A DNA stretch of 64,000 nt from Mangifera indica (lineage: Eukaryota > Streptophyta > Magnoliopsida > Sapindales > Anacardiaceae), in contig NC_058146.1 of the NCBI RefSeq assembly GCF_011075055.1, positions 8,308,001 to 8,372,000 on the forward strand, in the 5' to 3' direction. The notes beneath the pieces are model-generated. The model saw only the letters and a program-made list of their open reading frames with translations. It had not been told where the DNA came from and did not search any database. The translations under genes were made by a program, and so were the position numbers. Below, piece after piece: positions 1-64,000 of the stretch. Every line of letters begins with the position of its first letter. The first letter of the stretch is position 1.

Positions 1-520
1 AGAGCCACTTTAAGCACCAACAACAGGCATCACTGAATTAAAAAACACACAGCATACAACTTTCATATATTTCCCTCACTTTCAACCCTTTTATCACAAA
101 ACAAGCCAAAAAACCGGAAAACAAACCCCAAAAGAAGGAACTTCTTCCTTTTGCTTTTCAATCCTCGAACGGCCGTTCGATCGTCGACGTGGAAATGCGA
201 AACAAACCAGTCGCCGCACCTTGGCGAGAAATACGGAGACCTACAGTGCAGTTTACGATGATTTAAGGGTTTTCCGGTCGGGTTTTAGAATGCGAGTACC
301 GGTCCGACAAGCGAAACTCAGCTCCGAAAAACGACGTAACAAGTGTGAGTTCTGTGTTTGGGGCCCGCTATTTGGCCCTGTAATTGTTCTGGGTTTGGAT
401 ATCAATTGATGCAACGGCTGTAATGGGTAGTAAAGCATTTAACGAGATTTCTCCATCAAATCTGGGTGTATCTGCACGCTTCCGTTTCGCAATTTAATTT
501 TCTCTCGATTATTTCTTGTA
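1..520. promoter_or_regulatory. Probable promoter/5' leader of a gene outside the window
   Basis: This stretch is clearly richer in G+C (about 160-420) than the AT-rich DNA to its right, and it has CpG-containing words typical of plant 5' leaders. A perfect 16-bp palindrome, TCGAACGGCCGTTCGA, lies at 165-180. Reading frames on both strands are short (about 60 codons) and match no family I know. The likeliest reading is the leader or first-exon region of a gene running left on the minus strand, but direction is not proven. The block stops at 520, where a foldback Mutator element begins. Confidence 0.35.
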
Positions 521-1297
521 GGCCAAAGGATTATTCCCACTGGAAGACTGGGTGATTTCCCAAATTCTTGAATTTTAATTTTGAAAATCTTATTTACCTA
601 TTTATACATAATTAAAATTAATAAAATTTTAATTTATTTAAATTTTATTTCATTTTCTCTTTTAAGTTTTAAAAACTAATAATTTATTTCTTAGGTTAAG
701 TTTTAAAAATTATATTTTCCTCTTACGGTTTATCCTTAATACTCAATCACTCTCTATAACTTTATCGTTAATTGTCTCTCTCTTTCGATGATTCCTCTTG
801 TTTTGACGGTCTACCTTAACGAAACTTTAACCCTTATAGGGTCATGCAATGCTTGTCTAGGAAAACAAATCATTTTCTCAAACGACAAAGACGAGATCTC
901 ATTTTTTTCTTTTAGAAAGACGATTCATCTTCTTCACACGACACCAGAAGGGTTAAAATTCCATTCAGATAAACCACCAGAGGAAGAGGAACCTTCAAAA
1001 GGGAGAGATAATTAGAGATGATGCTGGAGAGAGTGGCCGGATATTGAAAATAAACCCGATGGGAAAAATGTGATATTTTAAAACTTTGTTTAGAGGGGAA
1101 AATTATTAGTATTTAAAGTTTGAGGGGAAAAACAAGATAAAATTTTAGTTTATTTTTAATATTACATATAAAATAACGATTTTACTTTTAAAACTAACAG
1201 ACTTAACAATCTACAGGTGAGTAAATGAGATTTTCAAAGTTAATTGATGAGAATTTGAGAAATCAACACTCTTTGGGTGGGAATAAGTCTTTTGGCC
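521..1297. mobile_element. Foldback Mutator-type MITE, copy 1
   Basis: The left end reads GGCCAAAGGATTATTCCCAC and the right end reads GGGTGGGAATAAGTCTTTTGGCC in part, so the termini are inverted copies. The flanks carry a 9-bp direct repeat with one mismatch: TTTCTTGTA at 512-520 and TTTCTTTTA at 1298-1306. A 9-bp duplication is the mark of Mutator-like elements. The 777-bp body has long, imperfect inverted arms, as in copies 2 and 3. No transposase is encoded, so it is non-autonomous. Confidence 0.75.
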
Positions 1298-2239
1298 TTT
1301 CTTTTATAATTATATTATATATATAATTTTTATACCTAATTTTATATACAAACAACAATATGTTATTATATAATTATATTATATATATAATTTTTATACC
1401 TAAATTAGATATTATTTTATTTTTAATTTTTAATTTTTTAATCACATAATGACACATCATTATTTATATATAAAATTATATAAAAAATTATATATATAAT
1501 ATTACCTTTTTTATATTAAAAATATTAATATCCTCAAATTTAATCGAATAACATTTTAGTCTTACCACACTTGGTTTAAGGCAATATTTTTATTTTTTTG
1601 ATGATCTATTTTTTATTATTAATATTATTTTGTTAAGCCATGTTATAATAATAAATTTTGGTGTGATATGAATTATTGTATTCACCTTAATTATTATAAA
1701 ATTATTAAGATTATTTTAATTTTGTTACTTATTTATATAACTTATTTTGGTGTGGTATGAATAATCTATTTTTTATTATAAATTTACTGTTATTTATCAA
1801 TTTTTTTATGGTTAAAACTATTTGTATTTATTAATAAAATAATAAACAAATTATTAACCAAATTTAATTAATTTAGTATTTGATAATATGAAAAAACCCA
1901 ATATATTATTAATATAGAAAATATTTTACAACATAAACAAAAATCATTAACTTAAGACATGTTAATTTAATTAAACACAATATTATTTTATAACCAATAG
2001 TTTTTCGAGACATTTTAGTAAAATAATATTTTAGTATTTATTATCACTATCAATCAAACATAATAATGATTTATATATGATAATATTATTCAATACAGTA
2101 TTAATTTATACTCAGTAATCATTTAAATAATTTATCTTAGTATTAATATTTCATTTTTAGAAATAAAAATTATCTAAACTAAACACACTTATAAAGTTTT
2201 CAGAAATAAAGTAATCCCTCTAACACCCTTGCAAGTTCA
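1298..2239. repeat. AT-rich spacer with a 34-bp direct repeat
   Basis: No gene is visible. A 34-bp AT-rich word at 1306-1339 recurs exactly at 1370-1403. Just downstream (about 1440-1510) is half of an AT-rich palindromic MITE (the words AATCACATAATGACACATCA and ATATATAAAATTATATAAAA), related to the copies near 13300 and 29715. The rest is low-complexity A/T. Confidence 0.5.
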
Positions 2240-3570
2240 TAATATTTTTGTGGTAATTAAGGGCTCTGTAAACAGGTTGTTTGTGTGCAAGGACGAACGT
2301 TCGTGCGACTAAGGTTGCAAAAAGCTTTTGAAATCGTAAAACTCATTCTTTATATAGAGAACTTGATGAATGACTGTTCATATGATATGAATGATCATTC
2401 ATCCTTGCTCCTTATCCGTATGATTTAGGATTCATCTAGATTCTTAGATGCAAATTTGGATAAAATTTTATTCGCATCTAGCTCACAATGAACCAACAAT
2501 CATCGTCAACGAAAAAGTTAAATTGGATCAATTCAATCATATTGGACAAGTCGAGTCCATTTGCAATTTCATCAACCTTAAGCACATCAAAATTATCATC
2601 AAATAACCCAAGGCCTTAGAGTTCCAAATCAACTCCTATGTGCAAGTAACCCATAAGCTCTATATCAAATTGATAATATCTAGATTTGTGTCAAATTTAA
2701 TACAAACCAAAATTAGCTTCTAGTAAGACATCATGGGCATCTGACTAATAAAGTGTTAGTGAACAACTCTTAGCTTTGTCAACTACACAGTTTTGTACAA
2801 TTTGATCACTTTGTCAATTAATATCTTTTTAGGTTGAGACACAGATATGTGTCTAGCTCAGTGACTCTTCAATATAAATTAATGCACATCAATAACTGAA
2901 TAACTTAGATGAGCTTCGACTTAATCCCACTATGGTTATATATTCAAGTGCATATGATGTACTTCATTGTTGTCATTTGAGATATCACCTCTCGTGCTCG
3001 GTAAGTAACGAATTTTCTATTAATCTACCATAACCTTTATACAAATCTCGATATGACCAATCATTGTCTTTATGGTTACCCTTGTTATAGTGATATATTG
3101 GATAACATCAAACCATATCAATTCTTATATGAGACAGTCTGGTGACCTTAAGTTTAAAGACCAAATGTACCTATGAGTTAGAATATTTATTCCATAAACA
3201 CAGGAGCAACCAATTATTTAGAAATCCTTTTGTCAAATTTGTTTGATAAATAGGTCTATAACATGCACCTATGTATTGCACCAAACTATCAACTAATAGC
3301 TTTAACACATAAAAATTGTCATCACCTTTCAATGGGGTCGTTCAATACTATGATAATTTCATCACTATTACTTATGCCCTTCGTCATAGTAATATTGGGA
3401 TTATAAACATTTCGAGAATGGTCATATAATGTGTGCATAAGGTTCCTACAATTAGTTGTCTAATTTATTCATTACAATTTTATCAGTCTAAAAACATATT
3501 ATTCATACAAACACATTATGCGATACATCAACATGCATGAAACTTGGGTGGGATTACTAGATTAATTTAC
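2240..3570 (-). repeat. Truncated Copia-type LTR
   Basis: About 2600-3540 aligns by eye, in the same orientation, with the LTR at about 57880-58857. Shared landmarks in order are the 'ccattatggt' block, the 'gagatat...' block, the 'ataacatca...ggataac' block and the final 'ttgggattataaacattt' block. Coding sequence is absent. It looks like a solo or broken LTR of the minus-strand Copia family that dominates 52300-63000. Edges are uncertain because no target duplication was found. Confidence 0.55.
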
Positions 3571-4369
3571 GGAAAATTGTTTAATTTATATTAAACACTT
3601 AATCCTAGCCCACCTAGGCCAAACTTTATAATTTCTTCTAGCTCTTCAAACTTTTGGTTTATTACCATTTACCCCATAAAGTTTTAATTTCTTAAACCTA
3701 GGTCCAATAATGATTATGGCATCCATCATAATATGATTTGATTCAACTTACTCATTAATAAAGATATAAATCACCACATATGGATATGAATCACTTTATA
3801 TGTAATAAATCCAAGACTTCTTATTCATGACAATTATAACCTATAGGTTTTTATCATGTTAGCGAAGAATAAATTTGTAATTAAATTACAATAAGCATCT
3901 ATTTATTTTTAGACCAAGAGCGACCTCTTACATGACATCATAGTAACCCAAATGACAGAGAATTAATATAAAACCAATCTTACATTTCAATAGTACAGTT
4001 ATCGTGCAATCAAATCATTTCATTAATTGATATCTCATCAAAGCTAAGGTACAAAAATAGTTTACTTTAGGTTATCCTTGATATTAGCATTTGGTTATTC
4101 AAGCAACAACCAAGCTAATATTGGATTGGGCACCACCATGTTCCTATTGTGACCATGATTTATTGTATGTTGCCATAATTAAACTACACGGTGAGATATC
4201 TGCGCTCGTATTTGAGAGTGATGAATTTTGTATTGATCCACCATAGTCTCCAATCTTCACTAAAAACCCTAGAGATTGAGAAGATTCTTGAACACATGGA
4301 GAAGTTTGGAAATGCCAATAAAGACACCCTACATGATTGAAGTGAACGACGATTATAACACCCCATCCC
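3571..4369. other. No gene; unclassified intergenic DNA
   Basis: Nothing codes here. The text resembles retroelement untranslated sequence, but I could not assign it to a family. Confidence 0.4.
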
Positions 4370-5280
4370 AAAAAGTCCTATCCTTTAGCGTAAAGTACTA
4401 CTAATTCAATATCATACATGTTCAACAATATCAACATAAGTTGATGGTTCTAAGTAACATGCACATATCAAATAAAATCTAGAATGCCTTAAGTCTTATT
4501 ATTAATCAACATAATAAGTATCCAGTCTATTCAATATCCCTAAGTATTTCTAATAAAAATCTAGAATAATCAAATCATCAATGTTACTAATATCATCATA
4601 ATTAATCATAGTTATAAAAATAGAAGTTTATCAAATCTATGAGTCCATCGACCACATGCTGCTCTATCATTTACTAGTAGCCTTACCATCATCACCTACA
4701 AAATCAAAACGAAGTACTGCCCTTTTACTAGTAGCCTCACCATCATCACCTACAAAATCAAAATGAAGGGAGTGAAAAATACCCTTTTTAGAAGTACTGC
4801 CCTTTAAAGAAAGATGTCACTAAATCGACTATTTGAGCATGCATACATTTATGAAAACATTTAAAAACATATGAATTAATTCACATATAAACTTGGATAA
4901 AACATCATTTATAAAATATGAAATTACAAAAATGGCCTTACACCAAAAAATCATAAACGTGACAAAGGATGTCCATAAGTACAAAAGCATACCTAATATA
5001 AATTTAATGTGTGGCTAAATATATCATGATAAATTATGAAAACACAAGGTTATTAAATCATAGAACTACCAAAATGCCCTTGACTACTTTATGCCTACTA
5101 ACCATCGCTCCCTTCGTAACCATCATGATCACTTCTACTTGTACACATGAAAATAGAAGAGTGAGTGATGAAAGACTTAATAAGTAAGAGACTTTTAACT
5201 TGTACTAACATCATCATCCGAAGTTTGTCACTAAACTCTCATTAGGATAATGATGGACATGTATCTCATATCTCATATTT
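4370..5280. repeat. LTR-like fragments of a TAACACC-type retroelement
   Basis: Two LTR-end-like blocks occur: one at 4365-4415 (ATAACACCCCATCCC followed by a 'cgtaaagtacta' motif) and one at about 4780-4840 (an 'agtactgccctttaaa' motif). Similar words begin the LTR-like block at 53830 (TGTAACACC...), and they recur in reverse complement at 10885-10935. The sequence around 5150-5175 ('agaagagtgagtgatgaaag') is also inverted around 10560-10600. TGTAACACC ends are common in plant Gypsy LTRs, so that class is an inference. Confidence 0.35.
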
Positions 5281-5611
5281 GTATTCATATTGATCTCAAG
5301 AACATCTAAGCTATATATCATAACTCTCATATCAAACTATGTCCTGCTTAGCTATTAAGAAACCATTTTCAAGATCCCTACTAAGGTGACCATTATATTT
5401 TTACATAAAAGAACTATCATTTGGAAGATATGTCCCATAGTTGATACTAAGTTGATTGGAATAGATCGAATACAAGGATTTGACACATTAGCCATGTGAG
5501 CACTCGTTATGTAATCCACTCACCTATAGACTGTCCAACATTACTATAATTAGGCTTTACTTCGAGCTAGTACCTTACTGTAGGTACAATATCTTATTGT
5601 GGACATGCCCT

Positions 5612-6076
5612 TAGGGCTAGATACGAGCCAAGCCGAGCTTGAACAAGGCCCAGCTTGTTTTCGACTCATTTTTAGTGAGCCTAAGCTTAAGCTCAGGCTT
5701 GGGCTCGGGCTCGGGCTCGTCAAGCTCGCTAAACGCATATTCGTGTTCGACTCGTTTTATAATTTTAGTGTTTGGGCTTGGCTCGCACTTAGCTCAGATT
5801 CATTTTGGGCTCGTATGTCAAAGAACAAATGGTGTCGTTTGTTCTAAGTTAAATGTTTTTTATTTGAGTGCTTGGCTCACGAGCCAAGCTTGGCTCACGA
5901 GCCAAGCTTGGCTCGCTTAACTGGTGTTCGTATTCGGGTTCGTATTCATTTTTTGCTTAAAATTCAGGCTCATGTTTGGGCTCAAGCTCTTTCAAGGCAA
6001 GCTCGGGCTCGGGCTCGGGCTCGTTCCAACAAAGCTTATTTTGAGCCCGAACAAGCTAGCTTCGAATCTACCCCTA
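5612..6076. mobile_element. hAT-type MITE with GCTCGG-rich body
   Basis: The termini are inverted: TAGGGCTAGATACGAGCC on the left, and reverse-complement TAGGGGTAGATTCGAAGC on the right. A perfect 8-bp target duplication, CATGCCCT, lies at 5604-5611 and 6077-6084, as expected for hAT elements. The 465-bp body contains hexamer runs of the GGGCTC/GAGCCC type near 5690-5720 and 6000-6025, and direct AGCCAAGCTTGGCTC units near 5880-5912. Overlapping reading frames here only reflect this repeat composition. No transposase is present. Confidence 0.82.
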
Positions 6077-9000
6077 CATGCCCTACTACTGGTAGGATAA
6101 GAAGTTTGTACTTATAGTGCCCCCTTATAACAACCCTAGGGCATCTAGTATGCATGCATCTCAAGCCTTAGATTACTTTGGGCTCATCTTAGCTTTCACT
6201 CTAATCATAACTTGTGTCTTAATATAATCTCATCTTTTGGTACATTGGGTACTATTTATAATCTTTATTAGGATGATCTATAAACTTCTAGCCTAGTTCC
6301 CTTTTTTTCTTTCTTTATTTTGCCTTTCATACATAAGTGTGTCTTTTGGAATACATAGGCATGTATTTTTCCTTGTACATAAGACACGACTATCCCTTTA
6401 AAGGGATGTCTCTACTATGTTTTACACATAAACATATCACTTTTGGGACAAAGACATGTTTTCCTTTTATAACATGCATGATCTTCATTCACTGTGGCAT
6501 TTCCTTGTGATAACAAATTCCATGGTACATCGGCAAGTAGGTTTGTAGACTCAATTGTGTGCCTTTTCTAGACTTAACATTTTTCTCAAACTTAACTTTA
6601 CTTCAACCATTTTACTTTTCAAGGGTACTCTAATCATTTCACCCTATACAAGGTCATGAAACTTAATCTAAATTATGGGTTTCATGCACACAGACATGTA
6701 TCCCATGCCACACGATAATGTAACGAACCTAGAAAAGAACTATAACCCTAAAACCATAACCTAAAATCTTCTTATGCAATTTCTATTGCATCATATTGAG
6801 TCTTGAATACTTTCCAATATCCAACCAATCCTATAAGAACTATTAATGGCACATAATTATAATCTAACAACTGATATTTAGACTCAAACACAAGTTTCTA
6901 TGCATACTTTCTTTCTTTACACAAGTTTCAACAGCAAGCAAGTTCATATTCACATAAAAAGAATCAATGTCAAACATAATGAATTTTACTTAATTCATTA
7001 TTGCTTTCTCATTAAACTAAAACATAGATCTATCATACCATGAAATTACAATATTCAAGATTCATCAATGCAAGAGTCTACAGTCAATAATCACCATAAA
7101 AATCAACGATAATTAACAAAAACCATCACAATAATCAATATTTAGTTTAGGCAAAGGCAAAACCTCAATCCACCATCATTCATACATTGCTAACAGAGGG
7201 AGAAAAATCTTACTTATCTTTATTCCAAAGTTGCAGAACTAAGGTTGAACCACTTGCCTTATTCTCTCTACTTTCTTTTTCACTATGTTGTTGGAAATCG
7301 ATCACCACAGTTGCCATAACAATGCCTGAAGATTAGTCTCAACACTCATTTTTTTACAAGTTTTCATGCATTTATTTTTGGGATAAAGATCCCTAAAACA
7401 CAATTAACATGTCAAATGTATACTATTTCTATATAACGTCATACATGGGCATGTGTTGCACCACACACAGTTGTGTGTCATTTAATTTAAAAATTACACA
7501 ACGCTTTTCTTATCCAATTAACGTGACAACCAACACACAAGCGTGGCCACTGCATGCAACGCCGTGTGTCACTTAAAATTCTCATTTCAACATTTATGCA
7601 TATTAATTTAATCACACATCAATGTAATCATGCAAAATGACTACTATGCCCTTGAGATGTATTTGTGAGTGTTACATGATCTATCATACAATCCATTAAT
7701 TAAATATATTATTTTCCTTTTCTAACTTAGGTTATCCATAATCCAATTTAAGGTTGCTCAAATCTCAACCAAGTAGAAGGAATCACTATACCCACTATAG
7801 CAATTAATCTCTAAGGCTCTCAAGTCTTAGTGGTTTTATCTCTTTGCCAATCGATAAACTCTTAGGTCAACTTATCAATCTATGCCCTAATTATCATACT
7901 TTTTATGTCTTCGTAAGTCCTAACCAGTTAACAAACATATGTACTTGACAATTTTCTATATCTAAAAACACCAATCAACAAATTATACCTTATCTACATG
8001 TATACTTGGTTATGGGTACTCCTTTAAGTATGTCTATAATCTCAAAAGAAACATAGTGGGTCAAACATACTTAGTAAATAGGTGGTCTCTCGACACTAAA
8101 CACACAACATAAATCACAAACATAATTAACAATTTGTGTTCTATGTTATAACCCAATGTGACATTTCAGATTTCTTTTCACATCTTGGAGGCCCATTTGA
8201 CTATTCCTCATGCCCAATCCCCAATAATAGTGTCATCTTGGATGATTAAAGCCATATAATGTGTATCGGTGTCCTACACACCTAGTGAAAGCCTAAGATA
8301 TCCCAGATGTCATTCATAAGGTGCACCCAATACACATGTCAGCCAAACTTTGGGCTATGGATACCATATCAAAGGAGGAGTAAACCTCGAGCCTCTCCCA
8401 ATATTACATAAACATCTCAAATGCTAAGTCATCCAACATCATTGCATGCACAAGTATCATAGATGCTAAGACGACTAACAATGGTGCATAATCTTCAAAC
8501 GCGTATTAAGGTCACATAAATTGGCCTAAATGTTTTCAGAAATAACATACTGTATCATTTATAGTTTTTGACTCAAAATCGCCTTGATCAAGGTCCATGT
8601 CGTCATACATATAGGGGGCACCCCCAAGATCCCTTCGTGTCATCAAACACACAGTTAGGCATGGTTACTTGAGTACCATATCATGTTACCTTGTTAGGGT
8701 CTTACTAGTTATTCCTCATGATTGACCTTATAGGGGTAAAATAGTTATTTTCATGATCATTTATGAGTATAAAAACTTTACTTTATCATCACTACTTTTA
8801 TACACTTTCATTATCAAATTTTCCTAAATGTACACAAGGGAGTACTTATTTTACATAAATGACTATGTTTTGAGCTAACACAAACATGCAATTCAAGGTG
8901 GCATACACAATTGTGTGTCTCATACCATACGGGTGTGTATCAATTCCTAAATTAATAGTCATATAGCTTCAACCTAACACAGAGACTATTCGTCTCTAAA

Positions 9001-10439
9001 TATACATGGTTGTATATCTCCTATACAGAAACGTGTAACGTCTTTTTCTACAAATCATTGTTTACTTGAATCTTCAAATTCTTGATCAACCAAACCCATC
9101 TACCACATGACTTAATTCTTGCCAAACCATTTCATAATCATACTACACAAGTTCCTATCAACTATACTTTAAAAATCATTACCAAAATTCATATATCATA
9201 TGATTATAGCCATCTTCAATGCGTCACTATGGAAGTCTCACACACATAAACATTTACAGAGGCTAAAACTTGTCCATATCATTGATATTCATCACTAAAT
9301 CAATATACACACTACCAAAAAAGCTTATTCAATAGTATAATTCTTTGCATCACACACACACACACACACACACACATATTAAACATATAAAATAAGCATC
9401 ATGCAATTCAATTAACCACTGCATATATTTCCTCAATTCATGAATATGTCCATATAAAAGTTGCATCACCATAGAATTAACAATTTCACAAAACAATTGG
9501 AAATACACACTGCTTGGAATAGGGTTTGCCTATTTACCTTTCCTCTGAAGACTAAGCAAATTTCTTCTCATGGCTTAGATTGATTCCCTAAAGCTCTTTC
9601 TTCCATCCAACAACTCTCAGGACTGTTTATGGCCGAAATTAAACTATTATTGTCATGTATGCCTATGCATTCAAAAAGTTATGCCTATACATGGCTATAC
9701 AAAATTATGAAAATACTCTTAGGATTATACAAAAAATAATGAATAGTAAGGAGGGTAATGTGTGCCCATGCACTTGCAAGGGTCATGCTTGTATATAGAA
9801 GCATATAACATGTATGCTTATGAAGCCTTGAACATCAATGTACATGTGTTTTAAAGGAGTATAACTATACATAGCCTAATGCATTTCGTACATGGATGAA
9901 ATTGTGCATACCCATGACTTGGTTATGCATAATTGTACACTAGTGGATTTTTAAATGATTTTGATTGAGAATTAGGGTTTGTTAAGGTATCGAGAAACAT
10001 CTTAGGGTTAGAAATGTGAATTGGGCATATATAGATGATTGATAAACCTAGGTAAAGATGAAGTGGACTAGATTCATGTTTAAGAAAGTTTTAAGTGATT
10101 AGGTATAAATAGAGATTTAAATATCCTGAGAGAATTAGGATAAGTTGATATCTACAAGACATAAGTTTAAAGATTTTCGGCTAAAATGAGTGAGTATTCA
10201 TGACCTAGGCACACATGTCGATAAAGTATAGTCCATCGAGTAGTGTCCTTAGATAAAAAGAGAATTGTCAAGACTGCATGTTTGTTAATTAGCTTAAGAC
10301 TTACCAAGACATAGAGAGATTGATGATTGAAGTCCATATAAATTGTTACACTAGGATCGTGAGTTTGCATATTGGCAAAGAGATAAGACAACTAGGATTA
10401 GAGAACCTTAGAGATTGGTCACTATAATGGGTACAAAGA
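6077..10439. other. Long gene-free stretch, probably decayed retroelements
   Basis: I see no coding region. Scattered text with repeated 'acacatgg/tgtgtgtc'-type words (about 7440-7570 and 8880-9040) resembles the untranslated or LTR parts of plant Gypsy elements, but no reverse transcriptase or integrase motif was found. Confidence 0.4.
9351..9376. repeat. (CA)13 microsatellite
   Basis: Thirteen uninterrupted CA units are visible. Confidence 0.97.
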
Positions 10440-10935
10440 TACCTTTTCTTCAATTGAGATTTGTTCAGCCTTGAAATTGAATAAGAGAGTAAATGGGTTA
10501 GAAAAGGAAATAGATAGATTTGATTTATTTATGTAGTATAAATCATTCCTATTTATTAAGTGTATTTCACTCACTTTCTTTCTTTTGATTTTGTAGGTGA
10601 GAGGCATAAAGGTGATGACAACGAGGCGGCAAGTCAATGATAGGTAACATATGATGGATGAACTCATAGGACTTTTATGGATAATATTATAACTTTGTTA
10701 TGATTTGAATGTGGCTTTTTTTTAATACACATATAGATGATGTTATCATTTGGATTTTGATTAAGATGCTTGGGGATTGGATTTATAACTAGATACCTTA
10801 TTATTTTGATTAATATTAATTTTTGATGTCATTTAGTTTATTTAGAATTGTGCATGTTTAGTTCTGAATATTTAATATGCATGATACAGTTTTAGTAGCA
10901 CTTTACCCTATAGGATAGAGCTTTCGGATAAAGTA
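10440..10935. repeat. LTR-like block, inverted relative to 4370-5280
   Basis: The words TTAGTAGCACTTTACCCTAT and GGATAGAGCTTTCGGATAAA near 10890-10930 match the reverse complement of the block at about 4375-4415. The 'cactcactttctttcttttg' segment near 10567 matches the reverse complement of about 5150-5175. Similarity is patchy between these anchors. This suggests two oppositely oriented insertions of one LTR family. Confidence 0.35.
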
Positions 10936-10985
10936 TTATAGTCGTATCAGAATAATAGATTTAAAAAACCCAAGCATTTAAAATA

Positions 10986-11753
10986 GGCCAAAAGACTTAT
11001 TTCTACCTAAGATTTGGTGAAATCCTAAACTCTCATCCATTAACTTTCAAAAACCCAAACACTCATTTTTCGATTAAAATTCATAATTAAAGTTAAGAGT
11101 AAAAATGCTATTTAGTTAAAAATATTTAAAAAAACTAAAAATTTATCACATTTTTTTCTTAGGTTTAAAAATTTAACATTCCCACCCCCCCAGAAGTTTG
11201 AAAAATGATAATTTAACCCTGGAGTTTGCATTTTTTACCTTATGCTTCTTTGGTGACCAAAGTCGACCAAACTTTGTATCGACGCTCCTCCCATCTCCCA
11301 AACAAAGATGAATTGTTAGCCAACCAGAGGTCGATCGATGATTTGTCAACATGAATTTGTGTGACACATAGATCTGTGTGTCACAAAAATTCGCATTGAT
11401 GAATCGTCTATTGACCTTTGATTGACAGACGATTCATCCTCGTTTGGGAGATAAGAGGGAGGAGGTTGGCTAGCTCTGGCCATCGGAGAAGCAACAAGGA
11501 AGAAAATGCAAAGCCTAGGGGGAAATGGTCACTTTTCAAACTTTGGGTGAGAGAAAATTATTGAATTTTTAAATTAAAGAGGCAAAATATGATAAATTTT
11601 TAGTTTTTAAAAATATTTTTAGCTAAATAATAATTTTACCCATAGTCGTAACAATAAAATTTTAACTGAAAGATGAATATTTGAGTTTTTGAAAGTTAAT
11701 GAGTTAGACTTTCAATTTTCACCTAACTTTGGGTGGGAATAGGTCTTTTGGTC
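10986..11753. mobile_element. Foldback Mutator-type MITE, copy 2
   Basis: The left end is GGCCAAAAGACTTATTTC. The right end is its inverted counterpart, GGGTGGGAATAGGTCTTTTG, closing in GGTC. A perfect 9-bp target duplication, TTTAAAATA, lies at 10977-10985 and 11754-11762. The two halves are imperfect inverted copies for most of their length: for example the 'cctcccatctcccaaacaaa' arm near 11288 pairs with 'cgtttgggagataagaggga' near 11440. It should fold into one long hairpin. No protein is encoded. Confidence 0.9.
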
Positions 11754-11762
11754 TTTAAAATA

Positions 11763-12207
11763 TGAGTATGTGTACTAGGTTTAAAAATGATTCCCGCATA
11801 TCATATTGATTGCCCTCCTTCATTTGTAACTACAGGTAAGAATTTAAATTCTTGCAAAATAAATTGATATAGTGACATCAGATAATGTAATTAAATTTAC
11901 GTCCAAGCCTAGGGAAGAAACATAAGTTCATCAACTGACTTTTAAGGAATACTGTAGCGCACAGACAACTCCAGAAGAAGGGAACTCTTCAATATCTCGT
12001 TGTTCCTATAAATCAAATGTAGAAAGAATCAAAATTAAGCTATATTAGTTATATAAGAAGAAGTTAACGATATTTGATAGAGAACAATAAACACATTAGA
12101 GGAAATGGAATAACGAAACTCATACAGAGGAATGAAATAAAATTAAGAGCAACTGAAGCAAAGTGTAAAAGCATAACATAGAAAGCCAAGACACCGCTAA
12201 AACAAAG
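11763..12207. other. Spacer without a recognisable gene
   Basis: Between two foldback elements I find no gene, RNA or repeat that I can name. Confidence 0.5.
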
Positions 12208-12216
12208 TAAATGTAA

Positions 12217-13031
12217 GGCCAAATAACTATTTCCCACCCAAGGTTTGATCCCAATTTCGCACCCGTTAACTATAAAAAATTTAAATACCCACTCATCTGT
12301 TAAATTTTATTGTTACTATCAGAGGTAAAATTATCATTTACTAAAAATGTTTAAAAAAAATTATAAATTCATCATGTGTACCCCCAAATTTAAAAACAAC
12401 AATTCCTCCGAAAAAACCCAAAAGTTTGAAAAATGATTATTTGCCCCCTAAGGTTTGTATTTTCTCCTTAGCTACTCCTCTAGCGACCAAAGTCGGCCAG
12501 CCTCCTCTTTTCCATCTCTCAGAAGCGGACAAATTATCGGCCAACCAAAGATTGATTGACGATTCGTCAGCTAAACGTCGCAAATCTGAGTGAGGCATAG
12601 ATTTGTGTATCTTATGGATCGATCAGATGAAGAGTTACAGTCTTCATCCAACCAATCTGTGCGACACACAGATCTATGCATCGCATAGGTCTAAGACACT
12701 AGTTGACCATTTGTCCTGGTCCTGAAGATAGGAAGGAGGAGGCTGCCTAGCTCCTGTTGCTGGAGAAGTAATAAGAGAGAAAATACAAACCCTAAGGGGA
12801 AAATAGTAATTTTTTAAACTTTAGATTTGAAGAGAAATTGTTAGTTTTTAAACTTGAGGGATAGGGAAACATGATTAATTTATAATTTTTAAAATATTTT
12901 TATTAAATAACAATTTTACTCCTGACAGTAATAGTAAAATTTAATAAACATGTGAGTATTTGAATTTTTGATAACTAATGGGTGAGAAGTGGTTTTGCAT
13001 CAAACCTTGGGTGGGAAATAGTCATTTGGCC
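12217..13031. mobile_element. Foldback Mutator-type MITE, copy 3
   Basis: The left end is GGCCAAATAACTATTTCCCA and the right end closes with GGGTGGGAAATAGTCATTTG + GCC, an inverted copy. A perfect 9-bp duplication, TAAATGTAA, lies at 12208-12216 and 13032-13040. The arms fold on each other around about 12640. This is the cleanest copy and the best reference for the family's ends. Confidence 0.92.
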
Positions 13032-13299
13032 TAAATGTAATTGAATTTCAAACAAAACCCTAACTAAAGCGGAATTCAAAATTTGAATCACTTGAGACTT
13101 CTAACTGATCCAATCTCGCCAGATCCAAATTAAACACATAATATTTTAAAATATAATATTTTATATCAATATATTCAAAATACAATAAATGATTTATCAT
13201 AGACAAATAGTGTCACCTAAAATTTTCCTACGTATTCTATGTAACAGTCACTTGCAAATAGTAAACTTACAAAAAAAATTATATCATCAAATTGATAAT

Positions 13300-13455
13300 T
13301 TTATGTATACATAATATTTTTTATATATATATAATTTTATTTACAGATAATAATATATCATTATGTGATTGAATGTTGTTTGATTTCTAATTTTAAATTA
13401 TTAAATCACATAATAATACGTTTTGTTTATATATAAAATCATTTATGTATATAAT
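13300..13455. repeat. AT-rich palindromic MITE-like repeat
   Basis: An imperfect palindrome has the arm 'ttatgtgattgaatgtt' facing 'aaatcacataataata'. The same motif pair is seen near 1440-1510 (half only) and near 29745-29815. Such AT-rich hairpins are common in plant intergenic DNA. No target duplication was assigned. Confidence 0.5.
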
Positions 13456-13459
13456 ATTA

Positions 13460-14333
13460 CTCAAAATAATATTATATATATTAATGGAGTAGTGTTATAT
13501 ATATTATTTTGTATATAAATGATGATGTATTATCATATATTATATATAAAATTATATAAAAAATTATGTTAATAATATTATTAATATTAATAATTTATAT
13601 AAATATTAATATCTGATAATGTAGTTGAGTATTAATTTATGATTAATTTTTACTCTTTCCACATTTGTTTGTTTATGTATTTAATATTAATATATGAATT
13701 ATTATTGATTAAAAAAAATCATACGGTGGGTCAGACAAATAAGCAACCGCTCCACTGAAGCGTTAACAACAAAATTTCAAACTTTTTTAAATTTCGAATT
13801 TCAGAGAAAAAAAAATTGTTGTTGTTTCCCGAAAATAGTCCAACGCAAGCTATTAATAAATAATTTATACAATTATTGTACATTATTACATAAAAAATTA
13901 TTAATTGATTAAAATACGACTATACAGTATAATAAAGTCCTTTATACTTGAAATAAAATTATCATTCTACTTAGCAAAAAAAAAAAAAATCTAAAAATGC
14001 TCACTCTTAATTTTCTATTTTACTATATTTTTTTAAATTAATATTTTAAGTATGATTAAATTTTGGTCATATCTCCTAAATACAAAACTGCATTTAAAAA
14101 ACATAGAATGATTTTCAGTAAATGAAATCACACCTCCGAGGGCTTTTACGTCATTTTCATTGCATCCCCAAACAAATACAGAGTTAAATCCTGATGCCTC
14201 CAAACCCAATCTAAAAAATGGCAGAATCTACGTTTCACTTCTTCACCTTCTCCATTTTCAAAATTCCCCAACGTCCCGTTTAAATTATCCCTCCTTATAT
14301 CTTACCCACAAAAATTTCACAAATTTGTTCACA
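13460..14333. other. AT-rich DNA upstream of the OEP40-like gene
   Basis: No gene is visible. It contains the gene's 5' flank, including a TATA-like 'cttatatctt' about 40 bases before the chosen start. Confidence 0.4.
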
Positions 14334-15311
14334 ATGAAAGCCTCTTTGAAGTTTCGCGAAGACCAGAAGCCCCTTTTGCGAGCCAAGGTTCCCCTCTCAA
14401 TCTTGGGCTTGCCGTTTCAATCCGGTATCATCGCCGGTGAGTCCAAGGAGCTCACTCTCAATCTGTCCACCTTCTTCGAATCTGGACCGTCTGTAAGGAT
14501 CGCTTACCGTCCTAACGACACATGGAACCCCTTCTCTATGGTGGTTAAAACCGGAACAGGACCGTTCGGTTCGCCGATATCGAGTCCTATTTTGATGAGC
14601 GCCGAGTTCAATTTACTCGGCCGGGGAAACCCTAGCTTCATGCTTCACTTTAAGCCTCAGTTCGGTGACTTCTCCATAAAGAAGTCTCAGTCTTCCCTGT
14701 TAAGGTCTAAGAGCGGCGCCGTTTTGGAGGAGAACGATTCTTCAATTGAGGTTGTGGAATCTCCTATGTTGAAGAAGCTCACGATTTCGCCGTCGAAGTC
14801 CGCAGCAGATTTCGCAGGATTTTTGTCTGGTATCGAGATGGCGGCGAGGACTACTCTGCCGGTGAAGTCACGTGCCATCCTGAACTTCCGATGGGGGGTT
14901 AGGGTTCCTGCCGATACAAGTGTCGAACCAACGGCTGGGATCAATTTTAAAAGGATTCCGTTTCTGGTTATGAACAAGATAGGGATCGAACACGTGGACG
15001 GTGGAGATTCGAAAGGAAAAAACAAAGATCACAAGAAACAACAAGTGATAGCAGGACAGGAATTGGGCCTGGTAGGCAATTCTAACATGGCCGAGCTGTG
15101 TTTTAACGTTAAACGACAGTTGGAGATTTTGCAAGGTGAGAACGGTTTGTTGAAGAAAGCCCTCGACGATCTTCGACAAGAAATTGTATACAAGAACCCG
15201 AGTCCGACCCGGGATTTGAATCCGGGTCGCCGTAGCAACGAGAAGAGATTAGCTGTGATGGAGGAAGATGGGAAGGAGGAATTGAAGAAGGCATTGAAGG
15301 CGCAGGTTTGA
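14334..15311 (+). CDS. OEP40-like plastid outer-envelope channel protein
   Basis: This is a single open frame of 325 codons. I start it at the ATG at 14334 (MKASLKFRED...), because the open frame upstream has no ATG and reads like leader. The N-terminal half (residues 1-115) is rich in short alternating strands and contains GIIAGESKELTLNLSTFFES and SAEFNLLGRGNPSFMLHFKP. From memory these match the plant-specific family of Arabidopsis At3g57990, described as the outer-envelope pore OEP40. OEP proteins form beta-barrel channels in the chloroplast outer membrane and need no cleavable transit peptide; none is seen here. Residues about 150-215 form a second strand-rich block. Residues about 252-288 look like a short coiled coil, and the tail is charged. 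The gene is intronless as drawn. Its 3' half was copied to 27402-28137. Alternative: another uncharacterised plant DUF protein; the channel role is inferred. Confidence 0.72.
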   Translation: MKASLKFREDQKPLLRAKVPLSILGLPFQSGIIAGESKELTLNLSTFFESGPSVRIAYRPNDTWNPFSMVVKTGTGPFGSPISSPILMSAEFNLLGRGNPSFMLHFKPQFGDFSIKKSQSSLLRSKSGAVLEENDSSIEVVESPMLKKLTISPSKSAADFAGFLSGIEMAARTTLPVKSRAILNFRWGVRVPADTSVEPTAGINFKRIPFLVMNKIGIEHVDGGDSKGKNKDHKKQQVIAGQELGLVGNSNMAELCFNVKRQLEILQGENGLLKKALDDLRQEIVYKNPSPTRDLNPGRRSNEKRLAVMEEDGKEELKKALKAQV

Positions 15312-15858
15312 TGTTTAATGAAGTTATTTTCCGTTACGAAGACGTAGAAGCATAATAAGGGATTGTGTTGATATTATGCGATTGTCTACAGAAGTAAAGC
15401 TCGTAGTTAATTTTTGCGTGTGGATAATATAATTGTTAAGTTCTCCAAGCATCAGTGTAGGGTCTGGATTCGAACTGAGTTATTTAATTTGAATCCTTGA
15501 AAAAATTGGATTAGCACTTGTTTAATTATGAAGGTGGATTTTTAGAAATATTGTTTTGATTGAATTTAGAGGGCTCAAATATCCAAATTCATTTACATGA
15601 TCAAGATTTGTAATATATGTTTTAGTGCTTTTGAATATATTTTTTAAATTAATTACAACATCAATATAGAAATGAACATTGTCTCTGTAATTAATGTCTA
15701 CTCCTCTCCTTGGACAAAATATATTTTTCTTTTATTCAACGATCATGTTTGATCCACCTAATGTGGAGTAATCACCATGTACCCAATGTTCAGTGCATCT
15801 GACCTCCGCAAATCAATAATAATAACATTGATCCTTGATACATCCTTACAATTTTTTG
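15312..15858 (+). other. 3' flank of the OEP40-like gene
   Basis: The first 213 bases (to about 15524) are also present in the pseudogene copy at 27946-28137, which shows that the duplication took 3' untranslated or flanking DNA as well as coding sequence. No further gene is visible up to the hAT fragment. Confidence 0.5.
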
Positions 15859-16044
15859 TCAATCTTCTCGTTTCAACATCAAAACTCTCTGGTAGTCCGC
15901 CTTAGCTTGCTTCTTTGCAATTTTCTTGTACAGAGGTTGAAGAACTTGGCAAAAGAAATTGAAGCCAACATGCTTAATCATCATGAATGGTTGCTCATCC
16001 ATTAGAATCAAGTGAATCATTGTCTCTCTAACCTGCAACACCAT
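15859..16044 (-). pseudogene. hAT transposase fragment
   Basis: A 61-residue minus-strand frame contains RETMIHLILMDEQPFMMIKH and VGFNFFCQVLQPLYK. This matches the conserved 'I..DE.PF..VE..GF..F' region of plant hAT (BED-type/RICESLEEPER) transposases, just before the catalytic core. The zinc finger, RNase-H-like core and dimerisation domain are absent, so it is a relic. It lies 0.8 kb from the 3' end of the NLR gene on the same strand. Confidence 0.65.
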
Positions 16045-16869
16045 GTTTTTTTGTTTTTTTTATGACCATATTTTTACATTAATATAATTATGTAAAAAGA
16101 AAAACTATCAACGTAAGCATGAAGTTTTGCAATTATACCTTTGTTATGCTGATGTTGTGAGTTCATCATTAATATAAGGGAACCAAAGAAGAAGTTAGGA
16201 ATTTGTGTTCCCTATGATAAATTTAGTTAAAATATAGCAAATACATAAAGTAACATTGATGCAAAATGGCAACATCATTTTGAATTGATAAAAACAATTT
16301 TATTTTATCTGAATACACAAATTATTTGCAAACTTATCAAATTGAACACTCTTATGACTCAAGTTCAAACTTGAACTTGATAACATCACATACGCATGAC
16401 TCAAGTTTGACCATTGATTGTTAGTTTCAAACTTGTAAATGAGCTGAACTAACAATTGAGCTCAAACCCCTAGTTAAAATTTTCTCAAATTAGCGGTAAC
16501 ATCTACCCTTCATTCAATGCTCTACCACTAGAATGTACATTGCTGTTTGCATTATCTAAATGATAAAGAAGTTATAAAAGTTCTGAAATATAAATAGAAA
16601 ATATTATATGTAACATATGTACACATTTCATTGAATTTTTTAGTTCATCCTAGTGACCACTAGAATAAGAAATAAGAAATAAGAAATATTACCATATAGT
16701 TGATAATTCTTCCATGTGCATATTTGCGGAAGCAGCAAAACAATTATAGATACAATAACAAGGAACTGTTGCAAAAGACATTAAAGGACAAGTATTTACT
16801 CAAAAAAGCAATAAGAAAAAAGTACTAAGTATGATTGATCAATAAATTTGGAGAGAAGTATTAACCTGT
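16045..16869. other. 3' flank of the NLR gene
   Basis: I see only AT-rich DNA between the hAT fragment and the NLR stop codon, probably including the NLR 3' UTR. No gene is recognised. Confidence 0.4.
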
Positions 16870-19800
16870 TTACGAAGAATTCTCCTCTGAATTCAAACCA
16901 AAAATGGGTAGGAAACGGAGACCCATAATACGAAAATCTTCCCATTTCGGCTCAGGTTCTGCAGGGGATGTGATTATGCAATTTTGGAGAGATGGGAGAG
17001 ACTTTAATGTTTGATCCAGTTGAGGAATATTTGGACATGACAATATTTGCAAATCAACAATAGCTGTCAAATTTTGCATCGCACCCACTGGAAAAGATTT
17101 TAGATCAGGAATTTTAAACAGAAGCATTGACTTTAAGTTGGAGAGAGGGGCAGAAAGGCATGAGGAAGTTGATGGTTCCTCTTTATTCATCAACATCATC
17201 GTCATCGTCATCGTCTGCTGCAGCGGTTTCGAGTTTGTCTTGAGCAATTTCAATTCTTTCAAAGATGGATATAGCGGCATTAACATCAAACTGCGGCAAT
17301 TTTGGATATCTAATTTGGAAAGACAAGGAAATGAAGGCAACTCTGTATCATTATAATCATGCTTCCTCCACCATCCCTTTAATTCAGGACAATCGTAAAG
17401 GGTGAATTCCTCAAGGGATTGGAAGAATGTTGTTGGAAGTGTGGATGAACTCTTATTTGCTTCGTCTGAAATGTACTCCAAATTATCTAGATGGCTAAGA
17501 AACAGATTCTTCAAGCATGGCAATTTATCCAATGGTGGGATATGTTTGCATCTTCTACATTTTTTGATACTAATTGAAGTTAAATTTGTAAGAGTCAAAA
17601 GCCAATTGCACAGTTTAACACCCATGAATGATCTCACACTAATTTTCTTAAGATTTGGGTGTGGCTTTAGACCTTCTAACACCACTTCATCTATTCCTTC
17701 ATTTCCTCGAAACTCTCTATCATCACTTCTTCCCCAATCCAATGTCAGAGACCAAAGAAATTGCTTCCCTTCTAAGTTGGCCAACTTGCTACTTTCCTCA
17801 AATTCCAAGTTCTTAATTTTGAGTTTTCCTCTCAAGTTGTTCAGCCTATATAATTCCTCTGTCCCACTGTAATTGCTTTTTTTGTTAGCCTGTTTAGTTC
17901 TTTCACTTACTACAAATAGTGGTAGAGTCTGAAGATTGGTTAAATGCCCTAGTCCATAAGGCATTCCAGCTAAAGAATCACACTTTTTATTTATAAGATG
18001 CCTAAGGTTCACCATTTTTTTAATATCTTTGGGTAGCTCCATGAGCTCACTACAGTTAGAGAGGTCTAATGTTTCCAAATTTACTAGTCTCAACAATGAA
18101 TCAGAGAGTAGTTTTATATCTACACCAGAAAAACTGAGATATCGCAAATGCTTCAATTTACCAATTAAACTCAGAACTTCCCCATTTAAACCCAACAGTT
18201 TCTGAAATCTTAACCCTCCAAAATCTAATGCTCGTAAGTATTCATAACTTGTTAAAATTTCATCACCATCATCCAAGTTGAAACCCCAATTTAATCTACA
18301 AAACAAAAGCAAAGTTCTTATATTTTTTCCACTATATAACACAACTGGAAATGTCCATAATGCTTTTACTTCACCACAATCAAGTGATAAGTGGCGACAT
18401 CTTACACTCACATTTTCAACTGTATTAAAAGTTTGCACGGTGCATTCAGTTCCTGCAACTAATTGTGCAAGGTCATGCATAAGATCATGCATCTTACAAG
18501 AGACTACATTGCCCCATCTATCATATTCCGGATCTTGGAAAAATGATCCTGAAAGTAGAGTCAAAAAATATTTATCAGCAATATCTTCTGGACACTCTCT
18601 GTTTGACATTTGAAGAAACCCTTGTGCCATCCAAAGATGAATCAATTTTTGCTTCTTAATCTTATAATCCTTAGGAAACAATGCACAATAAGCAAAACAT
18701 TGTTTCAAGTTTGAAGGGAGATGATCATAACTAAGCTTGAGCAATGGTAAAATATCACTTTCTTCTTTAATCACCTTTGACATTTCATTTTCCTTAAAAT
18801 TCAGCCAATCATCTTCCTTAATATTACCAGACAGTAATTGTGCTATTGTCATTATGACAAGAGGAACTCCACCACACTTTGCTACAATCTCTTTTCCTAT
18901 CTCTATTAATTTTGAATCTTTTGGTTCCACCCCATGTTGAAAGGCTTTCTGCATAAACAAAGACCAAGACTTTTTTTCATCTAGTCTTGTCAAGGTGTAG
19001 ACATAAGATTCACGTTTGGTAGTAACCTTAGCAACTACTTTACTACGTGTAGTAACTAGTATCTTACTTCCTTTTGAGCCATTCATTAATAGATCAGTCA
19101 ATTCATCCCATTTTTTCTGCTTTTCATTCCATACATCATCCAAAACAAGTAGATATCTTTTCCCATCAATTTCTTTCCTAAGGAATTCTTGCAATTCATT
19201 CAAATGAAAAATTCCAAGTTCTTTACGAGTTGCAGATTTTATTATCTTTTCAACAATTATCTTTACATTAAATTCTTCAGAGACACACACCCACATCCTT
19301 AATTGAAAATAGTTTTTGACATTTTCATCATTATAAACAAGCTGAGCAAGTGTGGTTTTTCCTACTCCTCCGAGTCCAACTATGGTAACAACCAAAACAT
19401 TCTCAGAATCATTTGAGTCCAATACAAGTCTTATAACATTACTTTTATCATCATCTCTTCCAATTACCTTTTCTACACGTATGAAAGAGTGAGTTTCCCT
19501 TTCTATACTTATGACTCCTTTTTCAACAGAACGCTTAGAAAAGTGAAACTGCTCATCATTTTTTATTTCATCTAGTTTCCCTCTGATAGTCTTAATCTTA
19601 TGAGCCATTCTAAGGCTATATGCTATTTGATTATATATGGAGCAAAAGATTCGTACCTTATTAGACAATTTGTTTCCATTCATCACCTTTCGCCATCGAA
19701 GTTCAGTAGAGAAATCGTCTAACAAGTCATCTGCATCATAAAACGCATCTTTAAGCCTTTGGATCCAATTGGTTACCTGTTGGTTCATTTTGTTGTGCTG

Positions 19801-19962
19801 CTCCTCAGCATCAAGAAGTATAGATTTGATAGTCTCGACAGTGTCATTGAGTTTTTGAATCTCATCCTTAACACCCCATGCCAATTTGCCTTCTTGGACA
19901 AGCAAGGACCCCAGCTCTTCCAAGATTTTCCCCGCAACGCTAAATAGAATGCCTTCAGCCAT
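16870..19962 (-). CDS. CC-NB-LRR disease resistance protein (RGA type)
   Basis: This is an uninterrupted one-exon frame of 1030 codons, a usual length for RGA-type CNLs. These are intracellular immune receptors that bind ADP/ATP and trigger cell death on recognising pathogen effectors. Order of parts: an Rx-type coiled coil (residues 1-150) with the EDVID-like DADDLLDD at 76-83; the P-loop GLGGVGKTT at 196-204; RNBS-A; kinase 2 RYLLVLDDVW at 269-278; RNBS-B SKILVTTR at 299-306; GLPL as GGVPL at 364-368; RNBS-D with CFAYCALFPKDY; and an intact MHD (491-493). Leucine-rich repeats run from about 560 to 1000, e.g. LVNLETLDLSNCSELMELP. The final W of kinase 2 marks the non-TIR class. All NB-ARC motifs are intact, so it is probably functional. 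It starts at the MAEGILFS methionine, typical of the family. No NLR cluster is present in the window; it appears alone. Confidence 0.95.
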   Translation of the reverse strand: MAEGILFSVAGKILEELGSLLVQEGKLAWGVKDEIQKLNDTVETIKSILLDAEEQHNKMNQQVTNWIQRLKDAFYDADDLLDDFSTELRWRKVMNGNKLSNKVRIFCSIYNQIAYSLRMAHKIKTIRGKLDEIKNDEQFHFSKRSVEKGVISIERETHSFIRVEKVIGRDDDKSNVIRLVLDSNDSENVLVVTIVGLGGVGKTTLAQLVYNDENVKNYFQLRMWVCVSEEFNVKIIVEKIIKSATRKELGIFHLNELQEFLRKEIDGKRYLLVLDDVWNEKQKKWDELTDLLMNGSKGSKILVTTRSKVVAKVTTKRESYVYTLTRLDEKKSWSLFMQKAFQHGVEPKDSKLIEIGKEIVAKCGGVPLVIMTIAQLLSGNIKEDDWLNFKENEMSKVIKEESDILPLLKLSYDHLPSNLKQCFAYCALFPKDYKIKKQKLIHLWMAQGFLQMSNRECPEDIADKYFLTLLSGSFFQDPEYDRWGNVVSCKMHDLMHDLAQLVAGTECTVQTFNTVENVSVRCRHLSLDCGEVKALWTFPVVLYSGKNIRTLLLFCRLNWGFNLDDGDEILTSYEYLRALDFGGLRFQKLLGLNGEVLSLIGKLKHLRYLSFSGVDIKLLSDSLLRLVNLETLDLSNCSELMELPKDIKKMVNLRHLINKKCDSLAGMPYGLGHLTNLQTLPLFVVSERTKQANKKSNYSGTEELYRLNNLRGKLKIKNLEFEESSKLANLEGKQFLWSLTLDWGRSDDREFRGNEGIDEVVLEGLKPHPNLKKISVRSFMGVKLCNWLLTLTNLTSISIKKCRRCKHIPPLDKLPCLKNLFLSHLDNLEYISDEANKSSSTLPTTFFQSLEEFTLYDCPELKGWWRKHDYNDTELPSFPCLSKLDIQNCRSLMLMPLYPSLKELKLLKTNSKPLQQTMTMTMMLMNKEEPSTSSCLSAPLSNLKSMLLFKIPDLKSFPVGAMQNLTAIVDLQILSCPNIPQLDQTLKSLPSLQNCIITSPAEPEPKWEDFRIMGLRFLPIFGLNSEENSS

Positions 19963-20040
19963 TTGTTCTCAGTTTCTGGAATACAAACTGATGTTTTTCA
20001 AAAGGTGGTTGTAGAAGTTAATTGTAAGACAATGTTGGTG

Positions 20041-20050
20041 ATATTTATAG
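20041..20050 (-). promoter_or_regulatory. TATA box of the NLR gene
   Basis: On the minus strand this reads CTATAAATAT, about 80 bases upstream of the NLR start codon. That leaves room for a transcription start near 20015 and a short leader. Confidence 0.55.
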
Positions 20051-23000
20051 ACAAAATCAGGACCCAAACATAAAATATGAAAAAGATACTTGACTTATTG
20101 ATGGAAATCCAAAGCCTAAAGGAAAGGTGATAAATACTTGGCGTAATTATAGAAAAAGATGACCAACCATGGACACAATGTTTTGCTTTGGTGATAATCA
20201 AACAGTTACCAGTCAAAGAAAATTTTCAAGCTGGATCTCACCCGACAAAACTTTTATAACAGTCATCCTGCAAAAACTTTAAGTTGTGATGGGGGAGAAT
20301 CCAGGGAAGGTTTTTTCCTTTCAAAAATTTGTATATACAAAAGGAGGAAGAGATAACAAAAAAGGTAAATGGTATTATTCATATGTTACATTATAAACTA
20401 GCGAGAACACAAATTTCGATTAGCAAGTATCGCGTATGGCAAATCTGTCTCAAATGAAAACAAAGTTTAGTCATTCAATTAAGTTCACACGTCCCCTTTC
20501 AACTGAGGTGCATGAGCTGCTACTAGAGCACATATCAAGAGAAATTTATCATCGTGACAACTTGTTCATCTACATCACATTAAATGTAGCATGGCAGCAC
20601 CCCTTCTAATAGCACACATGCTACTCATGCCAACAAAGATCCAAACCCCCTATGTCATGACAAGTACAATAATGTTCTTCCCTTCTTACTTTGCAACTGA
20701 AGGTTTGCTCGGTGAAAAGGTGGGCCAATTTCTACCAAAAATATAGACGATAAAGAGACTATAAAGGGAGGGAGAAGCTCACCCGCTCTTCCCGACTATG
20801 ATAGCCAGCAATGACCCTTCTCTTCCTATCCTTCTTAAAGCTTCAAAAAGGCATTCTCTGAATTCTCTTCAAAATCATTATGAGAACATCTAATATAACA
20901 TTAGATTTCATTTAAAATTGTCCTAATACCTATAGAAAATTTGACCACTGTAGATTTCATTTAAAATTCATTTATCTCGCCTACTAAATTTCGAACAACA
21001 ATTCATTCAAATTTATCTCAAAATTTTGGTTACAATGAGATCTAAAGTTAGTATTAATTGATTTAATCACTTATTTTAATGTTTACAGTGATGTTTAGCA
21101 TTTCCAAGTAAGATTTTTAATTTTGGTTATGAATTTCATGTTTTTAAGTTAAAATTTGTTGTTAATTGGTGTAAATACATTTTATGTTAGACTTGTGGCT
21201 TGAAAATGTGATTAAGTTAGAAAATGGTAGATTTTAAATGGATGGGAAGTTTATGGATTCTTATTAAATTATCAAATTTTGCTGATGAGATTTTGGCCAA
21301 AAAGTCATTGATTTTCTGTGTAGTAGACATGAAATGCCCAATAGGCGTACTGGGCATATCATGTCTAACTACATTGTTAATTAAACAAGAGGGTAATTGG
21401 TAGGCGATGCACCTACCAAGGGGCAATTTATAATTTGTTGGTGCATGGTAAAATGATATTTCATAATTTATTTATTTTTGGTTTTTTTTTTTTTTTGTAA
21501 AGTATGGTTGTTAAATGTTTAATGGTTTAAGAGAACCTCATATATTATAAATTATAAGAACGAGGTGGCCGGTAACCACTCTACACATTGCTTTAGTGTG
21601 CAAGTAATTGTTAGATGACATAGAGAAATAATGTACGATGTTCAGGACAAGTCAAGTGAAAGCCATTGGAAGCTCTTATGTGAAACTTGCTTTAGACCGT
21701 TTTTAGATATTGACGAGCATAGACTTAGTATGATCCTTGTCTAATTTGTGCTCCCTAAAAGAATCAACCATGGAGACCTGTGTTAGACTATGTGTTTTAA
21801 AGCCAACATTTGGTTGATGTATCTATATATTGATTTATATTTGTATCATGTTTATATTAATAAAATGACAATTATTTGTAATACTCCTCTTTAGAGAAAC
21901 ATCCTCTAAAGAGAATTTGCATCTAAAAGGGTTTGTCAACTTTACTTCAAGACAAGTTATTTGAAATCTCAATGTAACAAAAACAAAATGAACAACAATA
22001 AATGAGTAAGAATAAAATTTATCTTTATTAAATAACGTGCAAAAGATATGTATACACACACACACATATATACTAACCATAATCAAAACTCATTATCCAT
22101 GACATACTGAATGTGTATAATACATGATCTCAAAATACATACTATAACCATAAAGAAATGACTTAAACAAATTCAAATCCTTGATGCATCCATGAAAGCG
22201 GATACCTGCTCCTCTTATAGCCCCATGACTCATCTCCTACTTGCAGAACAATCATAACAAATGAATGTGTTAAACACTCAGTGAGTACCTAATGGTTTAT
22301 GGTTGAATATAGTTGTGAAAATGACAAACATGAACTCATTAAAGCATGATAAGACTGTATAGATGAAAAACAAGCATAATAACAAGAAAATGTTTAGATT
22401 TTATACCTTTCTCCTTTGCAAGAATGCTTAGTTTGATGAAGTAGAACATTTGAATACAAATTTCTCCAAAAGTAATCCACCTACTTAAGAGAGATGTGAG
22501 AAGCCAAATGTTTATAAAACTTTTAGTGGGAGAGAGTTTTTTATTCAAATGATGAATCTTAATAAAATGTGCCAGATGGTTGGTTTATATAGTTGTGGGC
22601 TAAAAGTCATTATTAATTTTGCATGACATCACACTAATTAATTCTTATTTTTAGTTGTGATGTCAATAAGTAAACACTTTAAGCACTCTTATTATATTTC
22701 AAATGTCACAAATACATCTATGTAGCCCTTTACATGCCTGATTTTACTTTATCACACTTTGGAAGGTGTTGACCATCCCTGGATAATTATTTCTCTCTTA
22801 TATCTTTCCAACTTCTTAGGTTTATACGTGTGACTTTCTAGATTCACGAGTGTAAAGTAAAAAAGTGCACTGACATGAGGTGGGTATTGGGGTTCAGTAT
22901 ACCTTGAATAGGAATAAGTCTTTTGGCCTTTACGATTTGATGGATTATGATTTTATATTAATACGTCTAGATGATGGATTATTTATTAGACTACTATAAT

Positions 23001-24036
23001 AATGCTTGGAGACAATGATTAGAGATATTATTATCCTTATTAATAATACTGAGACATTTTAGATTATATGATTTAATTTATGCATGTTGATTTATTGTTT
23101 GACATCTTGGATGGTGATGTTATTTAGGGATATATGGTATTGAAATCGATTTTACAAGAAAGCAGATTTAGTTCAATTCAGATGATGGAAATAAGTTTAC
23201 CTTTGGGAAGGGTTGACACTAAGTATGATAATTAATAGTGTGAAAGCAAGAAAAATTTTGAGCAAAGGTTGTATAGGGCATTTAGCTTATGTGGCAAGTA
23301 AGATAACAATTTTCAACTCATATGTATATTAGTACGTTAGCAGTGTGAGATTTTGTAGATGTGCTTCAAGACAATTTGTTCTGATGCATTGGCCTTAAAC
23401 ATAAGGTGTTAAGTTGGTATCAAGTACAACAACTATATCCAAGACTCAGAATAGAATGGCTTCCAACCAAACAATTCTTTTTCAAATTCAAAATTGGCTC
23501 ACAAGCGTGAGGTTGACATAATCACTCATACTCTTGCTCCTACCCATAATTTCTTCAAATTATAAACAAATTCACAACAAAACTTAATAAACCAAACTTG
23601 ATCTTATTCTCCTAGCTCAAATACATAATAACAATAAAGAATTGGTGAAAGAATAATATTAAAATTAATTTTATTCATACTAGGATATAAAATGTATACC
23701 CTAAGAAATCTTTAAATTTTGGACTCAAATTCGCATCAATTCTTGAAAAATTTAAGAAACAATGTAATCAATGTTTAATTACTTGGACTGAGATGAATTT
23801 ATCCTTGAATTTCATGATTTTTAAGTGAATTTTAGTTGAAATTGTAGATACATATGACAAGAAGAGACTAAGGTTTACGTAAGGTTAGAGATAAGAGTAT
23901 AATTAATATTATATTGTTTTCACAGTTATATATATAGATTTTGTAAAGTATTGGTTAATATAATATTAACTTAACGTTATTTCAATTAATTATTCATATT
24001 TTAATATAATCGTTAGAGGGAAAGTTAATTGATTTA
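20051..24036. other. Gene-free intergenic DNA
   Basis: Nothing here codes for a recognisable protein. Poly-T runs (about 21480) and a short CA-like run (about 22055) occur. At about 22905-22928 the text 'aataggaataagtcttttggcc' resembles a right end of the foldback Mutator family, but no partner end or 9-bp duplication was found. Confidence 0.4.
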
Positions 24037-24172
24037 GGCCAATTTTTCCCACTTATACATTTTTAGGCAAAAAATTTTGAATTTGCCTGTTACCCATCCA
24101 AAACCAGAACCCATTCAAACGCCAAGCTCACTCTCACTTAAACCAAACTAGAAGAAAGCACGCCATGCCATT

Positions 24173-24506
24173 TGTCACAGGCTAAACTTGGGAGCTGTGG
24201 CAGGGCTTTGGGCAGCTATGAGGTGATGACGATCTTAAGAATGAGTATGCGTGATCATTGGGTTTCGGTTGTTGGGAGTGCTCCAGCCACGGGGCGTGCG
24301 CAATGTTGCTGAGGTAGCGCATTGAAGGGGGGACTAGGCCAACCCCGCACAAACTGGTCGGGAGCTGGAGCCGCTCTCCTGATGAGTCCAAGGCAGGACG
24401 AAACCAGTGATTCGATGCCACTATGTGGACGCATGCAAGGCTGATCCTCGAGACGAGCCTGCACCTCGAGGATGCCGCACAGGGTACGGGGAACACCCCT
24501 GTGACA
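24173..24506 (+). mobile_element. Solo LTR of a hammerhead retrozyme
   Basis: A 334-bp GC-rich block stands out from its AT-rich surroundings. It begins TGTCACA and ends TGTGACA, perfect 7-bp inverted ends in the TG...CA form of an LTR. It is bounded by a perfect 5-bp duplication, CCATT, at 24168-24172 and 24507-24511. A full hammerhead ribozyme lies inside (24353-24408). Plant retrozymes are small non-autonomous LTR retroelements whose LTRs of roughly 350 bp each carry such a ribozyme; their transcripts self-cleave and can circularise. Only one LTR with its own duplication is present, so this is a solo LTR left by recombination. Open frames on its minus strand result from GC richness and are not genes. 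Confidence 0.88.
24353..24408 (+). ncRNA. Type III hammerhead ribozyme
   Basis: All core elements are present in order. Stem III is ACTGGT (24353-24358) with ACCAGT (24403-24408). The cleavage-site C is 24359, so the cut falls between 24359 and 24360. Stem I is GGGAGC (24360-24365) with GCTCTC (24373-24378), allowing one G-U pair, closed by a 7-nt loop. The core CTGATGA is 24379-24385. Stem II is GTCC (24386-24389) with GGAC (24396-24399) and loop AAGGCA. The core GAAA is 24400-24403. Stem III is the open end, so the topology is type III. No invariant base is missing, so self-cleavage of the plus-strand RNA is expected. Confidence 0.95.
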
Positions 24507-24576
24507 CCATTCATTGTGACAACCTCCATGAGAACCACCATCAACTACCGAAAACAAGCCACAAAAACACAAGAAA

Positions 24577-27401
24577 ATGGATGAAGAGGTAATTGTTTTT
24601 TGTTTTATTTTGATTGATTTATTCGGTTTTGAGTTTTGATTTGGACTGATTTGTTTGGTAGTTTTGTTATTGTTTTATGGATGAATCGTTAAGGGTGTGT
24701 TTTGGATTAGGCCAATTGACGGTTATAAAGGTTTTTTTGGCAATTTTTGGCTGACGGTTTTAGGGTTAATCGCTGGTGGCTTAAGTAATTTTTCGGTTGC
24801 TTTGTTGCCGGAAGATGTCGTAAATTGTATGAGAATAATTTATTTAGTTTGTATTGTGATGTAAGTCAGTTTTTATGGCTGGAAATGGAAGGAAATGGTG
24901 AGTGGTCGACGAAGGTCACTGTTCGCATCACAACAAGCCACGCCATGCCCAGAAGTCACCACGCCCGCACGCTACACCCATTGCACTATTCATACACTGT
25001 TTATAGAATATAAAAATTAGTTTCTTTTATGTTTTCTTTGAATTTATTTATTTTAATTATTAATTAATTGACAATCCATAGTTCATATTTACAAAGATTT
25101 TCAGTGAATGGAGAGCCCGGGGAGAGGCAATTTCACAATGCGCACAGTTTTAAGGTTACGACAAACGTCCAGAGCCACAGGAACATGATACAAGATGTTA
25201 GGGTAAACTTAGATTGTGCCAAAAAAAAAAGTTTAGGCAAACATCCTTTGGCCAATTTTTGGACCTTGAGGTACATCGGCACAGTGCAGTCCTTATACAC
25301 TGTGTACTATTTCAACAAGTTAATAAGGGGCAGTCAGGACGAGTTTTGGTTTAGGATGAACGAGGTGGATTGGTGATTTAGCCTCGTTGAGTTTGCAATT
25401 GTGATTGGGTTGCTATTTAGGTAGACAAATATAGATGAGTATATAAAGACGAGAGGAACCCTAAGGTTTCGGGAGATTTATTTTTGAGATGTCACACATG
25501 TGACATATGACGATCTGACCAAAGTTTTTTTGTCTTAATCATGGGGCAATTGTGACGTTGATGCAGTTAAATTAGTTGTGTTGTATTTGCTCCATGTTGA
25601 GTTGATGGGAACATATAAGAGAAAAATAGTTTCGAACTGCATCTTACGTTTAGTTAATGACTAGGATTCTTTCAATAGGTTTTTATGGGGGATAATCGTA
25701 CGGGTGATGACCTCCAAGTCCATTAGCTGAGCAATCAAAAAAAGGTATGAAGATGTGTTGAGTAAACATCGCCCATATATAGAGGACATCCCGTTGCAAA
25801 ATTATGCATTAATGGGAAGCATTTCAAGTACGCTTATATATTGATTCAATTTTTTTATGTATGATTATGCATTAAAACTTTATAATCATTGACTCGATAA
25901 CCCTTTCATTCAATATAGTCGTGGATATATGAAACTCTAAGCAATTTGGGGGATTTCATCGATTACAAGACCAAAGACAAGCTCCCTTTGGTGTTAAAAT
26001 GGAGAATTGTCAAGCGTCTAGGTTGGGAGCACATTTATATCATATTTGAGGCTTTGTCGGTACATTATTGCCATTACTTTGCCATTTTTTAGTTAAAAAC
26101 CATAGTTTTGTGTTATAACTTAATCAGAATTTGTTACGTTTGGTAGAACATTGTGATATTTGTTTTGATTCTTATAGGGGATGAGAGAGAGTCATCTTGG
26201 TATAGAGTAGTATTAGAATACATAGGCTATCAAGATGAACCTAATGAGTACTTTAGCCTTGTTCCATCTCTCAAAGCCATCCATTCTCCTTACAGGGCCT
26301 TTCAACGTGCTTTTTATGAGGCTTATTAGTGTATACCTGTTTGCAGTCCATCCATATTAGACTAGTATCCCCTACCAATTGATAAGTCACCTTCTAGTTT
26401 GCACGTCTCTCACCCTAGTCTTTGTTATAGACTGTTTGATCCCTTAGTCTTACCGCATGGTCTACAAATTTGATTACATAGCTTACTAGTCTTGGCATGA
26501 GGGTACCCCCCATGTTGCGACCCTTAAACCTGTACTAGGTCCTTCATCCCATCATGATATTGGTCGATTCGAGGATCTATTAGTGGGTTTATGGATTCAG
26601 TAGAGCAACGTCTTGGATAGTTTGGGGAGCACTTTGCATTAATAGATTTGTAGTATGCTATGTTTGAAGGTAAATACATGGTGTTTGAAGCTAGATTTAC
26701 CAAGTAACAATGCATGTATTATGGCGCTTGAAGTTGGCTGACCATCGAAACAAAGAGATGAATTACATGAGATACTCTAATTTTTAAAATGGTATGAGAA
26801 AGCAAATGATAAAGATAAGGTATCAACTTATTTGTATGACCTTTGCAAGAAAATGGACTAACGGTTCAAACTGTTCAGGAAAAATCCATGGCTCATGGAT
26901 GAGGTATGAGAGGTGTCAATACATAGTATTATTTCTATTTTAAAGTGAGTAGTTATTAATTACATCATTGTTTCTATATATATATTTGTTTACAACACAT
27001 CAACAACTACCTAGTCATGTTATAACACTCACACCTCTCTGCTAATTGGACATACGTTAATTTGTCTTTCGATGGGTGTGATTATGGGAGAGGGAGGTGG
27101 TTGGATTAGATAATTACAAATGGCTTTCATGTCTATTAAACCTTATTGAAGGTAAAAGTTAGTCGGATAAAGATCAAGGCTTCATTGCATGGGCTAAAAT
27201 GGATAAAGACTATTGAACATTATAAATACATATTCTTTACAACCATTTTTTTTTATATATTTACAGTTGGTTTATGATTTTCAATATATGTGTTAACCAA
27301 GTTATTTTGTTGGTGCAGGTATACATCTTAGTCAACTACGAAAGTCAACATTGGGCATGCAGTGAGTTAGATCTCAAATCTTAGACCTTTACGATCTATG
27401 C
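24577..27401 (+). pseudogene. DUF1985/Ulp1-protease gene of Mutator type, decayed
   Basis: Several frames carry pieces of the plant transposon-borne DUF1985 plus C48 (Ulp1-like SUMO protease) protein. Pieces include LIRGSQDEFWFRMNE (about 25320), then EFAIVIGL, then a block like 'DAVKLVVLYLLHVELMGTYKRK' (about 25560-25625) and 'SWIYETLSNLGDFIDYKTKDKLPLVLKW' split over 25915-26000. Near the end comes VYILVNYESQHWACSELDLKS (27320-27380), which contains the His-Trp of the C48 active-site region. Stops and frame changes interrupt every part. A possible start, ATGGATGAAGAG followed by GT, is at 24577. Such genes ride in plant Mutator-like elements (Kaki/CUMULE type). The protease is cut off at 27401, before its Asp and Cys, where an OEP40-like fragment begins. 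Confidence 0.7.
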
Positions 27402-28137
27402 ATTGAAAAAGCTCATGATTTCGTTATTGAAGTCTGTAGCAGATTTCGCCGGAGTTTTGTCTAGTATCAAGATGGCGGCTAGGACTACTCTGTCGATGAA
27501 GTCATGTGCCATCTTGAACTTTCAATGGAGGGCTAAGGTTCGTGCCGATACAAGTGTTGAATCAATGGTTGGGATCAATTTTATAAGGATTCCATTTATG
27601 GTTATGGACAAGATTGGGATCAAACACATGGACGATGGAGATTCAAAAGAAAAAAAAATAAAGATCATAAGAAACAACTAATAACAGGATAGGAACTAGG
27701 CCTAGTAGGTAATTCTAATATGACCGAACTGTGTTTTAATGTTTAATGACAGTTGGAGATTTTGCAAGCTGAGAAAATTTTGTTGGAGAAAGTCATTGAT
27801 GATCTTTGATAAGAAATTGTATACAAGAATCTGAGCTCGAGTTAGGATTTGAATCCGAGTCACTGTAGGAATGAGAAAAGATCAGTTGTGATGGAGGAAG
27901 ATAGGAATGAGGAATTGAAAAAGGCATTGAAGGAGCAAATTTGATGTTTAATGAAGTTATTTTGTGTTATGAAGATGTTGAAACATAATAAGGGATTGTG
28001 TTGATATTATGTGTTTGTTTATAGAAGTAAAGCTCGTAGTTAATTTTTGCGTTTGGATAATATAATTGTTAAGTTCTTGGACTCGAACTGAGTCATTTAA
28101 TTTGAATCCTTGAAAAAATTGGATTAGTACTTGTTTA
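27402..28137 (+). pseudogene. Truncated duplicate of the OEP40-like gene
   Basis: The sequence aligns along its length with 14768-15524, i.e. from residue about 146 of the OEP40-like protein to its stop and on through about 210 bases of 3' flank. Shared protein text includes KSVADFAG.LS.I.MAARTTL and ADTSVE...GINF.RIPF.VM.KIGI. The copy has many substitutions, a stop after about 92 codons and small deletions (about 20 bases are missing near 28075). The N-terminal half and promoter were not copied. Both junctions are abrupt: on the left, decayed Ulp1 sequence; on the right, a broken foldback Mutator element. It lies on the same strand as its parent, about 12.6 kb away. Confidence 0.9.
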
Positions 28138-28718
28138 TTCAACTTCAGTTTCCAGATCTTCATCTTCAACAACTGATGATCGTTAGCTCTTTCCCTCCGT
28201 CTTTCTAGTCGATTGGTCTTCCATTTTTGGTTATCTTTGTCAAAGTCTTCGTTAGAGGAAGACTGGTCATCTTGTCTTCAACAAAAATGGTTAGAGAGGG
28301 AAGACCAATCGATTGGAAAGATGGAAGGGAGAGAGCCAACGACTGGTGACTACAATTGGTCGCTAGAGATGAAGATATGGAAACTAAAATTGAATAAGGG
28401 TTAAATTGAGATTTTTTAAAACTCTAGGGGGTGGCTTGTTTTTACAAAAAATGAGAGTTTTGCAATCCTAGATTTTGGGGCGGAAAGAAGGGGTAGTTAA
28501 TTTTTAAACTTAGAAAATATAAGATTAGATGATAGAAATAAAGATTTAAAAGTTTGAGGGAATTCAAAATATAAGTTTAAATAAAATTTTTAAATAACAA
28601 TTTTACCTTTGATAATATTAATGAAATTTAATAGATGTGTGAGTATTTAGCTTTTTAATATTTAACAGGTAAAAAAATAAGTTTAGATCAAATCTCGATG
28701 GGAAATACTTATTTGGCC
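28138..28718. mobile_element. Foldback Mutator-type MITE, copy 4, left end lost
   Basis: The right end, 'gatgggaaatacttatttggcc', matches the family terminus. The hairpin centre is clear: 'cgattggtcttcc' (about 28208) faces 'ggaagaccaatcg' (about 28298). The left outer arm is missing; the body joins OEP40-like pseudogene sequence at 28137/28138. With one end gone, no duplication can be checked (the right flank is TAATAATAA). Confidence 0.7.
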
Positions 28719-28927
28719 TAATAATAATATAATATCAAAATGTTATATATTGATAAGGCCAAATAATGTTATCGACATTTTGGTCTATAATGATGTGTTA
28801 GCCATAAATAATATCGAAATTGAGACACCTATAGTGATCTCCAAATAATTTTTTATCTCTATTTCTTTCGTGTTATTTAGTGCCATTTTGTATATGTTTA
28901 TTAATATCCAGAATAATGATATATAGG

Positions 28928-29040
28928 GAAAAGGACTATTTCTCACCTAATTTTTAGCACAATCTCAAACTCACATCTACGAGAGATGAAAAACTCAAAC
29001 TCCCATTCATGGCTAAATTTCCGTGAGGAATGAAAATAAA
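28928..29040. repeat. Left-arm fragment of the foldback Mutator family
   Basis: GAAAAGGACTATTTCTCACC and the following 'actcaaactcccattcatgg' follow the left arm of copy 2 (10986-11090) in order. The matching right arm is absent. Confidence 0.5.
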
Positions 29041-30169
29041 ACTTAAGATAGGTGTTCAATTATATAAGTATGGATGTAAGGGAGGTATTTGAGATAGATG
29101 CCCCATCTAATTCTAGGGCATAAAAGGCACCTAAGATGGGTGTCTAACCGGATGCATAGTAACATATCCAATAATGAAACATTGTTAAGGAAGGTTGATA
29201 AGGAATGCCAACCAAATCATGAATTCCTACTAAGTACTTGTACTCACTGGGTTTTGTTTTGTACTTGTAGGTAAGAGAGATGGGGGGGCAAGTAGGGAAG
29301 CGAGTAAATTGGCACACTAAGTTGCTTGCTTGGCTACAATTGTCATATTGTCTTAATTAATATTTACAAGATTTATGAACATTGGTTTTAATAATATGAT
29401 TTTTAATTACAAAGTTTATTTTTCGGACATTTTTTGGCACATTTCTTTGTTATCATAAATATATGGTATTTATTCTTTATGCTCATTAATTGATGTCTTT
29501 ACTCCTAAAACTTTTATTTAAATCCTTATTTAATTAATCTCATGTGACACGTCATTTCAGAATAAAATTACCGCTAGAGTTATTGAGTCTATAAGTATAG
29601 AGAACAAAACACATATTACATAAAACTAATTTAGTTTGTGTTAATATCCAATCTACCACACTTACATACTACTCATTTATATTGTTTTTATTAGATGTGA
29701 AACTTTAGTTTTCAACATAAATACACACATATATGATGTATTACTATGTGATTGAGTGTTAATTTATCTTTAATTCAAAATAAACTAATCATGTAATGAT
29801 ATATCATTTCTTAAAAAAACAATTGTGTACACATGGCTTTTATTATAAAAGTTATAGCTGGATCACATATCAATATGACAAACTTCATCAATTTTATTTT
29901 ATTTTTTGTTAATCCGAGGAATCCTTACTATAAAGCCGAGGCTTGCAACCACCTAAATTTGTAATTACAGATTGGACAAATTAAGAATAAACTTTATTTT
30001 GATACATCACGCTAAGTCATCAAACCTTGGACATTTACAAATGATCCTTAGGCTTTCATCAATTTTTAATTGTATTGATAAACAATGAATATACTTTAAA
30101 ATTATTATAGAAAAATCAATTAAAAAAATCTTGGGAGAATATATGTAAATATTTAGTAAAAAAAGATAT
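29041..30169. repeat. Gene-free spacer with a palindromic MITE
   Basis: Around 29715-29850 the AT-rich palindrome seen at 13300 recurs ('ctatgtgattgagtgtt' facing 'aatcatgtaatgatatatca'). Around 29221-29330 the text resembles the LTR-like block at 10560. No gene is visible. Confidence 0.4.
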
Positions 30170-30467
30170 TGTTATAAATATAATTTAAACAAAATAAAAG
30201 AGAATTGAATTGAAGGAAGAATTGAGAGAAATGTAATATTATTGAAGCAAAGAATTGAAAGGAGAGGAAGAGTTTTGTAAAATTCGAATGCTCAAATTAC
30301 AAAAGAAGGGCGGGTTATTTATGAGCATCACCCACCACCCTATAAGCCCAAAAATTTGACTATCTTATAAATGCATTAAATGCATCCACACTTAAAGTCA
30401 AAAAAGGATACTTAACATGCCCAATTTTCTTTCATTTTATAATGTGGAAAGACATCCTTTTATAACA
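30170..30467 (-). repeat. 3' LTR of the Copia element
   Basis: On the minus strand it starts TGTTATAAAAGGATGTC and ends TTTATAACA, so TGTTATAAA/TTTATAACA are inverted ends. Length is 298 bp. A TATA-like CATAAATAACC lies mid-LTR (about 30310-30325). About 95 bases at its U3 end recur at 35982-36077. Confidence 0.75.
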
Positions 30468-31299
30468 TTCCCTTTTAGATTTCTACCATTAATAGATAAT
30501 TATATTTACCTTGCTAAAGAAAAACCAAAAAGGATAAAAACCAAAACAAAAGAATATAATTATTTAATGTTTTGTAAAATGGGATTGGACATACTTTAAT
30601 TGCCTCATGAAAAATCTTACTAGGAAAATCTTGTGGGACAAAATTTAATAAAGGGAAAAAGAATATAGTGCACATTTTGTCTAATATATGATAAACTTAA
30701 AAAATATGCTTAATTTGATGAGTGCTTATTATGATGAATGCTCCTCTTGATTGTAGTAAGATTAATTTGGTTGTTTGTTAAGTCATTACATACCAATGTT
30801 ATATACTAATTTTTCAAATGTTGATGTTGGTAATGTTTTGATAAACAAATCTGCAAGATTATCACTGAATAGTATTTGTTTGACATCAATCTTTCTACTT
30901 TGTTGGAGCTCATAAGTGTAAAAGAAATTTGGTAAGATTTGTTCGGTTCTATCTCCTTTAATGTGTTCTCCTCTAATTTGGACAATACGTATTGCATTGT
31001 TTTCATATAATATGAAAAGAGCATCTGTTGTAGAAGAAAAACTCCATATATTCCAGATATGATGAATGACAGATCGTAATTATATGTATTATTGACTAGC
31101 TTTATAAAGAGCTAGAATCTCTGAATGATTTGAAGATATTGCAACCAAAGTTTATTTAATGGAATGTCACGATATTGCAATGCCATCATAAGTAAAAACA
31201 TCTGTTGTTTGTGAGTAGGCCTTATAAGGATTAAGAAGATAACTAACATTTGTATATCTAACCAAACTGGGATTTTTAAGGGATTTAATAAAATAGAAT

Positions 31300-33830
31300 A
31301 ATTTTAAATTTCTAATCCTATATAAATAACGAAGTATATGTTTGATTTCGTTCTATTGATGACAGGTTGGTGTAGAGCTAAATCAAGCCAATAAATTGAC
31401 TGCAAAGGATATATTCGAGCTAGTACATTAGCTAAAATATAATAAGACTTCAATGACACTAAGATATAGTAGTTCAAAGTTGAGTATCTTTTCATCTTCT
31501 TCCTTAAGACAAAATAAGTCTTTTTTCGGATCAAGAGACCAAACAAATGTTAGGGTGCTCAAAAGATAAGTCTTGTCCATATCAAAGCGTTTTAATAATT
31601 TTTCAATATACGTTGATTGATGGATAAATATTCTATTTGAATTGTGTTTGATCTGCAGTTGAGACAATATTTTATTTTTCTCAAATCCTTTATTTCAAAT
31701 TCTTTTTTCAAATAGTTAATAGTTTTTTAGAGATCTTCAGGAGTCCCAATTAAATTCATGTCATCAATATAAACTATTATAATAACAAATTTCGATTCTG
31801 GCCTTTTTATAAAGACATGGGCATATAAGATCATTCATATAGCTTTTTTTTTTTTTAAATATTCATTAAGACAATTGTAGTACATTCTTCTGAATTGTTT
31901 TAATTTGTATAATGCTCTTTGTAATTTAATTGAGTACATGCCTCTTAAATTGACCCTTTTTGCTTTAGATAATTTAAATCCTTCAAGAAGTTTTATATAA
32001 ATTTCAATATCTAAATTTCTATATAAATAAGTAGTAACTACGTCTATAAAACATATATCCAATCCTTTAGAGACTATTAAACTAATTAAATATCTAAAAG
32101 TGATTATATCTATCACCAGTATATATGTTTCATCAAAGTCTATACATGATATTTAGGAAAAGCCTTAGGTTACGAGTCTAGCTTTATATCTAGCAATCTT
32201 ATTTTTTTTTAATTTCTTTTTCTCATAAATACTTATTTATATCCAACGGGTTGTACATCCTTAGGTGTTAGAATTATAAGTCCAAATACTTGACGTTTTG
32301 TTATAGAAGCTAATTCTTCTCGAATTGTTTCTTCCTATTTAGGTCAATTATGTCTTTGTCTACACTCATCCACAATATGTGGTTAAAAATCATCATCATC
32401 ATTCATAATTTCAGTAGTTACTGTGAATAAGAATATATCATCAATGTTAACTGTTTTACAGTTTCATATCTTTTGTGTATAAGCATACTTTAATGATATT
32501 TCAACATTATCATTTTCCTATTCTTCAAAATTTTGTACCATTTCAGGGATTGGATTTTTTTTAGTGATTATAATCTCTTTTGGAGAAACATTAGAGAGTG
32601 AATTTTTCATTCATTTTAAGATCATCATAATTGATATTTATTTGATTATTTTTCTTTCTTTTTCGAAGAACAATGTCTTTCGATACAATAGATCTATCAT
32701 GCTTTTAGCATGCAGTAAATTAATCAGTCGTAGCTCGAATAAACTGTTTAACAGTCACATTAGTTCTTGTTGGTAGGTGACAACTAGAACATACGATCTT
32801 GTCACTTTTGTTGTATCTACAAATACATCAGACATTTGGTTAGCAATAATTTGTAAATGTATTATCCTTTACACTTAAGTTTCACTTTAGGATATGCGAA
32901 GATCTAGATGAGACATGGTTGATATATACCAAGTAAGTTTATGTCTAACTTTAGGAGGTGTTTTCTTTTTCTCTAAAGGTAGGAATATTGTTTCATCAAA
33001 ATAACAAATTACAAATTGTGTAGTAAAAAGATCATCTATTAATGGTTCTAGATACCTGATAATGAATGGTGAATTATATTCAAGATAAATTTTCAAACGA
33101 CATAAGGGTCATATACTGCACAACCAAATATTCTCAAATGAGATATATTAGGTTAGTGATTAAGGAAAAATTGTAGAAGAAAAAATTGATGATAAGAAGA
33201 ATGTTGCAAGTGAATTAACACTGCAACATGTAATATAACATGTCCCTATATAGAAGTTAGTAATTGAGTTCTTAGTAATGAAGTACGTGCAATTACTTGA
33301 AGTTATTTAATAAGAGACTCAATTAATCCATTCTGAGTGTAGACATTCGGGATTGGATGTTTAACATCAATCCTCATAGATATGCAATAATCATCAAATA
33401 TTTTGGATATAAATTCACCAGTATTATTTAACCGTATTGACTTGGTAGAATACTCTACGAAATGTGTCTTTAATTTAATAATTTGTATTAACAGTTTAGC
33501 AAATGCAACATTTTGAGTTGGCAATAAACAAATATGAGACCATTATACAGATGCATTAATTAAGACCATAAAATAACAAAATAGCCTACTTGGTGGATGA
33601 ATGGTTCCATATATGACCCCTTGAATACTTTGTAGGAATGATGGAGATTCAACTCTAATTTTGGAGGGAGATGGTCTGATTACCAATTTGCCTTGTAAAT
33701 AGGCAGTGCAAAATCTTTCACTAGATAATAAAATCTTATGATTCTTTAATGTATGTCCATAAGAATTTTCAATAATCCTATGCATCATTGTAGATCTCGA
33801 GTGACCTAAACTGTCATGCAAAAACATAAA
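31300..33830 (-). pseudogene. Copia pol remnant (integrase and reverse transcriptase)
   Basis: Fragments in order on the minus strand: gag-pre-integrase 'FLHDSLGHSRSTMMHRI' (about 33825) and integrase 'HPPSR', then 'KSIRLNNTGEFISKIFDDYC' with 'HPIPNVYTQNGLIES' (about 33303-33450), which is the D,D,35-E region. Then reverse transcriptase: 'GLDICFIDVVTTYLYRNLDIEIYIKLLEGF' (about 31960-32070, equivalent to the usual 'DVKTAFLNG.L.E.IYM..P.GF'), 'ALYKLKQFRRMYYNCL', and 'HQSTYIEKLLKRFDM' (about 31580-31630). Many stops and frameshifts occur, and the YVDD box is only partly readable. It is non-functional. Confidence 0.8.
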
Positions 33831-35219
33831 GACTTTTGGATCAGAGAATTTCTAGTTTAATATTACGTAAGTTTTAATTGTCTTTATAATTGTATAATAT
33901 AATCTTGTGATAAAACAGACAATTTTTTTAGTATAAACTTTTTTTCGGAGGCATTACTAGTTATACAGATAAATTTTACATCATTTTTACTCATGGTTTC
34001 AATATGGTAACTATTATTTCTTATATCTCTAAAACTAAGTAGACTTCTTCTGGATCTATTTGAATATAATGTATCATTGATACTTAATTTGATTCAATTT
34101 TTTAACAAAATTATAGCTCTTTCGAATCTTTTAATAAGATTTATTGATTTTGATATAATATTTACTTTAGCTTCAGTTGGTGCTAAAGTTAAGAAAATTT
34201 TTTTCCTTAAGAATTGTGTGCGTTGTTATACTATCCACCAAACACATATCTCCATTATTAATTTTGAAGTCAACATTTCAATTTTGGAGTTCATATCATT
34301 TCATTTAAAAATTACGTTAATCATAACATATACAAAATATTAAAAGGAAGGAGAATATGATAATAAAACATAAAATAATATTCATAACTATTAAATAATT
34401 ATATATGATAGATTTTAATTATAAAAATCTTAGGTATTCATGTCACTATTCAAGTGACCCATATTTTTATTCTTAGAAGAAATTTTGAAACATCAAGATT
34501 CATTAGATCGATAAGAACTAAATAATTAATAAATTTAATTTTTATGGATGCTTAATATAGATCTACCCAATGTTTGTGTGTACTACAGGTATATAACCAA
34601 TAACATTTACAATTATACCTATTGTTTTGTAGTTTACTCTGTATTATTATTTATTTTGTTACACTCTTAGTTCACTTTTAGTGGTATGAGTGAGATTTTC
34701 TATTATAACTATCTTTGGATCGAAATTATTTCATCTATGACTTTACTCACACCTATGATAACTACTTCTAGTAGTTGTGTTTATTTTAGGGAATGATGCA
34801 TTACTTGTGAGGTGAGTTTGATGGTTCTTCATTAACAAGAAAAATTAACTCAGAATTTCTTTGCACGATATTACTATTACAAGAGTATATTTTATTAAAA
34901 AAATAGAAAGTGGAGAATATTTTCTCTTCCACATTATCTTAATCAGGGAAAGATTCTGAATATTACAGAGCTATTGAGATAATTATTAAATCTATTGTTC
35001 AAATTTGTCTTTCAAATTTCTCCACAAATTTAGTAGATTTATTATTATATCCACATATTCAGCTTGCAAGCATTTAGGGATGTGACATTGAAAATAGTAG
35101 TCTTATATTTGTCCTTCTAAAACATTTTAATTAATCAATTTTTTAAGGCTCATATATTCAAAGTGAAGAGTTGTGTAGAAAATCCATTTAATTATATCCA
35201 TCCAATTTAAGGAGATTCA

Positions 35220-35860
35220 AAGTTCACATATTGTCATGTTCACAAAATTTTTAGTTTTGAAAAAATATATTGAGATTTATCTTTGAAACTTCAGATTCAA
35301 ATATTATTTCATATTTACAAAACAATCGGCTTTGTAGAGGAAATATTAAAATTAATTTTTGAAACTTCAGGTTCATGTATTATCTTATATTACAAAACTT
35401 CTAGTTTTGTAATTAATATTTAGAATATTATAGTATTTAAAACTTTAGTTATGAATATATTTTGGACTTCAAGTCCATATTTTTCATAATTTATGTAAAT
35501 TTCAAATTGCAAATATGATATAGTTAATATAAATGAACACTTTGATGAAACTTGGGACTTCGGGCCCATATATATATTCTCACAATTTTACAAACTTCAG
35601 ATTATAAACTGAATACAATTATTATAATAAAAATAAATTTTCAAATAATATTTAGAATTTCTGGCCTAGACTCATGTTTTTGTAAACTTTGGATTACAAA
35701 TAATATTTATGACTTTATGTTTAAATTCATGATTTTATAAACTTTGAGCTACAAATTATATTCAAGATTTGAGGTCTAAATTTATGATATTCAGGATTTT
35801 AGATCAAAGTTTATGATTTTACAAACTTCAAATTACAAATATAATATAATTATAAATGAA
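35220..35860 (-). repeat. Imperfect ~55-bp tandem repeats in the Copia leader
   Basis: Units of the form 'acttc-gg-cc-a...tcatgattttataaactt...attacaaataatattta' recur, e.g. starting at 35687, 35741 and 35823, with more diverged units back to about 35280. They lie between the 5' LTR remnant and the gag region of the minus-strand element. Similar leader repeats occur in other plant Copia elements. Confidence 0.6.
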
Positions 35861-36077
35861 AAATTAAATAAATAATAATAATAATAATTAAAACATCAAT
35901 AATTTGCATCTTGTAAATAAGACAATATCCTAAATTGGATATCCGTATTTCCAATGTACAAATAAAAAAATAACAAAACAATGCATTAAATACATCCATA
36001 TTTAAAGTCATAAAAGGATACGCGACATGCCCAATTTTCTTTCATTTGATCATGTGTGTTGACATCCTTTCATAACA

Positions 36078-36086
36078 TATATAAAT
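36078..36086 (+). promoter_or_regulatory. TATA-like box next to the Copia end
   Basis: TATATAAAT directly follows the last base of the Copia LTR remnant. About 30-40 bases on, a pyrimidine-rich leader begins. It is a candidate core promoter for the plus-strand transcript described next. Confidence 0.4.
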
Positions 36087-36114
36087 TAATCTATCCCTTT
36101 TCTTATTCCCCGAC

Positions 36115-38950
36115 TTGGCAGTCCCGGCTGCCAATCCATGTCTCTCTCTCAGCCAATCATACAACACAACTTTAACGTTTCAATTTTGTTGCGGCAGTTT
36201 CATTCATACTCAGGAATATAATGGGTTCTTCACCTGGTAATTATTGATTAATTTGATTTTGTATTTTTTGTTTTTAGGGTTTTATTTTGATGGATGATCA
36301 TGGATAATTTGTATGCTCAATTGTGCCTTTAAATTGTTTAGAAGCTTTACTTTTAAAGATTGGTTGGATGTTTCTGAGGTAGGTTTTGTTTTGTTTTGTG
36401 TTGGGATTGGGTGATGATCGTGAATGTGGTTTTGAGTTTGGTAAATAGAAGCTTATTGTGTTTTTAGGGCTTTATTTTGAATATTTGAAATGATCCGTTT
36501 CGTGTGGCATGGGAGGTATTCAATTTACTTTTATTAAATTGATTAATAAAACAATCTAGTGCTCTCTTAAGTAACAAAATTTTCAAAATGACATAATTGT
36601 CTTTGCTTGATTGAGTTTTTGATTCCTGTAAAGCTTTATAAAGATTAAATTTAGTGTTTATGAAGTGGTTTTTGTTTGCTTTTGGTATTTGTTGATTATC
36701 ATGAATTGAAACTACTAGGTTGTATAAGTTTTGGATCGGTGGCTTGATCTTTTTAGTGGTGAATTGTTTACTTGATATGATTTGTTTTATGCTGAATTCA
36801 AGTTATTAGATTCTCGGAATTACATTGAATCACTTTTTTTTTTTAATGCATAAGAATTTATTAATTTTATTGAATAAGTTAATCTGTTAAACGAGACAAG
36901 GTGAATGGTTAAATTGTAGGCAGTTTTATCCAAAGCTAACCGGACCCGATTTGTGCCAATGAATGTATAAATTTTTACATGGATTCTAGAAGTAGGTCTA
37001 ATTTCTTTTAGGAGTGGTGATTTGTTAGATCTGCGGAGTACTTTGGCATTCTTTTTCAGTTGTATTCTCGGAATCTATTTTCTTTTTAATGTCTGAAAAC
37101 CCTGTCTAGTTAAAGACGTGACAGTGGTGTTGGATTCTCTGATCACACTTTCAATAACTTTTATTTAGATTTATTCATGGTAAACTTAGTGGGTTTGAGT
37201 TTATATTGAGGTTAGGGTGTATATAGTTCGGTTTGATATGGTTTAAGAACTTTTTCAAACTAAACTGGAAAAAAAAAAACAGTTTGGAAAAATTCTAAAG
37301 CAAACCTAACCAAACTGAAAAAATATGGTTTGATCCAGTTTGTATTATAGTTTGAACCTATTAAAAAGTCATTCACTTCTAAATATATCGTATTCAATAA
37401 GTAATAATTGAATTATAGTTTTTTAGAATATGAAATATACTTGTAAAATAAATATGAAATACATGAATAATAAACATGCAAAGAAAATGACAAAAATAAA
37501 TGTGAAAAACAAGTGATACACTTAGTTGCTTATTGAAAATTTTTGTTAAATATAGTTTTATATATATTTATATATATTATAATAAAATACGGTTTACGGT
37601 TTGGTGTGAAAACTATAAACCGTTTTCTTAAAATTTATCAATTTAAATCAAACTATAATTTTCAAGCGGTTTAATCTAGTTTTATTGTATGAACCGAATT
37701 GCACATACCCCTAATCGGGGTATACTCATCTAAAAGGCTACTTGGATCTCCTGTTTTTTTAGATCCATGACCTTTGTGGTTTTGGTACCCTTTCAGTTTG
37801 CCATTCCAAGTATTTAGTAGGTTATCTAGTTTCTCATTATATTGTCCATGAACCTGCCACTACATTTCTGCTGTGCTTTTGTACATAGAATGATGACATG
37901 GTCTCTGTCTGATTAGGCGTAAACTGTAAGCTTATTTTATGATCTTCTTAAATTCATTTTTGTGTATGTTCTTAGAAGTTTGCTTTTAAAAATGCAGATC
38001 TCCAGGCCATATATATTTTGCTGCAGGAAGCATGCCTATGCAGAAGAAACAATGAAAGCTAATTTGATCCACTTTTCTGCAAATCTGTTGCTTGAGTCAG
38101 AGGCCTGAAGGTACGTAAACTATGCAAAACACATTCTACCGGTTATAGAAACCTGGAACGCATCAATACTTTTTCTTTTAGCATTCAAAATTGATTTTGT
38201 ATAGCATTAGGGAAACTGCAGTATGGACCATTTCAAAATTACTCATAGTGTATCCAGGTTTGAATGCTTACTTTCCAAGTTTCTCTTGTTATCAGGAGAC
38301 CTCACAGATACAGATTTTGAGACTCATGGGCACGATAAATGTACATTCAGTGGATAAATAGCCTAAACGATATGTTTACATAACCTCAGAAGCCTAAATG
38401 GTAGGTTGGAGTTTATCACAGAGTTTCATTGCAACACTGCAGCAACTGAAGCCTTAGTAGTTAGCTATTGCTAATGAGATTAAAGGTGAGAGGATCTCCT
38501 GGTAACAGTTATTTATATTAAAGAAATTTGATTTATGCTTTAAGTTATAGAGATGTAAACTATAATAGATATAAAGTTGTTCTCCATAAAATATGGTCGC
38601 AGATTTCAGTTAATTTATTAGCTCTGCCGTGTTTTGGATAGATTTGTGTTCTCCAGGAATGCATGTTTCAATTAATTGATTTATTCCTGGGTTTTGGGTT
38701 GCAGGAATTATGGATAGGTGAACAGCTCAGTGCAAGATATATAAAGTTCAGGGATTAACAGAATTTCTTTTTATTTAAAAGGGTCTTGGAAAGTGCAATC
38801 AAACATACAGAAGCAGAGAAAGTTAATTGAAAAAATCAATCTCTACACTGGTCGATGCTACTATAAATGATTTTACATTATAATCACGGTTCTCAAGCGA
38901 CACCAACATCCCAAAGGATGAAGGTAAGGAATGAGATTTGCTCCAAATGA
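36115..38950 (+). ncRNA. Putative spliced transcript with only a short ORF
   Basis: Inferred from splice-like signals. Exon 1 is a leader with ATGGGTTCTTCACCTG ending at 36236, followed by GTAATTATTG. Exon 2 starts after 'aaaaatgcag' at 37998 and ends at 38110 before GTACGTAAAC. Exon 3 begins after 'ttatcag' (38298) and may end at about 38487 before GTGAGAG. A last exon starts after 'ttgcag' (about 38703). Joined, the ATG at 36221 gives only a 26-residue peptide (MGSSPDLQAIYILLQEACLC...). Using an alternative acceptor at 38026 it is shorter still. No known family matches. It may be a long non-coding RNA or a short-peptide gene, and it converges on the EMSY-LIKE gene's 3' end. It is unproven without RNA data. 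Confidence 0.35.
37213..37713. mobile_element. hAT-type MITE in the putative intron
   Basis: The ends are TAGGGTGTATATAGTTCGGT and, inverted, TAGGGGTATGTGCAATTCGG. The flanks ATTGAGGT (37205-37212) and ATCGGGGT (37714-37721) match at 6 of 8 positions. The body is full of 'ggtttgatatggttt/aaaccaaac' words, a familiar plant MITE type. No coding sequence. Confidence 0.65.
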
Positions 38951-39200
38951 TTGTGCATCATAAGTTAGGGCACTCCATTGTTACATAAGCCATTTTTCTT
39001 GTCCCTGCAAAGAGGCAAAAATCCAACAATTTTTTTTTTACAAGGCAAAATTGGTGATATCTTCCCATCTTTTTGTTTATCTGATGCAACTTGACCTTCC
39101 AGTCATTCAGTTATCAACCACAAAACCATAGAACTTTCTTTGATTGCCCTAGGTTGAAGTTGGTGTCCTGACTGTGCGTTCACTGCATCAGTTTCTCCAG

Positions 39201-42200
39201 TCATTCATGTTCCATTAGCTGTCCTTGTGAAAATGGTTGTTCCTCATCTGAATTTAAGCAAAACAGGAGAAAATAGAAATAAAATTACATATTATTAACA
39301 GCAGAGCAGATAATACACATGAAGGTGTTATGTTAAGATGTTTAACTATTTCCTCTATAGTCACTATGGATTATTTTCTCCATTTCAGTTAAACAGAAAT
39401 ACCCCAAAAACTACAGGCAGAAGATGCATAAATGCGGAACAAAATGAATTTATTACCACTTCCACCATCAGAAGCATCTGCTAGCCTTGAGATTGCTTCA
39501 ATCAGGGCCTTCTCATGTTCCTGTATTGGTGTATGACAGTGGAGAAGTTTGAAATGCGCAACAAAATGCATATCAAGAGATTAGAAGGAATTATCGGTGA
39601 TACAACAATGATCTTACTTTCAGCATTTTCTTTGCCTTATCAAGCTCCAGAGGATCTGGATGAGTTGCTTCGAAAATCTTCTCCACCTGTTGCTTATAAT
39701 GACAAATGTAAGAAAATAACATGGTAAAGGATCAATGAGAATTGGCTGAAATCAGCACATACCTCCTGTACAAGTGTCTCTGTGTTAAGTAATTCAATAT
39801 CATCAGAATCGGTCTTTTCAATCCTATTCTGTGATGACATAAATTCTTTTGAAATTTGAACCTGCCCTGGACCCAGACCTGAGACCTTTGTGGATCCTCT
39901 CCCCCTTCCAGCACCTGCAGTATGGCCAACAAGGCTAGGAGGTTTTTTAACTGCTCGGCCTTGCCCACCATGAACCCCTTGATATGATACAACAGGGTCC
40001 GTACCATCCCACCGGATATCTTCATGAGGAATCTGTAACAATTACAGTAATAATCTTTGTTACCAAGTATGATAAACTACAGACCAAAAACACGTAAAAC
40101 TTAAGTACTTGGGTAACAAGCATGCTATCCTCCAAGAGACAAGGAACACTAACAAGTAACAACTAAATATGTAGAAATGAAACAGGACCATCAACTGTGA
40201 ACACAAAGTGGGTGGCCTGAAGTTAGAAGCAAAAAGAAAGTGAAAAACACTGATTAGTATACCGTGGTAAAACAACTTTGATAATATTATAGCATTAAAA
40301 ATAAAAGCAAAGTAATTCTCACAAACCCTGACAACCTACTTAGGGTGGTAAAACCCTACATGGCGCAACTTGCACCTCGAACAAGAATGAGAATAATCAA
40401 ATTTACTTCTAACAGAAAAACAAATTAATATGTGCACCAGGTGCTCACTCGAAGCTATGAAGCATCAGTATAGAAACGATGGAAACAACCAAAGAGTAGC
40501 AAAGCCCCCAAAAGACTTAACTCAGATTTTAAATTTATAGTTATCAATACATTGAAATGGTTTCTGCACCAAGGTTTCTAAGCTATAAAATGGGCAATAA
40601 TAATTACCTCTTTCAGATTAACCCATTCCCAAGTCTCATTTGTTGTATGAATATCATACACCAAAGCATGTCGGCCCTGCAAAAAAAAAAAAAATATTGT
40701 GACGATGACCAAACAGTCCACAGGGAATAAAACATCCAATAAGATGCAATCAATTGCAAAACAATCCCAACAAATTCGAATCAGGAAGGTATTTTGCAAC
40801 TTAAGTCAAGGCACAAGCCTCAATTCATCAACATGATCAGAGTGATACCACATCACCCCGTACCACCAACCAATACATGTCACTTAAAAATTTTCAATTT
40901 GATAACTACCAATAACATTAATGGTACAATTTGATGAGAGAGAGAATTCATACTTGGTATAAATGCATTGGTTCGTGGCGTGGATGACATGGGAACCTCT
41001 GGTATTCTAGATTTTTTTTCATAACTATATGGTTATCAACATGCAATAACAATGTTTTGGGGGAGAAGGAGGGGATTTGCAATGGAGAACAATAATATTT
41101 TTTTGAATAAGAAACAGTAGAAGTCATGCATGTAAGGAATGATATATGAAATATGAAAAGGCCAAAAACTAAAACTCAGGATATAAAATCTGCAAAGAAA
41201 AGTAGAGAATTTAAAACCAAAGTAAGAAACTTCTCACAGGCCCCCGAAACAAAAACCAAGTGTGAAACTATACTGCTCTCTGATTATTGCAACTTCCTTA
41301 TTATGTAGAATGGAGAGGGGACCTTTTCTAAAGTTTGAAGGACACACAACTTCAAAAGTGAAGCCTAATAGTTGCATTTGTTCCATAGTACCAAGACCTC
41401 TTCCCCAAAGTCATGATGGAGAACAAGTGATTTAATGATTTAAACACTTTAAAAACCATATAAAGATTTAAAAAAAAAATCTGGAGGCTAGGAAATAAGA
41501 ACAATGCCATTAGATTTGGTGGCCCTTGAACATACCTCTACCGGATTATAATCAGTAATGACAGCCTCATAGAAGTTGTTGTCTTCAGGCCATCTTGTCC
41601 ATACTTTCCTTCCGACCAAAGAATTTGCTCCTTCAACAGGCTCACTTGCAGAAATGGCACCAGAAGAACTGTGATTTATAAATGATCTATTTCCAGCAGC
41701 GCCAGTAGAAGGGTACTGTATTGGATTCATCATGGGTAAACTGTGCAACTGCTGACCCTGCTAATAAATTGAAAAAGAAAATGCAGGTCAATCTACAGTC
41801 TTCTTTCTCCTTCAATTGCAAGTAATAATTGTGCAAAATTATGCATTTTGCCTCTGTATCCCAGTTGCTCCTCAGTTTGCAGCCAGAGATGATTGACTGA
41901 ATAAATAAAGCTACTGGCAGAGGTTAAGAATCAGGATATGGCATGGTGAGTGAATAATAAAATACCGATTGAGACATCTTCTGCCTCTTGCGGGATGCAG
42001 AGACACTAGGGCTGGGCAACAGATCATGCGAAGGCTGAGATGTGGCAAGCCTAGCAGGTTGGTGTTCACCTGCCTGTCTCCAATCCCTGATCATATTAAT
42101 GATCAATTAGAAGTCAGAAATAACAAACTCGTGCATATTAATTACTGATGCCAACAGTGAAAATATCTCATGAAGCATTTGAACCTTATCCGTTTGATAA

Positions 42201-44650
42201 TGTCATCGCCAGTGACCTTGGTCAGAAGCTCTCTGTGTTCATCATCTGACACTCTGAGCTCTTTCCTAAGTTCCGTTATTAAACCTTCCTTTTCCTATAG
42301 AAAGGGGGTAGAATGGAAAATTTTAAAATAAAATTAGCAGGAAAACTAATTTACAGCAGTATAAAATGGCATGCAAAAAAGGTAAGTAATTACCCAAGTA
42401 ATGGCATCAGACTGAGCTTTAAAAGCCCGTAAAACAGCAAAATAAGCCTCTTGCTCAAGTTGATGAATTTGCTTTTCCATGTCAGTATGCATCCTAGAGA
42501 ATGGAGCAGAACCTACAGCAGATCGTCCATTTACTGTAACGCGGCTACCTCTTGTAGCTCTATTCTGATGTGGAGGAAGATCATCATCAGTACCTGAAAT
42601 TCAGATAAAGCATATATGATATAATCTGCAGAGCCTCACTTAATTACAGACAGAGATGGATAAAACCACTGCATTGAGCATTAAAAGTGCAGTAAATGGC
42701 CTTTGCCTCTTTGGTGCTCTAGTGCAAGGTTTATCATCAATCCTTCCATTGGATATAAATAAATGTAAAAATTTTATTGATGTTTAAAGCTTCATAAGAT
42801 ATATCAACTTTTCAATTATCTTGAATCAAATCATTCTGTAGTACAAAATATTTAATATGTAGCACAACACTGACAAAAACTAATGAAATCAATTATATAA
42901 ATGAAGAATCAGTACAAACTTCACAAGGTCAATTACACTAGGGGGTGCAACAATCATAAAAAAGCTTATACTCCTTTAAGAATTCATTGTTACTTTGGCT
43001 GGAGCAAGTTCTAGAGCATGAATATGACAGATACTGGTAGTCAACATTGGTGTTGGTAATTTTGGGTCAGATGACAAGAAGATTCAAATAATCATATCCA
43101 TAATGTCGTGTGTGAATAAAAATGTACATGAAAAATTTACAAGGATAAGCTTAAGCATATATACACTCTCTTCAGGCCTTAACAGACATTCTCTGAAAGT
43201 TTATAAAGTTGATTCTAAAATTCCATTTAATTACAAATTAGATAACTAAATTCATTTTCTACAAGTTAAAAACGCAAAATGTCAAGTAACTTTAACATTA
43301 TCTACATGGATACTGATATATTCCATAAAATATAATACAAGGAAATATAATCTTCAAGGAATTCGGTTTAAAAATTAGATTAAAGCACAGAAAAAAAAAA
43401 TAAGTTTAGCAAAATGAACTTTAAAAACTGCCTAGTAAAAATAAATTAACTTGGAAAGATATGCCACCAGCTATTAATAATTTCAGATCATAATTTTTGA
43501 ATTTAAAGTTCCATAATCCCTCTCCGTTTCATCATCGTTTTACACTATATAAACATTCTAATTTCTGTTCATAAGTTTCACAGAGTTATCACCCTTAAAT
43601 TCCTTTTGTTTTATCAGCTTTTTTACAACCAACATATATACCTACACCAAATTGTCGACTTCCTCTTCACTCCATATATCCTCTTTTTGTATTATCATCT
43701 CTGAAACCGCTTCTAATTTTCTGATATCACACTGCTACAGTGCCAGCATAATGGTGGCAAGCCATTTCCAATGAATTTTCAAAATGGTTGCACAAATTGG
43801 AAAGTCACTTTACTGTTGTTTTCCTTCTTTTCCATGGGCAATTCATTCAACTAACGAGAGAAACCAAGATAAAAGACAAGTTTTTTTCACTTCACTGACA
43901 CAATTCTATCTAAAATCTCAATCTGGATGACAAAAGAAAAACCGTGAAACAAATCAAGAGAAGGATTTTTTTTGGCTTTCAAGTATACACATAATGAATC
44001 TATGTTTATTTTTTAAACACTTTTTTTTTGTAACGAGTAACCTCACTTGAGTTGGACCACCTCTTCAAGGACAAACCAACCTCATTGAGTAAATAAAACC
44101 CAGATCTAATGACCGGCTTTACAACCACTGCACCCGGTAAGTGAAAAGTCTAATCTTTGAAATATAGTTGGAGGGGATTTGAACTCAAACCCTCTTATGC
44201 ATGGAAACCCCTCCATTGCCACTCAAGCTACCCTTTAGGGGCTTTAAACACTTTCTATGTTTCTACCAATCGCAACAATAAATCCAAATTTCTAAATTGC
44301 ATTAGGAAATTTCGCAAGCCTTGATACAGCAAAGCACGAAAAAGGCTCCAGCAAAAGCAACCCGAGAAAAAAAACCTAAACCCTAACTTGAAATTACAAC
44401 CCCATATGACTTCCTGTAAAAAAATACCAACTAAATAAGCAAAAACCTAAAACCTAATTTCCCAAATCACCCACAACAAACAATGATGGAAACAGCTTTT
44501 TCCAAAAGAAAAAAAACCCTAATCCACCTACCAGACTACCAAGAACAGCGCAAAACTAGAATCAAAATCACAAATTGAATACGAATGAATGTAAAAAGGA
44601 AATGAAAGAAAAAAAATCGCACCGCTACTGTCGCAAACTTCATATTCCAT
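39201..44650 (-). CDS. EMSY-LIKE protein (ENT and Agenet/Tudor domains)
   Basis: Ten coding exons were built by hand, all with GT..AG introns and consistent phases: 44650-44623, 42593-42394, 42294-42185, 42086-41966, 41760-41536, 40676-40608, 40032-39763, 39686-39618, 39520-39457 and 39247-39201. Total 1203 nt, 400 residues. It starts [21 protein letters not shown], the family's typical N-terminus. The ENT domain (about residues 48-120) has [33 protein letters not shown] and [12 protein letters not shown]. An Agenet/Tudor-like domain (about 200-262) has [20 protein letters not shown] and [22 protein letters not shown]-terminal helix holds [24 protein letters not shown] proteins are nuclear, bind chromatin marks through the Agenet/Tudor fold and act in plant immunity and development. 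It appears intact. Intron 1 is 2.0 kb and holds a SINE. UTRs were not defined; the 3' UTR probably reaches toward 38800. Confidence 0.95.
44024..44242 (-). mobile_element. tRNA-derived SINE in EMSY-LIKE intron 1
   Basis: On the minus strand an A-box-like TAGCTTGAGTGGC and a B-box-like GAGTTCAAATCCC lie in the first 80 bases, as in tRNA promoters, and an A-rich tail (acaaaaaaaaa) closes the element. A perfect 12-bp duplication, TTTAAACACTTT, flanks it (44012-44023 and 44243-44254). The 219-bp body encodes no protein, as expected for a SINE. It lies in the same sense as the host gene. Confidence 0.85.
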
Positions 44651-44900
44651 AAGAAGCGCTGAATACTCAGTTCTTCGTTGAAGAATAAAAACAAAACAAA
44701 AAGCCCAGAAAGTCAAAACGAGAGATGAAGCTGAAACACGGGTTTGAAGAAGATAAGAGAGAAGGTGAATGGTATTTTGATTATTTTCACGCGTCGAGAT
44801 GGCAATGGTGAAACGCTGCCGTTTCAGGCACGTTGCAGAGGCTTAAAGAACTGATTTTTTTTTGTTTTCGCTTTTTCAAAGGTTCAGAGGGAATTGTTTC

Positions 44901-44903
<3 letters not shown>

Positions 44904-44932
<29 letters not shown>
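44904..44932. repeat. (GA)n microsatellite upstream of EMSY-LIKE
   Basis: About 14 uninterrupted GA units occur some 250 bases upstream of the EMSY-LIKE start codon (CT on its sense strand). Pyrimidine-rich tracts like this are common in plant 5' leaders and promoters. Confidence 0.95.
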
Positions 44933-44935
<3 letters not shown>

Positions 44936-44999
44936 TTTGTATTCACAGATAGAGACGAAAATCGATTAAGGAGAGGGAAAGAGAGGTTTGTGTTATTCA

Positions 45000-45529
45000 A
45001 TTTTATAAGCGTTTTTCCTCGTATCAAAAATTCTCTGTCTAGGTGGACTTCATAAACTTTTAATAGGCTCAATGAATATTTTTAAAATTTTAATGGATTT
45101 CTTTGCAACTTTTACAACTTATATGGATCTCTCTAACTTTAATTGAAGGGACATTAAATTAAAGTCCGTAAATCATAGGGACTTAAATGATATCTCAATT
45201 TCAAGGGTTTAAGTAAAAATGCCCCTTTCAAGGGCTTAAGCAAAAATGTCTTACTTTTTTTAAAACATCAAAAATACTCTTCATTACTTTTATATAAATC
45301 CTTACCTTTATATATTTCTCATATCATTCAAATTTTCAGTTTCACTTAATATCTGATATTGTAGATTCATTCGAAAAGAAGAAAATTTGTAATTCTGGAT
45401 TTGACTCAAAAAAGGGTTCATGATAATAAGGTGTTTATACAAATTTTAACTGAAAACTTAATTTTTTTTATTAAATCAAGTTCATATATTTTATATACTT
45501 ATATAAAATTGTATCATAAAATGAATATT
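45000..45529. other. Gene-free DNA between EMSY-LIKE and the Mutator element
   Basis: No gene is recognised. It may include the left terminal region of the Mutator element, but I could not define a terminal inverted repeat. Confidence 0.35.
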
Positions 45530-45930
45530 AGAAAATTTTAGGGAGTATTTTGATATTTGATAATATATGAGGAGTTAAATAAAATGATAGAAAAATATAG
45601 AGGGCACATTGCTAGTAGACAATGTACGAGGGTATTAAAAAATATTGAAAAAATATAGGGGTGTTTTGATATCAAACAATGTTTGAGGGTGTTAAATGAA
45701 ATATTAAAAAATTTAGGGGGCATTTTGATATAATGTGAATATGAAGTTCCTATATTTTACATAATTACATATAATTATGTCCTAAATGAATATTAAGAAA
45801 ATATATAGGCATATTGACATTTGACAATATATAAGGGGTTTAAATGAAATGTTAAGAAAATACGTATGAGAGTGTTAAAAAATATGTCAAAATTTAAAGG
45901 GTATTTCGATACGAATTTTATAAGGTATTA
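45530..45930. repeat. ~59-bp imperfect tandem repeats
   Basis: Five to six units of about 59 bases, each like 'gaaaaaatataggggtgttttgatatc...caatgt-tgagggtgttaaatgaaatatt', start at about 45532, 45591, 45648, 45707 and 45793. Subterminal repeats are common in Mutator elements, which suggests that this is the element's left flank region. Confidence 0.7.
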
Positions 45931-46099
45931 ATGTGGATTTTTTTGTGAAATTTGTTTTTCAATATTGCTCATTGTAGGATTGATTATTGAAATAACGGGT
46001 TATGTTATCATTCACTGTAAAGGAAAATAGATTCAAAGTAATCAGAATATAATGAAATACAAAGGAGGTCATAAAAGAGTGGTCAAAATTCAATATGAA

Positions 46100-48420
46100 A
46101 CAACAATTGAGGGATTTATTTAGTTGTTTAGTAAAAAGTGTGGTATCGATCCAATCTAGAATAATATTTAGCTACACATGAAACCAAAAAGTATTGAGCT
46201 AGACTACCCTATAAAAATAAAAAATGATGAAGATATCGAGGGTCTTATTGACATGTCTAAATACTTCGATGAATGTATTCTTGTTTTTGTTATATAGACC
46301 CCCATTAAAGTAGAAGTAAAAGTAGAATGAAAAGAAAAAAGAAATGGCAACAATGATGGTGCATTAAAAGAGAATTTGATGGGGAAAACCATATAGATTT
46401 TCCTAATGAGGCATTGTATACTATTGAAGAATGGGTTCGTGGAGATAAAGAGAGAGTTCTAGATTAGGGTGACTTTGATGGGCTGATCAATTTAAGTGGC
46501 TACTTGAATTTCTTCCGCAGTTTTCAATATTAAAAACAACATCAAGTGGTGCAGGAATAATGCAAGAAGGGAATATTGTAAAAATTGGTGATATTTTTTA
46601 TAATAAAAAACACTTGATAAATGTAGTGGCTCAATTTGCATTGGAGAAAGGATTACAATACAGAGTGGTCAAGTCTGACACAAGGAGATGGAAGATTAAG
46701 TGCGTTGAATGACAATGCAAATGGTATCTATCAAGAAGAAGATTAAAACCCATTGACTTATTCCAAATCTATTTTATGAATCCCCCACACACATATTTAA
46801 GAGATCAGATAAAGTCACTTCATAGCAAACTGGGGGCTCGAGCTTTAGGCAAATTAATGAAGTTAAAGTTTGTGTTGGTTGATTGTATTTATTGCCTTAA
46901 AGAGATTATTATCGACATCACCAATATATATCAAATTGATATATCATATTCATAGGCTTGACAGACAAGAAATAAGACATTATAGTCATTTAGGGGCTCA
47001 TCAAAAAAGTCATTTATGTTCTTGCTAGATTATTGCTACAATTTAAAGTGTGCTATTTTTAGTATTGTGATGCATATACAAATAGACAAGGAGCATCGCC
47101 TTTAATACTTTTTCATGGCATTGGGCTATTACATCTATGGATTTCAATGATATATTCGATTGGTTATTTGTACTAACACTACTTTCTTAAAGGGTCGATA
47201 TCTAGGACATTTATTTATCTTTGTGGCCATAGATGGTAACAACTAAATGTATCCAATAGTTTTTAGCATGGGAAAAAAGGAAGATCATCTAACGTGGTGT
47301 TGGTTTTTGATAAAGCTTAAAGATTGCATTGGTGAAGTAATAGAGTTGTTAATTATCTCAAATCGATATCATGTTATCTATTCTATAATGGCTAAGGTCT
47401 TTCTAAATATACACTATAGATGTTATTGTCATCACTTTTTTTGTAACATGCAGTCGAAGTACAAACATAACTAAAAAATTATATCTTTGTACTAGAAAGT
47501 ATCAAAAGCCTATATAGAAGTAGATTATGAGGTCATGATGAAAGCGATTGATGAGATACACCTTAAAGTAGGGGATTACCTACATGAGGTAGGGTATCAT
47601 CGATAGAGCAAGACACATTTTTTAGGCCACAAGTACAACATCATGACAACCAACATCGCAGAGTCCTTCAATGCATTTGTTAGACATGCGTCGGGTTTGC
47701 CTATCATGATGTTGGTCGAGTTCATTCAAGGTACCTTGTAGTGATGGTTTTACGAGATGAGAAACTATGCAAGTATGTGTAGTTTTAATACTAATTATTT
47801 AATCAAACATGCTCTTTTACACTAACGCTTATTAACTAATGGATGTGTTAATGCTTCTTAAAATTGTAGATGAATGCACCCATTAGATTACATCATGGAT
47901 AGAAAAGAAGCTTAGCCACCATTTTTTGAAGTCTACAAACTTGGAGGTTTATCCAGTTACAAATGTTTGGTATTAGGTTATAGGTGGTGGATACATAGGC
48001 ATTATGGACTTTCATGTGCGAGAATGTACGTGCATGAAGTTTTAGTGGTCACATATTCCATGTAAGCATATCATTGCTATTGCAAGATATTTGTGGCTCA
48101 TTAATGTTTATCCATGGGTTCATCCTTTCTACACAACCGAATTCTATTGTACGATGTATGCGGAAGTTGTCAATTCACTCAGGGATCAATCAAAATGGTT
48201 ACACACCGAGAAGGAACAAGTTATCCTACTACACTTTATCGATCATCACTAATCAGGTCGTCCTTCAATAGAAATCAATGTCTTTCACAAGGTGAGATCA
48301 TAATACCAAAGGTTTGTAGTTGAAGTAATCAACCTGAGCATGTACAAACAAACTATAAGAGTCGAACATCGGTTCCTAGTTCCATTCCATCAGTTTTATT
48401 GAAAAAAGATAAAAACGAGA
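46100..48420 (+). pseudogene. Mutator transposase (MURA) pseudogene
   Basis: Pieces in order: an N-terminal PB1-like stretch YPIKIKNDEDIEGLIDMSKY (about 46205); a MuDR DNA-binding region, VVAQFALEKGLQYRVVKSDT with RWKIKCVE (about 46625-46715); and the DDE transposase core with 'FLKGRYLGHLFIFVAIDGNN' (about 47180-47240), then 'YPIVFSMGKKEDHLTWCWFLIKLKD' (47250-47325). A SWIM zinc finger, CTCMKF..SHIPCKHIIAIA, follows at about 48030-48085. The protein should be a nuclear transposase acting on terminal inverted repeats. Stops and frameshifts fall in every domain, so it is dead. Position and orientation relative to the minus-strand DUF1985 gene match known two-gene plant Mutator elements. Confidence 0.8.
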
Positions 48421-48999
48421 GATCTTCATAGTCTTGACCTTCTGTTTAGTTTTATTTATGTTTAACTTGTTGAAATGAGATGTAATCCATTAATATTATA
48501 TTAGTGTTATTTATGTTTCAGACATCTCTTTATTTCCTTTAATCAACTATTATATTTCATGCATTGTTTGAGTTTTAATTCATATAATATTGAGTAAATT
48601 GTTATTAGTAACAACACAACATAAATATTGCGATAAAATATATAAAACATGGAATCATATGCATAACCAATAAATATCTTAAATAAAATATATCCATAAC
48701 AAATAAGAATATAACTAAACCTATGTATACATAATTTGTTCGATGATCTCTCATGTCTAGTACCTTTTATGAAGATTAATTATAATTGGTTAATTATTAC
48801 AATCTAGTATACATATGCTTTTGTAACAAACTATTACAAACATCGGCTATGGAAGGAGATGTCATAACGTGACCCGCGGGCAAAAACCTATCATCATCAT
48901 CGCAAAAGGTTGTAATAAGATATATGAGTCAGTGTAACTACAAATGGCAAATGTCATAACAAATAACTACAAATTTTCAAAATTATAGATGTTTTTTAA

Positions 49000-50420
49000 T
49001 ATTGCAGATGCTATTTTCACTTGGACAATAGTATCTGAGCGAATATAGGTCAGCATGTCCTCGAGGTGATTCATCCTATTATCCGAAAGATCCTTCATAC
49101 GAGACATCCGATCCTCCATAAGAGACTTCCTATCTAATATAAGATTGCCCCATTATGCCAACGCAGCATCAAAAGGGGACAGAATTAGTGCAACAACATC
49201 ATATGAGAGTTGAATAAGTGATGAGGGCACGATTAGAGAAGTGGGCTATATGCACTAGATCATGGGCACACGTCTGGGTCGTCAACAAGTGCCATGATAG
49301 AGGTGGGATAAATGCTTGGAGAAGAAACCTTTGTAGGAGTTGAGGATGATGATGCTAATGTCAAGGAGAAATGATATAGACTTGATATTCCTAAGAAGCT
49401 AATGACCTCGACATACTATGTTGTGTGCTCATCATTTTTTTGTAGCAATCAAAGGGAAATTCACATCATCCTATTCAAAAAATATAACAACTAAAATTTT
49501 TTGCAAGGTGATTACTCAAAATAATTATTCAATCAATTAATAATTTCAAAGTAACTAACCGTATCTCCAATGAATATTGTTCTTATGCTACTTTATCTCG
49601 GTATGTCTTTCACCATCCACTTGAACATGTAGGGAAACACCATACTATCTACCAAATCCACCCAATCAGTTAGTGAGTCTAGTGTCAAGTATATTCAAAA
49701 CTACAATATCAAAATCAAAGTTTACATTCCATCAATTACCGCATATTTGGTGAATATTTTTTTAATTTTCTTACAATTAAAAAAATAATTTACAATAATG
49801 CACTTACTTGGAAAACATGTAAAAACCCCATTATACTATACTTTTTCTTATTGGTGCTAGGTAGTTTCGATGATATCCTCTCAATGGATTGGCATATGGA
49901 CCAGTATGTCATATCCCATGCCACTACACCTTACTGGGAGATATTAAATCCATCTAAATGATCAACCAATTGGAGAAACTATGGATTAACCTTTTTTTAT
50001 GGTCATTCGCTAGTAAAACCTATGAAGACAATATAATAGAGCCAACTTAATGGCGTCCTCATCAACAGCCCTTTATGGTCTTGCTTTAAATATCATCTCG
50101 ATATCATTGTGGCTCATTGAATTAGAACCCCTAAAATATGTTTCCCTAATCTTTTCACCGACACCTTATGGAATATACATCCCAACGTCCTTGAATTTGG
50201 AGAAGTGAAGGTCAATGATCAGAGCAAACTCGAATGGGTTGAACCCAAAACCATAACTAGTTTCTTATGTCACCCCGTATAACCTGTCTTAATATGAATG
50301 AGTGAGCCAAAACTGCACTAAATCTCTTGTCTTTGAGATTCATAAAATATCCTAAACATGTCCTCTCAAACATTTTTAGCTAATCCTTGGTCAATAAAGA
50401 TTTGATTAGGGTCATTGTCT
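49000..50420 (-). pseudogene. DUF1985 gene pseudogene in the Mutator element
   Basis: Minus-strand fragments: 'GYFMNLKDKRF' and 'HSFILRQVIRGDIRN' (about 50270-50355), 'FEFALIIDLHFSKFKDVGMYIP' (about 50180-50240), 'GEKIRETYFRGSNSMSHNDIEMIFK' (about 50085-50160), and 'AVDEDAIKLALLYCLHRF' (about 50020-50075). These follow DUF1985 in order. A later piece (about 49010-49115) reads RMNHLEDMLTYIRSDTIVQVKI. I did not find the C48 protease core, so the C-terminus seems lost. The parallel fragment at 24577-27401 keeps DUF1985 and part of the protease. Confidence 0.65.
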
Positions 50421-50596
50421 TTGTTTTACCTAAGTTGTTATCTCTGTCGGAAAGTATACTTATAGATTAAGCCATCTCATTCCCTCTTTCTGTCTTCATG
50501 ATTTCTTTTTTTTGAAACTTTCTAAAAAAAGAAAAAAACATAATTGTTATCACGACAATTTTCATAATACTATCACAATAATTCAAAAAAAAAAAG

Positions 50597-50935
50597 GACT
50601 AGAAATTCGAAAATTACACATTGAAAACCCTTAATATGAAATGTACACATCCTTTAAATATGTAAAATCTATCTAATATCTCAAAAATTCGAAAAAATGG
50701 ACTAGAAATTCAAAAAACCTTGATGTGAAATGTATATATCCTCTAAATATATAAAATCTATCTAATATCTCAATAATTCAAAAAATAGATTAAAAATTCG
50801 AAAACTACATATTAAAAAAACTTTACCATGACATGTACATATTCCTTAAATATGTAAAATCTATCTAATACTGTAATAATTTAAAAAAACTAATTGAAAA
50901 TTCGAAAACTGCATGTCAAAAAACCCTAGAATGGA
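50597..50935. repeat. ~103-bp tandem repeats, about 3.3 units
   Basis: The segment 'gaaattcgaaaattacacat...tatgtaaaatctatctaatatctca' repeats with starts near 50597, 50699, 50788 and 50890. The second unit has lost about 14 bases. This array lies outside the DUF1985 gene, as the 59-bp array lies outside the transposase gene. Confidence 0.75.
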
Positions 50936-52299
50936 AAAAATTTCAAGTTGTCGCTCTATACTCTAAAATTTTAATATGCCCCTTGATTCCTAAAACATTT
51001 ACCTTACCCCCCCTAAACCTTAAAATTTTCAATTTACCCTTATAAACCCTAAAAACTACAATCTACCCACCTAAACCTAAAAATTTCACTTTACCCCCTT
51101 ATCATGAGATATCACAAGATGAAACTGTTTAAAAACCACTAATCCCCTCATTCTAATATATCACAAGGAGTCATTGTTTAAAAAATCACAATTCTCCCTA
51201 CTATGAAGCCTTATACTATTTAAAAAAAAATGCATTTATCCCTTATCACAAGGATAACTAGCCACGTGGTGATATCATGAGGTGGATAATTTCATCACAA
51301 AGTGGAACTACCAACACACGAGGATGAATTTTTCCGATCCAAATTATATTTTTCGACTCTCATTTCAACAACAAACAAATCTACACTTATTCTCTCATTT
51401 TTCGAGTCCCATCATTTTACTTTGCCAATGTATTTTTGCTTTGTCTAAATAAATATGGGTATTTTCGCTTTTGGTATGCGTATTTGAGCAATTGCATATA
51501 TATTGTTTAATAAAATTAATATATAACAATATAATTTAGCCTGTAAACCTTTAGTTCTAGTTTAAATTGTGTGGGTTTTTCATTATTACACTTTATAAAA
51601 TGATTGAAACGCTTGCAGTATTTTAGAAATTTGAACCTTGATTAATTATTTTATTTTCATAATTATTTTGTCAATTAAAATTTGTGTGGATTTTGAAAAG
51701 TATAATTAATTAAAATAACAGGTACAAATATAAATAACAATGCCAATAATTTATTATCGTATGTTTGGGGTATACTATAATTTTTTAAAATTCAAAAAAA
51801 AAAAATTTGAGAGTGTTCTTGAAATTTTTTAAATTTTAATGTGCTCTTTAACAAATTCAAAAATAATAGTTACATCCTTAAAGAACTAAACATAGTGCAA
51901 CAAATTAGGGGTTTACACCATTTTTTTTAAATTTATCTTGCCATTTTATTACATGTTTATTATATATGTATTTTATGTTCATTTTAAATGTTTATTTCAT
52001 GTCCGACAACACTATAAGTCAATTATTATTTATTAAGTAGGAAATATTTGTAAGTGAATGAGTTTTAATAGATTCAAATCACAATTGAAATTAGACCAAA
52101 CCATATATTTTAATTTGGTCTGATTTAAAACCTAAAATGATTTAGTTCGTTATGGATTTTTTCCAAACTATTTTTTTAGTTTGGTTTGAAAAAGTTTTCA
52201 AATCGTACCAACCAAACCATGCACAAGTGTGTTCATGCATGTTAGAACAACTGTAAGAGCCACATCCAGTGTAAATGACCCAAGATTTCAAATGAGAGA
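50936..52299. other. Gene-free stretch with a hAT MITE fragment
   Basis: No gene is visible. Around 52095-52230 words such as 'ttagtttggtttgaaaaag' and 'caaaccatgcacaag' resemble part of the MITE at 37213-37713. The segment 50950-51110 is unusually C-rich with repeated 'ttaccccc' words and could belong to the Mutator element's right end. Confidence 0.4.
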
Positions 52300-53350
52300 A
52301 GTTAATCTCAATTATATGCATACCTAAAGTAGAAACAACCGACTTCTTCTTCTTGCTCTTTAGAAAGTCCTTACAATGTCTTCTCCAATAACTGGACTTA
52401 CCACAAAAGAAGTAAACAAACTTTCTTTTCCTTACACAATCAGTGGATTGTAAAGTAGTAAAAGCCTTCTACTGAGGTTTGGGCTTATATTTGGCATTAG
52501 CCTTGTCGTTGACCTTGCCTTTATCTTTACATGCCTTAGAGTCAACCAAAAGCATGAAAACAATCTTTTGGATATCTTGCTCTATAGTCCGAAAGTATGT
52601 TTAGAATCTTATTGAGGGATTTCTCCATTTCGTTCATATTATAGTTCATAATGAATTATGGATAGAAGTCAGAAAAAGGAATACAAAACTATATCAATAA
52701 CCAAGTCATTGTTCATGATAAAACCAATAGGTTGTAAAGCAGTAGAAGCCTACTATTGAGGGTTGGGCTTACGCTTAGTATTAGCCTTGTTATTTCTAGT
52801 GCCTTTACCTTTATATGTCTAATAGTTAATTAGAAACACAAAAACAGTCTTCTTGATATTCTGTTTTGTAGTCCAAAGCATGTTTAAAACCTTATCAAGG
52901 GATTTCTCCATTCTGTTTATATTATAGTTCATAATGAATTATGGAGATGAGTTAGAAAATGACTATAAGACCAGATCAATAACTAGGCCATTATCTATGA
53001 TAAAGCCTAAGGATGTCAAGTTTTTAATGTAATTAATCATCTTTATCACATGATGGCTAACTTGAGCTCCCCCTATCAATTTGCTCTTGAACAAAGTTTT
53101 AGACACCTTATACATTTCTCTTATTGCATGAATTGAAAACAACTTTTTGAAGATTAAGAAGAATGGATGAAACATCCATTTTTTCATGTTTCATTTGTAG
53201 CTTAGATGTCATGGATCCCAACATTAAATGTTGAACATTAGTGTAATCCTTAAGATACTTGTTATAAGTATCTTATTCCAATTTAATAGCATTGGGACTA
53301 GGCTTAAGAGGTATAACCCATTCAAGGATGTATACCTTCCTTTCTTGATG
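52300..53350 (-). pseudogene. Copia gag remnant A
   Basis: Minus-strand text includes FKSKLIGGAQVSHHVIKMIN and IKNLTSLGFIIDNGLVIDLVL (about 52965-53110), which match the UBN2-type gag of plant Copia elements. Further on lies a damaged zinc knuckle, CGKSSYWRRHC (about 52360-52400), followed by a lysine-rich stretch. Stops lie between the pieces. It is related to the gag copies at 54990-55520 and 60281-60769. Confidence 0.75.
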
Positions 53351-53829
53351 TAATATAATCCATAAATTTTGATACTAGTCAAACTAATTGGTATTGTCTA
53401 ACCTATTGTTCTTTTCTAACAATGATGGTATTAAGAAATTGTTTGTAGCCATGATGGTAATAATCTAAAATTTGCAAAGTTTAAGCTAATTAATATCATG
53501 TTTATTAATTTATTTGACATGATTTTTCATTAGATTAATGCTCTGACTATTTTCCATCAAATAAACACTCCCGTTATTTTCGTTAGGTCAAGAGACTTCA
53601 TTATGGACATAAGAGTCTCAATCCTATCAAGCCTTTTTAAACCTTTGCTTTGGCAAACAAGTTAAATGGATCGATTAGGTAGACTGATTGACCAATTACA
53701 CAAATTTATAGTGTAAAGTCAAAGCAATTACATCGACAAACTAAAAAACCTTAAGTATAATTCTTTGTATGTAACACCTGTCCCTAGATAGATATCATCT
53801 AAATAGAATAAGCATATGAAAAGGCATAT
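53351..53829 (-). repeat. Copia leader sequence upstream of gag A
   Basis: This non-coding text runs parallel to 55560-56000 and 60790-61250 (for example the shared 'ttttcgttaggtcaagagac...' type passages), i.e. the leader region before gag in the same family. Confidence 0.5.
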
Positions 53830-54900
53830 TGTAACACCTTTTTTAAAAGTATTGCCCTTTGGAGTAAAACGTTACTTCACTTGACTATATAAGCATGATT
53901 CAATTAACCTAAATATGGAAATTTATAACTCAATTTGAAAATTACTAAAATACCCATGCACAAATATCCAACATTGCTTTACCCAAAAAAAATATCTAAC
54001 ATTATTAGAAGCTTAAAAAGGATGTCAAACATAAATAAATATCCCAACCATAAAATGTGTAGCATAATCAAACATAACATAATGAAAGTCTAATAAATAA
54101 ATCTCATAAAACATAATCATGGAAATGTCTCAATTACCTTCATATCGTTGGCTTTGCATAATTTTCGTGATCTTCACCTGTTACATGCAAAATATAAAAG
54201 AAAGGGGAGTGAGTGACAAATCACTTAGCAAGTAAGATATCTTAACCTACACCTTGATAACTTAGTCCCTTTTTACTTGAATATTTGTTTCATCTTAAGT
54301 TAGTTATCAAAATTTTGCCTTCAATCTTAGAATCTAGATGACATGCAATTTATGTCTTAGCTTATTTACCTCATGAACACCTTTGGTCCCATTCAATTAT
54401 GTTAGGAAGCACATTTGGTCCCATAACTTCGATGGCTATACCTCGATCATCTACGATACACTTCTGGATCTCATATTATGATAACTCTCTATATATAATG
54501 CATGTGAAAAATTTTGTGGTGAAAGCCTACTTTCCCTACACATACTATTGAACCATTGTGCCATGACAATATTACACTACAAATATGTGTAGAAAGAAAT
54601 CACATGCTCCCCCTCATAATGACCTTTATGAGAACATATATGAAAAACTTATAAGAAATTATATTTTCATGGGTGTTATGAAAAATGTGACTATAAAATC
54701 TATCTTATTCATATCTATGTATATACTAGGTATTCATGTGACCTATGGATCAAGTTTCACACATACTCTATGGATCGTTAGTTATTCGTGTGTTTTACAA
54801 GATCAATTCCAAAACATGACTACACCCTAACTTTGGGATAACATGCATAAAAAAACTCATGTAAAATTGAACTACAATATGTTTTCATGTAACTAGTGTG
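53830..54900. repeat. Nested TGTAACACC-type LTR block
   Basis: It starts TGTAACACCTTTTTTAAAAG and interrupts the Copia remnants: Copia leader lies to its left and Copia gag text resumes from about 54990. Words near its start ('attgccctttggagtaaaac') and near 54200 ('gagtgagtgacaaatcact') parallel the blocks at 4370-5280. No coding domain is visible. Gypsy LTR is the likely class; the right edge is approximate. Confidence 0.45.
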
Positions 54901-54989
54901 TTGGGGTTTCAAGTAGCTAAATACCGGTAAGGCAGCATAATACATTACAAAATTTTCAATCATACATTAGAGAAACCCTGAAAACATTT

Positions 54990-55520
54990 TCCTAAGTCTA
55001 GGCTTTGGGCATGGAATTGGCCTTGGTCTTACCTTTGCCTTTGTATGCCTTGACATTTACTAGAGGCTCATTAATAGACTTCTTCTCCTTCTGCTCAATA
55101 GTCTCATATGAGTCAGGAAGGGACTATAAGACAAGGTCAATGGCCAAGTTATTGTCCATAATCATCTCCAGTGATGTCAACTGCTCTATATAGCCAATTA
55201 TTTTGACTATATAAGGGCCTATTAGTTCTCCCTCAAACATCTTACACCTATAGAGTGCTTTTGACTCCTTGTAAATTTCATACCTTGCACGAGTTGCGAA
55301 CATCTTGTGAAGGTGAATAATAGATTAGGCATCCATGTCTTCATGCTACTTTTATAGCTTAAGTGTCATAGCAACTCGTATTAAACACTAGACATTATTA
55401 GAGTCTTCCAGATACTTATTATAAGTATCCTTCTACTTTTGGGTGGCATTGTGACTAGGCTTAGGAGACATTGCTCTTTCAAGAACATACAATTTCTTCT
55501 CTTGACATAGTATGACTCGA
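54990..55520 (-). pseudogene. Copia gag remnant B
   Basis: A minus-strand frame reads MDAQSIIHLHKMFATRARYE, then KALYRCKMFEGELIGPYIVK and YIEQLTSLEMIMDNNLAIDL. This is the same gag region as copies A and C. Upstream and downstream parts are broken by stops, and nothing of pol follows before the nested LTR. Confidence 0.75.
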
Positions 55521-55529
55521 AGGTTTCAA

Positions 55530-58500
55530 TGCCAATCATTGAAGTTACAATCTTTAAGCTTTTTTTTTTTCTAAAATCGATTGAAGATTCATATTGTTTG
55601 ACATAGTGATTTTTTTATCTACATGTGCAAAAAAGTAGATATCAATAATCTTGATTTCAATTAATTATTTATTCAACATGTTTTTTATTGAATAAATTCT
55701 TCTATTATTTTATTCAAGCCAACAATCCTTTCTATTAGACTTGGGAACTCTCGATGGATTTCCTAATGGGTCAAGATCATATTGCATTAACTCTTCCTTT
55801 CTATTTAGTGAACAAGTTTGAATTAATCAATAGGTAGGTTAATCAAACCAATCACAAAAATCCACAATCTTTAATTCAACAGTTAGCATGAATCAATCGT
55901 GCTATAATAATTGTGACTCTGAGTTTACAGTAGGGTGGATGCTCTATATCATCTATGCAATGACAATTGCATGTCCCTAACTCTACCTTTAATACACTTT
56001 TATTTTCACTTTTTGTGCGAATAAGTTAGGTGTACTAGTTAAGTCAAACCCAATACGAACATTCATTTAGTCTGTCTTCTGGTAAAAGTATACTTTTCAC
56101 TTTGGTGAACAAAGTTCCAATGAATAAAGGCTTGTCTTGAAAAATTGTATTAGAAGACATTAGTTATTTTTGACCTAATATTTTTAATGAATTTATTACT
56201 GTCTCACCGATTTTAATTGTTTAGCATGTGAGGTTATTATTTTGAACATAAAACCTAACATGCATACTACAACATAAATTTAAATGTGTTGGTATATTGT
56301 TTCAACGAATGTCGATTCCTCGAGCCATGAGGAATTGACTAGTCAACTTAGGCCTTGCTTTTCAGGTTTTCAACAATCTTTCTTCAATCTTTAAGAGTAT
56401 AAAACTTTATCTCTTAGTTACAATTTTTCTAATAAGAAAAATAAATTCTATTTTAATTTTACATTCATAAAACAAAAAACTTGAGTTACATTTGAGGGGA
56501 GATAAGTGAGAAGAAAAGTACATCGAAAATTGAGAGAAGAGAGGACATGCAAGTCCTATTTTAAAATTACAAACCTAATAAAAACATCCATAATATAAGT
56601 CGTCTAACTATATAGCAAGCACCGTACATATCAACAAACATGCATACATATAATCAAAATTAAAAAATATTATTTTTAATTATTTTTAACCTAAGTGTCA
56701 ATTTACATTTTAGTCCCTCAAAATTTACATAATTGTAATTTAACCCTAAAGGCTAGGAAAAATTACAATTCAATCCCATTTTATCAAAAAGAGACTAAAT
56801 TGAAATTTTTCCCTTGGTTGCCAGTTGTGCATGCTGTGTTTCTGAACCAAAATTTTAGAAGCAAGCACGACGTGGTGCCGCCCATGCCAGCCATGCACGA
56901 CCATGTCATTCTTGGGACAACATGGGCACGACTAGCATAAAGAGTGTCCAACCATGCAAACCTTGACATGGGCGTGGGTGGCATAATAAATGCCCAATTG
57001 TGCCATTCTTGGGACTACTTGGACACGATTGGCACAAAGAGTTTCTACCCATGTTATTCTTAGCATGGGCATGGTGACAACATAGGCATGGCTGGCACAA
57101 GAAGTGCTCACCTCCTACCATACTTACACTAGTAGTAACCTTCGAAATGTGTAACAATACGCTATAAGGTTTTCAAGTGTTTGGTAATCAACAATATTAC
57201 AAAATATAAAATTTTTAGAAACAAAAAAAAATCCTAAAAACCTTAATCATAATACTTATTTTAAACATAAAATTCATGAAACATGCAAAAACACTCATAA
57301 GGTGTCTTATATATATTCCTACATTGATGACACCTTCAAACTTCATGTGGCTTGAGAGAACGTTATCCAACCCTCACGAGGTAGCGTCTTGGTATGCATA
57401 CAAAACATAAACATAAAAGAGGAAATCTAAACGAAGAGGCAAAAAGAGAAACAAAAAAATCTTGCAGCTAGGATTCTTTATTTTAGTTGTGTGTTATATT
57501 AATTTCAAATTCACCCTTTTAGTTTACATTTGCAGGTGTCTGAGCATGACTACAATTTCACCCAAGCACAACATTCTTTAACACACACATGCAGAATTGG
57601 TATGAGATTGCAAAACCAACACGTTTTAATGCTTACATAATCGACACCACATATATGTGTTAACCAACATCATGCATATGGATGACCAGTGCCTTTCCCA
57701 CTAAGTGCATGATTGACACTAAGGTTTATGGTTACGCACTTGGTCAAAACGTGGTCAACTAAGTTCTTTCAACCTTAATAGAGAAACCCAGTTCATTTGC
57801 AATCTCTCTTTTGATTTTAAAAACTAGGATTATCAACAAACAATCCGCTCATCTAAGTTCAATTCAACTCCTTTATGCGTGTGACTTATAAGCTTTTTAT
57901 CAAGCTAGTGGAGTTTGGATTCAGATCAAATCTAAACACAAATCAAGATTGACCTCTAGCAAAATGTCTTGGCTATTTGAACGATAAATTGTTAATAGAC
58001 ATCTCTTAAGCTCTCACAATATCATAGTTATGTGTAATTCAATCTTTTCATCAACAAATATCACTTAAGGTTGAGACATAAAACCATGTATATCTTAGTG
58101 GTTCTTTAGTATGAACTGATATACATCAATGACCAACACGGAGTAAGTTACCACCTTATCCCATTATGGCCATAGATTCACACAGTCATAGATGTCATGC
58201 AGTATTCTCATATGAGATATTTTCTCTAATGCTCAAGAGAGTGATGAATCCTATATTGATCAATGATCAACTCTATGTATCTTATGATATGACCGATTAT
58301 TACCTTTATAGTTACCTTAATTATAACATCATATTAGATAACGTCAAACTATACCAATCTTTAACGAGATGGTTTAGCGACCTTAAGTCAAAAGATCATA
58401 TGCACCGATGGTGTTTAGAGGATTGATTCTATAAACATTAGAACAATCATCCATACTGATTTCCTTTGGTCGGGTCAGTCTGGTAAACACATATACAACA

Positions 58501-58857
58501 TGCACTCATGTGTTATACCAAGTCTACAACAGTTTCAACATATAAGAACTGTCGTCACTTTTGGTAGGGTTGCTCAACACTATAAAAATCTCATCATAAT
58601 TACATATGCTCTTATTCACTACAATGTTGGGATTACGAACATTTCATGAATGACCATTTAATATGTATTTAGAGTTTTTATGATCAGTCGTCTAATCCTT
58701 ATGTCACAATTCTACCATTCTAATGGTATGTTATTCATACTATCATATAATTAAACATATATGAATATAATAATGAAAAATTATTTTATTAATGATTAAT
58801 ATAAAATTACATCCACAAATGTCAAATATGATTGGCTATAAGACTCCTACCGTAACA
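55530..58857 (-). mobile_element. Copia LTR plus leader, shared between two units
   Basis: The right boundary is clear: 58857 ends ...GTAACA, and on the minus strand a purine tract AGTGAGAGAT (58858-58868) precedes TGTTACGGTAGG, so this is the start of a 3' LTR. Moving left, sequence aligns with 60780-62770 almost continuously down to the gag start at about 55530. The same LTR thus serves as 3' LTR of the unit on the right and 5' LTR of the unit on the left. The LTR/leader border was not located. Confidence 0.65.
56875..57120. repeat. Imperfect GGGCATG/GGCACAA-type repeats in the LTR
   Basis: Words such as 'cattcttgggacaacatggg', 'cacgactagcataaagagtg' and 'ggcacaaagagtttctacc' recur three to four times at about 60-70-base spacing. 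They are more GC-rich than the surrounding DNA. The paired copy near 61985 lacks this block, so it was gained in one LTR or lost from the other. Confidence 0.5.
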
Positions 58858-58879
58858 ATCTCTCACTTGCACTATAGCT

Positions 58880-59775
58880 AATTGGTCATATATCTAATGT
58901 CAAATTTGGTTACATATCTGTTATGCTTCTACTATGACAAAAACCTTTTTAATGAGTTAGTCAAATTGTCATTTGTATTAATCCTTGCTATCTATATATT
59001 GTCTTAGTGAACAATCTCTCAAATAAGACCTCTGATAAGATCGCAATTCCTTTGCCTAAGTAATCAGTCCGTTTCCATCAAGGTTCTATTCCTCTATTTA
59101 GATAGACCATTATATTGTGAGGTACTAGGAGGAGTGACTTGAAATACTATCCTATTTTCCTTCAATTATTGTCTAAATTTAGCACTTAGGTATTCACCTA
59201 TTTGATCAATTATGAGGACTTTAATTTGTTTCCTAAGTTACGTTTTTACTTCGTTCTTGAATTCTTTGAATTTATCAAAAATTTAGACTTGTGTTTCATC
59301 AAAAACACATAGTCATATCTACTAAAGTCATTAATAAATGTAATGAAATAGGCTTCCCCATATCTGTTATGCATTATTATGGGCTTACACAAATCACTGT
59401 GTATGATCCTAAATAGTTCAGTTGCCTTTTCACTACATCTAGTGAAACGTGCCTTGGCCATTTTACCCAATAGGCACAATTCACATTTATTATATGACTA
59501 GAAGTCAAATGATTGCAAGACTCTTTATTCAAGAAGTCTTGATATAGGTTTCTAACCTATGTAGCCTAGCTTGCAATGCCACAAATACATAGTACTCAGA
59601 TAATTTGATTTTAATCGTTTATTATTTTGCATATGGAAAATTTCATTATCCAATGTTAAAATATATAAACCATTATGCAATTTAGCTGTTTCATAAAGAA
59701 TATTACTTAAACTGATCGTTATAACACCATCAGTAATTGAAAATAAATACCTCTCTTTGTCTAAAACATACACAA
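58880..59775 (-). pseudogene. Copia pol remnant with internal deletion
   Basis: The minus strand reads gag-pre-integrase text (GLYILTLDNEIFHMQNNKRL, then STMYLWHCKLGYIG; about 59555-59700), integrase text (TELFRIIHSDLCKPIIMHNR then GEAYFITFINDFSRYDYVFL; about 59300-59425) and 'FQVTPPSTSQYNG' (about 59125-59165). It then jumps to the pol tail 'INTNDNLTNSLKR' (about 58950) and the purine tract. The reverse transcriptase and most of RNase H are missing, so this is a deletion derivative. Confidence 0.8.
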
Positions 59776-59999
59776 AAACTAAGTTTTTAGAAACAAAAGG
59801 AACATATTAATAATTTCTTAATTTTAAAATTAGCCCAGTAGGTAACATGAGATAATAAATCCCTACGAATAATGTAACAATGTGTGCTTCATTTCCAACA
59901 CTTAGTTCAACCCTTCTTTGACAAACAATTTACTATGTTATAGTCTATGTATATCAAAACAAATATGAGAACCATATCTTATTACTATAATCCAGGATG

Positions 60000-60769
60000 A
60001 GCAAGGAGAATAGTTTATCTCAATGACAAACACACCTAAAGTAAAGGCATCAATTGCCTTCTTTTTCTTGATCTCTAGAAAGACTTTGCAATATCTCTTC
60101 TAATGACCTACCTTGCTATAATAAAAATAGATAACCTTTCCTTTCACCACACTACTTGTAAGTTGAGTAGTAGTATCATATTGTTTCTTTACTTTGGCTT
60201 GGGCTTTGCTTTGGCCTTGCCTTTACCCTTGGCCGTGACTTTTAATGTTTGGGCTTCAACCATAAGCACATTAGTCAAAGCTACCTTTTGTACTTCTTGT
60301 TCAGCTTGTCTAACCATAACAACAACTCTCTAAGGGTTTTCTTCTTTTCGTTTAGGTTAAAATTCATAATAAAATTAGTCCACGATTTAGGGAGGGATTT
60401 TAGCACTACGTCAATGACAAGCTTTTTTTCTATGATAAAGCCTAAGCTTGTCAAATGCTTAATGTAGCCAATCATCTTGACCACGTGAAGACCAACTTGT
60501 CCTCCCTCAGAGAGTTTGCAATCTAACAACGTACTTAACATCTTATATCTTTCAACCATTGCACTTATGTTATATAACTCTAGAAGGTATGCAAGTATGA
60601 ATTGTGCATCCATTTCCTTATATTCTTTTTTAAGCTCAAGTGACATGGAAGTCAATATGATGTATCGAACTTCCATGAACTCATTAAGATACTTATTAAA
60701 AGTATCATTTTCCTCCTCGGTGGTATTAGGACTAGGTTTAGGGGGCAACGATCCATTAAGGATATACAA
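60000..60769 (-). pseudogene. Copia gag remnant C (best preserved)
   Basis: An open 162-codon minus-strand frame (60769-60281) holds LPPKPSPNTTEEENDTFNKY and VERYKMLSTLLDCKLSEGGQ, followed by GLHVVKMIGYIKHLTSLGFI and VVLKSLPKSWTNFIMNFNLN, a good match to UBN2-type Copia gag. Beyond the stop, a zinc-knuckle relic (YYSKVGH.KRYCK, about 60080-60130) has lost its first two cysteines. It belongs to the unit whose pol lies at 58880-59775. Confidence 0.85.
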
Positions 60770-60779
60770 CCTTTTCTTT

Positions 60780-62770
60780 TGATGTAGAATAATTCGAAGA
60801 TTTTCATAACAATTAGTAAAGTTGCTTCTAATAAGCTTATTTTACTTTTTAAGAATGGATCGATATGTTGGGTTTGATATGGTGATTTTGTGATCTACAA
60901 TTTACAAATAAAAGAATTAGTAATTTTATTGGATTATTCATTCATTTTAATTGCGAATTTAATTAATTAAAATGCTTCCACTATTTTCTTCAAGCCTATA
61001 GCCCTCACTATTGTACTTGAGAAGTTTTGGTGAACTTCTTAGTAGATCAAGATCTTGTCACATTAATTCTTTCATTTTGGTGAATAAGTTTAAATTAATT
61101 GAATCGGTAAATTTCAAATTAATCATCAAAAGCCTATGATTTCAAGCCAAAAGTTACTTTAACAAGTCATGTGATCTCAAATTTGACTCTCAGTATTAGT
61201 AGGGTGTACACTATATATTTTTATGCATCAACAAATGTATTCCCTACTTATGCCTCTCAATATCACCTTTGCTTTGACAAACAAACAAAGTAGATTAGTT
61301 AAGACGAACTCAATATATTTGACTCATAATTTTCCACCTAGTAGAACTGTACCTCTTATTTGGCAAACAAGATCTCAAAAAATAGGGGCTTAATTAGGGT
61401 GTTATATTGGAAGATACTAATTAAATCTTAAACATAAAATTTAAATTATGGGTTTTATTAGTTAGTTTTATCATATTTTAAACTCATGTTAGGTGATATT
61501 TATAAAATAAAACCTACACATACATTTTATAACACAAAAATAAAATGTGTCAGAACACAGCCAAAACTAATGTCAAGCCTCTCGAGCTAAGAGGAATTTG
61601 ACTAGTCAACTGAGGTGAATCTTTATCTTTGAGTCTTTGCGCTTGTCCTTTCATCTTCAATCTTCAATTATTACATGGTTTTATTTCCTAATTACATAAT
61701 TCTAAGAAACTAAAAACAACCTAATCTAAAAAAAGAAAAAAGGATAAAGGAAAGGTGTGCACGACTTATTTAAGAATTACAACCCAAAAGAAATAAATAA
61801 ATTAAAATATTCACAAAGGTCCATTGGTTATGTACTAGGCACTATGCATACATACATCCATACATATAAATATCAATTAAAAATTAAATTTTAATTATTA
61901 CTATCCCAAATGTCAATTTTTTTTGGTCCATAAAGTTTTACAAAATTGTAATTTATCTTAAAGCTCAAGAAAATCTCAGTTCAGCCTTAGTTCAACAAAC
62001 TTCAAGTGGCTTGAGAGAATGCTATCTAACCCTTATGAGGCGGGGCCTTAGTATCCACATGGAGCACGAACATAAAAAAGGAAATTCATGTGAAGAGGCT
62101 GCTAGGGTTTTTTGGCTGTACAGACTTGTGTTTACAAAAAGGAAAGAAACCTAAAGTCTTGTGGTTAGGATTCTCTGTTTTAATTGTGTGTTATATTAAT
62201 TTCAAAATCACACTTTCAATTTATGTGTAGGTGTCCAAGCATAGTTGGAATTTCACCCAAGCACAACACTCCTTGACACACACATGCACGATTAGCATGA
62301 GATTGCACAACTAACATGTTTTAATGTTTGCACAATCGATGTCACATGTGTGTGCCAACCAACATATATTTTATTCAAGGTGTTGGCTAGTATCATGCAA
62401 ATGCATGGTCGACACCTTTCTTGCGAAGTGCACGGTTGGCACACCAAGGTGCATGGTTATGCATTTGGTCAAAGTATGGTCAACTAAGTCCTTTCAACCC
62501 TAATAAGCAAGCCTAGTTTATTCACAATCTCTTTCTTGATCTTGAACACCAGGATTGTCAACAAAAAATCCATACCTCTAAGTTCAATTTACCTCTTTTA
62601 CATTTGTGACTCATAAGCTCTCTATCAAGCGGATAACATTCAGATTCATGTCAACTATGAACATAGACCAAGATTAAATCTAGCAAAGCTTCATTGCCAC
62701 CCAGACTACAAAGTGTCAGCAAACATTTCTTATGCTCTTACAACATCACAGTTACATGTAATTCAATCCT
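60780..62770 (-). mobile_element. Leader and truncated 5' LTR of the Copia unit
   Basis: It aligns with 55530-58050 in the same orientation (shared passages include 'ggaatttgactagtcaact', 'acacacacatgcacgattag' and 'atttggtcaaagtatggtca'). It stops at about 62770, where gag text of another Copia element begins, so about 0.8 kb of the outer LTR is lost. Confidence 0.65.
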
Positions 62771-62774
62771 TATG

Positions 62775-63026
62775 TCAAAAATGATTTCTACCATGTTTCT
62801 CTATCATATATTTCTCTTCTAGAACATACCAAATATCACGAGGTGATTTAATGGAGCAAAAGAGATCATATAAATGGTCCGAAAGAAGATTTAAGATGTG
62901 CCCTCTACATTGCTCATCATCTTCTTCTCTCTTTTTATGTGCAACCCTTATTTCTTTAGAATCTTCCAGCCTTGGTTTGGGTAATGGAGGTTGTTTAAGG
63001 ATATAAAACACCTTAAATTCAGTCAA
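62775..63026 (-). pseudogene. Copia gag fragment D (different family)
   Basis: The minus-strand 83-residue frame reads MTEFKVFYILKQPPLPKPRL, then EDDEQCRGHILNLLSDHLYD and LFCSIKSPRDIWYVLEEKYM. This is the N-terminal part of a Tnt1-like Copia gag and differs from copies A-C. It is cut off at 62775 by the LTR to its left, indicating a nested insertion. Confidence 0.8.
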
Positions 63027-63689
63027 AGATTGAGAATTTTTGTTTCATCCTTCATTGCATGAAATTGAAACTATCAAATTGCTATAACTTGTAGATATGT
63101 TGATCGATCAACTTTGAGTCTATAATACTAAAATATCACTTTAAGATTGTTGGGAAATATGAGTCGCTTGGAGAAACAAGAAGAAGGTGAATAGGCTTTT
63201 AGGCATGTGAACATTTTCCTAAAAGTGATATTTGAAGTTTTGGGATAATGCAAATTCAATTTAAGGATACAAAGAAGCTCTAGAAATCTAATGTTCGCAA
63301 ATGCGTACTGAAGATTTTTTACAAAAATTTTATAGAAAAGAGTGTTTCCAGTGAGTAAATACGTAAAGTGTATAACAAATATTAAAGCTTTGATAAGCAA
63401 ATGATTATTCAATAAAAAGATACCTTCTGGTTTGTGATTAGACCAAAAAAAAAAAAATTGCAGTGTTTAAAAGTAGATACATGGCCAATTGCATTGGTTT
63501 GTGAATAGTCACAGCCATATACTTAAATATGAACAAAACCTTTAGCTTAAATATTGACATAAAAGTTGACTTGTAACGGACACAACCTTTAACTATTTTA
63601 AGTGATTTTAAATTCAAATGAATTATTAAAGCAACTGTTTAATCATTGAACTATAATTGAATGTGTTGCAACATGCGCGAAAATAATAG
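63027..63689. other. Leader or flank of Copia gag fragment D
   Basis: No independent gene is seen. It is probably retroelement leader on the minus strand. Confidence 0.35.
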
Positions 63690-63870
63690 AGGTATGACAA
63701 TTAATATGTCTAATTCATGGAACGCTAGTTCCATATTTTTGCAGATGGTATAGATTGCCCGATCCATGAAAGGAATGCTTGTTCCATATGCTTGCAGAGT
63801 TCATGTAATGCCCATTTCATATGCCTATATAATTCATAGAGTGCCCATTCTATGTATAGAATGCTCCTTC
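63690..63870. repeat. Imperfect repeats of a 'ttcatggaatgctngttccata' motif
   Basis: Three to four units, with starts near 63713, 63763, 63800 and 63834, contain the motif followed by 'tgcttgcagag'-like text. Each unit contains a short inverted 'ggaa...ttcc' pair. Function unknown. Confidence 0.5.
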
Positions 63871-64000
63871 CATAAAAAAACTAGAAAACAAACCCGTTTC
63901 ACTAAATCATTTCAAAAGGTCTCAAGTTGTTTTGTTATGGAACAACAAATTGCAAAATTATAAGCTTCAACTTTAGTCTCATACATAGAATGTCTCTTTT

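Follow-up and report, generated by a model that had tools for sequence, protein, structure and literature searches.

A type III hammerhead ribozyme in an Anacardiaceae genome lies within the solo LTR of a retrozyme

The 64,000-nucleotide stretch of DNA analysed here (the window), which lies on contig C10 of the 391-Mb assembly that we searched as the genome, raises a simple question: why does a plant genome carry a hammerhead ribozyme at this place? An earlier note covered the ribozyme alone. We find that it lies within a solo LTR, 334 bp long, that derives from a retrozyme, and conclude that the hammerhead is almost certainly the ribozyme of a plant LTR retrozyme, left here as the solo LTR 24173-24506.

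The complete type III hammerhead claimed at 24353-24408 of the plus strand is borne out by its core, its topology and its alignment to the covariance model, and its sequence and coordinates agree with those first reported. Stem III pairs 24353-24358 with 24403-24408 (6 bp); stem-loop I (24360-24378) has 6 bp (24360-24365 with 24373-24378), one of them a G·U wobble, and the loop UGGAGCC; and stem-loop II (24386-24399) has 4 bp (24386-24389 with 24396-24399) and the loop AAGGCA, the three stem lengths being those already described. The core consists of CTGATGA (24379-24385) and GAA(A) (24400-24403), helices I and II are closed by loops and helix III is open-ended, as in type III. The cleavage triplet is GTC, of the NUH type, with U24358-C24359 directly 5' of the predicted cut; the alignment to RF00008 places the predicted self-cleavage between C24359 and G24360, which is where the earlier note had put it. 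In addition, GGC of loop II could pair with GCC of loop I.

The match to RF00008 (Hammerhead_3) spans 24352-24409 and all 54 positions of the model (1-54 of 54), with agreement in core and topology, and scores 42.4 bits (E = 7.6e-8 for the 701 bases searched and 6.9e-6 for the whole window). In this alignment stem I is represented by the 5 bp adjoining the core, and, relative to the model, loop I of the window copy is longer by 6 bases and loop II shorter by 2. The proposed check with the covariance model therefore came out in two ways: the whole model is covered at E 6.9e-6, but the score of 42.4 bits lies below the gathering cut-off of 48.5 bits, formally the outcome that the earlier note had named as refuting, and a scan of the window at that threshold consequently returned no match. 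This cut-off is a curation threshold and not a defining feature of type III hammerheads, and it is a poor test in this genome, because at least 21 RF00008 matches were found there, the best at 47.7 bits, and 0 of the 21 reach 48.5, yet the matches recur in homologous LTRs. Among the best candidates, to which scoring was confined, 14 control genomes gave no RF00008 match. Neither the RF00008 search nor a search for the core plus stems found a second hammerhead in the window, an exact 26-base piece of the hammerhead had 0 matches in viral contigs, and pieces of its sequence searched as text in published papers gave no match.

What surrounds the ribozyme points to its origin. The hammerhead lies in an element of 334 bp (24173-24506, plus strand) that has TG...CA ends and matches elsewhere in the genome that cover precisely its bases 1-334. 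The element begins with the 9-bp terminal inverted repeat TGTCACAGG (24173-24181) and ends with its 9-bp counterpart CCTGTGACA (24498-24506), and the identical five bases CCATT flank it as a target-site duplication on the left (24168-24172) and on the right (24507-24511). Among the 11 candidates formed by TG...CA pairs around the hammerhead with a duplication of 4-6 bases, 24173-24506 stands out: none of 3000 dinucleotide shuffles had both a duplication of at least 5 and inverted ends of at least 9, two had a duplication of at least 4 with 9-bp ends, and one matched the observed sum. The LTR is 58% GC, against 32% for the window; in 40-base steps the GC content is 47-68% at 24161-24560, 42% at 24081-24160 and 12-33% further upstream to 23801. 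The predicted cut is LTR position 187, and the hammerhead is thus placed inside an LTR of 300-400 bp, as in plant retrozymes. The fold energy of the LTR is not exceptional (z -0.95, with 34 of 200 shuffles as stable, for the whole LTR; z -1.22, with 10 of 100, for 24160-24545). No second LTR was found in the window, one of the searches spanning 22000-27500, and no primer site adjoins the LTR, the sole match in the window (at most 2 mismatches) being at 49029; since both are absent, we class the element as a retrozyme-derived solo LTR and not as a complete two-LTR retrozyme. Likewise, the polypurine tract GTGGGGGAGGGTT before the LTR and the AATGGTATCAGAGC after it are absent at the window copy.

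Several other features share the window. A direct duplication (14764-15524 and 27396-28137, 83.5% identity) covers a portion of an uncharacterised plant gene that has relatives in Pistacia and Mangifera. A protein encoded in the window has a Pistacia vera protein (86% identity) and a Mangifera indica protein (79%) as its best named matches, so the host most likely belongs to the Anacardiaceae. An open NLR disease-resistance-type gene of 1030 residues (Rx_N, NB-ARC, LRR) occupies 16870-19962 on the minus strand, an ORF at 60281-60769 on the same strand matches the gag protein of copia-type retrotransposons, and at 28200-28321 (plus strand) microRNA precursor families match weakly, with 31 bits against much higher cut-offs.

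The LTR belongs to a family, with at least 42 matches in the genome, the window included, several of which span exactly LTR 1-334. In a sample of 39 copies at different places, taken from loci L001-L042, the hammerhead core is intact in 27 and the core together with all 16 pairs in 18, and 13 copies (the window copy included) have an identical 56-base hammerhead. Ten of these 13 lie on contigs C61 and C143, which share 99.3% identity across 13.7 kb; as the two contigs may represent a pair of haplotypes or a duplicated locus, their copies are not independent. The relatives supply the parts that the window copy lacks. The polypurine tract GTGGGGGAGGGTT abuts the LTR start TGTCA in L009, L010, L011, L012, L014, L026, L027 and L028, and the LTR end GTGACA is followed by AATGGTATCAGAGC, which fits a tRNA-Met primer site, in L009, L012, L014 and L028; further, more diverged copies have variants of both (24 loci inspected). 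On C61, 356 bp separate the LTRs, and this centre is non-coding and shared among several relatives. Four LTRs stand in a row there, with hammerhead spacings of 284, 700 and 701; the first LTR is shortened, and the next starts 8 bases later. Hammerheads about 700 apart are found on both C61 and C143. Around the C61 array, the search for rRNA found no Rfam family above its cut-off. When LTR-type ends and duplications were checked at 13 loci, 5 gave a match and 8 did not: L041 (1041 bp, duplication ATAA) and L038 (1531 bp, TAAT) are two-LTR elements and L003 is another solo LTR (345 bp, TATA), while the matches at L036 and L040 are doubtful. The duplication is 4 bp in L003, L038 and L041, versus 5 bp at the window copy. 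A further locus, L049 (C5:4717500-4727499), holds at 4594-6431 a retrozyme unit running from primer site to LTR with a second primer site; an inverted copy of the initial 121 bp of this unit (95.9%) follows after about 1.6 kb.

Could a GC-rich stretch simply have matched the hammerhead pattern by coincidence? On its own, the core motif (CTGANGA...GAAA) is ordinary, with 4 occurrences in the window against 4.94 expected, and because about five are thus expected by chance, only the joint pattern counts as evidence. The fold energy of the hammerhead is ordinary too (z -0.58; 53 of 200 shuffles equally stable), and a sceptic may add the missed Rfam cut-off. However, the core with its three stems (stem I of at least 5, stem II of at least 4 and stem III of at least 5 bp) occurs at exactly 1 site on both strands of the window, at none in 140 simulated windows and at none in 150 single strands of LTR-like composition, in keeping with the earlier judgement that the full set is unlikely to arise by chance. 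The E-value for RF00008, the recurrence of the motif in homologous LTRs with retrozyme anatomy and the share of copies with an intact core also speak against a coincidence, which we regard as extremely improbable.

No more credible is the proposal that the locus is the integrated DNA of a viroid or viroid-like satellite, comparable to the carnation retroviroid-like element, rather than an LTR element. A GC-rich sequence with a type III hammerhead on one strand is what such an origin would share with the window copy, but the TG...CA ends with inverted repeats, the target duplication, and the primer site and polypurine tract found at the same ends in several relatives are those of an LTR element; viroids are not known to have either a primer site or a polypurine tract. 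A hammerhead domesticated to cut a host transcript at this locus deserves slightly more attention, given that the motif is intact, its stems are complete and it is identical to 12 other copies. We nevertheless consider it very unlikely: no host exon was recognised nearby, the ORFs at 24.7, 25.1 and 27.4 kb have no Pfam match (three were scanned of the 17 ORFs listed around the element), that at 27.4 kb lies in the duplicated piece of the plant gene, and the element is common to mobile copies elsewhere in the genome. The solo LTR of a retrozyme is the reading that we retain.

Is the ribozyme itself conserved? Across the 39 copies, conservation averages 0.939 within the hammerhead and 0.891 elsewhere in the LTR, with 9 of 279 stretches of the same length as conserved or more; with 26 non-redundant copies the gap all but closes, the values being 0.914 and 0.896, and 43 of 279 stretches are as conserved or more. 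The window copy and a copy on C5 differ at 0 of 56 hammerhead sites and at 19 of 276 sites in the remaining LTR (p 0.027). Of 38 pairwise comparisons, 17 were inspected: p was below 0.03 in 13, mostly mutually related, and in the other 4 (C13 and three on C18; p 0.06-0.23) the hammerhead was not significantly better conserved. These sequence comparisons lend modest support to selection on the ribozyme. Among 27 distinct hammerheads, 400 of 432 pair cells are paired, versus 150-214 of 351-432 in slid controls; pairs are frequently disrupted in variants (C-A cells) and there are few double changes, so that the support from covariation for the stems is weak.

Folding predictions depend on how much of the LTR is included. 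For 57 nt, the mean native stem probability is 0.91 for stem III, 0.39 for stem I and 0.98 for stem II, and the best fold places stem I two bases away from its native position and gains 0.1 kcal/mol over the native structure. The corresponding values for stems III, I and II are 0.66, 0.29 and 0.80 in 24300-24460, 0.02, 0.06 and 0.04 in 24330-24430, and 0.00, 0.01 and 0.73 in the whole LTR. The model thus predicts that the hammerhead is blocked in the whole LTR, as in published retrozymes: in the 2016 retrozyme paper, LTR regions fold with the hammerhead in a blocked conformation, and transcripts of cloned fragments were cleaved at 54-75% despite this predicted fold (PMC4918200). Since those retrozymes still cleaved, a predicted blocked fold neither excludes nor shows activity.

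Retrozymes are a known kind of plant element, to which the Anacardiaceae family described here is a new addition. Those of Jatropha, citrus, strawberry and eucalyptus (Cervera, Urbina and de la Peña 2016, PMC4918200), compared here by their described anatomy and not letter by letter, carry type III hammerheads in LTRs of the same size (about 330-350 bp), and they share with our family the tRNA-Met primer site, the polypurine tract, the non-coding centre, multimers, solo LTRs (frequent in Jatropha) and the blocked predicted fold of the LTR. The hammerhead spacing given there is of a similar order: 697-776 in Jatropha and 665-694 in sweet orange. The differences are that their hosts belong to other families and that their reported target duplication is of 4 bp and not of 5 as at the window copy. 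This duplication and the Rfam score below the cut-off are the departures of the window copy from the published type; we took 4 bp as typical of published elements, not as defining for a solo LTR. NbRZ1-9 of Nicotiana benthamiana (PMC9695139; PMC12029980) likewise have LTRs with a type III hammerhead, a primer site and a polypurine tract, and many LTR fragments are present in both cases; transcription start and cleavage were measured there, whereas our comparison is by description and our analysis one of sequence.

What we observe are the hammerhead, the LTR ends, the target duplication and a family that includes multimers and has a primer site and a polypurine tract; the life cycle that would connect them follows the published retrozyme model. 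In complete copies the LTR would be transcribed and the hammerhead in each LTR would cut the transcript; two successive cuts would free a unit of about 700 nt, which would then be circularised by ligation; tRNA-Met at the primer site would prime a Ty3-gypsy reverse transcriptase to copy this circle into DNA; and a Ty3 integrase would insert the retrozyme DNA. The window copy would be what remained after the two LTRs of an inserted element had recombined, or else a one-LTR cDNA that was inserted as such; both are likely origins, which the data do not separate, and solo-LTR cDNAs were proposed in the discussion of the 2016 paper (PMC4918200). Since a unit-length circle requires two cuts, a lone LTR cannot give rise to one. 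If transcribed, it would at most cut read-through RNA at 24359/24360.

Which element might supply these enzymes? On C61 we found a Ty3-gypsy chromovirus with reverse transcriptase, RNase H, integrase and chromodomain, and with an LTR of 856 bp (148964-149819). It has the same primer site as the C61 retrozyme, 20 of 23 letters are equal over the polypurine tract and LTR start, and 7 of 9 at the LTR end. Moreover, the two are joined in the assembly: at L044 (C61:146001-156000) the retrozyme multimer stands between the chromovirus LTR 148964-149819 and a second LTR copy starting at 152178, with the left joint at the 12-nt primer site and the right joint at the 9-nt CACAGGGTA, which is found in both partners. 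At L012 (C143:55200-59500) a retrozyme multimer is again enclosed by chromovirus LTRs, with the same motifs at both joints. A second joined element, at 434-1845 of L027 (C6:14901050-14904394), has a different Ty3-like LTR, running from TGTCACAGCC at 434 to CCTGTGACA ending at 1146 with TATATAAA inside; directly after it come the primer site, centre, polypurine tract and LTR of a retrozyme.

The arrangement on C61 and C143 suggests the chromovirus as a helper. We put forward, as a tentative idea to which we give a little less than even weight, that a chromovirus of the C61 type provides the reverse transcription and integration of this retrozyme family, also of the window copy, and that the joined elements on these two contigs are relics of template switching, within a single particle, between the RNAs of helper and retrozyme. 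However, the chromovirus is part of a tandem array whose units measure about 4.4 kb, so recombination of DNA could have made the joints, and these are known only from the assembly of small contigs, parts of which read N. The published case for a Ty3-gypsy helper is the similarity of boxes (PMC4918200), and the literature searched, mostly without subscription journals, held no report of a retrozyme joined to a Ty3-gypsy element. The nearest parallel is the carnation retroviroid-like element, whose CarSV DNA is joined to the pararetrovirus CERV at similar joints, as outlined in a review (PMC11722881): in both cases a hammerhead RNA copied into DNA is joined to a retroelement at short homologies, but carnation has a pararetrovirus as the partner, whereas our case pairs the RNA of a retrozyme with a Ty3-gypsy LTR retrotransposon.

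The element in the window is a clean example of why plant genomes hold hammerheads, namely as part of retrozymes, and for its host, most likely of the Anacardiaceae, it adds a retrozyme family that has intact ribozyme cores and multimeric arrays and to which a candidate helper is joined. If the helper reading is true, what had been inferred from box similarity becomes physical evidence, and a candidate helper joined to retrozymes would make the question of how plant retrozymes are mobilised directly testable.
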